This document shows, one piece after another, positions 1 through 64,000 of a DNA stretch of 64,000 nucleotides. Each line of letters starts with the position of its first letter. Position 1 is the first letter of the stretch. Source of the DNA: Fictibacillus terranigra (lineage in GTDB: Bacteria > Bacillota > Bacilli > Bacillales > Fictibacillaceae); contig NZ_JAUHLN010000001.1 of NCBI RefSeq assembly GCF_030412265.1, forward strand, positions 248,001 through 312,000, given 5' to 3'. Under the pieces are notes generated by a model, which worked only from the letters and a program-made list of their open reading frames with translations, was not told the origin of the DNA and did no database searches. A program made the translations under genes and the position numbers.

Positions 1-15
1 TCCTTTCAGCAAGAT

Positions 16-45
16 ACCCCAACCGGCATGACGGCCGATTGGGGT
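16..45 (-). terminator. Hairpin after the DUF2922 gene
   Basis: Arms at 16-27 and 34-45 pair over 12 positions with one mismatch around a 6-nt loop. It lies 25 nt past the stop of the minus-strand DUF2922 gene. The following T tract is weak, so this is a likely but imperfect intrinsic terminator. Confidence 0.55.
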
Positions 46-69
46 TTATTCCATCCTTCAACTGTTGCG

Positions 70-288
70 TTATGGAAGCACGATATCACTTGAGGTGCGT
101 TCTGTGATGCGGGCGCCTTTCTTTTTGACAAAATCACCGCCGTTTGAAATGAAGATGTTCTGTGCGATCACCGTATCCATAGCAGCTTTAACAGCGGCGG
201 AATCCACAGGTTCTTTCGGGCTATCCAGAGAGATCGTCACCGTCTTATCCTGTTCATTGATAAACTGCAATTCTAGTGTTTTAGCCAT
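70..288 (-). CDS. DUF2922 domain-containing small protein
   Basis: A 72-residue protein starting MAKTLELQFINEQDKTVTIS, with the short beta-rich pattern and the PVDSAAVKAAMD segment typical of DUF2922. The start at 288 is chosen because a strong SD (GGAAAGGAGGAAAAAG) precedes it; the longer reading frame upstream overlaps the DUF1659 gene. The function of the family is unknown. It follows the DUF1659 gene by 49 nt and both point away from a small sigma-factor gene. From memory these two families often sit together near sigma-like genes in Bacillaceae, so one transcription unit is likely. Confidence 0.8.
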   Translation of the reverse strand: MAKTLELQFINEQDKTVTISLDSPKEPVDSAAVKAAMDTVIAQNIFISNGGDFVKKKGARITERTSSDIVLP

Positions 289-337
289 TTCTTTTTCCTC
301 CTTTCCCATAAGGGTCATACTTGCTTTTTGGAATTTT

Positions 338-553
338 TTACGCGTAAAGGCCATGCGAGTCATTGCGTTCGACAGAGATCAGAGGCAGCTGCTGAAGTGG
401 AGCTAGAGCGTTAGCGACAGCATAAAGCTGATCCCCTGTGGCGGAAGTTTTTACGTTGGAGAAACTTTTGTTTTTGTACAGCTGCTTGTCACCCTCCATC
501 CCGGCGTCAAATACCATGCGAAGCTGTGTGTCCTGGATTGCTGTGGTTGCCAT
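338..553 (-). CDS. DUF1659 domain-containing small protein
   Basis: A 71-residue protein with the DUF1659 features: MATTAIQDTQLRMVFDAGM at the N-terminus, then a KNKSFSNVKTSATGDQLY segment and a hydrophobic AVANALAPLQ stretch. The start at 553 has an excellent SD (GAAAGGAGGTGATAAC, then ATG). No function is established for the family. It is the first gene of a two-gene minus-strand unit with the DUF2922 gene and is divergent from the sigma-factor gene, with a 232-nt intergenic region that presumably holds both promoters. Confidence 0.8.
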   Translation of the reverse strand: MATTAIQDTQLRMVFDAGMEGDKQLYKNKSFSNVKTSATGDQLYAVANALAPLQQLPLISVERNDSHGLYA

Positions 554-785
554 GTTATCACCTCCTTTCACTTATAAGTAGAAAGCTGCGTGAAAAAAGA
601 GGCATCTCAAAAAAATGAACGAAAATAGCTAAACCCCTCATAAAGGCCTTTCGAAAACCCCCGTTACCTTCATTCAAAACGTCATTTTCACCATATTTCC
701 TGTTCCGTTTTGCACTTTTGATCAAATGACAGCCTGAAAACGGAGCATTATCTTTAGATTACCGGCGGAATAAAACGTAAGGCAC

Positions 786-1301
786 GTGTCTTTCTTAAGG
801 ATGAAACAGGTGGAATTCAATTTTGACCGTTTGGCCGTTCAATTCGAACCATTAATCAAATCACAGATTCAGTCGCTGGGTATTACCCGGCATTATGATG
901 AGTATTACCAAGTAGGACTCATTGGGCTTTGGGAGGCTTGCAAGAGGTTTGACAGCAGGAAGGGAGAGTTCGGGCCATTCGCCTATCGAACGGTGAGAGG
1001 AAAAATGCTGGATCAATTAAAAAAGGAAGCTCAATATAAAGCCGTTCATGCAGAATTTTGTCTCGGGCTGACAGAAACGTTCCCCTTTGAAGGCGGTGTT
1101 CTTCCTCTTGAAAATGAAATGTTGGAGCTCTATCTTTCTGGGCTAACGCTGAACCAGCGAAAATGGGTCGTGAAAAAAATTTTCCGCCAAATGAAAGAGA
1201 CAGAGATCGCAGAGGAAGAGGGAGTCAGCATTCACGCGGTAAAATCCTGGAGAAAGCAGGCTCTGGCAAAGCTTAGAAGACACACAGAAAAGACTTCCTA
1301 A
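786..1301 (+). CDS. Small sigma-70 family RNA polymerase sigma factor
   Basis: A 171-residue protein with a region 2 core around residues 40-75 (YYQVGLIGLWEACKRFD, then FAYRTVRGKMLDQL) and a region 4 helix-turn-helix near residues 135-165 (MKETEIAEEEGVSIHAVKSWRKQALAKLRR). Regions 1 and 3 are absent or minimal, so it looks like an alternative, possibly YvrI/SigO-like, factor. The GTG at 786 follows TAAGG; the ATG at 801 abuts its own AAGG, so the start is not certain. The divergent DUF1659/DUF2922 pair is a natural target candidate, by position only. Confidence 0.8.
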   Translation: MSFLRMKQVEFNFDRLAVQFEPLIKSQIQSLGITRHYDEYYQVGLIGLWEACKRFDSRKGEFGPFAYRTVRGKMLDQLKKEAQYKAVHAEFCLGLTETFPFEGGVLPLENEMLELYLSGLTLNQRKWVVKKIFRQMKETEIAEEEGVSIHAVKSWRKQALAKLRRHTEKTS

Positions 1302-1334
1302 CTTCCCTTTTTTCTAAACTTTCAGATAAAATCA

Positions 1335-1363
1335 TGGACAAACTTTTGTTCGAGAGATAAACT
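1335..1363 (+). promoter_or_regulatory. Predicted sigma-A promoter for psuK
   Basis: TGGACA (1335-1340), a 17-nt spacer, then TAAACT (1358-1363), 45 nt before the chosen psuK start. Five of six and four of six matches to the consensus. Confidence 0.45.
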
Positions 1364-1408
1364 AAAGTTGACATTTAGAAGATAATGGATAAAAAGGAAG
1401 GTGTTTCA

Positions 1409-2512
1409 ATGACGAAAGAATCTCAAATCATCAGCATTATTCAGAGAAATCCATTTATCAGCCAGCAGGAGATCGCTGATGAACTCAGCCTGTCCCGCTC
1501 AGCTGTAGCGGGTTATATATCCAGCTTGTTGAAGAGCGGAAGAATTAAGGGCCGGGCTTATATTTTGCCAGAGCTTAGAGGGATAACCTGTATTGGCGGG
1601 GCTCATCTAGACCGAAAAGCTTTATGCAAGGAGTCCATTCAGTACGAAACATCAAATCCCGTTTCCATCACGGAGACGTGCGGAGGCGTCGTCCGCAATA
1701 TCAGTGAGAATCTCGGAAGGCTTGGGTGCAATGTCAGTCTCATAAGCTATGTCGGCCACGACAAGGAAGGTGACTGGGTTCTTAAAAACACAGGGAAACA
1801 TGGGGTGGATATCAGCCAGGTGCAACGGGACAGCGGGCAATCAACCGGGACCTATACGGCACTCCTGGGAAAAAACGGGGATCTGGCCGTTGCGCTTGCA
1901 GACATGAACATTTATGAACAGATGACCGTACCGTTTATCATGGAAAAGTGGTCCCATATCGCGCTTTCCAGCATGGTCGTTCTGGATACGAACCTGCCGG
2001 AAAAAACACTGTTCTATATCACAGAGCGCTGCAAACTGGAAGGGATACCTGTCATGGTTGATCCAGTATCGAACCTTAAGGCCAAAAAGCTGATGAAATC
2101 GCTGGATGGCATTCACAGTATCCTGCCAAATAAGGAAGAAGCCGAAATGATTGCCGGCATGAAAATCGAAAGCATGGATGACTGCAAAAAAGCGAGTAAG
2201 TCCATTCAGGAGCGTGGTGTGAAAAATGTCATCATCACCCTTGGAAGCGAGGGAGTGTATGCTGCTTCAGAAAATGAATCTCTTCATCTTCCGGCCTTCC
2301 CCGTGAATACAGTGGATGTGACGGGGGCAGGAGACGCATTTGCAGCTGGGTATCTGTTCGGCCTTTTTCAGAACGAAGGTTTTGTCAAAGCGTGCCGCTA
2401 CGGTCTGGCACTGGCTTCATTAACCTTGCAGACCGGCATGTCGGTATACCCGCATCTGACAGAAGAAACCATTACACAACTCGTGGAGGAAACCGAATGC
2501 ATCAGTATCTGA
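1409..2512 (+). CDS. psuK: Pseudouridine kinase with N-terminal helix-turn-helix
   Basis: A 367-residue PfkB/ribokinase-family kinase. It should phosphorylate pseudouridine to pseudouridine 5'-phosphate, the substrate of the next gene's product. Residues about 5-55 form a winged helix ([20 protein letters not shown]), a fusion seen in PsuK/YeiC-like kinases, so it may also bind DNA. The kinase domain holds the ATP-site GAGD near residues 306-309 ([16 protein letters not shown]). The start at 1409 follows AAGGAAGGTG; the upstream in-frame ATG at 1385 has no SD. It overlaps psuG by 16 nt, which implies translational coupling. The pairing with psuG decides the substrate. Confidence 0.88.
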
Positions 2513-3426
2513 CCTATACAGAAGAAGTGAAAAAAGCATTGGAGATGGGCAAGCCTGTTGTTGCTCTTGAAACGACGATCATCTCACATGGCATGCCATA
2601 TCCGCAAAACATACAGATGGCGAAAGAAGTAGAGCAGATCATCAGAAACAATGGGGCTGTGCCTGCTACGATCGGCATAATGAATGGAAAAATAAAAATT
2701 GGGCTGAACGACGAAGAGCTTGAAGAGTTTGCAACGAACGAGCAAGTGGAAAAAGTAAGCCGAAGAGATTTTCCGTATATCCTGTCCTCCGGAAAGATGG
2801 GGGCAACGACAGTCGCAGCTACGATGATCGCGGCAGATTTAGCAGGCATCCGCATTTTTGCGACGGGTGGAATCGGTGGCGTGCACCGCGGAGCAGAAAC
2901 GACCATGGATATCTCTGCGGATTTGACAGAGCTTGCACATACGAACGTCGGCGTGATCTGTGCCGGGGTAAAATCGATCCTGGACATCGGAAGAACATTG
3001 GAATACCTTGAAACAAAAGGGGTGCCGGTTGTCGGCTTTAAAACGGAGGAATTTCCTTCCTTTTATTCAAGAGAGAGCGGCTTTGGCGTCGATTTCCGCT
3101 TGGATGAGCCTGAGGAAGTCGGAAAAGTGCTGAAGACGAAGTGGGACCTGAAGCTGAACGGCGGAATTGTCATCTCCAATCCAGTGCCGGCTGCCCACGC
3201 AATGTATCATGATCAAATTGAATCTGTTATTTTGGAAGCGCTTCAAAAAGCAGATGAACTGAAAATCACAGGTAAAAATGTAACCCCGTTTCTGTTGGAC
3301 AGCATAAAACAGCTGACCGAAGGAAAAAGCCTCGAGACCAACATCGCACTCGTTAAACATAATGCAGAAGTAGCGGCCAAGATTGCCGTGGCGTATGCAG
3401 GACAGAAAAGCGAGCAGCTGGTTTAA
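2497..3426 (+). CDS. psuG: Pseudouridine-5'-phosphate glycosidase
   Basis: A 309-residue IndA/PsuG-family enzyme that splits pseudouridine 5'-phosphate into uracil and ribose 5-phosphate, recovering the modified base from RNA turnover. Family landmarks are [16 protein letters not shown] near the N-terminus, [19 protein letters not shown], the [20 protein letters not shown] metal/phosphate region and [12 protein letters not shown]. Length matches the usual 300-310. The start at 2497 lies inside psuK with SD GGAGG; longer upstream starts would sit deep in psuK. A hairpin terminator follows at 3450. Confidence 0.92.
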
Positions 3427-3449
3427 TTCTTTGTCTTTGAACGTAAAAA

Positions 3450-3477
3450 AAGAGGAGTGCAGCTGAGCACTCCTCTT
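3450..3477. terminator. Bidirectional terminator, psuG / MFS exporter
   Basis: An 11-bp perfect stem (AAGAGGAGTGC and its complement) around a 6-nt loop, flanked by A and T tracts on both sides, between the convergent stops at 3426 and 3482. Confidence 0.85.
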
Positions 3478-3481
3478 TTTC

Positions 3482-4696
3482 TTATTGATTTGAAGTTCTT
3501 CGTTCGAGCGTACCGCTCCAAGCAGTCAGGAGCACGGCTCCAACGACCATCAGTCCGCCAACCCATGGCGTATGAATCAAGCCGATGGAATCCACAACAA
3601 GCCCGCCGACATAGGCACCGATGGCGATACCTACGTTAAACGCTGCAATGTTGATGGCAGAAGCTACATCGACAGCGGATGGAACATATTTTTCAGCGAG
3701 CTGAACGACATAGACCTGCAAGCCAGGAACATTCATAAAGGCAAACAGACCCATAATGACGATCGTTACTGTTCCCATTACTTTTAGAGGAGCAGTAAAG
3801 TAAAGGACGAACAAAACGATGGCTTGAATAATAAACATCCATAACAAGGCACGGATGGGGTTCTTGTTGGCTGCTCTTCCGCCAATCGCATTTCCCATCG
3901 CGATCGCCAAACCATAGACGAGCAGAATGATGCCTACGGTTTTAGGATGGTAGCCTGTAATTTTTTCTAAAATAGGCGCCAAAAACGTAAAGGCTACGAA
4001 TGTTCCGCCATAACCAAGCGCTGTAATGGCAAACGCGAGCAGAAGCCTTCCGTTGGTGATCAGTTTAAACTGGTCGCTGAATGAAGCTTTTGATGCGCTT
4101 TTTAAATAATTAGGAATCAAAAACAGACTAGCGATAAAGGCGATGACCCCAAGCAAGGCAACGGCAGCGAAAGTTGCTCTCCAGCCGAATGTCTGGCCGA
4201 TAAACGTCCCGAGCGGAACACCGGTTACGGTCGCTACGGTCAGACCGGTAAACATGATCGCGATCGCACTCGCGCGTTTATCCTGAGGGACAAGATCGGC
4301 GGCGATGGTGGATCCGATGGAAAAGAACACGCCGTGTGAAAAAGCGGTAATGACACGGGCGACCAGCAATAATGCAAAGCTGAGGCTTAACGATGCCGCC
4401 GTGTTTCCAACGATAAATACGAGCATAAGAAGAAGCAAGAGTGTCTTCCTATTTAAACGGCTTGTAGCTGCCGTAAGAATCGGAGCACCGAATGCAACAC
4501 CGAGTGCGTAACCGGAAATAAGCATACCGGCTAGTGTAATGGATACATTTAAGTCATCAGCCAAAGATGAAAGCAGTCCAACTGGGACAAACTCTGTTGT
4601 TCCAATTCCGAACGCGCTGATCGCGAGTGCGAGAAGCGCGAATGTTCCTTTTTTCTCTGATGGCTGTGTTTTATGTGAAACAGTATTTGAAACCAT
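3482..4696 (-). CDS. MFS exporter, DHA1 (AraJ/YtbD-like) family
   Basis: A 404-residue, about 12-helix major facilitator with the family pattern GTTEFVPVGLL in helix 1 and the motif A-like segment between helices 2 and 3 (SRLNRKTLL). Proteins of this branch export drugs, sugars or nucleobases; the substrate here is unknown. The start at 4696 is set by AAGGGGGATTTATT before ATG; upstream sequence in the same frame is intergenic. It is divergent from an HxlR regulator, the same arrangement as ytbD/ytcD in Bacillus subtilis, so repression by that HxlR protein is likely. Confidence 0.85.
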   Translation of the reverse strand: MVSNTVSHKTQPSEKKGTFALLALAISAFGIGTTEFVPVGLLSSLADDLNVSITLAGMLISGYALGVAFGAPILTAATSRLNRKTLLLLLMLVFIVGNTAASLSLSFALLLVARVITAFSHGVFFSIGSTIAADLVPQDKRASAIAIMFTGLTVATVTGVPLGTFIGQTFGWRATFAAVALLGVIAFIASLFLIPNYLKSASKASFSDQFKLITNGRLLLAFAITALGYGGTFVAFTFLAPILEKITGYHPKTVGIILLVYGLAIAMGNAIGGRAANKNPIRALLWMFIIQAIVLFVLYFTAPLKVMGTVTIVIMGLFAFMNVPGLQVYVVQLAEKYVPSAVDVASAINIAAFNVGIAIGAYVGGLVVDSIGLIHTPWVGGLMVVGAVLLTAWSGTLERRTSNQ

Positions 4697-4820
4697 AATA
4701 AATCCCCCTTCAACCTGATAGAAATGAGTGCTGTCAGCAAATCCGGCGCACAGGCGCGCCAAAGATGCTGTGCGGCTGACTAGGGTTATTATGGAGCCTA
4801 GCGGAAGCATTGAGAAGTAC

Positions 4821-4834
4821 GCACTTTCAAGTAC
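4821..4834. promoter_or_regulatory. Candidate HxlR-type operator, site 1
   Basis: The centre ACTTTCAAGT (4823-4832) is a palindrome with a 2-nt middle. It shares the pattern ACTTnnARGT with site 2, 57 nt away, both in the divergent MFS/HxlR intergenic region. Confidence 0.35.
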
Positions 4835-4873
4835 CGCAGCCACCTCTTGGTGCGGTAGGAACCCGAGGGTGCC

Positions 4874-4895
4874 ATAGGTACTTAAAGGTGCCTAT
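4874..4895. promoter_or_regulatory. Candidate HxlR-type operator, site 2
   Basis: ATAGGTAC (4874-4881) and GTGCCTAT (4888-4895) form an inverted repeat with one mismatch. Its middle, ACTTAAAGGT, repeats the pattern of site 1. This region of about 330 nt holds no gene. Confidence 0.4.
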
Positions 4896-5024
4896 ACACG
4901 AAGTATTGAAACAGAAGTGAACCTGTGGTATGATACGGGAAGTCTTATACGGTTGATTACTACTTATAGGGTTTGTTTTGAACCATAGTATAAAAAAGTA
5001 ACTATTAAAGGAGGAAAGACGAGA

Positions 5025-5369
5025 ATGAAGAAATATAACATTCCGGTTGAGGCGGCGTTGGAAGTCATCGGCGGCAAATGGAAGGTCGTTATTCTTTGCC
5101 ACCTTACAAAAGGCACAAAAAGGACGAGTGAACTGAAACGTTCCATGCCTGGAATCACACAAAAGATGCTGACGCAGCAGCTTCGCGAGCTTGAAGCCGA
5201 CGGCGTCATCGAACGAAAGATCTACCAGCAGATCCCTCCAAAAGTGGAATACTTCCTTACTGATTACGGCTGGTCCCTGAAGGAGATTCTCGATTCCCTT
5301 TGTGAATGGGGCGAGAAACACATCGAACGTAATTACGAGGACAAATCTCTAGTATTAGTTGAAGGATAG
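5025..5369 (+). CDS. HxlR-family transcriptional regulator
   Basis: A 114-residue winged-helix protein with the HxlR signature: an early VIGGKWKVVILCHL, then TSELKRSMPGITQKMLTQQLRELEADGVIER as the recognition part, and a wing (YQQIPPKVEYFLTDYG). There is no cysteine in the usual redox position near the N-terminus, so it is not obviously an HypR-type thiol sensor. SD TAAAGGAGG precedes the ATG. Divergent from the MFS exporter, and probably both its repressor and its own. A short repeat copy starts 11 nt past its stop. Confidence 0.9.
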   Translation: MKKYNIPVEAALEVIGGKWKVVILCHLTKGTKRTSELKRSMPGITQKMLTQQLRELEADGVIERKIYQQIPPKVEYFLTDYGWSLKEILDSLCEWGEKHIERNYEDKSLVLVEG

Positions 5370-5380
5370 TTAACAATAAT

Positions 5381-5414
5381 GGTGCCAGGCACCCGAATTA
5401 CGGTGCCTGGCACC
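5381..5414. repeat. GGTGCC palindromic repeat, short form (copy 1)
   Basis: Two 13-nt arms (GGTGCCAGGCACC, GGTGCCTGGCACC) with only 8 nt between them instead of the usual 24. The arms are mutual complements. It sits between the HxlR gene and the PrpR_N-type regulator. Confidence 0.85.
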
Positions 5415-5438
5415 AAAATACTGCGGGTGTAATCGGAT

Positions 5439-7136
5439 ATGAAAATAAAAGCCTTGTTTGTGGCTCCGTATGCCACGATGAAGAATTTAATTGAGGAATG
5501 CAAGCAAGAGCAGGACGTGTTAGATGTACATATTCAAATCGGCAATCTTCAGGAAGGGGCCGCGGTCGCGAAAGAGGCTGAAAGGCAAGGGTTCGATGTG
5601 ATCATCAGCCGGGGAGGCACTGCAAAAATAATTGAAGAAGAAGTTAATATCCCGGTTGTTGATGTTCATGTTTCCGGCTACGACATGCTGAGAGTTCTCA
5701 CGCTCGCCAATGATTTTAACGGCAAAAAAGCGATTGTCGGCTTCTCTAATATTACGATGGGAGCCCAGGCGATTACCGATTTATTGGATATTTCAATGGA
5801 AGTATTTACGATTGAGGAAGAACAGGAAACCGTTCCACTCGTTCAGCAGCTCAAAAAAGAGGGATATGAGCTCATCATGGGGGATGTGGTGACGGTTAAT
5901 GCGGCTTCAAATAACGGTTTGAACGGCATACTGATTCAGTCAGGAAAAGAAGCCATATTGGATTCATTCCAACGTGCGGTTTCTGTATATAAACTAGTGG
6001 AAAAGAAATCACTTGAATCCACTCTTCAGCGGGAAATTTTGAAACTTGCGCAGCCCGACATGCTCGTCTTTACGGAAAACGGTTCAGTCGTTTACGAAAA
6101 CTGGGCTGTTTTTTCAAAAAGGCCGTTGTCAGATCAACAGCTGGAAGATCTGCGTCTGCAGCAATACACTCAAAACAAAACGTATCATCGGGTCATGCAA
6201 AACGGCGAAGAGCAGATTAAAATAACGATAAATATGAGAAACATCATGGAGATAAACTACTTGGTGTGCTTTTTGGAGAGTGTTACCTTAAACGAGCGAT
6301 CGAGCCTTGAAATCGAAGCCATTACACAGCGGCCTTTCCTTATTAATCAAAGTCAAGCGATGGCAGAGTGTATATCTTTACTGCTTTCAGCCCCTTCAGG
6401 AAGTCCAATCCTTTTGATAGGGGAAGAAGGGACGGGGAAGAGATTGCTGGCCAAGTACTTTCATTATGAAAATGGAGAAAATCGTTCGCTGTTGGCTTCC
6501 ATATCAGCCGCTGATCTGATTGAACTCCGGATCGAAGATATCAATGAAAGCATCTCCACCGTTTATGTCCATTCGCTTCACTTGCTGGAAGGACAGCATG
6601 GAGATATCTTTATACAGGCACTTTTTCAGCTGAAGGAACAGGGGCTGACGGTGATCGCTTCATGCTCTCCATCTGAACAAGAAACCTTGAGAAGACTCAG
6701 TTATCATGAAAACGTAACGAGGATCAGAATGCCCGCACTCCGAGACCGCAAGGAAGATCTTCAGGAGCTCACCACTTATTTTATGGCGCTTTATCATCAA
6801 CAGCTTGGAACATCCGCTGTTCGTATTAAAGAGGATGCCATTGAGGAATTGCAGCACTATCCTTGGCCGGGAAACGTGGCGGAACTAAAAGCCCTGATAA
6901 AAGATGCCGTACTGTTGGAGAAGGGATATATTCTTGAGAAAAAAAGAATTCAACAGCTCTTGAATTCAACGAATCAGATCAAACAAGGTATGAATCAAGT
7001 ATTGAAAGGGACATTAAACGAGATTGAGGAAAAAATAATACGTGTCGTGCTCGAGGAAGAAGATTTTAATCAGACAAGAGCGGCAAAAAGGCTAGGAATT
7101 ACCCGTGCCACCCTATGGAGGAAGCTGAAAAGTTAA
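5439..7136 (+). CDS. PrpR_N-domain regulator with degenerate AAA+ domain
   Basis: A 565-residue protein. Residues 1-180 match the PrpR N-terminal sensory domain (two Rossmann-like lobes; DVIISRGGTAKIIEE is characteristic). A PAS-like linker follows, then a sigma-54-activator-like AAA+ core near 305-480 (GEEGTGKR Walker A, LRDRKEDLQEL, YPWPGNVAELKAL) and a Fis-type helix-turn-helix at the end (NQTRAAKRLGITRATLWRKL). No GAFTGA loop is present, and Walker B reads VYVHSLHLL without acidic residues, so contact with sigma-54 and ATP hydrolysis are unlikely. PrpR_N regulators are found with DUF1537/PdxA loci, so control of 8457-11751 is the best guess. The SD is weak. Confidence 0.8.
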   Translation: MKIKALFVAPYATMKNLIEECKQEQDVLDVHIQIGNLQEGAAVAKEAERQGFDVIISRGGTAKIIEEEVNIPVVDVHVSGYDMLRVLTLANDFNGKKAIVGFSNITMGAQAITDLLDISMEVFTIEEEQETVPLVQQLKKEGYELIMGDVVTVNAASNNGLNGILIQSGKEAILDSFQRAVSVYKLVEKKSLESTLQREILKLAQPDMLVFTENGSVVYENWAVFSKRPLSDQQLEDLRLQQYTQNKTYHRVMQNGEEQIKITINMRNIMEINYLVCFLESVTLNERSSLEIEAITQRPFLINQSQAMAECISLLLSAPSGSPILLIGEEGTGKRLLAKYFHYENGENRSLLASISAADLIELRIEDINESISTVYVHSLHLLEGQHGDIFIQALFQLKEQGLTVIASCSPSEQETLRRLSYHENVTRIRMPALRDRKEDLQELTTYFMALYHQQLGTSAVRIKEDAIEELQHYPWPGNVAELKALIKDAVLLEKGYILEKKRIQQLLNSTNQIKQGMNQVLKGTLNEIEEKIIRVVLEEEDFNQTRAAKRLGITRATLWRKLKS

Positions 7137-7153
7137 GTTCAGCTTCTTTTTTT
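7121..7153 (+). terminator. Terminator of the PrpR_N regulator
   Basis: A 9-bp perfect stem, GAAGCTGAA and its complement, with the stop codon TAA in the loop and a run of seven T after the stem. Confidence 0.85.
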
Positions 7154-7201
7154 GTTTAAGGCTTTGTTAAGTAGTATTGTTGTTTTTCAGGTATAAAATA
7201 T

Positions 7202-7236
7202 GGGAACGTCCGATTTGGACGTTCCCGTTCTTTTTC
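7202..7236 (+). terminator. Second hairpin with T-rich tail
   Basis: Perfect 10-bp stem GGGAACGTCC / GGACGTTCCC with a 5-nt loop, followed by GTTCTTTTTCC. It lies 49 nt past the first terminator with no gene between. It may be a back-up terminator or the end of a small transcript. Confidence 0.6.
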
Positions 7237-7284
7237 CATTAAAGACCCCTATAATGGAATAACTGTAAAGCTGATGAAGCTTTT

Positions 7285-7779
7285 TTAAAAGCTCCGTCTT
7301 CCCGCCCAAGCTCCTTGCATTTTACTAAGGAGTACAATTTGCCCAATATGATATGCGTCGTGCATTGCTAAACTCTTCAGTTCAAGCACTAATGAATGAT
7401 CTTCTCCCGGGATCTGTCTATACAAATCTTCATGTTCTGATTTTGCCAGTATTTTTCCAAGTTCACGATGAACATAAAAGTATTCTTGTTTTGTTTCCTT
7501 CCAATTTTCTAACGTCTCAGTTGGTAATCGAAATGTAGATTCATTATTTTCTGCCTGTGGTTCATTCGCTGTTTCACCAAGAAATCGCATCAGAAATCTC
7601 TTTTCATAGAAAAGTAAATGACAAACTAATTCCCAAATGGAATTCATTGCCCCATCAGCCGGTTTCCAAATTGCCTGTTCAAAAGTGATATCCTCTAGCA
7701 CTTTTTCAAGTGGTGGAAACCAGTCTTCTTCATCTAAGCAGCTTGCCCATTGCTGTAGCAAAAGTGTCTTTACATCCAT
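7285..7779 (-). CDS. DinB/YfiT-family putative metal-dependent enzyme
   Basis: A 164-residue four-helix protein of the DinB superfamily. Probable metal ligands are visible: His in SIWELVCHLLFYEKRF (about residue 53) and two His in LAMHDAYHIGQIVLL near the C-terminus. Relatives include bacillithiol S-transferases and damage-induced proteins; no specific substrate can be assigned. SD TTGGAGGG lies before ATG at 7779. It stands alone between the PrpR_N regulator and the permease operon, on the opposite strand to both. Confidence 0.85.
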   Translation of the reverse strand: MDVKTLLLQQWASCLDEEDWFPPLEKVLEDITFEQAIWKPADGAMNSIWELVCHLLFYEKRFLMRFLGETANEPQAENNESTFRLPTETLENWKETKQEYFYVHRELGKILAKSEHEDLYRQIPGEDHSLVLELKSLAMHDAYHIGQIVLLSKMQGAWAGRRSF

Positions 7780-8312
7780 TTACTATTCCCTCCAATTTAA
7801 TCCCTTTTATAGATAATCCTTTTGGTCAAAATTCATTTGCGGCGTGTTGTAGATAGCTCACTAATTAAGGTGTCATGCCAATTCCTTGTTCAATTAAACT
7901 GGCCCTTTAACGGAACAACGAACGTTCTTTTATTCGGAAAATTCTGATAACCCTAGTTTATCATAAGTTGTGTTAACTGACTGTCTAAAACCATTTTGGT
8001 TATCGTAAAGTTATCTTTTATATGTTTGATTGTCTAAGAATTGGAACCAGGTCAAATAATGGTCTAGATATTTAGCCGCTACACCATTTATAGGTTTTTT
8101 TGTGTTTCTGTACTGATAACATCAGTGAATACAGACTCTGTTTCTCCCGAACTCCCTAATGAGTTTGTGAAGAACTCCTTCCATCGCTGCTGGTCTCTTT
8201 GGCTAAGTTTCTGATTTGGTTAATTATGTCCGCTAACGCCATTAAAACTCACTCGCTCTCGGTAAAATGTTCGGGCAAATCAAATAACAACATTATTCTT
8301 TAACAAATCATT
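7780..8312. other. Long AT-rich intergenic region
   Basis: About 530 nt with no reading frame that has an SD or a recognisable product on either strand. I see no gene, RNA or repeat copy here. Its last part runs into the permease promoter region, where the ordered sites begin at 8313. Confidence 0.6.
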
Positions 8313-8327
8313 GTTTAAAAATTAAAC
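8313..8327. promoter_or_regulatory. Palindromic operator candidate, upstream copy
   Basis: GTTTAAAAATTAAAC is a perfect inverted repeat (6-bp arms, 3-nt centre). The 16 nt starting with the T before it recur exactly 104 nt downstream. It lies about 28 nt upstream of the predicted -35 box. Confidence 0.55.
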
Positions 8328-8354
8328 GTTCTCGCACGAATGAAAACATTTCCA

Positions 8355-8384
8355 TTGCAAATTTAAAACAATAAGGTGTACTAT
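8355..8384 (+). promoter_or_regulatory. Predicted sigma-A promoter of the permease operon
   Basis: TTGCAA (8355-8360), an 18-nt spacer ending in TG, and TACTAT (8379-8384). Transcription would start near 8391. No -24/-12 element is seen before the permease, which agrees with the regulator's lack of a GAFTGA loop. Confidence 0.6.
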
Positions 8385-8390
8385 CATAAT

Positions 8391-8404
8391 TGAAAACGTT
8401 TTCT
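8391..8404 (+). promoter_or_regulatory. cre site (CcpA)
   Basis: TGAAAACGTTTTCT matches the catabolite-responsive element consensus at all but the last position and sits at the predicted transcription start, where CcpA would block initiation. A weaker cre-like TGAAAACATTTCCA lies at 8341-8354. Confidence 0.65.
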
Positions 8405-8416
8405 GTAAGGGTTTAT

Positions 8417-8431
8417 GTTTAAAAATTAAAC
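8417..8431. promoter_or_regulatory. Palindromic operator candidate, downstream copy
   Basis: Second copy of GTTTAAAAATTAAAC, about +27 to +41 from the predicted start. With the upstream copy it brackets the promoter, an arrangement typical of repression by looping or of an activator/repressor pair. Confidence 0.55.
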
Positions 8432-8456
8432 ACATTGCAAAAGGCGGGGTTATAAA

Positions 8457-9431
8457 ATGAAAATTAAAAAAACGATAGAGCGTGTTCCCGGCGGAATGAT
8501 GTTAGTTCCTTTGTTGATCGGGGCGCTGATTAAAACTTTTTTTCCAGATTTGTTTGAACTGCCAGAGTTTAAAAGCTCTTTTACCGGCGGGCTTTTAACA
8601 GGTACGTCCGCTTTATTGGCGGCATTCTATGTTTGTCTCGGATCAACCATCAGATTTGAAGCAACCGGGTATATCTTAAAAAAAGGCGTTTCCTTATGGG
8701 TTGGTAAAATTGGGACAGCACTTATTGTTGCCCTTCTCATAAAAGCCATCGCTCCAGATCAAAACCATCTATTCCTAGGATTATCCGCACTGGCCATTGT
8801 AGCCGCTTTTTCCGATACAAACGGCGGATTATATATGGCGCTGATGGGGCAGTTAGGCAAACGGAATGAAGACGTTGCCGCTTATTCCATTATGTCGTTG
8901 GAATCAGGTCCGTTTTTCACCATGCTCATTCTTGGTGTAGCAGGTCTTGCAAGTTTTCCTTTATTGGCCTTTGTATTTGCGATTCTGCCTTTGATCCTGG
9001 GTATGATTCTCGGTAACCTTGATGAAGACATGAGAGCATTCTTGAGTAAGGCTTCTGACGTAATCATCCCATTGTTTGCACTAGCTCTTGGAGCGGGAAT
9101 TGATTTGACCAAAGTGGTGCAGGCAGGAGCTTCAGGAATCATTCTTGGTCTTGGTGTTGTCGTGATTACTGGAATTGTACTATTCCTGGCCGACCGGTTT
9201 ACAGGGGGAGATGGTGTGGCTGGTGTAGCAGCTGCGTCTACAGCAGGTAACGCTTCTGCGGTTCCTTTGGCGGTTGCTGCGGTGTATACAGGGTACAAGG
9301 AAATAGCTGCGGTCGCGACCCTTCAAGTGACAGCAGCGGTTGTCGTAACTGCAATTTTGACACCGATCTTAACCGCATGGCTGGCAAAACGAACAAAGAA
9401 AACGGCAACAGATGTGAATCTTACACACTAA
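8457..9431 (+). CDS. KdgT-type 2-keto-3-deoxygluconate permease family protein
   Basis: A 324-residue, roughly 10-helix membrane protein of the KdgT family (IERVPGGMMLVPLLIGALIKTFFP at the start; GNASAVPLAVAA and SDTNGGLY as family-like polar breaks in helices). Known members import 2-keto-3-deoxygluconate by proton symport. In this operon the likely cargo is a four-carbon acid sugar such as threonate or erythronate, by context only. SD GGCGGGG is near the ATG. First gene of an operon with the kinase (30 nt on) and dehydrogenase, under a promoter with a cre site and two palindromes. Confidence 0.85.
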   Translation: MKIKKTIERVPGGMMLVPLLIGALIKTFFPDLFELPEFKSSFTGGLLTGTSALLAAFYVCLGSTIRFEATGYILKKGVSLWVGKIGTALIVALLIKAIAPDQNHLFLGLSALAIVAAFSDTNGGLYMALMGQLGKRNEDVAAYSIMSLESGPFFTMLILGVAGLASFPLLAFVFAILPLILGMILGNLDEDMRAFLSKASDVIIPLFALALGAGIDLTKVVQAGASGIILGLGVVVITGIVLFLADRFTGGDGVAGVAAASTAGNASAVPLAVAAVYTGYKEIAAVATLQVTAAVVVTAILTPILTAWLAKRTKKTATDVNLTH

Positions 9432-9461
9432 ACGGTTTTAATTTAAAGGAGTTTTTCTTCA

Positions 9462-10760
9462 ATGCAATTATTTATACTGGCAGATGACCTGACAGGAGCC
9501 AATGACTCAGGCGTACAACTATCGAAGCAGGGATTCCGATCGACCGTATGGCTGGAAAACAACAAAAAGCCGGATGGTGAGACGGATGTAGCCATTTATG
9601 ATACTGACAGCAGGGCTTTAACCGAAGAAGAAGCGTATCATCGTGTTTATGAGGCTTCATTGCATGTGAAGAACCTGCATGACGTCCATGTGTATAAGAA
9701 AATGGACTCCACCCTCCGTGGAAATATAGGTGCCGAACTGGCCGCTGTGTGTGACGCGGTTCAACCAGAAATTGTTGTCATTTCGGCAGCCTACCCCAAA
9801 TTGGAGAGGCAAACGATCAATGGATGCCAATATGTTCGCGGCAGACTTGTTGAGCAGACGGAGTTTGGACAAGATCCAAAAACGCCCGTTACAGAAAGCA
9901 GCATCCCGGCGCTATTGAGGAAGTACGCCGGACATAAAATCGGCACAATCGACAGCGGATTGCTGTCCCGTTCAATGAAAGAAGTTTTAGCATACGTGCT
10001 TGATGAGATGGATGAAGGGAAAACGTGGTTTGTTTGTGATGCAGAGAAGGAAGAGCATCTGGAAAAAGCAGCTCAAATTTTTGCCTCTCTCCATAAAAAA
10101 CTTTTATGGGCGGGATCAGCAGGTCTCATCGAGTACTTGCCGGCTGCCCTGAAGCTTGAAGTGCCAAAGCGAGAGAAAAAGGCAAAGGCAGAGATAAGCC
10201 GAACCCTTACTGTGTCAGCCAGCTTATCCATGACGACGAAAGTTCAGCTGGAAAAGGTGAGTACAATGCCGGATTCCTTCATGATTGAAATGCAGCCAGC
10301 AGATTTAATGAAAAAGACCTATGATCTGCAAAATCTGATTCAAAGCATAAAACAGGTCCCGGGTATGCGCCATTTCGTCCTCTATGTGGATGGTTCACAT
10401 GAAAACCGGGAAGCTGCCCGGATGCTTGGCGGTGAATTAGGCCTGCTTAAGAATCAGATCGGTGAAAGGATATCAAGGGAACTTGGAATCATAGCCCGGT
10501 CTGTGCTTGACCGGTTTCCTGATATCTCAGGGTTGGTGCTTACTGGTGGAGACACCGCAAAGGCAGTATGTTTAGAAGCCGGAATGACACAAATGGAACT
10601 GTGGTCTGAGCTGGAGCCGGGTCTTCCCCTGGGGATCCTAAGCGATAAAAAACGCATGTTTATGGCGGTAACTAAGGCCGGGGGATTCGGCAATGAAGAT
10701 TCTTTAGTCCATGCGTTGAACCATATGACAGGAGAGGTGTTACAACATGAATCAAAATAA
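9462..10760 (+). CDS. Four-carbon acid sugar kinase (DUF1537 family), cassette 1
   Basis: A 432-residue two-domain kinase. The N-terminal substrate domain opens with LADDLTGANDSGVQLSKQG (D8, D9 and D15 are the usual acid-sugar ligands) and contains KKMDSTLRGNIG; the C-terminal nucleotide domain has GLVLTGGDTAKAV. DUF1537 kinases phosphorylate D-threonate, L-threonate or D-erythronate at C4. The product would be oxidised by the next gene's PdxA2-type enzyme. SD AAAGGAG precedes ATG at 9462. The 3' end overlaps that gene by 14 nt. Which of the four-carbon acids is used cannot be read from sequence. Confidence 0.85.
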   Translation: MQLFILADDLTGANDSGVQLSKQGFRSTVWLENNKKPDGETDVAIYDTDSRALTEEEAYHRVYEASLHVKNLHDVHVYKKMDSTLRGNIGAELAAVCDAVQPEIVVISAAYPKLERQTINGCQYVRGRLVEQTEFGQDPKTPVTESSIPALLRKYAGHKIGTIDSGLLSRSMKEVLAYVLDEMDEGKTWFVCDAEKEEHLEKAAQIFASLHKKLLWAGSAGLIEYLPAALKLEVPKREKKAKAEISRTLTVSASLSMTTKVQLEKVSTMPDSFMIEMQPADLMKKTYDLQNLIQSIKQVPGMRHFVLYVDGSHENREAARMLGGELGLLKNQIGERISRELGIIARSVLDRFPDISGLVLTGGDTAKAVCLEAGMTQMELWSELEPGLPLGILSDKKRMFMAVTKAGGFGNEDSLVHALNHMTGEVLQHESK

Positions 10761-11751
10761 AAGTATCATCGGTATCACAATGGGAGATGCAGCAGGTGTA
10801 GGTCCTGAAATCATCTTAAAAAGTCTCGCGAACCGGGAAATATATGATCTATGCCGCCCTTTCGTAATCGGCGACAGCAAAATTTTGGAGCGGGCTAAAG
10901 GCTTCGTGGACAGCGGCCTTGCGATTCAAAATATTACAGAAGAGGAGATTGATCGTCTTAACTTCGAGTATGGTACGGTTTACACTCTGAATTTGGATCT
11001 GCTGCCTGCGGATCTCCCGGTCGGACAGGTCTCTTCCCTTGCAGGACATGCCGCTTTTGAATATTTAAGCAAGGCGATCGACCTTGCGAATAAAGGTAAG
11101 ATCGATGCGATATGCACAGCCCCATTGAACAAGGAGGCACTGCACAAAGGAGGCCATAAGTATCCGGGACACACTGAAATATTGGCCGAGTTGACAGGCA
11201 CCAAAGAGTTTTCGATGATGCTTTCCGCTCCGAATTTAAAAGTAATCCATGTCACGACCCATGTCGGCATCATAGACGCTGTAAAAATGATTAACCCTGA
11301 ACGGGTCTACCGAGTGATTAAATTAGCGCATGAAACGCTGAAAAAATCAGGGATTGAATCTCCGAAGATTGCGGTCTGCGGTATTAATCCTCATGCCGGA
11401 GAAAACGGACTGTTCGGATATGGCGAAGAAGAAGAGAAAGTCATTCCTGGAGTGAAAAAAGCACTGGAAGAAGGCGTTAATGCAGTAGGGCCGCTTCCTG
11501 CCGATACCCTGTTTTTCCGCACGGTCCGCGGGGATTTTGACATTGTCGTTGCCATGTACCATGATCAGGGCCACGGACCCGTCAAAGTCCTTGGACTGGA
11601 TGCAGGAGTAAACATCACCGTCGGGCTGCCGATCATACGGACGAGCGTAGATCACGGAACGGCATTCGATATTGCCGGCAAAGGGCTGGCCGATGAAAAA
11701 AGTATGACCGAAGCGCTCCGTCAGGCGGTGGAGCTGGCGCCAAAACGATAA
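10747..11751 (+). CDS. PdxA2-type 4-phospho-threonate/erythronate dehydrogenase, cassette 1
   Basis: A 334-residue NAD-dependent PdxA-family enzyme with ITMGDAAGVGPEI at the start, conserved His in PGHTEIL, and MYHDQGHGPVK near the metal site. PdxA proper serves DXP-dependent vitamin B6 synthesis, which Bacillaceae generally lack, and the DUF1537 partner points to PdxA2: oxidative decarboxylation of 4-phospho-D-threonate (or erythronate) to dihydroxyacetone phosphate. SD GGAGAGGTG lies inside the kinase gene, giving translational coupling. A terminator follows immediately. Confidence 0.85.
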   Translation: MNQNKSIIGITMGDAAGVGPEIILKSLANREIYDLCRPFVIGDSKILERAKGFVDSGLAIQNITEEEIDRLNFEYGTVYTLNLDLLPADLPVGQVSSLAGHAAFEYLSKAIDLANKGKIDAICTAPLNKEALHKGGHKYPGHTEILAELTGTKEFSMMLSAPNLKVIHVTTHVGIIDAVKMINPERVYRVIKLAHETLKKSGIESPKIAVCGINPHAGENGLFGYGEEEEKVIPGVKKALEEGVNAVGPLPADTLFFRTVRGDFDIVVAMYHDQGHGPVKVLGLDAGVNITVGLPIIRTSVDHGTAFDIAGKGLADEKSMTEALRQAVELAPKR

Positions 11752-11786
11752 AGAGAGAAGGGCTTATTCCCTTTTCTCTTTTTTTA
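11751..11786 (+). terminator. Terminator of acid-sugar cassette 1
   Basis: Stem AGAGAGAAGGG / CCCTTTTCTCT with a short loop and a run of seven T, starting at the stop codon of the pdxA2-like gene. Confidence 0.85.
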
Positions 11787-12062
11787 GTGCAAAAAACCCA
11801 ATTCCTTTCTCATTGATTCGAAAGAATCCTCCGGTCCTCCCGCTACTTTTTCCTCATTTTGGGAAATCGAGTAACTATATATTGAATTTTCAGACTTTAA
11901 TTTTTAAAATGAATAAGAAAGTTAGGAACCTTTACTAACCAACCCTGCAATGATCCTCGAGCCACTCACCCAGATCCTTTCCATTTCATATCTCAACATT
12001 ATTTTTAATCTGAAAAGCAGAAGTCACCTGTCATGGTCAAACTTTAATGAAGGAGACAAATG

Positions 12063-13271
12063 ATGAAATTTATACACAAGGGCGGTACCGCGTTTATTAA
12101 AGAAAAGAACAAACGGAACATCCTCCATTGTATAAAAGGAGATGGACCGCTCTCGCGTACTGAAATTGCTGAGAGGCTGCAGCTCTCCAAGCCTACTGTA
12201 TCGGCAATCGTGGAAGAATTGCTTAATGAAAAATGGATTAAAGAGAGCGGTATAGGTGTTTCAAAGAGCTTAGGCGGTAGAAAACCCATTCAGCTTGTAT
12301 TTAACTGCCGGGCTGCTTACGTGATCGGTGTGGATATTGGTGGGACAAAAGTAAGGATAGGGATCAGTGATCTTGATGGAAACTTGCTAGACGTTGATGA
12401 GTTTTCAACACAAAACCATATTCACTCGAGTTTTTTACACGCGATTAAAGAGCGGGTGGAAATGCTTTTAGAAAAACAAGGTATGATGAACGGAGAAATC
12501 CTTGGAATGGGGATCGGTGCTCCAGGAATGACTGATGTGGATCGAGGAATTGTTATTGACGCGCCAAGTCTCGGCTGGTCGAATTATCCTTTGAAAAAAG
12601 AAGCGGAAGCGCTGTTTCCATGGCCCGTGCTGGTTGATAACGATGTGAACGTCGCGGCGATCGGTGAACAATGGCTCGGGGCAGCAAAAGGGTTGAGCAA
12701 TGTCGTCCTGATCGCCATCGGAACAGGAGTGGGCTGCGGCATCATCATCAACGGGCAGCTTTACCGGGGCGCAACATGGGCGGCAGGTGAGATCGGCTAT
12801 ATGGTCACCGATGCAGCAAAAGCGAAGGGAGCAAATCTGTCTACTCCGCATGAGGGCTATGGCTTTTTAGAGCGGTTTACAGGAGGCCCAGGTATTGTCC
12901 AGAGCATGCAGCATGAACTGAAAGGGAGACCGGCTGATCATTCATTTCCACGAGATTTTACAGCCAGGGATGTTTTTCAGAAAGCCAGGCAAGGCGACCC
13001 TGATGCATTGCAAGTGATAAACGAGGTAATTGATCATATTGGCTTTGCAGTAGCTAACGTGATTTCAATTATAAATCCTGAAATTGTCCTTTTAGGAGGT
13101 GGCATTTCAAAGAGTGCGGATTGGTTTATGCCAAGGATTCAGAACATCATCCAAGATTTTGCATCGGTATCGGCCCCTGTTAAAACAACGGCGTTTGGAG
13201 AAGATCTGGGGGTTGTCGGTGCCGTATCTCTTGTGCTCCGGGAAACGGAAAGTGTTTTAAAAGAGATGTGA
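12063..13271 (+). CDS. ROK-family transcriptional regulator (NagC/XylR type)
   Basis: A 402-residue protein. Residues 1-75 are a winged helix (LSRTEIAERLQLSKPTVSAIVEELL); the rest is a ROK sugar-binding domain with VIGVDIGGTKVRIGISDLDGN and IGTGVGCGIIING. The zinc-binding CxCGxxGC motif of NagC-like repressors is absent. SD GAAGGAG fits the second of two adjacent ATG codons (12063) better than the first (12060). It is the first gene of the PIG-L/ABC/lyase operon, 15 nt upstream of the PIG-L gene, so it probably senses a sugar-containing ligand for that operon. A GTTAG...CTAAC inverted repeat at 11921-11939 is a weak operator candidate. Confidence 0.85.
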   Translation: MKFIHKGGTAFIKEKNKRNILHCIKGDGPLSRTEIAERLQLSKPTVSAIVEELLNEKWIKESGIGVSKSLGGRKPIQLVFNCRAAYVIGVDIGGTKVRIGISDLDGNLLDVDEFSTQNHIHSSFLHAIKERVEMLLEKQGMMNGEILGMGIGAPGMTDVDRGIVIDAPSLGWSNYPLKKEAEALFPWPVLVDNDVNVAAIGEQWLGAAKGLSNVVLIAIGTGVGCGIIINGQLYRGATWAAGEIGYMVTDAAKAKGANLSTPHEGYGFLERFTGGPGIVQSMQHELKGRPADHSFPRDFTARDVFQKARQGDPDALQVINEVIDHIGFAVANVISIINPEIVLLGGGISKSADWFMPRIQNIIQDFASVSAPVKTTAFGEDLGVVGAVSLVLRETESVLKEM

Positions 13272-13286
13272 AAAGGAGATGGGTTC

Positions 13287-15794
13287 ATGAAACGTATCAT
13301 TGCCATTGTCATGTCTGTCCTGATGACGTCCGTATTGATGGTTCCCGCCAATGCCCGGGGAGAATCAGCCGAGGAAAAACCAAAAGACCTCTGGAGTGCG
13401 GTAAAGCCGCTCGATACGATCGTCAGTTTTTTGAATACAGGTGCTCACCCGGATGATGAGCGAAGTGATCTGCTCGCTTACCTGTCACGTGGAAAAGGAG
13501 TCCGGACCGCGAGCCTGATTGCCAATCGGGGAGAAGGAGGGCAGAACGAAATCGGAAACGAGCTCGGGGATGCTCTCGGCATTATCCGTACAAGGGAGCT
13601 GATCGAGGCTTCAAAGGTGACTGGTGTAAAGGTCTATCACCTCAGCCGTAAGCCGAGCGATGAGATTTATGATTTCGGATTTTCAAAATCCAAAGAAGAA
13701 ACGCTCTCCAAATGGGGAGAGCAGACAGCTTATGAGCGGGTCATCCGATTGATTCGTACATACCGCCCGGACATCATCATGCCTTCGTTCCTTGACGTTG
13801 ATACAGAGCATGGGCATCACCGCACGATGAACTACTTGACACTCAAAGCTTATAAGGATGCGGCGGATCCAAAAGTGTTCCCCGGTCAGATCAAGGAAGG
13901 ACTGAAACCTTGGGGGATCAAAAAGCTTTACCTGCCTTCTGATGAAAAAGGTGCGACGACTTCTTTCCAAATCGGAATGATGGATGATGTTTACGGTAAA
14001 ACGTATCCGCAAATCGGCGAAGAATCACGCTTTCTCCATAAGAGCCAGGGGATGGGCCGTGACATTCCTGCGCAGCCAAGAATGATTCATCTCAAGCTGG
14101 AAAACTCCAGACTGGGAGCCCCGGGTACGGAACAGTCCCTTTTTGATCATCTGCCTTACGATTTAAAGGAGTATGCCGGTACAGTAAAAGACAAAGGGGT
14201 TAAAAAGAAGCTGAAGGATCTCCAATCCGACTACGACGATCTGGTGGAGCTGTACCCCGACCGAAAAGCAATTGCAGAGGATGTTTATCCTGCGATCAAG
14301 CATACCCGACAGCTCGAAGAACGTGTGAAGCGCAGTTCGCTCTCAAGGGAAGCGAAAGATGATCTCCTCTTCCGCCTGGATATTAAGGAAAGCCAGCTGA
14401 TGAATTTGGCGGCTGAAGCTTCTCAGGTGACCGTCAAAACCGTGATTGACCATCCTGTTCTTGTACAGGGAGGCTCTGCAAAAGTAAAAGTAACGGTAAA
14501 AAATAACGGAAAACAGATCCTTCGATCGGTAAAAGCCGCCCTTCATCTTCCAAAAACATGGAAGGTTTCGGAGCATCTGCATCGAGCGGAGTTAAAACCA
14601 GGTGAGGCAAAAACATTTGCTTTCAGTATAAAAGCAGCTAAGAATGCCTCTTACTATCAGCCTTATGAACCGTCTGTGATCACTTCAAGTGTCACCTACA
14701 AGGTGCATGGTACAAAAGCGGAAAAAAGTGTGGAACTCGAACAAACAGCAGCTGTTTTGCCTGACGTTTCGGTGAAAAGTGATCCTGAAAGCCTGGTTGT
14801 TAACACTGCCGATTTAAAAAAATCCATTCAAGTAAAAGTGGAAGCGAAAAACCACACAGCCGGAAAGGAACAGGCAGTCCTGCATTTAAAGGTTCCTGAT
14901 GGCTGGAAAGTGGCCAATGACGGCCAAAAGGTTTCTTTCAATAAGCATGGCGAGGTCAAGACGGCCGTGTTTACCGTCCAATTGCCGGCTCAGGTGAAGG
15001 AAGGAAGCTATCGCCTTAAGCCAGATGCGACGGTCAATGGCAAAACACTGGGCACGTCCGTCCAAAATATTTCTTATCCGCATATCGGCAACTTCTATTA
15101 CTTGTATGATGCAGGAACAAAAGCTGCTGCTTTTCCTCTTCAGTTCGACAAGTCAAAAAGGATTGGATATGTAGAGAGCGGGTTTGATAATGTGTCATCC
15201 CAGCTCAGAGCTGTGGGCATGAATGTTGTCTCATTGGATAAGGGGCAATTAGAAGCTATGGATCTCTCCCAGTTCGATACGATTGTGATCGGCATCCGTG
15301 CCTACCTTTCCCGGGAGGACCTGCTGAAGAATAACAGCAGGCTGCTGGATTTCGTGAAAAATGGGGGTCATCTCGTTGTCCAATACCATAAGCCTGAAGA
15401 CAAATGGGATGCAGAAAAAACCGCTCCATATAAACTCGTGATCGGCAGCCCGTCCATAAGGTGGAGGGTGACGGATGAAAATGCAAAGGTAACGATGCTG
15501 AAGCCTGCACATCCACTGTTCAACACGCCAAACAAGATCACGGATAAAGATTGGCAGGGCTGGATTCAAGAACGGGGCCTCTATTATCCAAGCGAGTGGT
15601 CTGATCAGTTCGAGACATTTGTAAGCATGGCGGATCCGAATGAGGCACCGTTTAATGGAGGCATTTTAATGGCGAACTATGGAAAAGGCAGCTATTTATA
15701 TACCAATCTTGTATGGTACCGTCAAATTCAAAACAATGTCCCAGGCGGTTACCGGTTGTTCACCAACCTGATCGATTATTCAAGAGAGCAGTAA
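13287..15794 (+). CDS. Secreted multidomain PIG-L (LmbE-like) deacetylase
   Basis: An 835-residue exported protein: signal peptide at residues 1-24 (MKRIIAIVMSVLMTSVLMVP, cleavage after ANA), PIG-L catalytic domain about 45-260 with the zinc motif GAHPDDERSD and HGHHRTMNY, two Ig-like/NEW3-like beta domains about 390-600, and a C-terminal domain resembling a class-I glutamine amidotransferase fold (GIRAYL...GGHLVVQYHKP). PIG-L enzymes remove N-acetyl from GlcNAc-type conjugates (GlcNAc-PI, GlcNAc-malate, mycothiol precursor). The product would be handed to the ABC importer encoded next. SD AAAAGGAG precedes the ATG. Much longer than cytosolic BshB-type enzymes. Confidence 0.85.
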   Translation: MKRIIAIVMSVLMTSVLMVPANARGESAEEKPKDLWSAVKPLDTIVSFLNTGAHPDDERSDLLAYLSRGKGVRTASLIANRGEGGQNEIGNELGDALGIIRTRELIEASKVTGVKVYHLSRKPSDEIYDFGFSKSKEETLSKWGEQTAYERVIRLIRTYRPDIIMPSFLDVDTEHGHHRTMNYLTLKAYKDAADPKVFPGQIKEGLKPWGIKKLYLPSDEKGATTSFQIGMMDDVYGKTYPQIGEESRFLHKSQGMGRDIPAQPRMIHLKLENSRLGAPGTEQSLFDHLPYDLKEYAGTVKDKGVKKKLKDLQSDYDDLVELYPDRKAIAEDVYPAIKHTRQLEERVKRSSLSREAKDDLLFRLDIKESQLMNLAAEASQVTVKTVIDHPVLVQGGSAKVKVTVKNNGKQILRSVKAALHLPKTWKVSEHLHRAELKPGEAKTFAFSIKAAKNASYYQPYEPSVITSSVTYKVHGTKAEKSVELEQTAAVLPDVSVKSDPESLVVNTADLKKSIQVKVEAKNHTAGKEQAVLHLKVPDGWKVANDGQKVSFNKHGEVKTAVFTVQLPAQVKEGSYRLKPDATVNGKTLGTSVQNISYPHIGNFYYLYDAGTKAAAFPLQFDKSKRIGYVESGFDNVSSQLRAVGMNVVSLDKGQLEAMDLSQFDTIVIGIRAYLSREDLLKNNSRLLDFVKNGGHLVVQYHKPEDKWDAEKTAPYKLVIGSPSIRWRVTDENAKVTMLKPAHPLFNTPNKITDKDWQGWIQERGLYYPSEWSDQFETFVSMADPNEAPFNGGILMANYGKGSYLYTNLVWYRQIQNNVPGGYRLFTNLIDYSREQ

Positions 15795-15862
15795 ATCAAC
15801 TGTGGATAGGAGGGATTCATTCTCTCCTGTTCACTCTAATTTTACGATGGGGAGTGATTTTC

Positions 15863-16951
15863 ATGGGCGGGAAAAAAGTGATGGCCTGTGCAGCGGGTGC
15901 TGCCGTTAGCCTTTCCCTTCTTTTAAGCGGCTGTATGGCAGCGGACCAAACGGAAAAAGCAAGCGGAGGGAAAGTGAGCAAGAATCTGGAAGAAAAGGTG
16001 GTCATCTATTCACCTCATGGCAAGGATATCCTCCAGGAATTTGAACAAAAATTTGAGAAAGAAAACCCGAATGTTGATGTGGAATGGCTTGATATCGGTT
16101 CACAGGAAGTATTGGACCGAGTGCGTTCAGAGAAGAAAAATCCTCAGGCCGACGTCTGGTGGGGTGCTCCTTCCGTAATGTTTAACCAGGCAAAAGGAGA
16201 AGCGCTTCTCGAGCCATACAAACCAACGTATGCGAAGGCGCTAAAAGACGAATTCCATGATAAGGACTGGGCATGGAGCGGAACGAGCCAAACTCCAGAA
16301 GTTATTATGTATAACAATAAAAAGCTCAGCAAGAAGGAAGCTCCAAAGGACTGGGATGAGCTTCTTGATCCGAAATGGAAAGACAAGGTGGTCATCCGCT
16401 ACCCTTTGGCATCCGGTACGATGAGAACGATCTTCTCTGCCATGATCTACCGCGACTATAAGGATTCAAAGGATACAAAACCAGGATATGAATGGCTGGA
16501 GAAGCTGGATGCCAACACGAAGGAGTATTCGGCGAATCCGGAAATCATGTACAGCAAGATAGCAAAGGGTGAAGGCACCGTTTCGGTATGGGCCATGCCT
16601 GATGTTGTCATGCTTAAAGAAGAAAAAAACTACCCGTTTGACTTTGTGATCCCAGAGAGCGGCACGCCTGTCCTGACCGAAGGGATCGCGCTCGTCAAAA
16701 ATGCGAAGCATCCTAAAGCGGCGAAAGCTTTTTATGAGTTTGTGAACTCCAAGGAAGCGAACAAAACTCTGGCAGAAAAGCATTACCGCATTCCAACACG
16801 AACAGATATCGACGAACTGCCGAAATGGATTGAGGAGACCAAAATTAAGCCGATGGACATTGACTGGAAGGTTTTTGAGCAAAAATCCAATGAGTGGATG
16901 GAATACTGGGACAACAACATTAAGAGCAAGGAAAAAGAGCAAAAAGAATAA
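15863..16951 (+). CDS. ABC transporter solute-binding lipoprotein, iron(III)/AfuA-like
   Basis: A 362-residue lipoprotein with a lipobox (LSLLLSGC, Cys about 24). The fold signature is that of class-1 extracellular binding proteins of the iron/thiamine/phosphonate group (VVIYSPHGKDILQEFEQKFEKENP, ADVWWGAPSVMFNQAK, TEGIALVKNAKHPKAAKAFYEFVNS). I do not see a clear adjacent Tyr-Tyr iron ligand pair, so an organic or chelated ligand is possible. The start at 15863 follows GGGGAGTG; upstream in-frame codons overlap the PIG-L gene. It lies 68 nt after PIG-L and 26 nt before the ATPase. Confidence 0.85.
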   Translation: MGGKKVMACAAGAAVSLSLLLSGCMAADQTEKASGGKVSKNLEEKVVIYSPHGKDILQEFEQKFEKENPNVDVEWLDIGSQEVLDRVRSEKKNPQADVWWGAPSVMFNQAKGEALLEPYKPTYAKALKDEFHDKDWAWSGTSQTPEVIMYNNKKLSKKEAPKDWDELLDPKWKDKVVIRYPLASGTMRTIFSAMIYRDYKDSKDTKPGYEWLEKLDANTKEYSANPEIMYSKIAKGEGTVSVWAMPDVVMLKEEKNYPFDFVIPESGTPVLTEGIALVKNAKHPKAAKAFYEFVNSKEANKTLAEKHYRIPTRTDIDELPKWIEETKIKPMDIDWKVFEQKSNEWMEYWDNNIKSKEKEQKE

Positions 16952-16977
16952 GGCAGGCAGAAGAGAGGGAGCAGTAA

Positions 16978-18093
16978 ATGTCATCTGTATTGCTCGAGAA
17001 TATAACCAAATCGTTTAAAGATTATCAAGCCGTTAAGGAGCTGAATCTAGAAGTCAAAAAGGGGGAGTTCTTTACGTTTCTCGGTCCGAGCGGCTGCGGA
17101 AAAACAACTACCCTCCGAATGATAGCAGGATTCTATTACCCTACGACCGGGAGAGTGCTGTTCGGAGACCGTGATATGACAAGAGTAGTGCCCGAAAAAC
17201 GCAATACAGGCATGGTGTTTCAAAACTATGCTCTGTTTCCTCACATGACGGTATTTGAGAACGTTGCATTTGGCCTTAAGGTGCGCAGGCTCGGATCAGC
17301 CGAGATCAAGAAAAAGGTAGAGCAGTCACTTAAAAAGGTCAGGCTTGAAGCATTTATAGGCCGGCAGGTGAGCCAGCTCAGCGGGGGGCAGCAGCAGCGG
17401 GTGGCGCTTGCCCGCTCCCTTGTGATCGAACCGGAAATCCTGCTGCTGGATGAACCGCTGAGTAATCTTGATGCACGCCTTAGGGATGAGATGAGGACAG
17501 AAATCCTTCGTTTACAGCGGGATTATGGAATCACCACCATCTATGTGACCCATGACCAGGTTGAGGCGTTATCCATGAGTGACCGGATCGCTGTTTTTAA
17601 CTTTGGGGAGTGTCAGCAAGTAGGAACACCTAAGGAGATTTATAATGAACCAGCCAATGATTTTGTGGCTGCCTTTATTGGAGAAACCAACCTGATTCCG
17701 GTCATTTGGGATGGAAAGGGGGGGGAAACCCTTCAGTTTTCCTGGGAGGAAAACAAGAATAAAAAGGTGGTGGCCGAGACTCTTTTCTCTTCTTATGAGC
17801 GAGATCATCATCTGTCTGTTTCCATTCGTCCGGAAGCGGTTGAAGTGTTTGATGAAGAGCCTCTTAACCTGCAAAATGTATATGAAGGAAACGTGGAGCT
17901 GGCTCAATTTACCGGGGCATCTGTTAATCTTTTTATCTCGTTAGGTGAAAAAACCGTTCAGGCCCTTATTCTGAATAACCAGACACGACGTGAGCCTCAG
18001 CCGGGGGATAAAGTGTGGGTGCGTTTTCCGGAATCCCATGTGAGAGTGATTCCGCGCGTCATGAATCAACCGGCAAGGAGTATGAGCACATGA
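16978..18093 (+). CDS. ABC transporter ATP-binding protein (PotA/FbpC type)
   Basis: A 371-residue ATPase: Walker A GPSGCGKTT (about 39-47), Q-loop in VFQNYALFPHMTV, signature LSGGQQQRVALARSL, Walker B ILLLDEPLSNLDARLRDEMR, switch His in VTHDQVEALSMSDR, and a C-terminal TOBE domain. It energises import by the fused permease encoded downstream. SD GAGGGAG precedes the ATG. The stop overlaps the permease start by 4 nt (ATGA). Confidence 0.93.
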   Translation: MSSVLLENITKSFKDYQAVKELNLEVKKGEFFTFLGPSGCGKTTTLRMIAGFYYPTTGRVLFGDRDMTRVVPEKRNTGMVFQNYALFPHMTVFENVAFGLKVRRLGSAEIKKKVEQSLKKVRLEAFIGRQVSQLSGGQQQRVALARSLVIEPEILLLDEPLSNLDARLRDEMRTEILRLQRDYGITTIYVTHDQVEALSMSDRIAVFNFGECQQVGTPKEIYNEPANDFVAAFIGETNLIPVIWDGKGGETLQFSWEENKNKKVVAETLFSSYERDHHLSVSIRPEAVEVFDEEPLNLQNVYEGNVELAQFTGASVNLFISLGEKTVQALILNNQTRREPQPGDKVWVRFPESHVRVIPRVMNQPARSMST

Positions 18094-19775
18094 AAAACCG
18101 TGACCGGCGTTTTACACTCCTCCTGCTGATTCCGGTTATCCTCGTCCTGGTGGCCTATGTCCTTTATCCATCTCTTCGCACACTGATCGAGAGTTTCCAT
18201 CACAAAGGGGGATGGAACCTTAAAAACTATGAAACCTTCTTTGGTACAGAAAGCCGGTCCAACCTGCGGGCACTGTGGAACTCCGTCTATATTTCACTTT
18301 TAAGTGTACTGTTCTCGGCACTGATCGGCGTGCCGCTGGCCTTCATCTTCAATAAGTATGAATTTCCGGGGAGAAGCTTCTTTTCCAGTGCCGCGATTCT
18401 GCCGATTGTCCTTCCGTCCCTTGTCGGAGTGATGGCGTTTATGTTCCTTTATGGTGAGTCCGGCCTGGTGCCAAATGCAATAAAAGACCTGCTCGGGCTG
18501 AAACATGTTCCGTTTAAGATCGGCGGGGTTTCGGGCATCCTCATTGTTCATGCCTACACGATGTATGTGTACTTCTATATGACAGTCTCCAGCACCATCC
18601 GCAGCATTGATCCATCCCTTGAGGAAGCGGCCTATAACCTTGGAGCGGGAAGGTTTACCGTATTTAGAAAAGTAACGCTTCCCCTTTTAACGCCTGCCAT
18701 TGTCGGTGCATCTCTTTTGGTATTCATGACCTCCATGGCTTCCTTTAGCGCACCTTTCCTGCTGGCGGGTGGGTTCAGGGTGCTGAGTCTGCAAATCTAC
18801 TTTTCTAAAGTAAACGGCAACCTGCAGATGGCGGCTGCACAATCTGTTATTTTATCCGTCGTTTCGATATCCTTTCTCCTGTTTATGAGGTGGTATCAGA
18901 ACCGGCGAGATTACAGAATGGCTACGAAAGGAATCGGAGCCCATCGAAGTGAGATTAAGAATCCTTTTTTGAAAGGGTCGATGGTGATCCTGGGGGTTTT
19001 AGGCGTAATCATCCTCCTGCTTCCCCATGCAACAATCCTTATTCTGTCCCTTGTTCCTGATGGGACATGGACGTATCAGACGTATCCATCCGTTTTTAAT
19101 ATTGAGAATTATTTATTTCTGTTTACCGAGCCAAAAATCTGGGATCCTGTACGGAATAGTTTAATTCTGGCGTTCCTTGCGACGCTTGGAAATCTCGTGT
19201 TCGGTGTGCTGACCTCGTATGTTCTCGTGAAACGAAAATTTTATGGCAAGAATATGCTGGATATCATGGTGATGCTCCCTTGGGCGCTTCCCGCCACTGT
19301 AGTGGGGATGAATCTGATTTTGGCATTTAACGAACCATCTCCCTTTACGTTTGGCAACATCCTGGTCGGTACGTTTTGGATTTTGCCGCTGGCATATTTT
19401 ATCCGCCATATTCCACTTGTCGTGCGTTCAACGAATGCTTCGCTTGAGCAGCTGGATGACTCGCTTGAGGAAGCGGCGAGAAACCTTGGTGCAGGGTGGT
19501 TCTACTTATTTCGAAGGGTCGTGCTTCCACTGGTCATGCCTGGAATAATGGCCGGTACACTGCTTGCTTTTGTGGAGGCGGTTGGGGAATTTCCAACCTC
19601 GGTCCTGTTGTACACCTTAAGCAACCGTCCGATCTCCATTGAAATCATGAACCAGCTCCGAATGTTTAATATGGGGCAGGCAGCCGCGTATGGAATGATT
19701 CAGATCAGCTTAATCGGTCTTGTGCTGTTCATATCCAATAAGTTTTTTGGCATTAAAGCAGAGCGCTCTCTCTAA
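18090..19775 (+). CDS. Fused two-domain ABC permease, iron(III) type
   Basis: A 561-residue membrane protein made of two tandem BPD_transp_1 units, each with an EAA loop (EEAAYNLGAGRFTVFRKVTLP and EEAARNLGAGWFYLFRRVVLP). A single polypeptide therefore supplies both halves of the channel, as in FbpB-type iron and some thiamine or phosphonate importers. The start at 18090 overlaps the ATPase stop and has SD AAGGAG. About 12 membrane segments are visible. It is 18 nt upstream of the lyase gene. Confidence 0.9.
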   Translation: MKNRDRRFTLLLLIPVILVLVAYVLYPSLRTLIESFHHKGGWNLKNYETFFGTESRSNLRALWNSVYISLLSVLFSALIGVPLAFIFNKYEFPGRSFFSSAAILPIVLPSLVGVMAFMFLYGESGLVPNAIKDLLGLKHVPFKIGGVSGILIVHAYTMYVYFYMTVSSTIRSIDPSLEEAAYNLGAGRFTVFRKVTLPLLTPAIVGASLLVFMTSMASFSAPFLLAGGFRVLSLQIYFSKVNGNLQMAAAQSVILSVVSISFLLFMRWYQNRRDYRMATKGIGAHRSEIKNPFLKGSMVILGVLGVIILLLPHATILILSLVPDGTWTYQTYPSVFNIENYLFLFTEPKIWDPVRNSLILAFLATLGNLVFGVLTSYVLVKRKFYGKNMLDIMVMLPWALPATVVGMNLILAFNEPSPFTFGNILVGTFWILPLAYFIRHIPLVVRSTNASLEQLDDSLEEAARNLGAGWFYLFRRVVLPLVMPGIMAGTLLAFVEAVGEFPTSVLLYTLSNRPISIEIMNQLRMFNMGQAAAYGMIQISLIGLVLFISNKFFGIKAERSL

Positions 19776-19793
19776 AAACAAGGAGGCGAAGAC

Positions 19794-21302
19794 GTGAAAA
19801 CAAAAGATGAATTTATCCGCGATGAAGGAGTGTCGTTCCCCGGCAAAACATATGAAGAACATCTTCTGAGGCATGTGTTCAACGATCAGCGGGACTATCT
19901 GTTTAAAGAGATGTTCGCGATTCACCGGGCACATGTGGTGATGCTTGCAGAACAGGATATCCTTGGGAAAGAAGAAGCGGGGGCCATTCTTGCCGGCGTT
20001 GAGAAGGTGAGGAAGATCGATTACCGGCAGCTGAATTATGACCCGCTCTTTGAAGATTTGTTTTTTATGATGGAAAGCCGGCTCGCAGACGAAATAGGGG
20101 CAGATCTAGCCGGTAAGGTCCATATTGCGCGGAGCCGAAACGACATGGGGGTAGCGATGTACCGGCTGGTCTTGCGAAGGCATATACTTACACTCATCCA
20201 ACATGCGCTCCTGCTCGGCGGGTCGCTTCTGGAGCAGGCGAAGGACCATGCTGAGACGGTCATGACCGCTTATACCCACACTCAGCCCGCCCAGCCAACA
20301 ACGCTTGGCCATTATCTGCTTGCGATCTATGATGTCGTCAATAGAGACGTTCGCCGGCTCTGGTCTGCCTATGAAGGTGTCAACCGGTCACCGCTTGGAG
20401 CAGCCGCGCTTGCCACGACAAGCTTTCCGATCAGCAGAGACCGCGTACGAGACCTTTTAGGGTTTGGAGGTATTGTAGAAAACTCCTATGATGCCATCGC
20501 TGGCGGGGACTATCTCCTGGAAACAGCGAGCGCTGTCATGACGCTCATGATCAATTCTGGCCGCTGGATTCAGGATCTGCTCCTTCAAGCCACACGGGAA
20601 TTTGGAGTGATCCGCGTGGCCGATCCATACGTGCAGATCTCAAGCATCATGCCGCAAAAACGGAATCCGGTGTCGATCGAGCATTCGCGCTCACTCGCCA
20701 GTTCAGCAGCCGGTGAAGCACTGGCGGCCATTCAGATGATCCATAACACCCCGTTCGGTGACATCGTGGATACCGAAGATGACCTGCAGCCTCATCTGTA
20801 CCGCAGCTATGAGAAAGCTTCACGTGTTCTGCAGCTCATGCATGCCGTCATCCGAACGATGGAAGTGGATGCGCAAAAGACATCAAAGCGTGCGAACCAA
20901 TCCTGCATCACGATTACAGAGCTTTCGGATGTGCTCGCCCGGGATAAAGGCGTGCCTTTCAGAAAAGCGCATCAGATTGCGAGCGCCGTTTCAAAAAAAT
21001 GTACATCCGCAGGGAAAGAATTGAACGAAATACCAGTCACAGAAGCGAACGAATGGATCAGCACGGTCTATCCTGCATCTTTAACGGAAGAAGAGTGGAG
21101 GGGCATCGTCTGTCCCCGCGAATTTGTCCATCGCCGAAAAATTCAGGGCGGCCCAAATCCGGAAGAAGTAAAGCGAATGATTTCGGAGCGTGAGGAAGAG
21201 CTTTTCATGATGGATCAAACACATCAAAACGAGAAAGAGCGCTTGCGGCAGGCGGACCAGTCACTGGATCGCGCAGTTCATCATTTCATCGCAGGCAAGT
21301 AA
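19794..21302 (+). CDS. Argininosuccinate-lyase-like enzyme of an importer operon
   Basis: A 502-residue member of the fumarase/aspartase superfamily, ArgH branch. Landmarks: KVHIARSRNDMGVAMYRL, YTHTQPAQPTTLGHYLL and the catalytic loop ISSIMPQKRNPVSIEH (about residues 282-297), where ArgH usually has MPQKKNPD. The family removes fumarate from N-substituted aspartates. No other arginine gene is nearby, and the gene is last in an importer operon, so a catabolic role on an imported N-succinyl or malyl-type compound is more likely than arginine synthesis. Relatives in this branch include EDDS lyase. GTG start with SD AGGAGG. The last about 40 residues are a charged extension. Confidence 0.82.
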   Translation: MKTKDEFIRDEGVSFPGKTYEEHLLRHVFNDQRDYLFKEMFAIHRAHVVMLAEQDILGKEEAGAILAGVEKVRKIDYRQLNYDPLFEDLFFMMESRLADEIGADLAGKVHIARSRNDMGVAMYRLVLRRHILTLIQHALLLGGSLLEQAKDHAETVMTAYTHTQPAQPTTLGHYLLAIYDVVNRDVRRLWSAYEGVNRSPLGAAALATTSFPISRDRVRDLLGFGGIVENSYDAIAGGDYLLETASAVMTLMINSGRWIQDLLLQATREFGVIRVADPYVQISSIMPQKRNPVSIEHSRSLASSAAGEALAAIQMIHNTPFGDIVDTEDDLQPHLYRSYEKASRVLQLMHAVIRTMEVDAQKTSKRANQSCITITELSDVLARDKGVPFRKAHQIASAVSKKCTSAGKELNEIPVTEANEWISTVYPASLTEEEWRGIVCPREFVHRRKIQGGPNPEEVKRMISEREEELFMMDQTHQNEKERLRQADQSLDRAVHHFIAGK

Positions 21303-21325
21303 GCCCTCCCTCGCCGGAGGGCTTA
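21300..21325. terminator. Hairpin shared by two convergent stops
   Basis: TAAGCCCTCC and GGAGGGCTTA pair over 10 bp around a 6-nt loop. Each arm contains the stop codon of one of the two convergent genes. There is no long T tract, so termination strength is uncertain. Confidence 0.6.
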
Positions 21326-22078
21326 TGGCTGCAATAAATGATGCATGATCCTGTCTCGGTCATCAAAAAATTGCTTCATGATCTGATAGTGGTTTGTTTC
21401 TTCCAGCGATGTCTCCTGCAAGCCCTCTTCGGTCAGCTCGACAATTTTAGCCGATGGATACGACATGATGATCGGTGAGTGAGTCGCGATGATGAACTGG
21501 GAGTTGTCATGGACAAGCTCATGAATGCGTGAGACCATGGACAGCTGCCGGAGCGGAGAGAGAGCGGCCTCAGGCTCGTCCAGGATATAGATGCCCTTTC
21601 CTCGAAACCGGTTCAAGAACGTGGCGAAGAACGCCTCCCCGTGCGACTGCTCGTGAAGGGACTTTCCGCCGAATGAATCAATAACTTTTGGACCGAAAGC
21701 AAACTCATTGTCCATCTCTTCAATATTGGAAGCCACATTATAGAAGCTTTCGGCACGCAGGAAGAATCCGTCTTTCGGCCGCTCGGTTCCTCTGACAACG
21801 GTAAGGTAATCATCGAGATGGGAATGGGAATCGTACGTTGTAAAATTAAAGTTTAGGGAGCCGCCTTCCGCATTGAAGCCCATGGCGACCGCTATTGCTT
21901 CGAGCAGCGTCGATTTCCCCATCCCGTTCTCTCCGACGACAAAGGTCACGTTCGGATGGAGCGTCAATTCCTCCAGCGCCTTAACGGCTGACAGGTTGAA
22001 CGGAAACTCCCCAAAAGACGGAACCTTATCCCTTTTCAGCTTAATGCTTCGGTAAAAAGGAGATTGTAATTCTCTCAT
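21323..22078 (-). CDS. AAA-family ATPase, single-domain ABC/SMC-like
   Basis: A 251-residue predicted ATPase with Walker A GENGMGKST (about residues 47-55), a signature-like SHGEAFFATF, Walker B KGIYILDEPEAALSP and switch region IIATHSPIIMSYPSAKI. This matches the AAA_21/AAA_23-type predicted ATPases often annotated as YeeE/YifB-unrelated ABC proteins; the role is unknown, and no partner nuclease or toxin gene is adjacent. The ATG at 22078 follows AGAGGTGG. It is convergent with the lyase gene and not obviously part of that system. Confidence 0.8.
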   Translation of the reverse strand: MRELQSPFYRSIKLKRDKVPSFGEFPFNLSAVKALEELTLHPNVTFVVGENGMGKSTLLEAIAVAMGFNAEGGSLNFNFTTYDSHSHLDDYLTVVRGTERPKDGFFLRAESFYNVASNIEEMDNEFAFGPKVIDSFGGKSLHEQSHGEAFFATFLNRFRGKGIYILDEPEAALSPLRQLSMVSRIHELVHDNSQFIIATHSPIIMSYPSAKIVELTEEGLQETSLEETNHYQIMKQFFDDRDRIMHHLLQP

Positions 22079-22149
22079 AGCCACCTCTTACAAAATAGGA
22101 TTGAATTTATTATATCGTTTAATTAGGGGAGATAAGAACTAAAGCAGCC

Positions 22150-23019
22150 TTAAGAAATAGATTTTTTTGCCAGTTGAATGAAAGCATCAGCTGCCGGTGA
22201 CCGCCTGTCAAGAGAGTGAACGGCTAAGCCGATGGTTCGGTAACAGCTTTCTTTGATGGCGACGGATGCAGCGGTTGTTCTGGCACCACCCTGCAGAACC
22301 AGTTCAGGGACGATGCTGACCCCCAGCTCGTTTTCCACCATAGCGATAATCGTTTGGTTGTCTGCAATTTCGCAAAAGATAGGGGGCTGGATTTTGTTCT
22401 CTTTAAATAGCTCCTTGATCAATTCATCACAGCCGGCTTTTGGCATGATAAAAGGCTCATTGCTCATCTCATGGATGCTGATTCTTTTTCTCCTTTTCAG
22501 CTTGTGGCCGGCAGGGAGGAGGATCTTGAGGTGATCCTCCATAATCGGAATAAAATCAAGGTGATCTGAGGCAGAAGACGTGAGGAAACCGATATCAATC
22601 TTTCCTGAAGTGATCATTTGCCTGATCTCCTCGTATCCCCCTTCGTAGATCTTTGTTTGAATACCCGGAAAGTCCTGATGAAAATTTTTTAAGATCGAAG
22701 GCAGCAGGCTAGCCGATACGCTTGGAAATGTACCGATGCGGATCGTTCCGACTTTTAAACCGTTAAGCAGCCCTGCTTCTTGTTTCATCCGTTCGGTGAG
22801 ATCCAAAATCTCCTGGATGTATTCCATCATCCACTTTCCTTCACTCGTTAACGTTATGCCGGTGCGCCCTCTGTTTACTAACGTTATTTCCAATTCTGCT
22901 TCCAATCCCCGGATCGCATGGCTGACCGCCGATTGAGTAAGACCGAGTTTTTCCCCTGCTCTGGTAAAACTTTCTGTCTCTACGACGGTCTTAAAAACCT
23001 CATACTGAAGCAATGTCAT
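22150..23019 (-). CDS. LysR-family transcriptional regulator
   Basis: A 289-residue LysR regulator: N-terminal winged helix (ESFTRAGEKLGLTQSAVSHAIRGLEAEL) and a periplasmic-binding-protein-like effector domain from about residue 90. The start at 23019 is supported by AGGTGGGGA 7 nt upstream; the in-frame ATG at 23040 lacks an SD. It is divergent from the PhzF-family gene, with a palindrome between them, so that gene is the probable target. Confidence 0.9.
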   Translation of the reverse strand: MTLLQYEVFKTVVETESFTRAGEKLGLTQSAVSHAIRGLEAELEITLVNRGRTGITLTSEGKWMMEYIQEILDLTERMKQEAGLLNGLKVGTIRIGTFPSVSASLLPSILKNFHQDFPGIQTKIYEGGYEEIRQMITSGKIDIGFLTSSASDHLDFIPIMEDHLKILLPAGHKLKRRKRISIHEMSNEPFIMPKAGCDELIKELFKENKIQPPIFCEIADNQTIIAMVENELGVSIVPELVLQGGARTTAASVAIKESCYRTIGLAVHSLDRRSPAADAFIQLAKKSIS

Positions 23020-23071
23020 AAACCAATCCCCACCTAACATTAATATTTTTCATGCTGTTTATTATAAACAT

Positions 23072-23086
23072 TCATTTGATTAATGA
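23072..23086. promoter_or_regulatory. Palindrome between LysR and PhzF genes
   Basis: TCATTTGATTAATGA is a perfect palindrome with 5-bp arms, in the 114-nt divergent intergenic region. It is of the size of a LysR box (T-N11-A type), and is a candidate site for the adjacent regulator. Confidence 0.4.
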
Positions 23087-23133
23087 TAATGGTGAACATA
23101 TGATGAGAGCAAGAAACCACTAGGGGGAGTAAG

Positions 23134-24057
23134 ATGAAACCTTTAACGTATACGCTTGTAGATGTATTTACAGACCAGCCTTTCAGCGGAAATCAGCTGG
23201 CGGTTTTTCAGGATGACGGCGGATTAACGACAGAAATGATGCAAAAAATCGCAAGAGAGCTGAATCTATCGGAAACTGTATTTGTCCTGTCGCCCAGCAA
23301 TCCTTCAAACGATAAAAAGCTTCGTATTTTCACACCAGAGATGGAGCTGCCGATGGCTGGACACCCGACCCTGGGGACGGGCTATGTGCTGGCTGACCAG
23401 GGAATGCTTCCCGCATCTGAAGGTAAGAATGAGTGGGTATTTGAAGAAGTTGTCGGTGATATTCCCGTTACCGTCCATATCGACAAAGGACGTGTCTTAA
23501 CCGTTGAAATGAACCAGCCGATGCCACAGTTCGGAGAATATTTTGAAGACAGAGAACGGGCAGCACAATTGCTTTCTCTTTCCCCTGACGATTTAAATGG
23601 TGGATGGCCGATCCAAACGGTATCAACCGCAGTCCCCTTCTTATTTATCCCTGTTCGATCGCTCGATGCCATGAAACGCATCAACTTCCGGACAGATATT
23701 TGGGAGAAATATTTCAGTCAAAGCCCTTCAACGAAGCACATCTTCACATTTACAGCGGAAACCGAAATGAAGGATTCCACTGTTCACAGCCGGATGTTTG
23801 CTCCGGCGATGGGGATACCTGAAGATCCTGCGACAGGGGCAGCAAGCGGACCGTTAGGCGCCTATATTGTTGAGCATACGGATATTGTCCAAAGTGAACA
23901 AGGAATGTATCGTATTCGAAGTGAACAGGGCTTTGAAATGGGGAGACCAAGCATCATTGATATTACGGTTCGCAAAGAAAGGGAATACGAGGAAGTTAGA
24001 ATTGGAGGCCGCAGCGTGATCATGGGTTCGGGAGAGCTGCTGATCCGTCAGGAGTAA
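23134..24057 (+). CDS. PhzF-family isomerase-like protein
   Basis: A 307-residue member of the PhzF/YddE family, which share the diaminopimelate-epimerase fold. It opens with the family pattern YTLVDVFTDQPFSGNQLAVF, with ELNLSETVFV (catalytic Glu of PhzF is in this region), PMAGHPTLGTGYVL and EDPATGAASGPLGAY. Phenazine synthesis is not implied because no other phz genes are present; most Bacillus homologues have unknown substrates. SD TAGGGGGAG. Divergent from the LysR regulator. Confidence 0.88.
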   Translation: MKPLTYTLVDVFTDQPFSGNQLAVFQDDGGLTTEMMQKIARELNLSETVFVLSPSNPSNDKKLRIFTPEMELPMAGHPTLGTGYVLADQGMLPASEGKNEWVFEEVVGDIPVTVHIDKGRVLTVEMNQPMPQFGEYFEDRERAAQLLSLSPDDLNGGWPIQTVSTAVPFLFIPVRSLDAMKRINFRTDIWEKYFSQSPSTKHIFTFTAETEMKDSTVHSRMFAPAMGIPEDPATGAASGPLGAYIVEHTDIVQSEQGMYRIRSEQGFEMGRPSIIDITVRKEREYEEVRIGGRSVIMGSGELLIRQE

Positions 24058-24146
24058 ATCACTTTTCGAGCGATGAGCCATTCCCCTGTCGCCACATATA
24101 CTGGCAAGAAGACTGAATTTCTTAAACATAAAGGGGAGCTAGCGCA

Positions 24147-24584
24147 ATGATAACCTTACCAGTCCCATCGAGATGGGGAGTCAGTGCGGAGGTCGGCGGC
24201 AGGCCGCTCATTTGGGGAACAGTCGTGTTCAACTCCATTGAAGGCAATAAAATCAATGGCACCATCAATTTCCGGGGAGCCCCTATACCGATTCAGGGCT
24301 ATTGGACAGAAAATTCAAGGCAGATCTCATTTGATTCACCCTATGCCACGTTTGCAGGAAATCTGTTCATCTATGATGATCCACCGATTTCAACCCGCCA
24401 TTATTTGATCAACGGGCGTCTTTCCATGAAACCAACTTCGATGCTTGCGGGAGAATATGGAACATGGGTAGCTTCAACCAATGCCTATATAAGCGGAGGA
24501 GGGCAATCGGCCAGTCAGGAACAAATGCCTCCAGTGGGCGCCTTTACGACTTCTGATTACGCAGAGGGTGCGCCGCACAGGTGA
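24147..24584 (+). CDS. Unrecognised 145-residue protein
   Basis: A convincing gene: SD AAAGGGGAG before the ATG and a strong terminator just after the stop. I do not recognise the family. The sequence alternates hydrophobic and polar residues, is rich in Gly, Pro and aromatic residues (GAPIPIQGYW, DDPPISTRHYLINGRL, GEYGTWV), has no signal peptide or membrane segment, and looks like a compact beta-sheet protein with a flexible Gln/Ser/Pro-rich tail. It lies between PhzF and BrnQ with no obvious link to either. Confidence 0.7.
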   Translation: MITLPVPSRWGVSAEVGGRPLIWGTVVFNSIEGNKINGTINFRGAPIPIQGYWTENSRQISFDSPYATFAGNLFIYDDPPISTRHYLINGRLSMKPTSMLAGEYGTWVASTNAYISGGGQSASQEQMPPVGAFTTSDYAEGAPHR

Positions 24585-24594
24585 AATGAACACA

Positions 24595-24628
24595 AAAAAG
24601 CTGAATGAGAACGCTCATTCAGCTTTTT
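24595..24628. terminator. Bidirectional terminator before brnQ
   Basis: AAAAGCTGAATGAG and CTCATTCAGCTTTT form a 14-bp stem with a 4-nt loop and with A and T tracts on both sides. It serves the 145-residue gene and the convergent brnQ. Confidence 0.9.
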
Positions 24629-24642
24629 TTTACAAATTAAGT

Positions 24643-26001
24643 TTAAGATACTTTTCTGGTTTCTTTATGAGAGTGAAGAACCTTGCCACTCGATCTTAGA
24701 AGACTAACAACATAGCCTATAAGAGCCCCCGCGATCGCGGGAAGAATCCATCCAAGCCCTGTGTCGTAGAGAGGGAGGACGCTTGTGAAAAAGTCATTTA
24801 CACCATCGATCGGCAGGTGGGCTGCATTTAATCCATCAAATAAACTAACGATAAAGGTAAGCAGCAAGCTTCCTTGATATACTTCAGCACGCCCTTTAAA
24901 AAGATGGTGGGCAAAGCTTAAGAAAATGAGCATGATCGCCAGCGGATAGATCGCGGTGAGAACCGGTACTGAGATTGCGATCAATTCGTTCAAACCAAGA
25001 TTTGCGGTTAATGCACTGAACGCTGAAAGTACGATGGCCAGTGTCTTGTACGAAATTTTCGGGAAAACGCTGTGGAAATAAGCCGAACATGCGGTAACCA
25101 GTCCAACACTCGTCGTCAGACAGGCGACCGTGATCATCAGTCCCAAAAATAGATTTCCGAGTGAGCCGAAATAATAATTGGCTACAGCGGATAAAACCTC
25201 TCCGCCATTGCTTAAATTTCCAAGCTTCGAAACGCTGGAAGCTCCCATATAAGATAAAGAAGTATATACGATCGCCAATACTGCAGCTGCGATAATGGCT
25301 GCTTTCGCGCACGTTCTTGCGATGACTTTTTTATCGCTTCCCCTTTTTTCCTTGATGGCATTGATGATGATGATGCCAAAAACGAAAGCCGCCAATGTGT
25401 CCATCGTCAGGTAGCCTTCCTGAAACCCTTTAAAGAAAGAGTTTTGGACAAAATCCTTCGTTGGCGCAGAAATCGGTCCGATCGGATGAATAAAAGCAGC
25501 TGCCACTAATACTCCGATAAAGGTAAGCTTGATCGGTGTTAAAACCTTGCCTACAATATCCACAATTTTAGATGGATTGAGCGATAGTACGCACGTGATA
25601 CTGAAAAAGATGACCGTGAAAACCAATAACGGCAAATGGCCGCTGTTTTCCGGCAAAAAAGGCTTAACGCCGATTTCAAACGAAACACTTCCGGCTCTTG
25701 GCAATGCAAAGAGCGGGCCGATCGCCAGATAAAGAACAAAACTGTAGACGGCACTGAACCACGGGTGTACACGATTTCCCATCGCCCGGAGGTCGTCGCT
25801 TCCGGATATACCAAAAGCGAAAACGCCGAGCAGCGGTACACCGACTCCAGTGATCAAGAAACCAGCGGTAGCAATCCAAACATTGCTTCCTGCGGTTTGT
25901 CCGAGCATCGCCGGAAAGATTAAGTTGCCCGCTCCAAAGAAAAGAGCAAATAACATAAGGCCGATAACCAATGTATGTGAAGACTGAACTTTGTTAGACA
26001 C
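24643..26001 (-). CDS. brnQ: Branched-chain amino acid carrier
   Basis: A 452-residue LIVCS-family transporter with about 12 helices and the family start (LVIGLMLFALFFGAGNLIFPAMLGQ), importing leucine, isoleucine and valine by ion symport. GTG start at 26001 with SD GGAGG 9 nt upstream. A 15-nt palindrome resembling a CodY box lies just upstream, which would suit nutritional control. Monocistronic, with a terminator shared with the preceding gene. Confidence 0.92.
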   Translation of the reverse strand: MSNKVQSSHTLVIGLMLFALFFGAGNLIFPAMLGQTAGSNVWIATAGFLITGVGVPLLGVFAFGISGSDDLRAMGNRVHPWFSAVYSFVLYLAIGPLFALPRAGSVSFEIGVKPFLPENSGHLPLLVFTVIFFSITCVLSLNPSKIVDIVGKVLTPIKLTFIGVLVAAAFIHPIGPISAPTKDFVQNSFFKGFQEGYLTMDTLAAFVFGIIIINAIKEKRGSDKKVIARTCAKAAIIAAAVLAIVYTSLSYMGASSVSKLGNLSNGGEVLSAVANYYFGSLGNLFLGLMITVACLTTSVGLVTACSAYFHSVFPKISYKTLAIVLSAFSALTANLGLNELIAISVPVLTAIYPLAIMLIFLSFAHHLFKGRAEVYQGSLLLTFIVSLFDGLNAAHLPIDGVNDFFTSVLPLYDTGLGWILPAIAGALIGYVVSLLRSSGKVLHSHKETRKVS

Positions 26002-26021
26002 GAAAAAAACCTCCGAATTAG

Positions 26022-26036
26022 AATATTGTGAATATT
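26022..26036. promoter_or_regulatory. Possible CodY box upstream of brnQ
   Basis: AATATTGTGAATATT is a perfect palindrome with 6-bp arms and differs from the CodY consensus AATTTTCWGAAAATT at three positions. It lies 21 nt before the brnQ GTG. Confidence 0.4.
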
Positions 26037-26190
26037 TACTCCATGTCGTTTAATGTCGAATTCGGTGTCGAATACATTATTCGATGATAACATGCCTATA
26101 TAAAATTTCAAGGGTTAATTCAAAAGATTTTAGTAAATTTCAATTTTTCTTTTTTTATGGGGTTTCATTGGCAGTGTACCTGCTCAAAGG

Positions 26191-26505
26191 ATGCCGTTGA
26201 ATAAATATCGTCACAAAAATGGATATATTTTACCATTGAATAATGGACGGAGCAACGTAAGCGATCCTATCGGATCTGCAGGCCAAATACTCGATGTGCT
26301 TTACACATGCCGATTCCGTACTCTTCGCTATGACATCCTCGTGGAGAAGGGGTCTTTAGCCATTGAATGGCGAGACCGGAAAAATATTACTTGGAAGCAA
26401 ACCTTTACATCAAGCCAGCAAGGAACATTTCAAGCCACTGCAGCCCACAGTATTCATTCACTAAGGATAGAGGGGAACCAAACAAAAGAAGGCCGGCTGT
26501 TTTAA
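26191..26505 (+). CDS. Hypothetical 104-residue protein, doubtful start
   Basis: An open frame of 104 codons, Lys/Arg-rich and apparently beta-structured (GQILDVLYTCRFRTLRYDILVEKG, AIEWRDRKNITWKQTFTS). The ATG at 26191 has AAAGG directly against it and no well-spaced SD; the frame can be extended upstream only to an ATT. A strong terminator follows at 26576. It may be a real small gene, or one that has lost its start. I do not recognise it. Confidence 0.4.
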   Translation: MPLNKYRHKNGYILPLNNGRSNVSDPIGSAGQILDVLYTCRFRTLRYDILVEKGSLAIEWRDRKNITWKQTFTSSQQGTFQATAAHSIHSLRIEGNQTKEGRLF

Positions 26506-26575
26506 TAAAGTTTGCGCTAACTAGTGGGACTGGCCCTTTATCGTATGACGGTCCAGCAGCTGCTGCATTAACGAA

Positions 26576-26622
26576 AAAGCCCCGAAGGAACAGCCATTTT
26601 GGCTTTTCTTCGGGGCTTTCCA
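26576..26622. terminator. Bidirectional terminator with nested hairpin
   Basis: Outer 12-bp perfect stem AAAGCCCCGAAG / CTTCGGGGCTTT (26576-26587 with 26608-26619) enclosing a second small stem (AGCCA/TGGCT). It lies between the 104-residue frame and the convergent MFS gene. Confidence 0.8.
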
Positions 26623-26705
26623 CTTCTCCAATATCGTTCCGAATGTAACGATTCCGATTTAAAAAGGCTATCTTTTTAAAACGAAGCACTGAAACAACGA
26701 TTAGG

Positions 26706-27974
26706 CTACGAGATCTTATTCATTTTTGAAGAGCCTGGCGAAACCTTCTGGCTGGTCTGAATGGACCTTCCAAGGATCAGGGTGATAATCGCTGCCAGTA
26801 CGAGTGAAGCAGCCAGGAAATAGAATCCCGCGTGGAAGCTGCCTGTTAAATCTTTAAACAGCCCGACAAACTTTGGACCGTTATAGCCGCCGAGGTTGCC
26901 GATTGCGTTTTGCAAGCCGAGAGCTGCTCCGACAATGCCAGCAGGAATGATAGCTGTAGGAATCGCCCAAAGCGGCCCGTATGGTGCATAGACACCAATC
27001 GCTGTAATCGATAGCAAGATCATCTGAAGGACAGGGGATTCCACAAATTGTCCGGCAACCATTGCACCAGCACCGATCAGCAAAGGAATGACCACGTGCT
27101 GGACGCGATTCATGCGCCGGTCAGACCAATAAGAGTTAAGAACCATCCCGATGAGTGCGCATGTAAAAGGGACCGCTGTCAGCCAGCCCATAATGGCGGA
27201 GTCCTTCGTAAACGTGCCGACGACGCTAGGCACCCATAAGGTATAGCCGTAGAAGCCGGTCATCCAGAAGAAATACATCACGACGAGTCCCCATACGGTC
27301 GTGTTCTTGAATGCTGCGCCATAGCCGGCTGACTTGACAGCGCCTTTTTGCTCGTTTTCGAGCTCAGCCATCAGCTCTTTTCGTTCCTGGTCACTCATCC
27401 ATTTGGCTTCAGCCGGCTTATCTTTGACAAGAGCATACCAGACAAATGCCCAGATCAACGGGGGAGCACCCTCCAAAATCAGAACCGTCTGCCAGTCAAA
27501 ATGTTTAAGCAGTACGCCTGACAGGGGAGCCATCAATACCGCAGAAACGGGAAGGCAGGCCATCCAGAACGCATTCGCTCTTGCGCGTTCTTTCAGCGTA
27601 AACCAATTGGCGAGGAGGACAAGCACAGCCGGCCAGACTCCGCCTTCTGCAACACCTAAAAGAAAACGCACCAATTTCAGCTGGCCCTCCGTCTGAACGA
27701 AGCCAGTCGCCATCGCGGCGAGTCCCCACAGGATCATCAGGATGAAAATAAATTTTTTCGCCGACCACTTCGTGGCCAAGATGCCTCCCGGAATCTGCAG
27801 GATTAAATAACCGACAAAGAAAATTCCTGCAATATCTCCGGCAGCTGACGCAGAAATGTCCAGATCTTTTTGAATGTACGGCATGAGAACGCCGATATTG
27901 ATTCTGTCCATGTAAGCGAGCATGTACATGACAAACGCGACGGGTATGATCTTACCCCATTTTGCTGAAGCCAT
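26706..27974 (-). CDS. ACS-family MFS transporter, acid-sugar cassette 2
   Basis: A 422-residue major facilitator of the anion:cation symporter family, which imports hexuronates, galactonate, glucarate and similar acids (opening helix VAFVMYMLAYMDRINIGVLMPYI, then GGILATKWSAKKFIF as motif A). As last gene of a DeoR-DUF1537-PdxA unit its cargo is probably a sugar acid. SD AGGAGGGG before ATG. A hairpin and a cre site separate it from the pdxA-like gene 99 nt upstream, so it may be partly or separately transcribed. Confidence 0.87.
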   Translation of the reverse strand: MASAKWGKIIPVAFVMYMLAYMDRINIGVLMPYIQKDLDISASAAGDIAGIFFVGYLILQIPGGILATKWSAKKFIFILMILWGLAAMATGFVQTEGQLKLVRFLLGVAEGGVWPAVLVLLANWFTLKERARANAFWMACLPVSAVLMAPLSGVLLKHFDWQTVLILEGAPPLIWAFVWYALVKDKPAEAKWMSDQERKELMAELENEQKGAVKSAGYGAAFKNTTVWGLVVMYFFWMTGFYGYTLWVPSVVGTFTKDSAIMGWLTAVPFTCALIGMVLNSYWSDRRMNRVQHVVIPLLIGAGAMVAGQFVESPVLQMILLSITAIGVYAPYGPLWAIPTAIIPAGIVGAALGLQNAIGNLGGYNGPKFVGLFKDLTGSFHAGFYFLAASLVLAAIITLILGRSIQTSQKVSPGSSKMNKIS

Positions 27975-28006
27975 TTTTTAACCCCTCCTGATTTTAAAAT
28001 GGTATA

Positions 28007-28021
28007 AGAAACCGTTTACAT
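28007..28021 (-). promoter_or_regulatory. cre site upstream of the ACS transporter
   Basis: Read on the minus strand, ATGTAAACGGTTTCT fits the consensus WTGNAANCGNWNNCW at every position. It lies 33 nt upstream of the transporter start codon, so CcpA would repress uptake when glucose is present. Confidence 0.65.
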
Positions 28022-28039
28022 TTAAATTTTTGAAAAGAA

Positions 28040-28062
28040 GAGAGAGGCGTTGATCCTCTCTC
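28040..28062 (-). terminator. Intra-operon hairpin between pdxA-like and MFS genes
   Basis: An 8-bp perfect stem GAGAGAGG / CCTCTCTC with a 7-nt loop, followed on the minus strand by TTCTTTT. It could reduce read-through into the transporter or protect the upstream mRNA end. Confidence 0.6.
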
Positions 28063-28073
28063 GTTTTTCAAAT

Positions 28074-29093
28074 TCAAACTTTCTGTGTACGAAAGTGAAC
28101 AGAATATTGAGCAGCAAGCTTGATCGCTTCTTCCATGCTGACAGAGCCCGCGATGCCTTGGCCAGCAATATCAAACGCCGTACCATGGTCCACTGATGTA
28201 CGAAGGAACGGCAAGCCGTTCGTGATCGATATCGTTCGTTCGAAGTCCGTCATCTTAGCAGCGATATGCCCCTGATCATGATAGAGCGAGAGAACCGCAT
28301 CATATTTGCCGTGGAGCGCCTGATGGAAAACGGAATCCGCAGGGACGGGGCCGAATGCTTTGATGCCCTCCTGCTTTGCACGCTCGATTCCCGGTTCGAT
28401 CTCATCCAGCTCCTCGGAGCCGAACAGACCATGCTCACCGCTGTGAGGGTTGAGGCCAGCTACGGCAATTTTTCGTTCCTCGATGCCGAGACGCTGAAGG
28501 GCTTCGTCACAGCGGACTAAATAGTCATGCACCCGGTCAGCGGTAATCTGGCCGATCGCATCCTTCAATGACAAGTGCCTGGTCAGGAAGAAAATACGCA
28601 GTGAGCGCACTTCAAACATCGTTAACGGATCGTCCACCTGTGTGAGGCCGGCAAGCATCTCGGTATGGCCGATATACGGAACATTCGCGGCTTTCAAGGA
28701 TTCTTTATTGATCGGCGTGGTGGCAATGGCGTCGACCTGCCCATTGTTCGCGAAGGCAATGCTCTTTTCAATATAGTCAAAAGCAGCTTGGCCGCACATC
28801 GCTTGGACCTTTCCGATCTCCAGCTGGCTGATGTCTACATTCTCAAGGTTGACGATATCAATGGTTCCGAATTCATACTTTCCTTCCGCAGGATCCTTGA
28901 TGGGATTCAGCTGAAGAGATACACCGGTAAAGGTCATCGCCTGTTCAACAACAGAGGCCGTTCCGATCAGAACAGGGCGGCAAAGGTCATAGATTTCCCT
29001 CTTCGAAAGTGCTTTTACACTGATTTCGGGTCCGATACCGGCTGGATCCCCCATAGGAATGGCAATGATTGGTTTAGCATTGGATTGTGTCAT
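28074..29093 (-). CDS. PdxA2-type 4-phospho-acid-sugar dehydrogenase, cassette 2
   Basis: A 339-residue PdxA-family protein with [45 protein letters not shown] and [11 protein letters not shown] (metal and substrate His). Clearly a paralogue of the cassette 1 enzyme, not a copy: the sequences differ throughout. It overlaps the DUF1537 gene by 4 nt (ATGA), and SD AAAGGAG is present. Role as in cassette 1: oxidation of a 4-phospho four-carbon acid. The acid or stereoisomer may differ between cassettes. Confidence 0.85.
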
Positions 29094-30409
29094 GATAATA
29101 TCTCCTTTTCGTGTGGTTTTGTTGTAAGCTGCCGCTGTAAAAATAAAACAGAATCTGTAATGGCAGATTCACTGCCTACCATGCCGCCTTTTGTTACGAC
29201 AGGCAGTCCGTCGAGGTAGCCGCCGATAAACCTTCCGTAGGCGGCCAGCGGAAAGACCTCGTCTAGCAGCTGAATGCCGTGCGTTTTTCCTGCGGCACAC
29301 AAGGAAGCGGTCACATCTCCCCCGCTTGAAAAACATCCCGAGATGCTCGTTCTGCTTTTTTGGATGATCCTCTGGCTGACGATCGCAAGGCCGTCTGTAA
29401 TTCTCTTGGCAAGCGATGCTTCGGTTGTGTGCTTCTCTTTGGCAAGTGCCTGAAGATCGAGCAGCGGGGCATCCTTCTGGAAGGTTGTCACCAGCACGAC
29501 AGACTGATCCTCCAGCAATCTTAGCCCTTCCTCCACTCCTTCTGCGATCTCTTCGTCTCTTTCTCCATCCTGATCCCTAGCCAGCTTTAACGGATCGATC
29601 GTGACAGTATGCAGCGGAAGGTTTTCAGCAAGATGATGGATCTGCCTTCCGGTTACCTTCGTACAGCTGCCGATCGTAAGCAGGATTTTCGGTGTGAAGG
29701 GAGCATCGTTGTATTTTTCCTTTACGTATGCAGCAGTGAGCGGTCCAGGATCGACTGGAACGAACGTTTGATCAAGGGATGCCATCGCTTTGGCAACAGC
29801 TGCTATCTGTTCTTCGTTCACGGCATCGGCTACGATAATCCGGCTGCCTTCATTTATTTTTTGCTGGAGAAGGGAAGATAGTTTAAACGCCCCTTGCAGC
29901 ACTTCACTCATCTCCAGAGTGGCGACTGGCTTTGAGCTTTGTCTGCTGATAATGGAAGGAACATGCGACTCGTTCAGCGGCGCTTGCGGATCCTTAGCCA
30001 CATCCGTTTCCTGGACAGGGGTGCCGTATACAAGCAGGTAGCCCCCTACGGTCGTACGGCCTGACACAGGGTAGGACGGCAAAACAACGGCAACGGAATC
30101 TTCTCCCAAGGCATCAAGGCAAGCGTCAATTTCTCCGCCAATGTTTCCCCGGGCGGTACTGTCAATGCGCTTGCAAAACAGCTCTACGCCCTGTCCGGAC
30201 AGACTGCCGATAAGCTCTGAAACTCGTTGGTACGCTACGTGCTTCGGTGTGTAGCGGCTGTCTGTGTCAATGCAGATCGCGTCATAGTTATAGGCGGTTT
30301 GAGGGGAGAAGCCGTGCAGGATGGTGGCTGTTGATATGCCTTGTTTTTTTAAAAGTACTCCTGTCGCGTTGGCGCCTGTCAGATCATCCGAGATCACTGC
30401 AATTCTCAT
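29090..30409 (-). CDS. Four-carbon acid sugar kinase (DUF1537 family), cassette 2
   Basis: A 439-residue DUF1537 kinase opening [20 protein letters not shown]. The aspartate at position 15 of the cassette 1 enzyme is alanine here, a hint of different substrate geometry. [17 protein letters not shown] and [17 protein letters not shown] are the other family landmarks. It overlaps both neighbours by 4 nt, so DeoR, kinase and dehydrogenase are translated as a coupled unit. Substrate presumably threonate or erythronate of one configuration. Confidence 0.85.
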
Positions 30410-31185
30410 CCATGATTCACCTCGCTGTCTTTTACGGTATAAATGGAGGTCACTTCTCCATACCGCACAGTATCTTCATGTGTTAACTCTGCATCGGTGA
30501 TGATGCCTTCTACCTTTTCCAGTGAACATATCTGAGCAAAAGAGCTTTTGTTGAATTTTTGGGAGTCGGCCACGACCCATGTAGTTGTGGCGGCGGCAGT
30601 CATCAATCTCTTAATCAGCGCCTTCTCCATCGTAGGGGCAGTCAGGCCCTTTTCCAGATTGATAGCGTGTGTACCCATGAACAGAAGGTCGACTCGGATC
30701 TGATGGAGAAGGTCCTGTGCATGGGGGCCAACGAACGAGCCGATTCCCCGCTGCAGCGTGCCCCCTGTACAAATGACCTCCGACGGGCTTTCAATGAGCT
30801 CAGCGGCAATCTTCAAATCGTTGGTCACAATCGTTAAGTCTTCTCTTGATTTGATCACTTTGGCAATCTCCAGAGTTGTTGTTCCGGAGTCTAAAAGAAT
30901 CTGTGCCCCTTCCGGAATCAGACCTGCTGCATACTTGGCGATCAGATGTTTTTGATTCATCCTTGTCATCGACTTGTTTTGGTAGGGAGTTTCCGGGATG
31001 AGCGGATTCACTGCAACAGCCCCGCCGTGGGTCCGGATAAGCTTGCCCTCTTTTTCCAGCTGGGCCAGATCCCTTCTGATCGTCATACCGGAAACGTTGA
31101 GTTCTTCTACCAGCTGTTCAATTTGAACTTTTCCTTGTTTATCGGTTCGTTTTAAGATTTCTAGTTTTCGTTCTAACGGCAGCAT
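30406..31185 (-). CDS. DeoR-family transcriptional repressor
   Basis: A 259-residue DeoR/GlpR regulator: N-terminal winged helix (MLPLERKLEILKRTDKQGKVQIEQLVEELNVSGMTIRRDL) and a C-terminal sugar-phosphate-isomerase-like sensor (LLDSGTTTLEIAKVIKSRED, then DLLFMGTHAI). Such repressors usually release DNA on binding a phosphorylated intermediate. Start at 31185 chosen for AAGG about 9 nt upstream and the typical MLPxER opening; ATGs at 31194 and 31203 are alternatives. It heads cassette 2, and three 10-bp repeats overlap its promoter, so autoregulation is likely. Confidence 0.88.
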   Translation of the reverse strand: MLPLERKLEILKRTDKQGKVQIEQLVEELNVSGMTIRRDLAQLEKEGKLIRTHGGAVAVNPLIPETPYQNKSMTRMNQKHLIAKYAAGLIPEGAQILLDSGTTTLEIAKVIKSREDLTIVTNDLKIAAELIESPSEVICTGGTLQRGIGSFVGPHAQDLLHQIRVDLLFMGTHAINLEKGLTAPTMEKALIKRLMTAAATTTWVVADSQKFNKSSFAQICSLEKVEGIITDAELTHEDTVRYGEVTSIYTVKDSEVNHG

Positions 31186-31210
31186 GTTGTTCATCCTTAT
31201 CATTATCTTT

Positions 31211-31245
31211 TGTTCAATTATGTTACTTTATGTTCATTTATGCAA
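31211..31245 (-). promoter_or_regulatory. Cassette 2 promoter overlapped by tandem 10-bp repeats
   Basis: On the minus strand TTGCAT (31240-31245) and CATAAT (31217-31222) are spaced by 17 nt. On the plus strand the same stretch reads TGTTCAATTA, TGTTACTTTA, TGTTCATTTA: three units in phase at 31211, 31221 and 31231. Direct repeats one helical turn apart are typical of DeoR-type operators. Confidence 0.6.
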
Positions 31246-31280
31246 GTGTTTTTTTCGGAATCGTTACTCAACATAAAAAA

Positions 31281-31308
31281 ACTCTCTTATCCAGGGGATA
31301 AAGAGAGT
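31281..31308 (-). terminator. Former argS terminator
   Basis: On the minus strand a 12-bp stem with one bulged base (ACTCTC at the end) is followed by seven T. It lies directly after the ancestral stop of the argS remnant and has nothing else to terminate on that strand. Confidence 0.7.
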
Positions 31309-31317
31309 GGGTAAACC

Positions 31318-31570
31318 TTACATTTGTTCGGGTGCTTAATGCCGAGGAGGCGCAAACCTTCTTTTAAAACGATGGCTGCGGCCTTGACGAGTGAGACACT
31401 ACTCTGACGTGGCTGTAAAACGCGTTAAATTCCTGTGCTGCGTCAATCAAGTACTTGGCGATCTGGGAAGGTTCATAGAGTCTGAGGCTTTTTTGAATGA
31501 CCTCTGGAAATGCCATAAGTGTTTTTACCAGCTCCCAGCTGTAATCGTCATACAGGCCAGTTTCACCTAG
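31318..31570 (-). pseudogene. argS: C-terminal remnant of arginyl-tRNA synthetase
   Basis: Only the end of the DALR anticodon-binding domain remains: WELVKTLMAFPEVIQKSLRL, IAKYLIDAAQEFNAFYSHVRV, then in another frame SLVKAAAIVLKEGLRLLGIK and, after a missing base, the end PEQM plus the ancestral stop at 31318-31320. At least two frameshifts or small deletions are visible. The upstream edge abuts a 50-nt palindromic repeat, beyond which no synthetase sequence continues. A functional argS must exist elsewhere, so this is a decayed partial duplicate. Confidence 0.8.
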
Positions 31571-31620
31571 GGTGCCAGGCACCGCATTTTGACATCTATC
31601 AAAAGATGGTGCCAGGCACC
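31571..31620. repeat. GGTGCC palindromic repeat (copy 2)
   Basis: A 50-nt copy. Both arms read GGTGCCAGGCACC, so the middle base of the right arm differs from the usual T. Core with TTTTGACATCTATCAAAA, slightly imperfect. It forms the broken edge of the argS remnant. Confidence 0.88.
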
Positions 31621-31664
31621 CTTTCTGTTATAATTTAGGGAACAACTGTTGAGGGGGAACGGAA

Positions 31665-32342
31665 ATGGCCATGACATATCTTGAAACCTTGCATGAAGAA
31701 ATACGGAGCAGGCAGAACGCGGCGGATGCTGTGAAGATGCAGGCATACATGAAGAACAAATTTGCCTTCTACGGCTTAAAGTCACCGATCATGAAAGAGG
31801 TGATCAGGAATCATGTGAAAATGTACGGGTTGCCGGATATTTGCATCCCGGAGCTGACGAAAAAATGCTGGAACTACAGGGAAAGAGAAATGCAGTATGC
31901 GGGCTTGTTTTTTGTGGACAAGCTGAGAAAGGACATACAGGAACATGATCTTCAAGCACTGGAGGCAACGATCACTGAAAAGTCATGGTGGGATACGGTG
32001 GATCACATCGCCAAGCACCATATGGGCCATTACATACAATCGTTCAAGCATCGTGAACAGGAACTGGTGGAGAAGTGGATCCATTCACCGAACATGTGGC
32101 TGAACCGCACCGCTATTCTCTATCAGCTCGGGTATAAAAAAGAGACCGATGAAGACATTTTGAAATATGTCATTGAACAGCAAAAGGAGAATAAAGAATT
32201 CTTTATCCGCAAAGCCATCGGCTGGGCGCTGAGGGAATACGCCAAGACGAACCCCGGTTTCGTCGTCGAGTTTGTGAACGCTACGGAACTGCAGCCGCTG
32301 AGCAGAAAGGAAGCCCTCAAAAATATACAGCATATCGAATAG
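31665..32342 (+). CDS. DNA alkylation repair protein, AlkD-like
   Basis: A 225-residue all-helical HEAT-like repeat protein with the AlkD family pattern (FYGLKSPIMKEVIRN, YREREMQYAGLFFVDKL, SWWDTVDHIAKHHMG, FIRKAIGWALREYAKTNPGFVVEFV). AlkD is a DNA glycosylase that removes bulky or positively charged alkyl-purines such as 7-methylguanine without base flipping. The WWDTVD and KAIGWALREY segments carry the family's DNA-facing aromatic and acidic residues. SD GAGGGGG. Monocistronic. Confidence 0.9.
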   Translation: MAMTYLETLHEEIRSRQNAADAVKMQAYMKNKFAFYGLKSPIMKEVIRNHVKMYGLPDICIPELTKKCWNYREREMQYAGLFFVDKLRKDIQEHDLQALEATITEKSWWDTVDHIAKHHMGHYIQSFKHREQELVEKWIHSPNMWLNRTAILYQLGYKKETDEDILKYVIEQQKENKEFFIRKAIGWALREYAKTNPGFVVEFVNATELQPLSRKEALKNIQHIE

Positions 32343-32684
32343 ACGTTCAGAAATTCGATGCCGAGTAGGAAAGAAAGGATCCTCATACTTGGCACCTTTA
32401 TTTGTGTTTTTTCGTGAACAGCTGGAATACCTTCCAGTTCCTCTGTCCGATCCTGCTGCTAGGGCCCGCCTATTAAAAGAGCAAAAAAGAAAGCATAATG
32501 GTGGTGCCTGGCACCATATATCGTATTTTTAAAGAAAAAGGGGAGGAGAGGAAGAAATTGGAGAGCCGGCTCATGGAAATGGACCGGTAATAATTGGCCG
32601 CCCCGTTTTCAGGGTCGGGATATAGGGAATTAAGGAGTACGGTAACATTCATACTTATTCATACATAAAAGGGAGCTGGAAAAG
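32343..32684. other. Intergenic region with one repeat arm
   Basis: About 340 nt between the AlkD-like gene and the Gfo/Idh gene. I see no gene. It contains a solitary repeat arm at 32503, and the SD AAAAGGGAG of the next gene at its end. Confidence 0.6.
32503..32515. repeat. GGTGCC repeat, solitary arm (copy 3)
   Basis: A single GGTGCCTGGCACC with no partner arm or core nearby. Either the residue of a decayed 50-nt element or an independent 13-nt palindrome. Confidence 0.65.
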
Positions 32685-33716
32685 ATGATCAATGTGGCAC
32701 TATTAAGCAAATGGCATGTTCATGCGGCGGATTACGCGAAGGAAGCAAGTGAAAACAAAGGCATCAACATTACTCTCGTTTGGGATGAAGACAGAGAGCG
32801 GGGAGAAGAGTGGGCGGAAGAACTTGGCGTACCGTTTGAGGCCGACCTGGGGAAGGTGCTGTCCAACTCATCGGTCGATGGAGTAATTGTGGCAGCTCCA
32901 ACCACCGCTCACACTGAGATCATTATCGCTGCGGCAAACCACGGCAAGCATATTTTTACGGAGAAAGTGCTTGCTCCGACCGTAAAGGAATGCGATGAAA
33001 TCTTTTCTGCGGCGGAGGAGGCGGGCGTTCAATTGATGGTTTCCTTGCCAAGGCTTACCGAACGCTTCTACCTTTACGCACAAAAAATATTGGATGAGGG
33101 ATGCCTCGGGAAACTGACATCGATCCGCTGCCGAGTGGCCCATCATGGTGCAGTTCCTACAGAGGAAAGCAGGAATGGCTGGCTTCCTGGGCAATTCTTT
33201 AATAAAGAAGAAGCAGGCGGCGGGGCACTGATCGACCTTGGGGCGCATCCTATCTATCTTTCAAACCGCTTAGGTGGAAAAGTAAAAGCAGTGACCGCAC
33301 GTCTGCAGCAGACCAACGGCTATGACGTGGATGACAATGCAGTCGTCATCCTTGAGTTTGAATCAGGCGCGCTCGGAACCATTGAGACAGGATTTCTTTC
33401 CTACGGATGTCCGGATCAGCTGGAATTATACGGCACCGAAGGAACCTTGCTGACGGAAAACCGAGAGCCGAGAGAGCTGATCAGTGACCGGGTAAAAAAA
33501 GAAGGTGTCATCATGTCCGATCAGCTTCCAGAAGCGTTGCCTTCAGCGATGGAGCAATGGGTCGCCGCGATAACGAGCCATACGGCTCCTGCCATCACGA
33601 AAGAAGACATCCGGGGCCTGACGCTGGTGAACGAAGCCGCTGCACTCTCTCATAAAGAAGGCAGGCGAGTGGAGCTTTCCGAGATTGAAAAATGCGTTTC
33701 CGAAGTAACAGGGTGA
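32685..33716 (+). CDS. Gfo/Idh/MocA-family sugar oxidoreductase
   Basis: A 343-residue NAD(P)-dependent dehydrogenase: N-terminal Rossmann fold (VALLSKWHVHAADYAKEA, then VIVAAPTTAHTEIIIAAANHGKHIFTEKVLAPT, where the usual EKP is EKV) and a C-terminal sheet domain with GGGALIDLGAHPIYL, which holds the catalytic Asp-His pair. Oxidises the ring of a sugar or inositol-like compound. SD AAAAGGGAG. It is directly followed by a SMP-30-type lactonase, which would open the lactone made by such a dehydrogenase. Confidence 0.9.
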   Translation: MINVALLSKWHVHAADYAKEASENKGINITLVWDEDRERGEEWAEELGVPFEADLGKVLSNSSVDGVIVAAPTTAHTEIIIAAANHGKHIFTEKVLAPTVKECDEIFSAAEEAGVQLMVSLPRLTERFYLYAQKILDEGCLGKLTSIRCRVAHHGAVPTEESRNGWLPGQFFNKEEAGGGALIDLGAHPIYLSNRLGGKVKAVTARLQQTNGYDVDDNAVVILEFESGALGTIETGFLSYGCPDQLELYGTEGTLLTENREPRELISDRVKKEGVIMSDQLPEALPSAMEQWVAAITSHTAPAITKEDIRGLTLVNEAAALSHKEGRRVELSEIEKCVSEVTG

Positions 33717-33724
33717 TGGCCGCC

Positions 33725-34612
33725 ATGACAGCTAGAGTGGACTTGATACACGATGCAAAAGCCTCGCTTGGGGAAGGACCGATCTGGAATGAACGGGAAG
33801 GCAAGCTGTACTGGCTGGATATAAACGGAAAATGCATTCATGTATTTGAGCCAAAGTCCGGAAAAAGGACAGAATACCGGCTCGATCAATATCCTGGGGC
33901 ACTGGCCTTTAAGGAATCCGGTGGTTTTCTGCTGGCAGCTCATCATGGGTTTTATGATCTGGAACTTGGTGGGAATGAATCCTTGCGTATGAGTAAAATC
34001 GCGGATCCCGAGGCTCGTCTTCCCGAGAACCGCTTTAACGACGGAAAGTGTGACCCGGCGGGACGTTTTTTAGCCGGAACGATTGCATTCGATGAGGAAC
34101 AAGGGGCGGCCTCGCTGTACGTACTCAATCAAGATAAAAAGGTGGAAAAGATATTCACCGATTTGACCATCTCCAACGGCATGGCGTGGAGCCCGGACGA
34201 AACCCTTTTCTATTTCATCGATACCCCGACCATGAAGGTGAAGGCCTATAGTTATAACAAAGAAACAGGTGAGTTAGGCGAGGGGCAAACCGTTATTGAT
34301 TTTACGGATAAACAAGGTGCGCCTGATGGCATGACGATCGATGAAGCAGGAATGCTGTGGATCGCCCTTTATGGCGGCTGGGGTGTGGTCAGGGTGGATC
34401 CCTCCAACGGGGAAGTTTTGGATACAATCGAGGTTCCAGCTTCCAACGTCACCTGCTGCATCTTTGGCGGTGAAAAGCTGGATGAACTGTACATCACCAC
34501 GGCAAGAAAAGAATTGAGTGAGCAAGATCTTAAGAAGCAGCCGCTCGCCGGCGGACTGTTTCGCTGTAAACCAGGCGTGGCAGGCAAGCCCTCGTACCGG
34601 TTTAAAGGATAG
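33725..34612 (+). CDS. SMP-30/gluconolactonase-family lactonase
   Basis: A 295-residue six-bladed beta-propeller with the family opening ASLGEGPIWNEREGKLYWLDI, metal Glu in LGEGP, NRFNDGKCDPAGRFLAG, TISNGMAWSPDE and PDGMTIDEAGMLWIA (metal Asn and Asp). Hydrolyses sugar lactones with a divalent metal. SD AGGGTG suits the ATG at 33725; the ATG at 33716, overlapping the previous stop, is the alternative. Forms an operon with the Gfo/Idh dehydrogenase. Confidence 0.9.
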   Translation: MTARVDLIHDAKASLGEGPIWNEREGKLYWLDINGKCIHVFEPKSGKRTEYRLDQYPGALAFKESGGFLLAAHHGFYDLELGGNESLRMSKIADPEARLPENRFNDGKCDPAGRFLAGTIAFDEEQGAASLYVLNQDKKVEKIFTDLTISNGMAWSPDETLFYFIDTPTMKVKAYSYNKETGELGEGQTVIDFTDKQGAPDGMTIDEAGMLWIALYGGWGVVRVDPSNGEVLDTIEVPASNVTCCIFGGEKLDELYITTARKELSEQDLKKQPLAGGLFRCKPGVAGKPSYRFKG

Positions 34613-34664
34613 CAAGCGGTGTAAGCACGTAGAAGAGGAACACCTGCTAAAGTGCCCAATTCAC

Positions 34665-34705
34665 AAAAGCCCGGTCCACTGTTCACAGTGAGCCGGGCTT
34701 TTTTT
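34665..34705 (+). terminator. Terminator of the dehydrogenase/lactonase operon
   Basis: AAAGCCCGG...CACTG pairs with CAGTG..CCGGGCTTT, followed by a run of seven T. Confidence 0.88.
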
Positions 34706-35127
34706 AGCCATGCTGAACAGCAATAATCTCCAAACAGCACGATCGTTGGCAGTTGAATACGAGCCATCCAAAGACCGAACTCTACCATCTTCCATAACAT
34801 CCCACGTTTAATAGTATGGCTAGGCATGCTCCTTGAAGGCATCGACCATCTCACTGCAAGTTATACAATGCGGTAAAGAATGCAGGGTTTTCGGATGGAT
34901 AAAAGCGCTCCGAGAACCTGAAATTAACCGGGGGATCTATATCCTCCTTCAGATTCTGCGCGGGCATGGGCCGAAGGATCCTGCGAAAAAATAAGATTAT
35001 CTAGCTGTCTATTAGAGGGCACTTCTATCATTTTCGACAAATCTAGTAAAAGCTTGGACGAACACCGTTTCCCTTTTCAGTACTTTTCATAGAATAGTAC
35101 AACTTCTAAACAAAGGGGGAAAAAACG
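34706..35127. other. Intergenic region before aprX
   Basis: About 420 nt. No gene with an SD is apparent on either strand. A short Arg/Leu-rich open stretch near 34855-34995 has no recognisable product. The aprX promoter should be near 35060-35100 (TAGAAT about 35091), but its -35 box is unclear. Confidence 0.5.
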
Positions 35128-36429
35128 GTGTTTGGTTTTTCTATGGTAAAAATGGTTCGCCAGCATGCCAATAAGCTGGACCGGTCGATGCGTTTACAGC
35201 TCGTAAATCTATATCGGCCGTTTAAAAAAGTTCCTTGTTTTCTTCACAGCACGCTCGAAAACCGATTAAAAAAGAGAAATAAACTGCCGGTGATCATTGA
35301 ATTTTATGAAGAAGGCGACGCTTGCACCCTAGGGCTGGAACAGGTTCATCAGATCCTTTCAGGACATCGCAAGTGTGCGGTCCATCATCAGTTCACAAGC
35401 ATTCCCTTTTGTGCTGCGACAATAACTGCCAATGGGATAGAGGACCTTTTAAATAACTGCACTCATATTAAAAAAATACATCATGACCGCGAAGTAAAAG
35501 CACTGCTGGACAAAGCTTCACCTTCCATTCGGGCTGATGTCCTGAATTCATCCGGAGTCACCGGAAAAGATGTGACAATTGCGATTGTCGATACTGGGAT
35601 CTATCCCCATGACGATCTCAAAGGCCGCATCACAGCGTTCAAGGATTTAGTGAACGAAGAAACAGATGCCTATGATGATAACGGGCATGGCACACACTGT
35701 GCGGGGGATGCGGCTGGAAACGGCTTCTTGTCAGATGGAAAATACAAAGGTCCTGCACCGGAAGCCAATATTGTTGGTGTAAAGGTGCTGGACAAGATGG
35801 GCTCTGGTTCACTGTCTGCTGTTATTGCCGGTGTGCAATGGTGCATCGATAATAAAGACAAGTATGGCATTAGAATCATCTCCATGTCTCTTGGAAGCGA
35901 GGCGACACAGCCCGCTGCAGAGGATCCAGTCGTAAAAATAGTCGAAAAAGCATGGCAGCAGGGGCTGGTTGTCTGTGTTGCTGCCGGTAACGAAGGCCCG
36001 GATGATAATACCATCTCCAGTCCTGGAATCAGCCCAAAAGTCATTACGGTAGGTGCGATGGACGATCTCAATACGGTAGATCGGAGCGATGATATTCCTG
36101 CCGATTTTTCGAGCAGAGGACCAACGATTGATGGCTTAACACAGCCCGACCTTTTGACGCCGGGCGTTAACATTGTCTCACTCCGTGCGCCTGGTTCTTA
36201 CTTGGACAAGCTCTCAAAGAGCAGCCGTGTAGATGAGGATTATTGCTCACTTTCCGGCACATCCATGGCAACGCCGATCTGCGCGGGTGCGGCGGCACTC
36301 GTTCTTCAGCAGAATCCGGATCTGTCACCGGATGAGGTAAAAGAAAAGCTGCTGGATAGCGCCGAAGACTGGGGATTTCCGGGCAATACTCAAGGCAAAG
36401 GCTATCTCGATGTCAGCAAGTTAATATAG
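35128..36429 (+). CDS. aprX: Intracellular-type subtilase AprX
   Basis: A 433-residue serine protease closely resembling Bacillus subtilis AprX along its length, from the shared start MFGFSMVKMVRQHANKLDR. No signal peptide. Catalytic triad: Asp in AIVDTGIYPHDDL, His in DNGHGTHCAGD, Ser in SGTSMATPICAG; oxyanion Asn in AAGNEGP. The N-terminal 130 residues form a propeptide-like domain. GTG start with SD AAAGGGGG. Role in stationary-phase protein turnover is inferred from the family. Confidence 0.92.
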   Translation: MFGFSMVKMVRQHANKLDRSMRLQLVNLYRPFKKVPCFLHSTLENRLKKRNKLPVIIEFYEEGDACTLGLEQVHQILSGHRKCAVHHQFTSIPFCAATITANGIEDLLNNCTHIKKIHHDREVKALLDKASPSIRADVLNSSGVTGKDVTIAIVDTGIYPHDDLKGRITAFKDLVNEETDAYDDNGHGTHCAGDAAGNGFLSDGKYKGPAPEANIVGVKVLDKMGSGSLSAVIAGVQWCIDNKDKYGIRIISMSLGSEATQPAAEDPVVKIVEKAWQQGLVVCVAAGNEGPDDNTISSPGISPKVITVGAMDDLNTVDRSDDIPADFSSRGPTIDGLTQPDLLTPGVNIVSLRAPGSYLDKLSKSSRVDEDYCSLSGTSMATPICAGAAALVLQQNPDLSPDEVKEKLLDSAEDWGFPGNTQGKGYLDVSKLI

Positions 36430-36466
36430 AGGTTTTAGGGAGGTTCCCAGGGGGCCTCTCTTTTTG
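36428..36466 (+). terminator. Terminator of aprX
   Basis: Outer AGAGG/CCTCT and inner GGGA/TCCC stems followed by five T, beginning at the aprX stop. Confidence 0.65.
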
Positions 36467-36653
36467 TGCCGTGGGATGGCTGCTGCTGCGATGTCAAATG
36501 ATTGTGTCAAGATTAGTCGAATGTTGTCGTGTATCCACAGATTGAACATAAATCGATAGATTGGCGTGTTTTTGTGTGAGATTGACGCGTATTCCTCAAA
36601 AAACTAACGAAGGTTTTCTAAGTTCCCCCAAATTTTCTGCGCTCTCAAACAAA

Positions 36654-36697
36654 AAAAGAGTGATTGACTGAAGCAAACGCTTCAGAATCGCTCTTTT
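36654..36697. terminator. Terminator of the TauE gene
   Basis: AAAAGAGTGATT...TGAAGC pairs with GCTTCA..AATCGCTCTTTT around an AAAC loop. A tracts on the left give the minus-strand T run. It ends the minus-strand transporter gene and would also stop plus-strand transcription. Confidence 0.8.
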
Positions 36698-36728
36698 CCC
36701 CTTTTCCTGCAAAATCCCGCAAAAACAG

Positions 36729-37478
36729 CTACTCGAACAATATGAGCAGGGCAGCGACGACCGGCGTCGCGACCATCGCCGTTTTCAGCACTGGTTTTGG
36801 TGCGAACTTCGTCAGTTTAGCCCCAAGATAGGCCCCTGTCATCGTGCCGGCCAGCACCTGGAACAGCAGCATGAGATCAAGATAGCCTTCCATGATGTAA
36901 CCGAACCCGCCGCCAGCCGCGATCGGCAGAATCACGAGCATTGTCGTTCCGATCGATTGGCGGATGGACAGGCCGAACAGCAGCATAAGTCCGATCTGGA
37001 TGAACGGAGCCGACCCGATGCCGAACGCTCCGGATAAAAGGCCTGTGGTCATACCGAGAACAAGCGCCTTTATCAGAAGGGTAGGATAGCCGAGTGTTTC
37101 ATCGATCACTTCATCCACTCTGCGCGTCATCATGAAGAAACGCATGATAAACAGGACGGCTGACAGCAGCAGCATGCCAGCCGTCAAATAATGCAGATGT
37201 TCACCCGGGATGAGGGAGGACAGCTTGGAACCGAAGTAAGCGGCGATGGCACCGAATCCGCCCGTCCAAACACCAGCTTTAAGCGAAATATTTCCTTCCC
37301 TCAAGTGGCTGTACGCTCCTGAAAGAGTTGTAAACGCCATGGCGGCAAGCGATGTGCCGAGCGCGGTATGGATGGGGATGTGAAAAAGCACGAGTATAGC
37401 AATGATAAAACCTGCTCCGCCGACACCGACAAAACCGCAGATCAGTCCGATCAGGAGCATGGTTAGTGTAATGAACAA
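36729..37478 (-). CDS. TauE/SafE-family anion exporter
   Basis: A 249-residue, about 8-helix membrane protein of the sulfite exporter TauE/SafE family, with the two GG-rich repeats (GLICGFVGVGGAGFIIAIL and GLLSGAFGIGSAPFIQIGL). Family members export sulfite, sulfoacetate or related anions; the substrate is unknown. Apparent TTG start at 37478 with AAAGG 11 nt upstream; an internal ATG at 37460 is less likely because it cuts the first helix. Confidence 0.87.
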   Translation of the reverse strand: MFITLTMLLIGLICGFVGVGGAGFIIAILVLFHIPIHTALGTSLAAMAFTTLSGAYSHLREGNISLKAGVWTGGFGAIAAYFGSKLSSLIPGEHLHYLTAGMLLLSAVLFIMRFFMMTRRVDEVIDETLGYPTLLIKALVLGMTTGLLSGAFGIGSAPFIQIGLMLLFGLSIRQSIGTTMLVILPIAAGGGFGYIMEGYLDLMLLFQVLAGTMTGAYLGAKLTKFAPKPVLKTAMVATPVVAALLILFE

Positions 37479-37720
37479 GGTGATCGTTTCCTTTCTTTGG
37501 CGGATCCTCCGTCATTCTTGTTATGATTCTTTATTTAACTAAAGCAAACTTTTCCATAAAAATCAATAGAAGGGACTGGCATCCGTGCTATCCAGTAGAA
37601 TGTAAATTTTTATAAAAAACATGGTTTGCTAGTTTTGGTCATGGAGTAAGAATAAATTGCCATTTTTAGGAAAATGGAACCGTTTGTGTAGGTAGATAGA
37701 ATGTTTTTCTGTAAATTTTA

Positions 37721-37743
37721 GAAGATTTTACCTATTAATCTTC
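37721..37743. promoter_or_regulatory. Inverted repeat upstream of secreted subtilase
   Basis: GAAGATT and AATCTTC, 7-bp perfect arms with 9 nt between, about 75 nt before the subtilase start. Candidate operator. Confidence 0.35.
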
Positions 37744-37764
37744 CGGATGTGTTTAAATAGCGTT

Positions 37765-37791
37765 ATGGGCAAAAAAGGGCCCATTTATTTT
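37765..37791 (+). terminator. Leader hairpin with T tail before subtilase
   Basis: ATGGGC and GCCCAT enclose AAAAAAGG and are followed by TTATTTTTT, 34 nt ahead of the subtilase start. Geometry is that of an intrinsic terminator in a 5' leader. Confidence 0.4.
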
Positions 37792-37817
37792 TTAACATAA
37801 ACAAAGGAGGCATTGGA

Positions 37818-40532
37818 ATGAGAATGAGAAAGACATCGCGTTTGACAGCCTTATTGCTCGTATTCGCGCTGATTGCCGGCATGTTTTCTCCAGCAGCAGC
37901 ACGCGTAGCGAATGCTGAGGGCGGATCGTCCCTTGAAAAAGCGGCGCCGCTCGAAAAAGACCAAACGGTGGATGGAACGTTCGACCAGCCTGAACAGACA
38001 CAGTGGTACAAGATCACACCGAATCAACAGGATATCCAAAAAGATTCTCATATGCAAATTTCATTGACTAGTGATGCGAATTTAAACATTTCTGTCTATC
38101 CAAGCATAGAAAGAGCGGGAAATGACGAAACCTTCAGTATGTACCGAAGCTTTACGACACCAGAAACACCCGATAAACCTGCGAAACTGAACGTGCCGTA
38201 CGCATGGCAGGGACCGTATTACATAAAGGTCGAATACCTCGGTGAAGATACACCTGATGATCCGCCGGCAGCCGCTGAAGCGAAACAGGTAAATTACAAG
38301 ATTGGCTATAAAGGCCTTAAACTTCCTTCATCCGTTGAATCGGCCGGGGAAGAAGAGTGTCCGGTAGAAATGAGCGCCGGCCAGCAGGAATCAGGAAAAG
38401 CCCTTTTAACACAGCTTCGCCAGCTGCGTGACGGCTTGCTTTCAAAGACGGAGGAAGGTAAATCCCTGTCTTCCCTTTATTATAAAACCGCACCGTTCCT
38501 CGTTGGAAAAATGGTGTTCAGCCAGGATCTTCGCGAGGATGTATACAGCAACCTTGTGGCATTGAAACCTTTATTTGATGAATTGGCAGCGAACGGGGCA
38601 CAAAGCACGTATGTCCTCACGAAGAAAGACGGAAGCTCCATCAAGGGGCTGTACGACATCGTGATGAACGCAGCGCCGGACAGCTATAAAGGTGATATTG
38701 AAAGAATCGGCGAACAGGTCGGTGTTTCTTCGCTTGCAGGTGAGAAACTGTCCGATGTTATAGGAAAAGCAGGACTTGTTCCTCAAGGACAGAACGAAAA
38801 AGACATGTCCAGCAAGCTCATTGTTAAAATGAAAGACGGCTATACGAGCAAGTCACTCAACAGCAAGCTTCAAACGTACGGCATTCAATCCGCTGCCAAA
38901 TCGGCATTCCAATCTGAAGATAAGGTGCTGGGCAACATGTATGTGGTGAACGCCGCAGGAGGGAATGCTTCTGGCAAATACAGCACGACTTCAAAAAGTA
39001 CGGCAGCTTCAGTAAAAGCTGCGGCTGCCAAGCTTGCAAAACTGCCGGGTGTTGAATTTGTGGAACCCGTTCAGCATTATCACTCCATGTCCAATGACGT
39101 GCAATACAACGATCAGTGGTCATTGAAGAATACAGGGGCAAATGAAGGCGTCAAAGGGGCAGACATCAGCTATGAGCCGATGAAAAAGCTGGCGGGCCAA
39201 TCGAACCTGAACAGCACACTGATCGCGGTCGTTGATACCGGAGTAGATTATACTCTCGCAGACCTGAAGGACAAAGTGCGTGAAGACCTTGGGAAAAACT
39301 TTGTAACTTCTGGTGCGGCTCCATTGGATGACATGGGCCACGGGACTCACGTGTCCGGAATTATCTCTGCAGCAGCAGACAATGGCTATTCGATGGCAGG
39401 AATCAATCAGAAGGCACAAATTCTTCCGGTTAAAGTCCTTGACGCTTCTGGATCAGGAGATACCGAACAGATCGCAAAGGGCATTAAATACGCGGCGGAC
39501 AAAGGTGCAAAGGTGATCAACCTCAGCCTTGGCGGCGGATACAGCCGAGTGCTTGAATATGCGTTGAAATATGCGGCAGATAAAGGGGCGACCATTGTCG
39601 CGGCAACTGGAAACGATGGAGATTCCATGGTCAGCTATCCGGGTTCATCGAAGTACGCGATCGGTGTCGGCGCCACCAATGATATGGATGTTGTCAGCGA
39701 CTATTCCAACTATGGTGAAGGCCTTGATCTTGTAGCCCCAGGCTCCAACATTCCAAGCCTAGTGCCGAACGGAAACGTGACGTACATGTCTGGAACATCG
39801 ATGGCTACACCGCACGTTGCAGCGGTCGCTGGTCTTTTGCTGTCTGAAAACCCTCGTTTAAAAGCAAAAGAAGTGGAACGAATCCTCACACAAAGTGCGG
39901 ATGAAATCGGCTTTGGTGAAGTCGATAAACCGAGCGGTGGTTATTATGACGAACCGGATGCCGGGCCAAAACCGGTTCCAGGCTATGATGAAGCATCTGG
40001 CTGGGGAAGACTGGATGCGTTTAGTGCACTTAGCGCGGTTAAACTAAACGCAAAAGTGAACTCAGTGCTTGATAACATGGATAAAGTATCGGGAATTGCT
40101 GCAAAAGGCTCTAAAGTGACCGTGATGAACGGCAAAAAAGTGCTCGGAAAAACAACGGTACCGGCGTTAGGAACGTTCGCCGTTAAAATTCCGGTTCAAA
40201 AAGCAGGACAAGTGCTTCACGTGGCCATCTCCAATGCTTCTGGCTCTGAAAAGGCAGCCCTGAAAGCAGTGGTGGGAAAAGCGCCGGCTCCGGATATGCC
40301 AAAAGTGGATAAAGTAACGACAAAATCCACAGCGGTAACCGGAAAATCTGTAGCGAACGGAACGATCAAAGTGAAAGACAAGTCCAAAAAGGTCATTTCT
40401 TCTGCAAAAGTAAGCGCAAAAGGAACCTTTAAAGCAAGCATCAAGAAGCAAAAGAAGGGTGCTGTCCTTTACGTAACCGTAACGGACGCTGCTAAACGCG
40501 AAAGCAAGGCAGTGAAAGTGACAGTGAAGTAA
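37818..40532 (+). CDS. Secreted subtilisin-like protease with C-terminal Ig-type domains
   Basis: A 904-residue exported protease: signal peptide (residues 1-33, MRMRKTSRLTALLLVFALIA, cleavage near VANAEG), a PPC-like beta domain about 35-175, a helical spacer, an inhibitor-I9-like propeptide about 335-425 (LIVKMKDGYTSKSLNSKLQTYG), and the S8 domain about 430-745 with Asp in AVVDTGVDYTLAD, His in GHGTHVSG and Ser in SGTSMATPHVAA. Two bacterial Ig-type repeats (Big_6-like, GTFAVKIPVQKAGQVLHVAI and GTFKASIKKQKKGAVLYVTV) end the protein and may bind the cell wall or substrate. SD AAAGGAGG. Confidence 0.92.
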   Translation: MRMRKTSRLTALLLVFALIAGMFSPAAARVANAEGGSSLEKAAPLEKDQTVDGTFDQPEQTQWYKITPNQQDIQKDSHMQISLTSDANLNISVYPSIERAGNDETFSMYRSFTTPETPDKPAKLNVPYAWQGPYYIKVEYLGEDTPDDPPAAAEAKQVNYKIGYKGLKLPSSVESAGEEECPVEMSAGQQESGKALLTQLRQLRDGLLSKTEEGKSLSSLYYKTAPFLVGKMVFSQDLREDVYSNLVALKPLFDELAANGAQSTYVLTKKDGSSIKGLYDIVMNAAPDSYKGDIERIGEQVGVSSLAGEKLSDVIGKAGLVPQGQNEKDMSSKLIVKMKDGYTSKSLNSKLQTYGIQSAAKSAFQSEDKVLGNMYVVNAAGGNASGKYSTTSKSTAASVKAAAAKLAKLPGVEFVEPVQHYHSMSNDVQYNDQWSLKNTGANEGVKGADISYEPMKKLAGQSNLNSTLIAVVDTGVDYTLADLKDKVREDLGKNFVTSGAAPLDDMGHGTHVSGIISAAADNGYSMAGINQKAQILPVKVLDASGSGDTEQIAKGIKYAADKGAKVINLSLGGGYSRVLEYALKYAADKGATIVAATGNDGDSMVSYPGSSKYAIGVGATNDMDVVSDYSNYGEGLDLVAPGSNIPSLVPNGNVTYMSGTSMATPHVAAVAGLLLSENPRLKAKEVERILTQSADEIGFGEVDKPSGGYYDEPDAGPKPVPGYDEASGWGRLDAFSALSAVKLNAKVNSVLDNMDKVSGIAAKGSKVTVMNGKKVLGKTTVPALGTFAVKIPVQKAGQVLHVAISNASGSEKAALKAVVGKAPAPDMPKVDKVTTKSTAVTGKSVANGTIKVKDKSKKVISSAKVSAKGTFKASIKKQKKGAVLYVTVTDAAKRESKAVKVTVK

Positions 40533-40551
40533 CAGATGGAAGTAATGAAGA

Positions 40552-40592
40552 AAACCCCTTGTTTCTGCCCTAGCGGCGAAACAGGGGTTTTT
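40552..40592 (+). terminator. Terminator of the secreted subtilase
   Basis: AAACCCCTTGTTTC pairs with GAAACAGGGGTTT (one bulged T), followed by TTTG. Nothing else separates the gene from the truncated genes beyond. Confidence 0.8.
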
Positions 40593-40625
40593 GTTATTTA
40601 GGAAAGAGTTTCAGAAGCCGAGTCT

Positions 40626-41130
40626 CTATTGGCCGGGCGGAGCGAAATCAGGTCCGGACAGAGCGCGGTGGAGAAAGGAATCCATGGTACTGATGCTTAA
40701 TTTTTGCGGAATGTTTTTTATTTTTTTCATTAAGCCCTCCAGTATCACGCGCTGTTCTTGCGCCTCGGCAGTAAGACGCTGATGTTCCATTAAAACCATG
40801 CCTGCGGCAGCTTCCCCAGCCGCTCCGTACAAGGCCAGCTTTTCCAGATAGGGTGCAGTCTCCTGCAGGAAATTTTGATTCTCCAGTGTGCTTTTTAACC
40901 GGGAAGGTGCTTCTTTCATTGCATAAAACTGCTGTGAAAGAGATTCTCCCTTTATTTTCATAGACTCGGCTTCATCGGCCTTCCAGAATTCATCCATCAG
41001 AGGCTGCAGACGAACAGACAGCGGCTCCTCATGGTTGTTCAGGATTGTAGCCTAACAGCTTTCAACGAAAAGCTTCAGTGCAACTGACGCCTTGCCGGCA
41101 AATTCCTTGACGCTTCTCTCCAGAGCTTCA
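40626..41130 (-). pseudogene. 3' fragment of a GH84-like beta-N-acetylglucosaminidase
   Basis: The last about 165 codons of a longer gene. The helical region after the catalytic domain of GH84 enzymes is recognisable (NNHEEPLSVRLQPLMDEFWKA, MKEAPSRLKSTLEN, PYLEKLALYGAAGEAAAGMVL). An in-frame TAG interrupts it at 41052-41054, and the frame ends near 41130 against a fragment of another gene. No catalytic domain is left. The assignment rests on pattern memory, so the family is less certain than the truncation. Confidence 0.55.
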
Positions 41131-41470
41131 TACATTGAATGGTTTTGAGGAGGGTGTTCCGGTTATCCTGACGGGTGACTTAAACACTCATCCTGGCAGC
41201 CAGGTCTATGAGAGATTCACGGGCAGTGGAGTTCTATCCGACAGCTGGCGGACTGCAGATGTAAGGAAGGGCATTGGCCTCGGAACGTTTAATGATTTTA
41301 CGGACGATCAAGGAGGCGGAGAAGAACGGAGGATCGACTGGGTTCTTGTGAGCGAATCATGGAACGTAGACCGGGCAGAAATCGTCGATATCAGAGTAGA
41401 CGGCCGATTCCCAAGCGACCACTTTCCCTTGTATGCGACGATCAGTTTGAAGAAAAGCGGGAGCGGCTGA
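41129..41470 (+). pseudogene. 3' fragment of an endonuclease/exonuclease/phosphatase-family gene
   Basis: About 113 codons covering the C-terminal part of an EEP-fold hydrolase: VILTGDLNTHPGSQVYERF (metal/catalytic Asp-Leu-Asn), RIDWVLVSESW (catalytic Asp) and SDHFPLYATISL (catalytic His). The N-terminal half with the first metal Glu is missing. The ATG at 41135 has no SD. The fragment meets the GH84-like fragment head to head, as if one deletion had removed both 5' parts and their promoters. Confidence 0.7.
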
Positions 41471-41499
41471 GGCTGCTCGGCTTTTTTTGTGTGATTGGT

Positions 41500-41549
41500 G
41501 GTGCCAGGCACCGCGATTTGACATATGTCAAAAGCCGGTGCCTGGCACC
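41500..41549. repeat. GGTGCC palindromic repeat (copy 4)
   Basis: A 50-nt copy with perfect arms and a core containing TTTGACATATGTCAAA. It begins 29 nt after the stop of the EEP fragment and ends 84 nt before the MFS exporter. Confidence 0.9.
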
Positions 41550-41633
41550 AAGTCGGCTCATTAGCTATGGGTAAACGTTTAAGGTAAGATGTAGAAAACG
41601 ATACTTCAAAAGGGAATGAGGATCAAAAAAAGA

Positions 41634-43046
41634 ATGGAAACTTCAAGTTACAAACAGTCAACCATCGTTGCGCTCCTGCTTGCAGGATCATTTATCGCCA
41701 TCCTGAACCAAACCCTCATGATCACTGCGATTCCGCCCGTCATGGAGGAAATGAGCATCACCGCCAACAGCGCCCAATGGCTGACTACCGTCTTCATGCT
41801 CGTGAACGGAATTATGATTCCTGTCAGCGCCTTTTTACTGGAACGGTTTTCCACGAGACAGCTTTTTATCACCGCGATGAGCGTGTTTGCGTTCGGTACA
41901 CTAGTCGCCGCAATGGCCCCGAATTTTGGGACGCTGCTGCTGGGAAGGGTCATCCAGTCAAGCGGTGCAGGGGTAATGCTGCCCCTCATGCAGACCGTGT
42001 TTTTGATGATTTTCCCTGTGCATAAGCGCGGCGCAGCCATGGGCTTAATCGGGCTCGTGATATCCTTCGCACCAGCTATCGGCCCTGCATTGTCAGGCTG
42101 GGTAACATCACATTACTCCTGGAGGGTTCTGTTTTTTATCATCTTACCGATCGCACTGATTGATATTTTAGTCGCCTATTTTGCCTTGAAAAACGTGACA
42201 GAAGTGACGAAGACGAAAGTGGACGCCGTCTCCATCGTTCTGTCATCTGTCGGTTTCGGCGGCCTGCTGTATGGGTTCACAAGTGCGGGCAATTACGGAT
42301 GGACAGCGAAGGGTACGATGATCTCCCTATTGGTTGGTGCAGCAGCGCTTGTGCTGTTTATTACACGGCAGCTGCGCTTGGAGCATCCTATGCTGGAGTT
42401 CCGTGTTTTTACAAAAGGCATATTTCCGATCACGGTCTCCATTGGTATGATCACCTTCATGGGACTGATCGGAGCGGAGACCATCATTCCGCTGTTCATG
42501 CAGAACATGAGGGGTTTTACGGCGTTTGAGGCGGGTCTGGCTCTGCTGCCCGGCGCCTTGATCACCGGTATGATGTCACCGATCACCGGCAGGATCTTTG
42601 ACCGGATCGGAGCCAAATGGCTGGCTTTAACAGGATTGATCATCATCACACTGTCATCACTCGCTTTTTCCTTTTTAGGGCCGGCGACATCGTTCACGTA
42701 TATCACAGTACTGTATGGGATCCGTATGTTCGGGCTGTCCATGGTCATGATGCCGGCTGCCACCGCAGGTCTGAATCAGCTGCCTAAACGGCTCATTCCC
42801 CATGGGGCAGCCATGGATAATACGATGAGGATGATCGCGGCATCCGTCGGCACGGCGATCCTTGTGACCGTGATGACTACGACTGAGGAGACGGCCAAGC
42901 ATAGCCCTGGCATTGCCCACCCTGATATCTACGGAGCCAATATCGCGTTTATGGTCGTTTCTGTCCTGTCTCTGATCGGGATCGTGCTCACCTTTTTTAT
43001 TCCATCGAAAAAGGAAGCAGCAGAAGGAACGGAAGAAGGAGCATGA
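41634..43046 (+). CDS. MFS multidrug exporter, DHA2 (EmrB/LmrB-like) family
   Basis: A 470-residue, 14-helix drug:proton antiporter. Similar to LmrB-type exporters (ILNQTLMITAIPPVMEEM, NSAQWLTTVFMLVNGIMIPVSAFLLERFSTRQLF with motif A, GRVIQSSGAGVMLPLMQTVF as motif C-like region). Start at 41634 aligns best with LmrB, with GAGGA 12 nt upstream; the ATG at 41616 is the alternative. No regulator gene is adjacent. Substrate unknown. Confidence 0.88.
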   Translation: METSSYKQSTIVALLLAGSFIAILNQTLMITAIPPVMEEMSITANSAQWLTTVFMLVNGIMIPVSAFLLERFSTRQLFITAMSVFAFGTLVAAMAPNFGTLLLGRVIQSSGAGVMLPLMQTVFLMIFPVHKRGAAMGLIGLVISFAPAIGPALSGWVTSHYSWRVLFFIILPIALIDILVAYFALKNVTEVTKTKVDAVSIVLSSVGFGGLLYGFTSAGNYGWTAKGTMISLLVGAAALVLFITRQLRLEHPMLEFRVFTKGIFPITVSIGMITFMGLIGAETIIPLFMQNMRGFTAFEAGLALLPGALITGMMSPITGRIFDRIGAKWLALTGLIIITLSSLAFSFLGPATSFTYITVLYGIRMFGLSMVMMPAATAGLNQLPKRLIPHGAAMDNTMRMIAASVGTAILVTVMTTTEETAKHSPGIAHPDIYGANIAFMVVSVLSLIGIVLTFFIPSKKEAAEGTEEGA

Positions 43047-43182
43047 TCAGTTGCAGCAAGAGCGGCAGCCATCTTCTCGGTTGAGAGGGTGGCTGTTCGT
43101 ATTTAGGTATTTTAACAGCGGCGCCCTTTCATGCTATGATAATTCTTGGATAAAAAAGAGGAGTCAGTCAGGAGGGTTACCC

Positions 43183-43911
43183 ATTAGTCTATTAATCAAC
43201 GAAAACCGAATGTACAGCAGCCAGCTGAACCGTGAGCTGGAAGTGAAGTGGCTGTTTTCCGATCAGCTTCAGGAGGGAGATGTACAGCTCCTCCTCGTGC
43301 AGGACGGTTATTATTACATGAAGCTTGGAGGCCTCCGAGAAACCTTTGAAAAACTGCTGGAAGAAACGCCTGAACTCGCCAGGAACCTCGTCATGGTAAC
43401 GGTCAGTCCGGGTTCTCCCTCACAGCGCAGAGAGGTGTATCATCCAAACGGCGAGCATTTTGAGGCGTTCACGAACTTCTTTTATGACGACGTGCTGCCG
43501 GATGTACAGCAGAAGCTCAAAGCCATCAATATGAACGTAGTGAAAATGGGGGCGATCGGCGACTCGCTTGCCGGAGTCATCTCCCTCTATCTCGCCATGA
43601 AAAAGCCGGAGATCTGGTCTCACCTCATGCTGCAGTCTGCTGCGTTTGATGAAGAGATGGCAGAGGATGCACGCCGTCAGATCCAGCAGCCGGACTGGAA
43701 GATCTACCAGGTCGTCGGGCAGTATGAGAATAACTTTAAGTCACCCGTTACAGGGGAAATCGCCCATATCTATGATGGCAACAAAAGTATGGCCAGCGTG
43801 TTTGAAGAGAAGGAGCTGTCCCTTGACTTCCATGTGGAAGATGAAGAGCACCGCTGGATCTTCTGGAAGGATGATCTGCCGCGGGCATTGTGCTTCTTCC
43901 TGAAAAACTAA
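43183..43911 (+). CDS. Alpha/beta-hydrolase-fold esterase with apparent ATT start
   Basis: A 242-residue protein of the D-esterase/YbbA-BesA family: Ser nucleophile in MGAIGDSLAGVISLYLAMKKP, acidic residue in the VVGQYENNF region, His in DEEHRWIFWKDDLPRAL near the end. Such enzymes hydrolyse esters, including ferric-siderophore esters. No ATG, GTG or TTG is correctly placed: the SD AGGAGGG at 43170-43176 is followed by 6 nt and then ATT. The next ATG (43210) lacks an SD and would remove the first strand. Start by ATT, or a recent loss of ATG. Confidence 0.8.
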   Translation: MSLLINENRMYSSQLNRELEVKWLFSDQLQEGDVQLLLVQDGYYYMKLGGLRETFEKLLEETPELARNLVMVTVSPGSPSQRREVYHPNGEHFEAFTNFFYDDVLPDVQQKLKAINMNVVKMGAIGDSLAGVISLYLAMKKPEIWSHLMLQSAAFDEEMAEDARRQIQQPDWKIYQVVGQYENNFKSPVTGEIAHIYDGNKSMASVFEEKELSLDFHVEDEEHRWIFWKDDLPRALCFFLKN

Positions 43912-43924
43912 TGAATCGTAGAAT

Positions 43925-43974
43925 GGTGCCAGGCACCGTCTTTTGACATATGTCAAAACGCGGTGCCTGGCACC
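43925..43974. repeat. GGTGCC palindromic repeat (copy 5)
   Basis: A 50-nt copy with perfect arms and a perfect TTTTGACATATGTCAAAA core, 13 nt after the esterase stop and followed by six T. It could act as that gene's terminator. Confidence 0.92.
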
Positions 43975-44089
43975 ATTTTTTTAAAGGGATTTATAGACAG
44001 ATTTACAGACAGATTTACGTCGTTTTTTTGAAGTGTGAACGGGTTTATCATTGAGGTATAGAGTGGTTTAGTCAAGCGGAGGACTCAGG

Positions 44090-45346
44090 TTGGGAGGGAT
44101 CGTTTTGAAGTCTGATGTTAGGGAAGCCGCTGTACCGGTGGAGAATACGGAAAGGAGAAAAAGCTTTTTAAGCTATTTAGGTCCGGCCTTCATTACTTCC
44201 GCGTTGGTCATTGGCCCAGGAAGTTTAACGCTGAATTCAAAGATTGGAGCCCTGTTTGGGACCCGGTTAATCTGGGTTCTTGCTTTGGCCGTGATCTTTA
44301 TGATGGTCTATACGGAAATGAGCACTCGAATCGGACTGGCGTCAAAAGCCTCTTTTATTGAAGTCATCAGAAATAAATGGGGCAGGCCGGCGGCATTGCT
44401 GATCGGTATCGGAGCGTTTCTCGTAACGGCGTCGTTTCAAGCCGGGAATGCATTGGGATCAGGTTTGGCTGCAGCTTCCATCACCGGCATGTCCACGAAC
44501 TTTTGGATCATGGCGGTCACAGTAATAGGTGTCGGTTTTCTGTTTACAAAACAGTTCTACAAGCTGCTTGAAAAACTGATGCTTGGCCTGATTTTGCTTA
44601 TGCTGATCTCCTTTGCCTGTACGGTCGTTCTCACCCGGCCTTCTTTCAAGGATTTGGCGGCGGGCTTCATACCGATCATTCCGGAAGGGTCGCTTCCTCT
44701 TATCATCGCGCTGACCGCAACGAGTTTTTCCATTGTAGGAGCGTGTTATCAATCGTATTTAGTGCAGGAGAAGAACTGGGTGATCGGACAGTTGAAAAAC
44801 AGCCAAAGGGAGACGTATTTGGGGATCTTCATTCTCGGATTACTTTCCTTGATGCTCATGTTATCGGCAGCAGCCATCTTGAAACCAAAGGGTCTGATCG
44901 TGAATTCTGCTTCCGAGATGGGAGCGGCACTGGAGCCTTTGTATGGAAACTGGGCAACATTCATGTTTATGCTCGGGCTTTTTGGTGCCTCATTCTCTTC
45001 TTTAATGGGCAATGCCACCATCGGCGGTTCTATTCTTTCGGATGGGCTCGGTTATGGCAGCAGGTTAACCTCCAAGTCTGTTCGCGCTCTTATTCTTCTG
45101 GTCATGATTTTCGGTTCCGCCGTGGGGATTTTTTTTGGCTCAGCACCTATTGCCCTTATTATTTTTGCCCAGGCGATCACCATCGTTATCGTCCCCTTTA
45201 TTGCCATCGCCATTTTATCAGTGGCGAATGATGAAAAGACTATGGGGCCGCTGAAAAATACGCTTTTAAAAAATGTCATCGGATTTGCGGGACTCATTGT
45301 TTTAATTCTTTTAGCCATAAATAACGTAGTCAGCCTTTTCAAATAA
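44090..45346 (+). CDS. Nramp-like transporter lacking the metal-binding motifs
   Basis: A 418-residue, 11-12-helix protein of Nramp architecture. Helix 1 reads VIGPGSLTLNS where Nramp has DPGN, and helix 6 reads GACYQSYLVQ where Nramp has MPHN. The Asp, Asn and Met that hold manganese or iron are therefore absent, so a different cargo is likely, possibly the organic acid metabolised by the two downstream enzymes. TTG start at 44090 with SD GGAGG 7 nt away; another TTG at 44105 also has an SD. First gene of a three-gene operon. Confidence 0.82.
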   Translation: MGGIVLKSDVREAAVPVENTERRKSFLSYLGPAFITSALVIGPGSLTLNSKIGALFGTRLIWVLALAVIFMMVYTEMSTRIGLASKASFIEVIRNKWGRPAALLIGIGAFLVTASFQAGNALGSGLAAASITGMSTNFWIMAVTVIGVGFLFTKQFYKLLEKLMLGLILLMLISFACTVVLTRPSFKDLAAGFIPIIPEGSLPLIIALTATSFSIVGACYQSYLVQEKNWVIGQLKNSQRETYLGIFILGLLSLMLMLSAAAILKPKGLIVNSASEMGAALEPLYGNWATFMFMLGLFGASFSSLMGNATIGGSILSDGLGYGSRLTSKSVRALILLVMIFGSAVGIFFGSAPIALIIFAQAITIVIVPFIAIAILSVANDEKTMGPLKNTLLKNVIGFAGLIVLILLAINNVVSLFK

Positions 45347-45363
45347 AAAAACGAGGTGAAACC

Positions 45364-46380
45364 ATGCAAACGTTACATGAACGGGAAGAAGTAATGACAA
45401 GGCCATCTGAACATTTAATCAGGGACTTAGGAAACCTGGATGGAGACATCATGATTCTTGGAGTTGGAGGAAAGATGGGGCCCACGATGGCAAAGCTCGC
45501 CAGACGTGCACTCGATCAAGGGAACATCACAAAGCGAGTCATCGGTGTATCCCGCTTTTCCTCAGGAACATTGCGGTCAGAGCTGGAAGAGGCCGGTATA
45601 GAGACGATCAGCGCGGACCTGTTGAAGGAGGAAGACCTTCAGGGGCTGCCAGACGTAAAGAATATCATCTATATGGCAGGACATAAATTTGGAACAACGG
45701 GCAATGAACATTATACATGGGCGATGAATACCTACCTGCCGGGCAGGGTGGCAGAAAAGTTCCCGAACTCCCGCCATGTCGTATTCTCCACGGGAAATGT
45801 ATATCCTCTCGTTCCCCTGGCCCAAGGAGGGTGTGATGAGCAGCACCCTGTCCATCCCGTAGGCGAGTACGCACAATCCTGTCTTGGAAGAGAAAGGATG
45901 TTCACGTATTATTCAGAGAAAAACGATACACCAGTCACCATCTTCAGGCTGAATTATGCGATCGATATGCAATATGGTGTGCTCTTGGAGATTGCCAGGC
46001 AGGTTTATCAGGAAAAACCAGTGGATCTCGCGATGGGCCATGTGAATGTCATCTGGCAGGGAGATGCGAACGAATATGCTCTCAGGTCACTGCTGGTTAG
46101 TCAAAGCCCGCCGACAATTTTAAACATCACTGGACCGGAGACCGTTTCGATCCGGTGGCTCGCTCAGCAGTTCGGTCAGCAGTTCAACAAACAAGCTGCT
46201 TTTGCCGGGGAAGAACAGCCGACCGCTTTGCTCAACAATTCTTCCAAAGCCCATCAGTTGTTTGGCTATCCAAAAGTTCCGCTGAATACGATGATTGAGT
46301 GGACGGCGGCCTGGGTGAAAGCGGATGGACAGACGATAAATAAACCGACCCATTTTCAGGAAAGGCAAGGGGCATTTTAA
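45364..46380 (+). CDS. NAD-dependent epimerase/dehydratase-family protein
   Basis: A 338-residue short-chain, extended-type oxidoreductase. A Rossmann motif GVGGKMGPTMAKLARRA stands where the family has GxxGxxG. VFSTGNVYP and a YAQSCLGRERMF segment replace the usual YxxxK (Tyr-Ala-Gln-Ser-Cys-Leu-Gly), so the catalytic Lys is not conserved. Probably acts on a sugar acid or lactone. SD GAGGTG; 17 nt after the transporter and directly joined to the DapA-family gene. Confidence 0.82.
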   Translation: MQTLHEREEVMTRPSEHLIRDLGNLDGDIMILGVGGKMGPTMAKLARRALDQGNITKRVIGVSRFSSGTLRSELEEAGIETISADLLKEEDLQGLPDVKNIIYMAGHKFGTTGNEHYTWAMNTYLPGRVAEKFPNSRHVVFSTGNVYPLVPLAQGGCDEQHPVHPVGEYAQSCLGRERMFTYYSEKNDTPVTIFRLNYAIDMQYGVLLEIARQVYQEKPVDLAMGHVNVIWQGDANEYALRSLLVSQSPPTILNITGPETVSIRWLAQQFGQQFNKQAAFAGEEQPTALLNNSSKAHQLFGYPKVPLNTMIEWTAAWVKADGQTINKPTHFQERQGAF

Positions 46381-47424
46381 ATGCTGAAGCCAGAGATTAA
46401 AGAGCTGCTGATGGATGGAACCGTTATTCCTGCACATCCCCTGGCATTGGACAAAAACAGGAAGCTCGATGAAAAAAGCCAGAGGAGATTAACAAACTAT
46501 TATATCGATGCTGGGGCGGGCGGTGTAGCCGTTGGTGTGCACACGACCCAATTTGAAATCAGAGATCCTGAGTTTAATCTCTATGAAAAAGTCCTGCGTA
46601 TGGCCGCAGAGGAAGTGCAGAACCGAGAGCTGCAGAAACCATTTATAAAAGTGGCTGGCATTTGCGGAGGGATGGAGCAAGCAAAGGAAGAGGCGGCCAT
46701 GGCGAAAGAGCTGGGCTATGACTTGGGCCTTCTCAGTCCTGGCGGGCTGTCCCATTTCAGCGAGGATGAAATGCTGGAGAGGACAAAAAAAGTTTCAGAG
46801 ATTTTGCCGGTTTTTGGATTCTATCTTCAGCCATCGGTTGGCGGGCGTGTTTTTTCTTATGACTTCTGGTGCGAATTTGCAAACATCCCAAACGTGTATG
46901 CCATTAAGATGGCACCCTTCAACAGGTATCAGACATTGGATGTCATCCGGGCAGTGTGCCAGTCCAAACGGAGAGATGAGATTGCTCTTTATACCGGAAA
47001 TGATGACAACATTGTTCAAGACCTTTTGACATCGTATGAGATGGCAGTTGATGGAGAAAGGGTCAGAAAATCCATCGTTGGCGGTCTGCTGGGACATTGG
47101 GCAGTCTGGACGAAAAAAGCTGTGGAGCTGTTTGATGAGATCAAATCCGTACGGGACGGCGAAGTGATTCCAGCGTACCTCATGCGGAGGAACCAGGAAA
47201 TCACCGACGCAAATGCTGCGTTCTTTGATGCTGCCAATGGTTTTAAAGGATGTATCGCCGGCATCAACGAAGTATTGGCGCGCCAGGGGATCCTGCAGGG
47301 AAACTGGTGTCTCCTTGAGCATGAAAAACTCAGTCCTGGACAATCTGCAGAAATCGACAGGGTGTACAGGGACTACCCCCATCTCAGCGACGATTCTTTC
47401 GTCAAGCAGCTGAGTAATTACTAA
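46381..47424 (+). CDS. DapA-family (dihydrodipicolinate synthase-like) lyase
   Basis: A 347-residue TIM-barrel enzyme of the DapA/N-acetylneuraminate lyase superfamily. Schiff-base Lys in VYAIKMAPFNRYQ, and FYLQPSVGGR in the position of the YYNxP motif. Members split 2-keto-3-deoxy sugar acids or form dihydrodipicolinate; the longer C-terminal part and the operon with an epimerase and a transporter point to sugar-acid catabolism, not lysine synthesis. The ATG follows the previous stop directly, with SD AAGGGG inside the upstream gene. A strong terminator follows. Confidence 0.85.
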   Translation: MLKPEIKELLMDGTVIPAHPLALDKNRKLDEKSQRRLTNYYIDAGAGGVAVGVHTTQFEIRDPEFNLYEKVLRMAAEEVQNRELQKPFIKVAGICGGMEQAKEEAAMAKELGYDLGLLSPGGLSHFSEDEMLERTKKVSEILPVFGFYLQPSVGGRVFSYDFWCEFANIPNVYAIKMAPFNRYQTLDVIRAVCQSKRRDEIALYTGNDDNIVQDLLTSYEMAVDGERVRKSIVGGLLGHWAVWTKKAVELFDEIKSVRDGEVIPAYLMRRNQEITDANAAFFDAANGFKGCIAGINEVLARQGILQGNWCLLEHEKLSPGQSAEIDRVYRDYPHLSDDSFVKQLSNY

Positions 47425-47444
47425 AAGGTGCAGAGTATAAAAAG

Positions 47445-47473
47445 ACAGATCCCTTATCTAAATAGGGATCTGT
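47445..47473 (+). terminator. Terminator of the Nramp-like/epimerase/DapA operon
   Basis: ACAGATCCCT and AGGGATCTGT, 10-bp perfect stem, followed by TTTTTAT. Confidence 0.9.
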
Positions 47474-47483
47474 TTTTTATATT

Positions 47484-47526
47484 GGCACCGTCTTTTGACA
47501 TATGTCAAAAAGCGGTGCCTGGCACC
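47484..47526. repeat. GGTGCC palindromic repeat, left arm truncated (copy 6)
   Basis: Only GGCACC of the left arm remains; the perfect TTTTGACATATGTCAAAA core and the right arm are intact. It starts just past the preceding terminator. Confidence 0.88.
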
Positions 47527-47642
47527 AATCGTTTACCTCCCAACAAGACTAAGGATTCATTTTTTTCCAAATCGTACGCAATAAATTGACTGAATTTACA
47601 GACTTCTACTAATATAGTCAAAAAGCGAGGGAGGTTTTAGGA

Positions 47643-49766
47643 TTGGGAAAACGTAAAAATTTCGGCTCAATGAGGAAGAAGTACCTGGCAAGCAGTATGG
47701 CGCTTACACTTTTGGCGTCCGCAGCTCTGCCTTTCACTCACGCCAGCGCACAGACTAAACAGGAGAATCTGACAGGTTTTGCGAAGGACAAATCCGAGTG
47801 GCAGACAGAGTTTGAAACGAAATTTCAAAATGGTGTAAAGGAAAGCTACATCAAGAAATATGGAAGAGCACTAAGCAAACGGCCCGCTTTGGTCGGCACG
47901 AAAGGCAATGATGCCGGCGTCCAATATGCGCTTGATGAGTTGAAGAAGGCCGGCTTGAAGCCGAAAGTCCACACGTACGATGTCTACCTATCCCATCCCA
48001 ACAGCATCTCCGTCACCCAGACCGCACCATTTCAGAGGGAACTCAAAGTCACCGAGGATCTAAAGAAGGGCACTCCTTTTAAAAACGAAGTCGTAGAAGG
48101 CTATAACGCGTATTCCCCTTCAGGAGATGTGGAAGGAGAGCTCGTGTATGCCAACTATGGAACCCCTGAAGACTTCAAAGAACTGGCCTTGCAGGGTGTG
48201 TCAGTAAAAGATAAGATCGTCATCGTCCGCTACGGTAAAAACTTCCGGGGCGTAAAGCCGGATCTTGCCTCCCAATACGGGGCGAAAGGCGTTTTAATCT
48301 ATTCTGATCCGAAGGATGACGGCTATGTCAGAGGTCCGGTCTATCCGGAGGGGCCGTGGCGTCCGAAAGACGCGATCCAGCGCGGAAGCATCCTTTACAT
48401 CTACCGTTATCCCGGCGATCCGCTGACCCCTGGAAAAGCATCGCTGGAAGGTGTGAAACGAATCAATGCACAAAAAGCGGACTCACTTCCAAGAATTCCG
48501 ACCACACCGATCTCCTACGGTGAAGCACAAGGATTGCTTCAGGCGATGGGCGGGCCTGTTGCGCCTCAAGCATGGCAGGGAGGGCTCCCTTTCAAATATC
48601 ACCTCGGCAATGAAGCATCCAAGGTCCGCCTTAACCTGGATATCGAGTACGAAACAAAACCGATCAAAGATATTACCGTCACGTTTAAAGGGGCGAAGTA
48701 TCCGAACGAAAAAATTGTGATCGGAGGCCACAGGGATACATGGACGTATGGTGCCAGTGATAACATCTCGAGCTGGGCAACGATCATGGAGATGGCCCGT
48801 TCCCTCGGCAAAATGTATGAAAACGGCTGGCGTCCGGACCGTACCATTGTCCTTGCTGGATGGGATGGAGAAGAATACGGACTGCTCGGTTCAACGGAAT
48901 ATGCAGAACAGTATCAAAAAGATTTGACGAAGAATGCAGTAGCCTACATTAACATGGACGGGATCGCCGGACAATTTTTCGGGGCAGGAGCCGTACCTTC
49001 CTTAAACCGTTTAATTTTTGATGTGGCGAAAGATGTGACCGAACCGAGGTCAGGCTTGTCTGTCTATGACGATATGCTCGTCCGAAACGACGGCAAAGAA
49101 CAAGAGATCGACTTGCTAGGCAGCGGTTCCGACTACACCGCCTTCCTGCAGCATCTCGGGGTTCCGTCGGCGGATGTCGGCTTTGGTTCGCCAGGCGGGC
49201 TTTATCACAGCGCGTACGATAACTCCGACTCCATAGAACGGTTTTTTGATCCGGGCTATAAACACCAGGCGGCCGCCGGACGCTTTACAGGTCTGATGGC
49301 CCTGCGGCTGGCCAATGCAGAAGTTCTGCCGTTCCAATACTCCGAGTATGCCCAATCCGTGCAAAAACTGCTTGCTGACGTGGAAAAAGACGGAACACTC
49401 GGCGTGGACATCAGCAGTTTAAAAGCGAAGGCGAAAGAGTGGGAGGAAGCAGCGAAACAACTGGAGACGTTCAGCCAAGGTCTTCTGAACAGCGGAAAAG
49501 GCAAACCGAAGCAATGGAAACAGCTGAACACGGCGTTAATACAGCAGGAACGTGACTTGATCAGCGAACAGGGACTCGCGAGCAGGAGCTGGTTCAAGCA
49601 CCAGGTTTTTGCCCCTGGACTCACTACAGGCTATGCTGCCCAGCCATTGCCTGCTCTGGTCGAAGCACAGCAGGCGAAGGACCCTGCCGCTTTTAAAGCG
49701 GCCGTTAAACAGCTGGAAAAATCGCTCACAAAAGCAACATGGACAGCAGAGGAAGCTGTCGAATAA
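47643..49766 (+). CDS. Secreted M28 peptidase, glutamate carboxypeptidase II-like
   Basis: A 707-residue exported zinc peptidase: signal peptide about 1-37 (ALTLLASAALPFTHASA), a PA domain inserted about 150-270, the M28 catalytic domain with GGHRDTWTYGASDN (His and Asp ligands), GWDGEEYGLLGS (catalytic Glu and ligand) and YHSAYDNSD (His ligand), and a transferrin-receptor-like dimerisation domain at the C-terminus. The order matches mammalian GCPII/NAALADase. Likely trims extracellular peptides or acidic dipeptides. TTG start with SD GGGAGG. Confidence 0.92.
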   Translation: MGKRKNFGSMRKKYLASSMALTLLASAALPFTHASAQTKQENLTGFAKDKSEWQTEFETKFQNGVKESYIKKYGRALSKRPALVGTKGNDAGVQYALDELKKAGLKPKVHTYDVYLSHPNSISVTQTAPFQRELKVTEDLKKGTPFKNEVVEGYNAYSPSGDVEGELVYANYGTPEDFKELALQGVSVKDKIVIVRYGKNFRGVKPDLASQYGAKGVLIYSDPKDDGYVRGPVYPEGPWRPKDAIQRGSILYIYRYPGDPLTPGKASLEGVKRINAQKADSLPRIPTTPISYGEAQGLLQAMGGPVAPQAWQGGLPFKYHLGNEASKVRLNLDIEYETKPIKDITVTFKGAKYPNEKIVIGGHRDTWTYGASDNISSWATIMEMARSLGKMYENGWRPDRTIVLAGWDGEEYGLLGSTEYAEQYQKDLTKNAVAYINMDGIAGQFFGAGAVPSLNRLIFDVAKDVTEPRSGLSVYDDMLVRNDGKEQEIDLLGSGSDYTAFLQHLGVPSADVGFGSPGGLYHSAYDNSDSIERFFDPGYKHQAAAGRFTGLMALRLANAEVLPFQYSEYAQSVQKLLADVEKDGTLGVDISSLKAKAKEWEEAAKQLETFSQGLLNSGKGKPKQWKQLNTALIQQERDLISEQGLASRSWFKHQVFAPGLTTGYAAQPLPALVEAQQAKDPAAFKAAVKQLEKSLTKATWTAEEAVE

Positions 49767-49775
49767 AACCTTGGT

Positions 49776-49811
49776 AGCATGGTATTCGACATGAATACCA
49801 TGCTTTTTTTA
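49776..49811 (+). terminator. Terminator of the M28 peptidase
   Basis: 12-bp perfect stem AGCATGGTATTC / GAATACCATGCT with a 5-nt loop and a run of T. Confidence 0.92.
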
Positions 49812-49898
49812 AGTGAACAATAAGGGTTCGGACGGGTGTCTCGATGACAGCTTGTGTTAAAATTTAAGAAATCAGAATCAGGAAAGGAGATCATCACG

Positions 49899-50948
49899 AT
49901 GACAAAGTACTCAGGCTATATCGGAACCTATACAAAAGGTGAAAGCAAAGGCATCTACTCTTTTACGCTGGATACCGATGAAGGCCGAATTGCAGATATA
50001 AAAGCAGCAGCCCAACTTGGAAACCCTACATACTTAACCATTAGTGAAGACAATCAATACCTTTATGCAGTAAAAAAGGACGGAGACATGGGCGGGGTGG
50101 CCGCTTACTCCATCACGAATGAATCAAGGGGGCTTGCCCTGTTGAACAGCCAGCTGACAGAAGGAGCTTCTCCTTGCCATGTCAGTGTGGACCGCGAAAA
50201 CCGCAACGTGCTGACAGCGAACTACCACAGAGGGACGGTCGAGCGTTTTGCTGTCGAACAGGGAAAAGGCGTGCACCCTGCAACTTCCGTTATCCAGCAT
50301 AAAGGTTCGGGTCCGGATGAAAGACAAGAAAAGGCGCATACCCATTATGCCGGATTTACGCCGGATGAAAAATATGTAGCGGTCGTTGATCTTGGCATCG
50401 ATAAACTGATTACCTATCAACTTAATAATGGTGAGCTAAATGAAGTGAGCAGCCTGTCTGTAAAGCCTGGCAGCGGTCCAAGACATCTCGAGTTCCATCC
50501 AAACGGAAAAATGGCTTACCTTATGACAGAGTTCAGCTCAGAAGTGATCGTATTGGAATACAATGAGGGGGATGGCAGCTTCGCGATTCTTCAGTCCATC
50601 TCCACCATTCCGGAAGATTTTACGGAAAACAACCAGGGCAGTGCGATCCATGTATCTTCGGATGGCCGTTTTGTTTACGCAGCGAACCGCGGACACAACA
50701 GCATCGCGATTTTCAGTGTAAAAGAAGAGTCAGGCGAATTAACATTTGTCGACCGCACGTCAACAGAGGGAGATTGGCCTCGTGATTTCATGCTCGATCC
50801 ATCCGGGAAATTCATCGTGGCATCCAATCAGGAATCCGGCAACCTCGTCCTTTTCTCAAGAGACGAAAACACCGGCAAACTGACACTCCTCCAGTCCGAT
50901 GCGTTCGTACCTTATCCAGTCTGCGTGAAGTTTTTACATGTAAAGTGA
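49899..50948 (+). CDS. Lactonase-family seven-bladed propeller (6-phosphogluconolactonase-like)
   Basis: A 349-residue protein of the YkgB/Pgl lactonase family (SGYIGTYTKGESKGIYSFTLD; blade repeats such as GPRHLEFHPNGKMAYLMTE and DGRFVYAANRGHNSIAIFSV). The family includes 6-phosphogluconolactonase and muconate lactonising enzymes. ATG at 49899 with SD GGAAAGGAG; the longer frame from 49854 overlaps the SD. No partner gene nearby. Confidence 0.9.
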   Translation: MTKYSGYIGTYTKGESKGIYSFTLDTDEGRIADIKAAAQLGNPTYLTISEDNQYLYAVKKDGDMGGVAAYSITNESRGLALLNSQLTEGASPCHVSVDRENRNVLTANYHRGTVERFAVEQGKGVHPATSVIQHKGSGPDERQEKAHTHYAGFTPDEKYVAVVDLGIDKLITYQLNNGELNEVSSLSVKPGSGPRHLEFHPNGKMAYLMTEFSSEVIVLEYNEGDGSFAILQSISTIPEDFTENNQGSAIHVSSDGRFVYAANRGHNSIAIFSVKEESGELTFVDRTSTEGDWPRDFMLDPSGKFIVASNQESGNLVLFSRDENTGKLTLLQSDAFVPYPVCVKFLHVK

Positions 50949-50957
50949 TAATATATG

Positions 50958-50988
50958 AAAAAAACGCCTTTTCGGAGGCGTTTTTTTT
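50958..50988 (+). terminator. Terminator of the lactonase gene
   Basis: AAAAACGCCT and AGGCGTTTTT, 10-bp stem with a 6-nt loop, followed by further T. Confidence 0.9.
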
Positions 50989-51068
50989 ATGTTTCTTCAA
51001 GTCGAATGAAGATGATTTCGGCGGAAAAAAAGAGCCTGGGGCTTTCAGGAGGGCTGAAGAAAGCCGTT

Positions 51069-51138
51069 TATTATCGAAAAAACCGATATATTATCGAGAT
51101 TCCATTGCTATTATCGAAAAGGGCAATTTTATTATCGA
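51069..51138. repeat. Four phased TATTATCGA repeats
   Basis: TATTATCGA begins at 51069, 51089, 51109 and 51130, that is 20, 20 and 21 nt apart, close to two helical turns. The spacer sequences differ, so the spacing and the motif, not the whole unit, are kept. It lies between two convergent genes past the lactonase terminator. A further reverse copy is at 60722-60730. Confidence 0.7.
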
Positions 51139-51174
51139 TATAAAGCTCTGGCCTTCGTTTAAACTTTGAAGCTA

Positions 51175-51212
51175 TTAAAAAATCCCTATAAGCCAAAAAG
51201 CTGATAGGGATT
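51175..51212 (-). terminator. Terminator of ctaA
   Basis: On the minus strand AATCCCTAT and ATAGGGATT pair over 9 bp and are followed by TTTTAATAGC. It begins 9 nt past the ctaA stop. Confidence 0.85.
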
Positions 51213-51220
51213 GTTTATGA

Positions 51221-52123
51221 TCACATATTTTCAGGCTTCTTTCTCGTCTGCAGGGCGATATAGAACAATACCGCAAACAACAGCGTGATTAACGCTGAAT
51301 GGGAAAGGGTGGAAAAGATATTTAAGCGCGTCAGTACGACAAGAACACCGCTCACTCCCTGTAACAATGTTAAAATAAACGCGATCAGCGAAGCGTAATA
51401 AAGATCCGGACGGTTGCTGCGCAAATGCCTGTAGGAGTAGATCAATAATCCAAGTACAAGACATAGCAGCACAACAGCTGCGATCCGGTGAAGGTAATGA
51501 ATACCCGGCAGGCCGGCCAGCGGCAGGTAATTGCCGGGATAGCAGCCAGGGAAGTCGGTACATGCCAGGCTCGCTTTGACGTGGCGCAGGTACGCACCGG
51601 AGTAAATATCGAGATACGCATAAGCGACAGTAATCCAGGCAAACCATTTAAAGCGCTTCGATACAGCGCTTTTCACGAGCAGATGAGATCTGTCCTTTTG
51701 CACGACATATACACTTAAAAGAACCACACCTGTAAAAGCCAAAAGTGAAAATCCAAAGTGAAGCGCAAGAACCTCAGCCGATTGCGGCCACATGACAGCT
51801 GCAGCTCCGATGATGGATTCTACAATAATAAAGCTGATTCCAAGAATGGCAAGGCCCTTCACTTCACGGATGCCGCGATAACGGCGCCATGCCCAGATCG
51901 AGAAAATAATAACAACAATCCCTGCAAAACCGGTGATCAGGCGATGGGTATATTCGATCATCGTTGCTACGGTATATTCGGGAATAAACTTACCATTACA
52001 TAACGGCCAGTCACTGCCGCACCCCATACCAGAATCTGTGTCAGTCACAAGAGTGCCGGCGATCATTAATAAAAACATGATGACACTTGTAAAGACGGCC
52101 ATCGCTTTAAAGGCTTTATCCAT
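51221..52123 (-). CDS. ctaA: Heme A synthase
   Basis: A 300-residue, 8-helix membrane protein of the COX15/CtaA family, which oxidises the C8 methyl of heme O to give heme A for cytochrome aa3 oxidase. Conserved features: TLVTDTDSGMGCGSDWPLCNGKFIPE, heme-ligand His in EYTHRL and ALHFGFSLL, the Cys pair near CTDFPGCYPG, and YLHRIAAV. SD AAAGGGAG. ctaB is usually divergent from ctaA in bacilli, but here no ctaB follows within the 570 nt upstream or beyond. Confidence 0.95.
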   Translation of the reverse strand: MDKAFKAMAVFTSVIMFLLMIAGTLVTDTDSGMGCGSDWPLCNGKFIPEYTVATMIEYTHRLITGFAGIVVIIFSIWAWRRYRGIREVKGLAILGISFIIVESIIGAAAVMWPQSAEVLALHFGFSLLAFTGVVLLSVYVVQKDRSHLLVKSAVSKRFKWFAWITVAYAYLDIYSGAYLRHVKASLACTDFPGCYPGNYLPLAGLPGIHYLHRIAAVVLLCLVLGLLIYSYRHLRSNRPDLYYASLIAFILTLLQGVSGVLVVLTRLNIFSTLSHSALITLLFAVLFYIALQTRKKPENM

Positions 52124-52611
52124 AGAGAAAAGCTCCCTTTAGTAATATATACTCACACTTGACATCATGGGGTATACAGAGCCGGTAGTCAACTGAGATG
52201 AAGCAAATGACAAACATTTGTCAAAATAAGGGCGTATATTCAATAGATGTACTAGAACTCAGTTATTTTTGTACCCATTTACGGCGGCCATGGTGGTTCC
52301 GGCACCAGCGCGTGAATCGATGTGGAACTCATCCATCAGCGGGGTGTTGCTGTTTAACTGAAGCTTCTAATGTTATTCTACCCTTCCCTGCATACAAAAT
52401 AAATGTTCCTGGCTTCTTCAGAGGCCGCTGTTTGTATCTGGAACCGTTAATCACTGAAGACTCCCCCTCGTTTATCGGTCATGTCTAGCGTCCTTCGTCC
52501 AATTTATTACTGTGCCGCAAGATATCGGTTTTTGTTGAAATTACCTATACTGAAAATTGGTAAAAATCATAGAAAATCTCGGTTAAATCCAGTATGATTA
52601 AGAGGAATGAG

Positions 52612-52658
52612 TAGTTGTTTTGAATACTACTAATTAGAAGTATTTTTTAATACAACTA
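52612..52658. promoter_or_regulatory. Nested inverted repeat upstream of TrmB-family gene
   Basis: Outer TAGTTGT/ACAACTA and inner AATACT/AGTATT, symmetrical about 52635. It ends 34 nt before the chosen start of the regulator gene. Possible autoregulatory site. Confidence 0.45.
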
Positions 52659-52660
52659 TC

Positions 52661-52673
52661 GGTGCCAGGCACC
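52661..52673. repeat. GGTGCC repeat, solitary arm (copy 7)
   Basis: Single GGTGCCAGGCACC just before the SD of the TrmB-family gene (8 nt from GGAGGGG). In the 5' leader it could form a short hairpin next to the ribosome-binding site. Confidence 0.65.
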
Positions 52674-52692
52674 ATTATAAGGAGGGGAAATG

Positions 52693-53481
52693 ATGATTGA
52701 TCGTTTAAAAAAACTGGGGATGACAGAATTGGAAGCAAAATGCTATATCACACTGCACGAAGACCCAGAGCTAACAGGCTATGAAGTGGCAAAAAGGGTT
52801 GGCGTGTCCCGGGCTAATGTCTATTCAGCCTTGCGGTCCCTTTCGGAAAAAGGAGCCTGCCGCAGTCTGGAAGGTGATACGGTTCGTTATAATGCTGTGC
52901 CAATCGAGGATTTGGTACGTCTTTTTCAATCGGAATTTGAACAAACGACCAAAGTCCTTATTCAGGAATTGAAAATGCCTCCCCGCCCGGCACCCGCCTT
53001 TTATAATTGGCAAGGAAACAGGGGCCTTGATCTGGCTATCCGAAGAGTCATTGCGAGTGCAGGAAGTTCGATAGTAGCTGAGATTTGGGCTGAGGATCTT
53101 TCCTGGGTGGAGGATGCACTGCTTGAAGCGGAAAAAAGAGGGGTAACGGTCGTGCTCATATCCATTGGCGAGACGGAGTTACCGCTCGAAAATGTGATTG
53201 TACGACAAAGGGAGGATCAATGGCATACGGATGAACGCAAATTCTCCCTGTTATGCGATTCAAAAACGGCGTTTATTGGAAGCTTTGGCGGAACGCTTAA
53301 GCCCTCATCGGCAGAAACCGACCATCCGGCAGTGATTGAGATGCTGAAAAACGGCTTCTATCATGATTTGATCATGCAGCAGATCGAAAGGGATTTCAGC
53401 AAGGAGCTGGACGAGAAGTACGGTGAAAATTATAAAAAACTATTAAACTATTACATAAATGAACGAGGATGGAAGGTGTAA
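52693..53481 (+). CDS. TrmB-family transcriptional regulator
   Basis: A 262-residue protein: an N-terminal TrmB winged helix (LKKLGMTELEAKCYITLHEDPELTGYEVAKRVGVSRANVYSALRSL) and a C-terminal PLD-like effector domain. The family senses sugars in archaea; in bacilli most roles are open. SD GGAGGGG fits the second of two adjacent ATGs (52693) better. The amine oxidase gene 334 nt downstream is separated by a terminator, so a shared operon is unlikely. Confidence 0.85.
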   Translation: MIDRLKKLGMTELEAKCYITLHEDPELTGYEVAKRVGVSRANVYSALRSLSEKGACRSLEGDTVRYNAVPIEDLVRLFQSEFEQTTKVLIQELKMPPRPAPAFYNWQGNRGLDLAIRRVIASAGSSIVAEIWAEDLSWVEDALLEAEKRGVTVVLISIGETELPLENVIVRQREDQWHTDERKFSLLCDSKTAFIGSFGGTLKPSSAETDHPAVIEMLKNGFYHDLIMQQIERDFSKELDEKYGENYKKLLNYYINERGWKV

Positions 53482-53504
53482 AGCCATACTTTGGTACTGA
53501 TTTT

Positions 53505-53554
53505 GGTGCCAGGCACCACGTTTTGACATATGTGTAATGGTGGTGCCTGGCACC
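53505..53554. repeat. GGTGCC palindromic repeat, variant core (copy 8)
   Basis: A 50-nt copy with perfect arms; the right half of the core is ATGTGTAATGG instead of ATGTCAAAA, so the core is no longer a palindrome. Starts 23 nt after the TrmB stop. Confidence 0.88.
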
Positions 53555-53582
53555 GAAAAGCGAAAATCCACCAGCCAAACAA

Positions 53583-53620
53583 ACCCTCAACTGCGAACTC
53601 CTGGCAGTTGAGGGTTTTTT
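53583..53620 (+). terminator. Terminator after the TrmB-family gene
   Basis: ACCCTCAACTGC / GCAGTTGAGGGT, 12-bp perfect stem with a 9-nt loop and a T run. Confidence 0.88.
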
Positions 53621-53814
53621 ATCTTTGTATAAGAAACAGGCCTATTGCCCTATGAGTGGAAAATGTCCTTGGAAGTTAGGTATATTACGAGGATTCCTAC
53701 AGATTATCCCTGCTTTCGGGTTCAGGATTTATTATTGTTTTAGTAAAATTAATTATCCTTTCAAAAACGGAATATATTGGGTATGAACGGCGTTTCGTTG
53801 AGGGGGATAATCGT

Positions 53815-55281
53815 ATGGAAAGAACAGTGCTGTCAGAAAAAGAGATGCAGATCATCATCAGAAATGGTCTGCCTCCTGCCGCCAGGCGAAAGAAGATCAT
53901 CGTGGCTGGAGCCGGAATCGCCGGGCTTGTTGCAAGTACTCTGCTGCTGGATGCCGGGCATGACGTACGGATTTTAGAAGCTTCCCAACGGGTAGGAGGA
54001 CGAATCTATTCCGTCCGGTCACCTTTTTCAGATGGCCACCATTTTGAGGCGGGAGCCATGCGGATACCTGAAAATCACAAGCTGGTGTTCGAGTACCTTC
54101 ATAAGTTCAGACTGCCGTACAACCGGTTTGTAAACGGCTTGCCGGATGATTTATTTTATATTAATGGAAGAAGAGTACGTTCGGCTGATTATGAAAAAAA
54201 TCCTGACCTTCTTGGCTTCCCGGTCGCCGAACATGAGAAAGGACTAACTGCCGTAAACCTTTTAAGATTTGCCATTCAGCCGCTCGTCGATTATGTGAAA
54301 ATGGATCCAGAACAGCATTGGCCCACAGTGATCAAACGCTTCGGGAATTATTCAGTAGATACGTTCCTGAAACATAACCCCTTCGGGAGGTCTTTATCTG
54401 CAGGTGCGGTGGATCAAATCAAGGTCCTTCTTTCACTCGAAGGATTTCCTGAGCTTTCTTTTTTGGAAACGTTCCGGGACATCCTCCTTATCTTTATTAA
54501 ACCGGAGCTGAAGTGGTTTGAGATTACTGGAGGGAATGATCAGCTTCCACAAGCTTTTATCCCACGCCTAGGTGACCGGCTGCTGTTGGAAAAACGAATA
54601 AGGAAAATCGTACAGGGTCCCAAAACAGTAACATTGCATACGGAACATCCGTCAAGCAGAAAAACGGAAACCTTTGAAGCTGACCGCGTGATTATCACCT
54701 TGCCTTTTTCCGTATTGAATTTCGTACAGATTGAGCCTGAGCAGTCACTGTCATACTTTAAAAGACGAGCGATTCGGGAACTCCATTATGTGCCTTCCAC
54801 AAAAGTAGGTCTGCAATTTAAACGGCGATTCTGGGAAGATGAGGGCTTACGGGGAGGAAAAGCGATAACAGACCAGGCATCCCGGTTTACATATTATCCG
54901 AGCCACTATCCCTCAGGAGTCCAGTCCGGTGTGGTGCTCGGAAGCTATACGTGGGAAGATGATTCCAATCTCTGGAGCTGCCTGCCAAGGCAGTCGAGGA
55001 TCTATGAAACGCTCAAGTGCCTCTCCCTTTTGCATGGCTCGCAAGTATTCAGGGAGTTTACGGCGGGTGTTTCCTATTGCTGGACCCACAATCCTTATGC
55101 CGGCGGTGCGTTCACGATGTTTAAGCCGTATCAGGAGCTGGAATTCGGAGATGCCATTTCTACTCCGGAAGGCAGGCTTCATTTTGCTGGGGAACATGCG
55201 ACAAAAGGCCACGGCTGGATGCAAGGCTCCATCGAATCGGCTATAAGGGCTGCACTTGAAGTGCATCAGGAGTTAACATAG
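53815..55281 (+). CDS. FAD-dependent amine/L-amino acid oxidase, YobN-like
   Basis: A 488-residue flavoprotein of the monoamine/L-amino acid oxidase group. Dinucleotide-binding fold KKIIVAGAGIAGLVASTLLLDAGHDVRILEAS (about 27-58), GGRIYSVR, EAGAMRIPENH, and FAD-closing motif GRLHFAGEHATKGHGWMQGSIESA near the C-terminus. Would oxidise amino acids or amines to imino acids with release of hydrogen peroxide. No signal peptide. SD TGAGGGGG. Similar to Bacillus subtilis YobN. A repeat copy follows 16 nt past the stop. Confidence 0.88.
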   Translation: MERTVLSEKEMQIIIRNGLPPAARRKKIIVAGAGIAGLVASTLLLDAGHDVRILEASQRVGGRIYSVRSPFSDGHHFEAGAMRIPENHKLVFEYLHKFRLPYNRFVNGLPDDLFYINGRRVRSADYEKNPDLLGFPVAEHEKGLTAVNLLRFAIQPLVDYVKMDPEQHWPTVIKRFGNYSVDTFLKHNPFGRSLSAGAVDQIKVLLSLEGFPELSFLETFRDILLIFIKPELKWFEITGGNDQLPQAFIPRLGDRLLLEKRIRKIVQGPKTVTLHTEHPSSRKTETFEADRVIITLPFSVLNFVQIEPEQSLSYFKRRAIRELHYVPSTKVGLQFKRRFWEDEGLRGGKAITDQASRFTYYPSHYPSGVQSGVVLGSYTWEDDSNLWSCLPRQSRIYETLKCLSLLHGSQVFREFTAGVSYCWTHNPYAGGAFTMFKPYQELEFGDAISTPEGRLHFAGEHATKGHGWMQGSIESAIRAALEVHQELT

Positions 55282-55297
55282 TGGTGTAAAACATAAT

Positions 55298-55347
55298 GGT
55301 GTCAGGCACCGCTTTTTGACATATGTCAAAAGCCGGTGCCTGGCACC
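55298..55347. repeat. GGTGCC palindromic repeat (copy 9)
   Basis: A 50-nt copy with one change in the left arm (GGTGTCAGGCACC) and a core with TTTTGACATATGTCAAAA; followed by ATTTTTGG. Confidence 0.9.
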
Positions 55348-55501
55348 ATTTTTGGTTCTAGAACCCCGAGAACCCACATATCCTTTGTACCATGTCCACC
55401 AGAGGAAGGCAGAAGTGGGGAGTCCTTCCATTTGCATTTTATTCAGTGATAGGTATAATTGCGGAATGACAAACCGGCCGTAAAGGGAAAGGGGGCTAAT
55501 T

Positions 55502-56320
55502 ATGACCGCTGCTTATATTCTCAGAAAGCTCGCTAACCGCTTTTTTACGTTGAGAGTCTATGATTTGTCGGCCCAAATGGCCTATTACTTTTTGATGTCC
55601 GTGTTTCCTTTTTTATTGGTAATTTATTCATTGTTGGCCTACCTGCCCATACAAGAAGAAAACATTTTGGAACTTGCTAAACCCTATGCGCCGGAAAATA
55701 CGTACCATCTGATCGAAAGGACGCTGGCGTATACGGTGACGCTCCAGAAGGGCAATCTGCTTTCATTCAGTTTAATTTTCACGTTATGGCTTTCTTCGAT
55801 GGGTTTTCAATGCATTAAACGCGTATTGAATGATGCGTACGATATTAAGGTAAAGGAAGGCTTTATTAAACAAATATTAGAAGGAATCTTGCTAACGATC
55901 GGCTTCATGCTCGTGATTTTATTCTCGGTATTCGTTCCGATCATTGAACAGCTGATGAAGCATTACTTAAACGATGTGTTTTCTTTAGAGGGCTATCATA
56001 AATTATGGATCCTCATACAGTGGGGGATCGGAACTCTTTTTTTATTCCTGTTCTTTATCGGACTTTATTATTTTGCTCCGAACGCCAAGTTAAAGGTGGC
56101 GAGAGTACTGCCAGGCGCCTTTTTTTCCATGATCGGCTGGCAGCTCGTTTCGATGGGGTTTGCCGCTTATGTCAGGGGCAACAATTATTCAGCGCTGTAT
56201 GGGCAGCTGGGCGGGATTGTCGTCCTGATGCTTTGGTTTTACTTGTCTGCCATGATTATCATTCTTGGTGCCTTGTTAAACACCATCGTTTATCCGATCC
56301 ATGAAAACAGGAAGGATTAA
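55502..56320 (+). CDS. YihY/BrkB-family inner membrane protein
   Basis: A 272-residue, six-helix protein of the YihY (BrkB) family: opening LRVYDLSAQMAYYFLMSVFPFLLV, central FSLIFTLWLSSMGFQCIKRVLNDAYD, and the closing GGIVVLMLWFYLSAMIIILGALLNTI are the usual landmarks. It was once linked to RNase BN by mistake; a transport or envelope role is suspected in the family. SD AAAGGGGG. Monocistronic. Confidence 0.92.
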   Translation: MTAAYILRKLANRFFTLRVYDLSAQMAYYFLMSVFPFLLVIYSLLAYLPIQEENILELAKPYAPENTYHLIERTLAYTVTLQKGNLLSFSLIFTLWLSSMGFQCIKRVLNDAYDIKVKEGFIKQILEGILLTIGFMLVILFSVFVPIIEQLMKHYLNDVFSLEGYHKLWILIQWGIGTLFLFLFFIGLYYFAPNAKLKVARVLPGAFFSMIGWQLVSMGFAAYVRGNNYSALYGQLGGIVVLMLWFYLSAMIIILGALLNTIVYPIHENRKD

Positions 56321-56400
56321 TGGTCCCGTATAGGAAAGCTTTCTCTACTAGATATGACGATGACAGTGAGACTGGTGCTTCTTTTGCCGATGATTAGATG

Positions 56401-56431
56401 AGCTTTTCTGCGGCATGCAGAAGGGCTTTTT
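56401..56431 (+). terminator. Terminator of the YihY gene
   Basis: AGCTTTTCTGC pairs with GCAGAAGGGCT using two G-T wobbles, followed by TTTTTTATT. It lies 80 nt past the stop. Confidence 0.75.
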
Positions 56432-56435
56432 TATT

Positions 56436-56763
56436 AGAAGTGATAGGCACTTTCCCGGGAAATATGTCGAAAGTGATTTTTGAACTGACTAATTTCAATA
56501 GGGGAGAGGTGGTGTACACAGGAGATAAACCTCCTATTTACTGAGCGATTGCAGTTACCGGATGGACATGGCGCTATTTAGTAATACTAAGTATTTCTGA
56601 GAAATGTCTTGTCGCCCTTTTTGTATGGTGGTTGTCACCTTTTTTTACAAAGTCTAATGCTAAAAATAGTTTTTATGAGCAAAAATGTTATGATATCGAA
56701 TAAAAAATGGTAAACTATTATAATGTGAATTAGAAAAACATTCGTTATAGATAAGGTGGTTTC
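56436..56763. other. Leader/intergenic region upstream of TerC gene
   Basis: About 330 nt with several small palindromes: AGGAG..CTCCT near 56519-56534, TTAGTAATACTAA at 56578-56590 and TTTCTGAGAAA at 56594-56604, then a weak GGTG/CACC hairpin with seven T at 56627-56647. A strong -10 TATAAT at 56719-56724 suggests that the gene itself starts from a proximal promoter. I find no protein gene. Confidence 0.5.
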
Positions 56764-57423
56764 ATGGATAATTTATTGGTAAATCTCTTGGAAATCCTCC
56801 TTATAAATATTGTGTTAAGCGGTGATAATGCGGTCGTTATCGCACTCGCCTGCCGTAACCTTGAGGAGCGGCACAGGAATAAGGCGATTTTCTTTGGGAC
56901 GTTTGGGGCGGTATTTCTAAGGGTAGTTTTAACATTTGTCGCAGTATACTTGCTGAAAATTCCTTTCTTGAACTTTGTTGGCGGACTGCTGCTTTTATGG
57001 ATCGCCATCAGTCTTCTAAAGGGAGAAGAGGATGAAAACATTGAGGCAAATTCCAGCTTGTCTGGAGCCATCAAAACGATTATTGTTGCTGACTTGGTCA
57101 TGAGTCTCGATAACATTGTGGCCGTGGCAGGAGCAGCGAACGGAAACATAGTGCTCATCATTCTTGGTTTGATCATCAGTATTCCATTGATCATCTGGGG
57201 AAGCCAGCTTCTGATGAAGATTATGGCGAAATTCCCGATCATCATCATCATCGGGGCAGCTCTTCTGGGCTACACAGCCGGCGAGATGATGTTAAAGGAC
57301 AAGGCCGTCGGTCATTACTTAGAGGCCTTTCATTTTAACCTTCACCTTGCATTGCCGATTGCTCTCGCTATTCTGGTTGTGGTGGTTGGCAAGTTCAGTG
57401 GAAGACGCGCGAAAAGCGTTTAA
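56764..57423 (+). CDS. TerC-family membrane protein, YjbE-like
   Basis: A 219-residue, seven-helix protein of the TerC/YjbE/YkoY family. The paired acidic motifs lie in membrane segments: NIVLSGDNAVVIALACRNL in helix 1 and VADLVMSLDNIVAVAGAANGN in helix 4. Bacillus relatives export manganese, partly to load secreted metalloenzymes. Length is close to that of YjbE. SD AAGGTGG. A strong palindromic repeat with T tail is placed 11 nt after the stop. Confidence 0.9.
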   Translation: MDNLLVNLLEILLINIVLSGDNAVVIALACRNLEERHRNKAIFFGTFGAVFLRVVLTFVAVYLLKIPFLNFVGGLLLLWIAISLLKGEEDENIEANSSLSGAIKTIIVADLVMSLDNIVAVAGAANGNIVLIILGLIISIPLIIWGSQLLMKIMAKFPIIIIIGAALLGYTAGEMMLKDKAVGHYLEAFHFNLHLALPIALAILVVVVGKFSGRRAKSV

Positions 57424-57434
57424 TAAAGCAAAAC

Positions 57435-57484
57435 AGTGCCAGGCACCCCGCTTTTGACATATGTCAAAACGGGTGCCTGGCACT
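57435..57484. repeat. GGTGCC palindromic repeat with compensatory arms (copy 10)
   Basis: A 50-nt copy with TTTTGACATATGTCAAAA core. Its left arm starts AGTGCC and its right arm ends GGCACT, a matched pair of changes that keeps the outer base pair. Flanking AAAC and GTTT extend the stem to 17 bp. Confidence 0.92.
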
Positions 57485-57490
57485 GTTTAT

Positions 57491-57640
57491 TTATTGAATC
57501 CCATAATCTTTGGCAAACACCATATGTGTCTCGACGAGAACATCCTTGGTCCTTTCATCGAGATTAAAGATACGGGCGCCGCGCAGCCTGTTTTTCTCGG
57601 CACCCGGCAAGCCGTATGTTCCGAGATGCTGTAAGGAATT
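57491..57640 (-). pseudogene. Unrecognised C-terminal gene remnant
   Basis: On the minus strand about 50 codons end in a clean stop (57491-57493) and read like a real protein tail (LGTYGLPGAEKNRLRGARIFN, ERTKDVLVETHMVFAKDYGIQ), but there is no start, no SD, and the frame closes upstream after eight codons. I do not recognise the family. The palindromic repeat copy 10 lies 6 nt beyond its stop. Confidence 0.4.
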
Positions 57641-57710
57641 ATGTAGTTATTGCAAAAAAAATTCAGTTCCCGTCCATTTATAAAGACGGAACTGACACCA
57701 GATGACATCA

Positions 57711-58442
57711 TTAAATTCTTGTTAAAATGAGAGAAATGAGCAACCCGACAGAAGCGATCAGCCCGACAAGTGAACCCCCTTCTTCAAAAGCTTCAGGCAG
57801 CATCGTCGAGCCGACCATGGTGATGATCCCGCCTGCCGCAAAGGAAGCGATGATCGCCATCAGTTCTTCTGAAGCATCTTCCAGAAATAGATATCCAGCC
57901 CATGAACAGAACGCCGAGATCATCAGAACGGTCATCCAGAGAACAAGAATCTTCTTTTTACTTATATTGCTTTTAAGCATCCCTGCCGTACTTGACAGCC
58001 CTTCAGGAATGTTACTGATAAAAATGGCGATGACGAGCAGCCAGCTGACGCTGTTATTCTCGATCAGACTCGCCCCGACAATGATGGATTCGGGGATGGC
58101 GTCCATCACGGTTCCGATAAAAATCGCAAAGCCGGAGCCGCTCGGTGACCCATCCTGTCCAGCTGACCGTTTCCTTTTGTGTGCTCCTTTCCGGGAAACG
58201 ATGAGATCCAGCACAGTAAATACAACTGCCCCGATTAAAAATCCCATGGACGTCGGAAATAATCCTCCTGAATGAGCGGACTCCCCAAGCAGTTCGTAGG
58301 TGGCAGCGCCGATCAATACACCCGTCCCGAACGCCATGATAAAGCCGATGATTCTCTTTTTGATGGGGAAAGACATCGCCGCTAGGGCTCCCAGTAAAAC
58401 CGCAGAGCCGGAAACGCCTCCCCACAAGGCGGCAATCCACAT
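57711..58442 (-). CDS. ZIP-family metal transporter
   Basis: A 243-residue, 8-helix membrane protein of the ZIP family (GufA-like branch). Helix 4/5 metal motifs appear as MDAIPESIIVGAS and FISNIPEGLSSTAGM, where the usual HNxPEG His is Ser, so binding chemistry may differ. Probably moves zinc, iron or another divalent cation into the cytosol. ATG at 58442 with SD AGGGAGG; the longer frame runs through a repeat copy. A palindromic repeat lies 24 nt upstream of its start. Confidence 0.87.
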   Translation of the reverse strand: MWIAALWGGVSGSAVLLGALAAMSFPIKKRIIGFIMAFGTGVLIGAATYELLGESAHSGGLFPTSMGFLIGAVVFTVLDLIVSRKGAHKRKRSAGQDGSPSGSGFAIFIGTVMDAIPESIIVGASLIENNSVSWLLVIAIFISNIPEGLSSTAGMLKSNISKKKILVLWMTVLMISAFCSWAGYLFLEDASEELMAIIASFAAGGIITMVGSTMLPEAFEEGGSLVGLIASVGLLISLILTRI

Positions 58443-58465
58443 ACAACTACCTCCCTCTATCTTAC

Positions 58466-58515
58466 GGTGCCTGACACCGCAATTACACAAGTATGTAACG
58501 GCGGTGCCTGGCACC
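58466..58515. repeat. GGTGCC palindromic repeat, second core type (copy 11)
   Basis: A 50-nt copy with arms GGTGCCTGACACC and GGTGCCTGGCACC. The 24-nt core is ATTACACAAGTATGTAA-like and not the TTTTGACATATGTCAAAA type, so it marks a second subfamily. It lies between the ZIP gene and the DUF2238-like gene. Confidence 0.85.
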
Positions 58516-58527
58516 CCATCGTTACTA

Positions 58528-59094
58528 CTAGACTTTTCCACGGCGAAGCCAGGCATAAACCGCTACAACTAGCCCGCCCGCCATGCCGAAGATGATATCG
58601 AGCATCGTGTCCTTGTTTCCACCCAGCTGCATCGTGTGGGTGAAAAACTGATCACCCACAAACTCGTAGATCTCCCACAAAACGGTGGCGATGACGGGAA
58701 GGGAGAAGACGAGGAGAAAGATCATCCAGGGTGAGACGTCTTTTCGCACACGCGCCGGGATAAAGATTTTATAGAGTGCGATGGCGGCAAAACCGACAAA
58801 GATTCCTTTATAGAGGTGAAGCGTGGTATCCCACCATTTGAAATGCAGATAAAAACTCGCAAGAGAGCCCAAATACGTTGTACAAAAAAGAAACAGATAA
58901 TAGCCGATAATAAGGGCGGTGTTAAAAGGAATCGGCCTTGACCGAAGCAGCAAAAGCGGAAGTCCGCTTACCACTATTCCACCGAGAGCAACCTGCCAGC
59001 GTGAAGAATCGCCCTTGACAAGGTAAATGATGAACAGGACAAGCATGAAGATCATAAAAAGTGTGCTGAATACCATAATTGTTTTTCTTCTCAA
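58528..59094 (-). CDS. DUF2238-like multi-helix membrane protein
   Basis: A 188-residue protein with about 5-6 helices and the DUF2238/YjdF pattern of polar motifs at helix ends: HFKWWDTTLHLYKGIFVG, VLWEIYEFVGDQFF and KDTMLDIIFGMAGGLV. Function unknown. Start uncertain: TTG at 59094 is 6 nt from GGGGGTG, while a GTG at 59103 overlaps that SD. It precedes the ZIP gene in the same direction, with a repeat copy between. Confidence 0.75.
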   Translation of the reverse strand: MRRKTIMVFSTLFMIFMLVLFIIYLVKGDSSRWQVALGGIVVSGLPLLLLRSRPIPFNTALIIGYYLFLFCTTYLGSLASFYLHFKWWDTTLHLYKGIFVGFAAIALYKIFIPARVRKDVSPWMIFLLVFSLPVIATVLWEIYEFVGDQFFTHTMQLGGNKDTMLDIIFGMAGGLVVAVYAWLRRGKV

Positions 59095-59247
59095 GGTCCT
59101 CACCCCCTTTCAAGATTCCTTACCATTATGGCCAAAGAGAAGGAGGAAGAACCGTCTGCTTTTGATGATACAATGTATCATCCGCCCACGTTTTTCATAT
59201 ACTGCCTAAGAATATCACGCTCACTCATCTTTTGGAGGAGGCAGAAC

Positions 59248-59721
59248 ATGAAGTTTACGGTGCAATATATCCCTCTGAGCAGCATTAAATCCGGAATATC
59301 CATAAAATTAACGGAGCATTTGAAGAAGCTCCGAAATATCATGTGGGACTGCATGAACGTGCTTGTTGTCCAGAAAAGCAAGAAAGACGGCCATTATGTA
59401 GTTGTCAGCGGACAGGACCGTCTGGATTATCTGAAAAAAAATACGAAAAACAAATATGCGCCGTGTATCGTCGATGAACCTTCCGGCTTCAAAACATGGC
59501 TCACGCGCTTCAGCGGCAGGCAGCCGATCGATGATTTTCCGATGCATCCGAAAAGCTGGAAGATCGTCCGGGCATTTTTAACAAAGGAACCCCGTTTTCA
59601 AAACCTGTCACGGGCACAGCAGATGAAAGTCCTCCTGCTCGCGGTCCAATACAAGAAAACGGTTATCGCTTCCATGCAAAACAGAGTCAGCCAAATCGTA
59701 AAAATGCAGAACGGCGAATGA
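59248..59721 (+). CDS. Conserved hypothetical protein with ParB-like N-terminal pattern
   Basis: A 157-residue basic protein. The first 80 residues (VQYIPLSSIKSGISIKL, LNVLVVQ-type strand, YVVVSGQDRLDYLKK) follow the strand and GxxR-like order of ParB/Srx-type domains (here SGQDRLDYL). The rest is helical and basic (WKIVRAFLTKEPRFQNLSRAQQMKVLLLAVQYKKTVIAS). Start at 59248 with SD GGAGGAGG; a longer frame from 59128 has none. I do not assign a function. Confidence 0.7.
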   Translation: MKFTVQYIPLSSIKSGISIKLTEHLKKLRNIMWDCMNVLVVQKSKKDGHYVVVSGQDRLDYLKKNTKNKYAPCIVDEPSGFKTWLTRFSGRQPIDDFPMHPKSWKIVRAFLTKEPRFQNLSRAQQMKVLLLAVQYKKTVIASMQNRVSQIVKMQNGE

Positions 59722-59742
59722 TGAAATTCGTCGTTTTTTTTT
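59710..59742 (+). terminator. Terminator overlapping the stop of the ParB-like gene
   Basis: AACGGCGAAT pairs with ATTCGTCGTT with one G-T pair; the stop codon lies at the foot of the loop, and a T run of about eight follows. Confidence 0.85.
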
Positions 59743-59879
59743 GGACTGCAACACCGAAAAAAAGGGTATGTAAAAGACTGGTTATTGTTTCTATTATTTT
59801 ACATAAACAATAGTCATGAGACATAAGATGGAACGGTACGGCATGTCCACGAAAATCCGTAAGGGAGGAAAAACTCGGC

Positions 59880-60596
59880 ATGAAAAAGGGCTTTCTGAAA
59901 ATCGTAGTCATTGTGTTGCTGGCCATCGGGCTCGTCACTTCTCTTTTTCCGTCCCGAATCGCTCAAGCCTCATCCACAAAAACGGCCTATGTTGATATTA
60001 CATCAGGAAAGCTGAACGTCAGAAGCGGGCCGGGAACACAGTACAAGATTATCGGGTCGCATAAAGACAATACAAGGCTAACCATCTACTCCCAGACGAA
60101 GAGCGGATGGGCCAAGATCAAATACAACAAGAAAAACGGCTATGTCGCGACCAAATATCTAAGGTTCTACCATACGATGTCCCGTTCAGACGCCAAATCG
60201 ATTACAGACAGAGCCATAAACATTCAAGATAAGATCGCCAACAACAAGACATATACAATAAAGCAGATTCATCAGCTGCAATCGCCCGGCTATACTTCAG
60301 CCTACATCGACAATCTCTTAACATATGACATGACTTCACACAAGAAGGACAAAAAGGGAAACAAGCTGTATGAGTGGCTGGCGACAGACTTCCCGATGTA
60401 TCGGATCTGGGGATTTGACTGGAGCGGGAAAGAGGCGCCTGAAAAGCCTTCCATCACGTACTATACCAAGGACGGAGCATGGTATCTGAAAGTCTATCAA
60501 TATGACAAAGATGATATGTACACGTACCATCAAACCCTTTATCTTTCAAAATCCAGTGAGAAAGCCGCCTGGAGGATTTACAATTATAAATGGTGA
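59880..60596 (+). CDS. Secreted SH3b-domain protein
   Basis: A 238-residue exported protein: signal peptide about 1-30 (FLKIVVIVLLAIGLVTSLFP, cleavage near AQA), a bacterial SH3 domain about 35-95 (LNVRSGPGTQYKIIGSHKDNTRLTIYSQTKSGWAKIKYNKKNGYVATKYL) that normally binds peptidoglycan peptides, and an Arg/Tyr-rich C-terminal half of unknown fold. No catalytic domain is recognisable. SD GGGAGG 11 nt upstream. Followed by a GC-rich hairpin. Confidence 0.87.
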   Translation: MKKGFLKIVVIVLLAIGLVTSLFPSRIAQASSTKTAYVDITSGKLNVRSGPGTQYKIIGSHKDNTRLTIYSQTKSGWAKIKYNKKNGYVATKYLRFYHTMSRSDAKSITDRAINIQDKIANNKTYTIKQIHQLQSPGYTSAYIDNLLTYDMTSHKKDKKGNKLYEWLATDFPMYRIWGFDWSGKEAPEKPSITYYTKDGAWYLKVYQYDKDDMYTYHQTLYLSKSSEKAAWRIYNYKW

Positions 60597-60602
60597 TGAA
60601 AA

Positions 60603-60626
60603 GCCGCAAGCATCCGTGCTTGCGGC
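60603..60626 (+). terminator. Hairpin after the SH3b gene
   Basis: GCCGCAAGCA / TGCTTGCGGC, 10-bp perfect stem with a 4-nt loop. The tail GTCGTTGATCTTTC is not a clean T run. Confidence 0.65.
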
Positions 60627-61110
60627 GTCGTTGATCTTTCAATAATCTAGTCGAGTATAATTAATTGGTAAACGCATAACTGAATGGGCTAAAAGCTCAT
60701 TCAATAATAAAAGTAGGGATGTCGATAATAAAAAGATCGGGCAGTCGTCTTTGCCTGATCTTTTTTGAGGAAAACTATTCAAAAAGGCCGCCGCCCAGCC
60801 GAGGCTTTTTTCTAGAACAAATGAATGATTTTGAGTAAATGTCACATCGGAGTCTTCCGCAAGAGGGCTTTTTACTACTGAAAAGCCATTTTTGGAGCTA
60901 AAACGCCAGATTTGCATGCAAAATAGACCCACCGCAGATTTTTATGTTCAATCCGTTTATACACGGCACCATCCAACAGGATGCGTCGCATTCATTGTAA
61001 GCCGCGATCAGCACTTTACTCATCCGGCATCCAACAGCTCGCAATCCGCCATTGCATAAACATCACGCCACAAAAAAACAGCGACCCCCGCAAGGTTCAC
61101 TGCTTTCAAA
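60627..61110. other. Intergenic region, no clear gene
   Basis: About 480 nt. It contains a G-T paired hairpin at 60682-60702, the TATTATCGA motif in reverse at 60722-60730, and a terminator-like hairpin at 60730-60766. A 97-codon minus frame here lacks an SD and spans these hairpins, so I do not call it. Confidence 0.5.
60730..60766. terminator. A/T-flanked hairpin in the SH3b-LCP interval
   Basis: AAAAAGATC.GGCA pairs with TGCC.GATCTTTTTT through one G-T pair. It looks like a bidirectional terminator but lies about 100 nt past the SH3b hairpin and 345 nt before the LCP stop, so what it ends is unclear. Confidence 0.6.
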
Positions 61111-62052
61111 TTAGATTTCCAGTTCTTTTTTTAAAGTGGTTTGAATTTTGGTTTTCTCGTCTTCCGGCACGATGAGATAGTAGATGCCGCCGATTCGCTG
61201 GCCCTGGCCCTTGATCTCGATGTTTTCTACGTTGCTGCGCGCGCCTTTATAGTTGGATTGAATGTCTTTCATCTCGTCGAAGGTCATGTTCGTTTTTACG
61301 TTGGAGCCGACTACGTTTAAGATGTCGCCCATTTTCGTAACAGAAGAAATTTGTGCACCTTCATTAACGATCGCGCTGATCACCTGGCGCTGGCGTTCAT
61401 TACGGCCGAAGTCGCCTTCAGGATCTTCTTTTCTCATACGGGTGTAAGCTAGTGCTTCTTTACCGGACAGCTTCAGCTCGCCTTTTGGGAACGAATAGCC
61501 ATCATAGTTGAAGGCAAGGCGCTCGTTGTTTACGGTCACACCGCCAAGCGCATCCACAATTCCTTTGAAACTCTCCATATTTACTTTTACAAAATAATCG
61601 ACGGGCACGTCCAGGAAGTTTTCAACGGTCTTGATGGCCATTTTTGTTCCGCCAAAGGCATAGGCATGGTTGATTTTATCCTCCCGGCCTTTTCCGATGA
61701 TTTCAGTCCGGGTATCACGCGGGATGCTGGTCATGACCATTTTGTTCGTATTCGGGTTGACGGTCACTAGAATGAGCGTATCGGATCGGCCGCGGTCACC
61801 TTGACGCTCATCAACGCCTAAAATCAGGATGGAGACCGGGTCGCCTTTTGAAGGAGTAAGATCGCCCTTCCGTTTAGAGGAACCATCCCACGCCGCATCA
61901 TCATGCATTTTGTTGGCCGTGTTTTTCACCGAGCCATAAATATAGTAGAAGCCGCCTGCTCCGATGAGCAATAATACGCCGAGGATAAGGAGAGTAATCT
62001 TTAGTCCTCTGCGTTTTTTTCTGCGCTGCTTTTTCGCTGAACGTCTGTCCAT
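61111..62052 (-). CDS. LytR/CpsA/Psr-family cell-wall polymer ligase
   Basis: A 313-residue membrane-anchored enzyme of the LCP family that attaches teichoic acids or other glycopolymers to peptidoglycan. A basic cytoplasmic tail (MDRRSAKKQRRKKRRGLKI), one helix (about 19-40), and an extracellular LCP domain with SILILGVDERQGDRGRSDTLILV, TSIPRDTRTEI (conserved Arg-Asp-Arg) and FGRNERQRQVI. Start at 62052 has AGAGG about 9 nt upstream; the ATG at 62085 lacks an SD. The length then agrees with TagU/LytR proteins. Confidence 0.9.
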   Translation of the reverse strand: MDRRSAKKQRRKKRRGLKITLLILGVLLLIGAGGFYYIYGSVKNTANKMHDDAAWDGSSKRKGDLTPSKGDPVSILILGVDERQGDRGRSDTLILVTVNPNTNKMVMTSIPRDTRTEIIGKGREDKINHAYAFGGTKMAIKTVENFLDVPVDYFVKVNMESFKGIVDALGGVTVNNERLAFNYDGYSFPKGELKLSGKEALAYTRMRKEDPEGDFGRNERQRQVISAIVNEGAQISSVTKMGDILNVVGSNVKTNMTFDEMKDIQSNYKGARSNVENIEIKGQGQRIGGIYYLIVPEDEKTKIQTTLKKELEI

Positions 62053-62312
62053 TTCATCAACCTCTTCATTATAGTCATAAGCCATTAATAATCTTATTAA
62101 TCGTTGCAATATCTTTTTTAATATAACAGAAAATGACAGGTTTGGTGAAAATATTTTTAAATTTACACATTCCTTATGACGGTTGCAGACCAACGATGGG
62201 AACGATTCCTTCAATTTACATGTTTATACAAATCCCGCGCATCATTTGTCAATTATTTTCAGTGTAAACCGAACGTATATTCGCATATAATAGGATAAGG
62301 CAGGTGAAGAAT

Positions 62313-62642
62313 ATGCTTCGTGACCGCGGAAAGATGAAATGGCAAGGGATGTTTATGCCCGAGCATATGAAGGGCTTAAGGGAGTTTGACTGGGATCATA
62401 AAAAGAAGACAAAACCGGAACTGGATGAGCAGCAATACGAGCTGATGGAACAAACCATCTGCGAGGCGATGGCCGAAAATTTGGATCTGTGTATGACCAT
62501 TTTTGGAAGTGGGGACTTTCATTTGCTGATCGGGAAGGTGCATTATGCAGATCGGTATAAAAAAGAGCTGCGCGTCGTCGATTTCCACCATGAGGTCCAT
62601 CGAGTGAAGATCGCTGATCTGGTGGATGTAAAAATAAGATAA
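62313..62642 (+). CDS. YolD-like family protein
   Basis: A 109-residue member of the YolD family (start LRDRGKMKWQGMFMPEHM, close LRVVDFHHEVHRVKIADLVDV). In bacilli yolD-like genes are often paired with a Y-family polymerase (UvrX/YqjW) under LexA; here no polymerase is next to it. SD AGGTG suits the ATG at 62313 better than the GTG at 62304. Role unknown. Confidence 0.85.
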   Translation: MLRDRGKMKWQGMFMPEHMKGLREFDWDHKKKTKPELDEQQYELMEQTICEAMAENLDLCMTIFGSGDFHLLIGKVHYADRYKKELRVVDFHHEVHRVKIADLVDVKIR

Positions 62643-62670
62643 AAGGACCCCCTGGGAGGGATCCTTTTAT
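62641..62670. terminator. Bidirectional terminator, YolD / subtilase
   Basis: AAAAGGA and TCCTTTT arms with an inner CCC/GGG pairing; lies between the convergent stops at 62642 and 62678. Confidence 0.7.
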
Positions 62671-62677
62671 TTTACTT

Positions 62678-64000
62678 TTATTTCGTTAATGCATTATAGA
62701 TGTTGGCTTCTCCAGACCCGAATAGCGGATCTTGTCCCACTTTTCCAAGATCGACAGCTGTCTGGCGCAGCTTCGCCTGAACTTGAGCCGGTGAATATTC
62801 AGGATGCTGTGATTTGATGACCGCTGCGATACCGGCTACTTTTGGTGCAGCCATGGAAGTACCGTGAAGAAGGGCATAACCCTGTAAGTTTCCTGTTACA
62901 TACGGTGCCAGGTAGGTTGGCCAAGTTGAGAATGCACGGTACATAAAGTCACGCTTATTAAGATAGTCTCCTTTTGGATCTTGGCGATACAGGGCATCGT
63001 ATGCCGGGCCGTTGTCACCGCCAGGTCCAGCCACGTCGATCACGCTGCCATAGTTGGAATAGAACGCGATTTTGTCATTAGACCACTTGTTGGAAGATGA
63101 AACGGTTACGACTCCAGGAACTTGGGCAGGTGCCACACGGGAAGGCCCCTTAATATCCAATCCATACGTTTCCTTCCAGTAAGTTTGCATGTCATGAATG
63201 TCATTCAAGTTGCGGGAGTCATTGCCGGAAGAAACGACAACCGTCACACCTTTTTTCGCAGCATACTGCATGGCACGGTGATAAGCCACCATGGAAGCGG
63301 AATCGCCTTTTTCACCAAGGTTGTTCGCCATCCAGCGCCATCCGCCAAGGCTCATGTTGATGACCTCAACTCCATCGTTCGCTGCAGAAACGATCGCATC
63401 GGTAATCCATGATTGCTGTGCACCGCCTGTCGCACCGAAAACCCGGTACGAGCGTACGGTTAAGTTCGGGCCAACGCCGTATACTTTACCGTTTCCGGCA
63501 ATGGAACCGGCTACGTGTGTTCCATGGCCGTTTTTGTCCCAGGCATCCTTCGTGCCAGGCACAAATGTTTTACTGCCGGCAAGATCGGCATTCGCTTTTA
63601 GATCTGGGTGATCAAAGTCCATTCCAGTATCGATGATCCCTACGACCGTATCATGGTTACCTTTGTTGATGCCATAGGATTTGAACTCGTTAGTGACTCG
63701 TTTGATATCCCACTGAAGGTCATGATAGTTTTGGTTCGGATCGTTCCAGTCAGGCTGCGGAATGGATGTGATTGGCTGACCGTCAGCAGGATTCGGATCG
63801 TCTTCCAAATAGACTTCCAACTCTTTGTCCGCAGCTTGTATGTTTGTATCTGCTTTAACTTTTGCAAGGAAATCTGGGGAGGCAGATTTGGCTTCTACAA
63901 CGCCAATTTCCTCAACGACTCGTTCCACAGAGCCGCCTGCCTGTTCGATTTCTGCAGACAGGTTAGAAGGGACTTTCCCTTTATATGTAAGAAGATAATG
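62678..64000 (-). CDS. Subtilisin-like serine protease, 5' end outside the window
   Basis: The frame stays open to the last base, so the start is missing. Visible: the end of a propeptide (YLLTYKGKVPSNLSAEIEQAG), then an S8 domain with Asp in VVGIIDTGMDFDHPDL, His in DKNGHGTHVAGSIAG, oxyanion Asn in VVSSGNDSRN and Ser in LLHGTSMAAPKVAG. Resembles exported subtilases of the lantibiotic-leader or alkaline type. A repeat-like GTGCCAGGCAC at 63549-63559 falls inside the coding sequence (FVPGTK). Confidence 0.9.
   Translation of the reverse strand, partial: HYLLTYKGKVPSNLSAEIEQAGGSVERVVEEIGVVEAKSASPDFLAKVKADTNIQAADKELEVYLEDDPNPADGQPITSIPQPDWNDPNQNYHDLQWDIKRVTNEFKSYGINKGNHDTVVGIIDTGMDFDHPDLKANADLAGSKTFVPGTKDAWDKNGHGTHVAGSIAGNGKVYGVGPNLTVRSYRVFGATGGAQQSWITDAIVSAANDGVEVINMSLGGWRWMANNLGEKGDSASMVAYHRAMQYAAKKGVTVVVSSGNDSRNLNDIHDMQTYWKETYGLDIKGPSRVAPAQVPGVVTVSSSNKWSNDKIAFYSNYGSVIDVAGPGGDNGPAYDALYRQDPKGDYLNKRDFMYRAFSTWPTYLAPYVTGNLQGYALLHGTSMAAPKVAGIAAVIKSQHPEYSPAQVQAKLRQTAVDLGKVGQDPLFGSGEANIYNALTK

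Follow-up and report, generated by a model that had tools for sequence, protein, structure and literature searches.

A conserved ROK operon in Fictibacillus terranigra with an ArgH-like lyase proposed to act on glucosaminyl-malate

Introduction

Several described systems resemble parts of the operon reported here. ArgH (TIGR00838) shares with its lyase a fold family, an SSxMPxKxN-type core and fumarate as a product, and the solved structure closest to it in sequence is 6g3d, the EDDS lyase of Chelativorans sp. BNC1, an ASL-superfamily member distinct from ArgH. BshB2/Bca and Mca/MshB, of the LmbE family, are PIG-L N-deacylases with metal motifs like those of the second enzyme of the operon; according to the available part of PMC4101496, an N-acetyl- or N-acylglucosamine core was common to the substrates of every LmbE/PIG-L enzyme known in 2014. 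The sugar-phosphate importer AfuABC and the PLP importer P5PA belong to the same “iron-type” SBP family as the importer considered here and have anionic organic ligands. In the MurQ etherase pathway, a sugar bearing a hydroxy acid as an ether is imported, the ether is eliminated, and the resulting amino sugar is passed to NagB. Import, ether elimination and the NagB feed resemble the route proposed below, but MurQ is unrelated to the lyase and its substrate carries a lactyl ether on C3 rather than a C4 acid.

The operon lies in a 64,000-nt stretch of Fictibacillus terranigra (contig NZ_JAUHLN010000001.1, positions 248,001-312,000), all of which is referred to here as the window. No description of a pathway such as the one we propose was found in the open-access literature.

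Operon organization and conservation

Six co-directional ORFs encode, in order, a ROK protein, a PIG-L enzyme, an SBP, an ATPase, a permease and a lyase (Table 1), separated by gaps of 15, 68, 26, -4 and 18 nt; the start codons were checked. A sequence-only reading of the window had described these six genes and gap lengths, and ORF calling bears it out, as does Pfam, which confirmed the family of each gene. The ROK start reads ATGATG, the 12063 of that reading being the second ATG, while the SBP ORF opens at 15713 and its lipobox follows the ATG at 15863.

Table 1. Features of the operon and its promoter region, in window coordinates
Feature	Position	Strand	Basis
Sigma-70-like promoter TTGAAT-17-TAAAAT, 5' of ROK gene	11882..11910	+	9/12 consensus match
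Candidate ROK operator TTAGGAACCTTTACTAACCAA, imperfect palindrome, just 3' of promoter	11922..11942	+	1 mismatch to TTAGNNAANNTNNCTAACNAA
ROK-family regulator, winged HTH and ROK domain	12060..13271	+	ORF calling, Pfam
Large PIG-L/LmbE N-deacylase, two NEW3 domains	13287..15794	+	ORF calling, Pfam
Hairpin between PIG-L and SBP genes, attenuator/terminator-like	15802..15834	+	Folding
Lipoprotein SBP, Fe3+/AEP/sugar-phosphate/PLP-type	15863..16951	+	SBP_bac_8/6 (Pfam)
ABC ATPase with TOBE_2 domain, PotA/PhnT2-like	16978..18093	+	Pfam ABC and TOBE_2
Fused ABC permease, PhnU2-like layout	18090..19775	+	BPD_transp_1 twice (Pfam), ATG at 18090
ASL-superfamily lyase, proposed GlcN-malate (glucosaminyl-malate) lyase	19794 (GTG)..21302	+	Pfam Lyase_1 and ASL_C2

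A search with the lyase as query, limited to one genome per species, found 91 relatives, of which 80 genome-contig loci were kept. The ROK, SBP, ATPase, permease and lyase genes occur together in 49 of the 80 loci and in identical order in 48, the 49th (L099) having its lyase cut by a contig end. The gene order described by the earlier reading is thus conserved, and by this conservation across relatives the grouping is more than chance. A link to the upstream KdgT-DtnK-PdxA genes was rejected because the DtnK-PdxA pair adjoins few loci and a terminator-like hairpin (11750-11781) intervenes; of the 80 loci, L035-L037, all three from Fictibacillus, are the only ones with the pair next to the operon, and in L033 it adjoins a lone lyase.

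A candidate ROK operator

The promoter match is weak alone, with 16 sigma-70-like sites found in the region against 12.3 expected. The candidate operator takes its weight from conservation among relatives, since its count within the window is not above chance (4 found, 5.5 expected): the pattern occurs in 48 of 49 ROK/PIG-L promoter regions, the same regions from which it was derived, compared with 11 of 980 shuffles. Genome-wide, the pattern gave fewer sites (44) than its reversed control did (124), which leaves no grounds to claim a regulon extending past the operon, and a wider one was rejected. With the domains of a ROK transcriptional regulator and a conserved operator-like site adjoining its gene, the protein fits the control of the operon suggested by the sequence-only reading, and it is probably a repressor. 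The CxCGxxGCxE zinc motif is absent from the ROK protein in all 49 relatives.

Deacylase and importer

The window PIG-L has intact HPDDE and HGHH motifs, found also in 48/48 relatives, and so carries the HPDDE and HxxH metal motifs that mark PIG-L/LmbE deacylases. A hydrophobic N-terminus is present in 47 of 48 relatives, and the window protein is probably exported. Its large size, probable export and NEW3 domains distinguish it from BshB2/Bca and Mca/MshB; it matches the Mca and MshB models weakly (32.7 bits against a cut-off of 277.15 and 23 bits against 224.35) and no BshB model at E <= 0.001. The interval that follows (15795-15862) folds at -23.7 kcal/mol (z -3.3), indicating a stable hairpin.

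Among solved SBPs, the top sequence match is 6wce, a PLP-binding protein, followed by 4r72, presumably the sugar-phosphate binder AfuA, and then by many ferric binders. FbpA-type ferric iron importers have a tandem-tyrosine iron site; by a crude test for such a site, YY beyond residue 100 is absent in 43 of 49 SBPs. The earlier label “iron-type” is no more than a family name, given that the best match binds PLP. Unlike AfuABC and P5PA, the window importer is partnered by PIG-L and a lyase.

A lyase clade apart from ArgH

The window lyase belongs to a distinct clade (support 100/99) with no ArgH row inside and with members in Bacillota, Alphaproteobacteria and Deinococcota. This clade comprised 44 rows in a first tree and 54 in a second, to which plasmid relatives were added and from which three long branches were omitted (L149, inside the clade in the first tree, and L179 and L180, outside it). 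The genome also carries a separate ArgH-type gene, 32% identical to the window lyase. The lyase is thus neither grouped with housekeeping ArgH nor the only copy, and both results support the earlier view of it as catabolic rather than anabolic.

All 44 clade rows of the first tree retain the fumarate-side residues S114, R115, N116, T161, H162, S283, S284, K289 and N291, and with them the ASL-superfamily core (SRN, TH, SS, K, N). The ArgH stretch YNKDxQEDK, which we take to hold the arginine end and whose named positions are each invariant in 24 or 25 of 25 ArgH rows, instead reads D-I-V-D-T-E-D-D-L in the window lyase. Within the clade, I324 occurs in 38 and V325 in 32 of the 44 rows, while the ArgH-invariant Y323, Q328 and K331 are replaced by D (44/44), E (36/44) and L (33/44). 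Judged from these residues, the window lyase keeps a predicted fumarate-binding core with an altered leaving-group region.

Six residues, Q281, R290, H297, N318, D323 and Q332, serve as a signature, and the five besides D323 are likewise present in 44/44 rows. Of 139 retrieved loci, 131 have at least five of the six and a further one is truncated, and all six are present in the 11 of 11 alphaproteobacterial or deinococcal loci opened. The full signature does not occur in the plasmid ArgH that adjoins argininosuccinate synthase.

Partner genes in related loci

In some relatives, the lyase has amino-sugar partners. NagB (glucosamine-6-phosphate deaminase) lies near it in 3 of 132 clade loci, always above the TIGR00502 cut-off, and one of these (L219) is a window-type operon with a permease 78% and a lyase 63% identical. 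NagK-like or PfkB kinases join some operons: a BadF kinase is found in 26/132 loci, and eight of these kinases were tested against the NagK model NF046058, which all of them match, but with scores (81-109 bits) that fall well short of the cut-off (370). Plasmid relatives combine PIG-L, ROK, a sugar ABC, lyase and kinase, with a NagB-type deaminase in 3/8. BshB2 exceeds its curated cut-off of 195.25 in 2/132 loci (L098, 271.7 bits; L229, 295.3 bits), in both cases after a DUF1806 gene in the lyase operon, and the L098 genome has a further BshB2 elsewhere. The window operon itself lacks both NagB and BshB2. None of 20 ArgH control loci had amino-sugar or BshB2 neighbours, the only match there being a generic ABC-ATPase marker (14/20).

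Creatininase-like (7/132) and amidohydrolase (9/132) partners also occur; they go unexplained by the pathway proposed below and were counted against it. The amino-acid ABC beside some members was considered as a cystine importer and dropped, being glutamine-like in L089; in L100 it is cystine-like, below cut-off.

A proposed scavenging pathway

We propose with moderate confidence that this ROK-controlled operon serves to scavenge a conjugate of glucosamine, the likeliest being the GlcN-malate core of bacillithiol (BSH). An exported zinc-type PIG-L would strip the N-acyl group outside the cell: an acetyl group if the substrate is GlcNAc-malate, a cysteinyl group if it is BSH or one of the S-conjugates of BSH. 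The resulting GlcN-malate would enter through the ABC transporter. Inside, the ArgH-like lyase would eliminate the sugar from the malyl C2 by fumarase-superfamily chemistry, yielding fumarate for the TCA cycle and glucosamine, which a kinase (in relatives, a NagK-like BadF, PfkB or ROK protein) would phosphorylate before deamination by NagB. The ROK repressor would be released by the sugar or the conjugate.

The sequence-only reading had already proposed that an N-acyl conjugate is trimmed, taken up and cut to yield fumarate, and our results support this scheme; of the substrates then suggested, GlcN-malate is favoured by the NagB, NagK-like kinase and BshB2 genes in some relatives' operons. 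On our best reading, GlcN-malate from bacillithiol is the known metabolite that fits as substrate. Importer genes lie beside the lyase in all 13 clade carriers without BshC (in L154, the SBP gene only before a contig end), which agrees with the prediction of scavenging. We counted against this reading that the window PIG-L scores well short of the Mca and MshB thresholds, that BshB2 and NagB have low counts, that the window lyase passes the TIGR00838 argH model, and that 37 of 132 clade loci have neither ABC system within 8 kb. Cleavage of an O-malyl glycoside would also be a C-O elimination, whereas the nearest known kin, ArgH and EDDS lyase, break C-N bonds.

Alternative readings

The same logic could serve another glucosamine-C4-acid conjugate, with bacillithiol not its source, which we consider unlikely. 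The PIG-L/kinase/NagB pattern occurs in Alphaproteobacteria too, which are not known as BSH makers, so that in the environment the substrate could be something other than BSH, and the 13 BshC-less carriers point the same way. BshB2-DUF1806 in two operons nevertheless points to a bacillithiol core, as does BshC in 70/72 Bacilli carriers, though it is common in Bacilli anyway (333/398). More doubtful still is a Heyns-type N-(2-deoxyglucos-2-yl)-L-aspartate, a Maillard product of fructose and aspartate, whose C-N cleavage would give glucosamine and fumarate. Glucosamine would suit NagB and the kinases, and the chemistry would be that of ArgH and EDDS lyase, but such a compound has no N-acyl group, leaving PIG-L (present in 74/132 loci) and BshB2 without a substrate.

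Uptake and degradation of an EDDS-like aminopolycarboxylate metal chelate, also raised by the sequence-only reading, is now disfavoured as improbable. EDDS lyase is the top match among solved structures in a sequence search, where it is named argininosuccinate lyase (its identity follows via 6G3H from the available part of PMC12363623), and the SBP family includes Fe3+ binders. However, EDDS lyase falls outside the clade, albeit on a long branch (2.39 and 2.25 in the two trees), the amino-sugar partners go unexplained, and D290 and Y320, the substrate-site residues given in the available part of PMC12363623, become V in 42/44 and I in 38/44 clade rows. Just as improbable is a lyase working synthetically to make a malyl or aspartyl sugar: the superfamily is reversible, as is the EDDS lyase reaction in the available part of PMC9486952, but the genes that share its operons (importer, deacylase, kinase, NagB) form a catabolic set. 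That the enzyme is a second argininosuccinate lyase, serving to make arginine or to salvage argininosuccinate, is scarcely credible, for although the window lyase passes the TIGR00838 cut-off (348.6 against 279.5 bits) and its best NCBI family, NF005218/PRK06705, is also named argininosuccinate lyase (651.7 bits, below the curated cut-off of 883), an arginine role was rejected because of the tree and because the genome has an ArgH-type gene besides this one, the ArgH-invariant leaving-group residues are replaced, and, in line with the earlier claim, no arg gene was seen among the neighbours viewed, unsystematically, in the window and eleven annotated plasmid cassettes.

Significance

We judge the chances slightly better than even that these proteins, annotated as argininosuccinate lyase in Bacillota, Alphaproteobacteria and Deinococcota, constitute a widespread glucosaminyl-malate lyase clade that breaks the C-O bond of GlcN-malate, a route for the catabolism of bacillithiol and its conjugates used even by non-makers feeding on a neighbour's redox thiol. 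The enzyme, importer, regulator and gene set of the operon are candidates open to direct testing. If the proposal is true, the aspartase/fumarase superfamily would gain a C-O glycoside-type elimination, the “argininosuccinate lyase” annotation would be corrected in three phyla, and the six-residue signature would identify true members of the clade.

Operon layout and conservation

The sequence-only reading of six co-directional, closely spaced genes was borne out, with all six on one strand and the spacing as claimed (table). A terminator-like hairpin upstream of the operon separates it from a D-threonate-type catabolic cluster, and a second, stable hairpin (z -3.3) perhaps sets unequal PIG-L and SBP (solute-binding protein) levels. 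The host genome's own NagB is encoded outside the window.

Coordinates of the operon and of neighboring or related features (operon families by Pfam and NCBIfam)
Feature	Sequence	Position	Strand	Family or content
ROK regulator	window	12060-13271	+	ROK with winged HTH
PIG-L	window	13287-15794	+	PIG-L with NEW3
SBP	window	15863-16951	+	SBP_bac_8/6
ATPase	window	16978-18093	+	ABC/TOBE_2
Permease	window	18090-19775	+	fused permease
Lyase	window	19794-21302	+	ASL-type lyase
Hairpin	window	15802-15834		between PIG-L and SBP genes
Upstream cluster	window	8457-11751		directly upstream of operon; KdgT-like permease, DtnK-type four-carbon acid kinase, PdxA2-like gene
PdxA-lyase pair	L033	8853-11509		lyase directly after PdxA
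PdxA-lyase pair	L162	7998-10652		lyase directly after PdxA
Inserted genes	L144	5626-7809		between CUT1 ABC and lyase; amidohydrolase, serine-dehydratase-alpha-like protein

Conservation of the gene order in relatives, proposed as a check by the same reading, was found in a scan that took one genome from each species and returned 91 relatives (80 loci kept), the closest named ones being Fictibacillus. The ROK, SBP, ATPase, permease and lyase families occur together in 49 of the 80 loci and keep the window order in 48, the lyase of the 49th (L099) being cut by a contig end; the other loci mostly hold a lyase without these partners. An unbroken large PIG-L gene occurs in 48 loci: 41 have it divergent from ROK, and in 7 it occupies the second place of the operon, which is also its place in the window. 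It is split in L075. Among 60 close genomes, 11 carry PIG-L, all of them with the lyase. In two close relatives (L033 and L162), the lyase locus is devoid of ROK, PIG-L and ABC genes, the lyase is still 87-88% identical, and PIG-L was not found anywhere in either genome (G002, G006). The record titled Chryseobacterium sp. ISL-80 (L062), whose locus is of Bacillaceae type, is probably misnamed or contaminated.

Promoter regions, situated either 5' of ROK or in the stretch separating it from PIG-L, were compared in 48 loci and the window. The motif TTAGNNAANNTNNCTAACNAA, with at most 2 mismatches, is present in 48 of these 49 regions, at two or more positions in 46; the sole miss (L036) has a split ROK gene, for which the wrong stretch was taken. 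It occurs in 11 of 980 shuffled controls and in 0 of 49 regions upstream of SBP, and most divergent loci hold one copy before PIG-L and one before ROK. PIG-L is therefore most likely under ROK control along with the importer and the lyase.

A lyase clade distinct from ArgH

The sequence-only reading judged an anabolic ArgH unlikely, and the lyase is neither housekeeping ArgH nor the sole copy: the contig carries a second ArgH-type gene, 32% identical, at a distance of 0.95 Mb, and an IQ-TREE phylogeny of 76 rows places the window lyase within a 44-row clade (support 100/99), with the ArgH rows, including the host's own, elsewhere. An 86-row tree that took in 13 plasmid rows and dropped three of the earlier rows recovered the clade (54 rows, 100/99). 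The NCBI model for this clade carries the name argininosuccinate lyase. EDDS lyase fell outside the clade in the 76-row tree, its position being unsure owing to a long branch (2.39).

Comparison of 44 clade rows with 25 ArgH rows revealed a common fumarate-side core. In ArgH, the stretch Y-N-K-D-x-Q-E-D-K presumably binds the arginine moiety of argininosuccinate; its counterpart in the window lyase is D-I-V-D-T-E-D-D-L. Six residues (Q281, R290, H297, N318, D323 and Q332) are each present in 44/44 clade rows, and I324 (38/44), V325 (32/44), E328 (36/44) and L331 (33/44) are less strict. The acidic side chain at position 323 would be suited to an amino sugar with a free amino group. D290 and Y320 of EDDS lyase, two of six residues placed within 4-6 Å of its substrate (PMC12363623), are aligned with V (42/44) and I (38/44) in the clade.

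L131, L132, L155, L157 and L241 represent a further ArgH-like family that is not part of the clade, another uncharacterised lyase. Its signature positions read AKHNH in L155, L157 and L241, and in L157 and L241 the neighbors, as judged by eye, include a regulator resembling GntR and a TAXI/TRAP-like transporter.

Partner genes of the clade lyases

In all, 139 lyase loci were gathered together with their flanking DNA: the 80 above and two further sets of 20 and 39. Within the 39-locus set, the loci from Bacilli cover 32 of 72 lyase-bearing genomes (rows of at least 560 bits, the next lyase-like rows reaching at most 467), picked away from the best-sampled family. With membership defined by at least five of the six signature residues, 131 loci are clade members, one more (L099) has a truncated lyase, and 7 are non-members. 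Within 8 kb of the lyase, the resulting 132 loci hold an Fe-type ABC (75), a CUT1 sugar ABC (21, that of L238 resting on matches of 27-31%) or either (95), ROK (79), large PIG-L (74), BadF (26) or PfkB (18) kinases, amidohydrolase (9), creatininase (7), NagB (3) and BshB2 (2); the markers came from the window and five of the 132 loci, which match by construction. At 20 ArgH-type control loci from clade-carrying genomes, one cut by a contig end, each of these neighbors scored 0/20, and the generic ABC-ATPase marker alone matched (14/20).

All three NagB proteins pass the TIGR00502 cut-off of 236.9 bits (L143 306.7, L150 283.6, L219 263.6). The telling locus is L219, which reads ROK-SBP-ATPase-permease-lyase-NagB and whose SBP, permease and lyase are 70%, 78% and 63% identical to those of the window. 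Both BshB2 proteins exceed the TIGR04000 cut-off of 195.25 bits (L098 271.7, L229 295.3) and share the order lyase-BadF-DUF1806-BshB2 (DUF1806 by Pfam in L098, by tblastn in L229), adjoining CUT1 ABC, ROK and amidohydrolase genes. A BshB2 with a higher score is encoded elsewhere in the L098 genome, so the copy in the operon seems to be a dedicated one. Eight BadF proteins gave NagK NF046058 as best model at 81-109 bits, far under its cut-off of 370, so "NagK-like" denotes a family resemblance. A creatininase-family protein adjoins the lyase in L145, L146, L161, L210 and L242, the last two also with PIG-L. The serine-dehydratase-alpha-like protein of L144 we take to be a possible cysteine desulfidase.

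Beyond Bacillota, 13 of 200 plasmid records with any lyase match were examined. All six signature residues occur in eight alphaproteobacterial and three Deinococcus loci; the signature is absent from a haloarchaeal match and from a plasmid ArgH adjoining argininosuccinate synthase. By annotation, each of the eight alphaproteobacterial loci combines a ROK regulator, a CUT1 ABC and the "argininosuccinate lyase" with a kinase of the sugar or ROK-family type; six also encode a PIG-L of 776-801 residues. A NagB-type deaminase is found in three: L270 (250.9, over the cut-off), L279 (by annotation) and L272 (a NagB-II-like SIS protein, 313 vs a cut-off of 430). In two of the Deinococcus loci a kinase is also encoded, along with a small PIG-L that resembles MshB at a score under the cut-off; the third holds lyase and CUT1 only.

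Proposed pathway and distribution

Fumarase-superfamily lyases convert a C4 acid with a leaving group to fumarate, and the known metabolite uniting glucosamine with such an acid is GlcN-malate. NagB in some clade operons points to glucosamine-6-phosphate, and no NagA came to notice. The PIG-L enzymes known by 2014 have substrates with an N-acetyl- or N-acylglucosamine core (PMC4101496). Bacillithiol (BSH) is Cys-GlcN-malate; GlcNAc-malate is deacetylated by BshB, and a homologue of BshB2 works as a BSH S-conjugate amidase (PMC4360819). Because PIG-L substrates, NagB, the lyase chemistry and a known fitting metabolite all bear on it, we propose a route in which a conjugate would be deacylated outside the cell, imported, and split by elimination into glucosamine and fumarate, the glucosamine then being phosphorylated and deaminated. 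We are fairly confident that an amino-sugar conjugate is cut to fumarate, and GlcN-malate is its somewhat favored identity. Among the open-access full-text matches listed, none dealt with the breakdown of bacillithiol, with a lyase for GlcN-malate or with the present set of genes; this is not proof of absence because subscription papers lie mostly outside that literature.

A test of 28 genomes found BshA and BshC together above their cut-offs in 15 and neither of them in 13. Of these 13, 11 carry the clade lyase, and G068 and G337 have lyases that lie outside the clade. Among 398 Bacilli, 333 have BshC and 72 the clade lyase; 70 of these 72 also have BshC (exceptions G469, G500). Importer genes lie beside the lyase in all 13 BshC-less clade carriers (11 + 2), including L154, where SBP alone precedes the contig end and which was counted among 37 loci without ABC; nine others of these matched to a BshC result (L033, L101, L160, L162, L216-L218, L233, L235) all have BshC. 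As BshC is common in Bacilli and the counts ignore kinship, this profile weakly supports a dual role, with which it fits: scavenging by bacteria that do not make bacillithiol and turnover by those that do.
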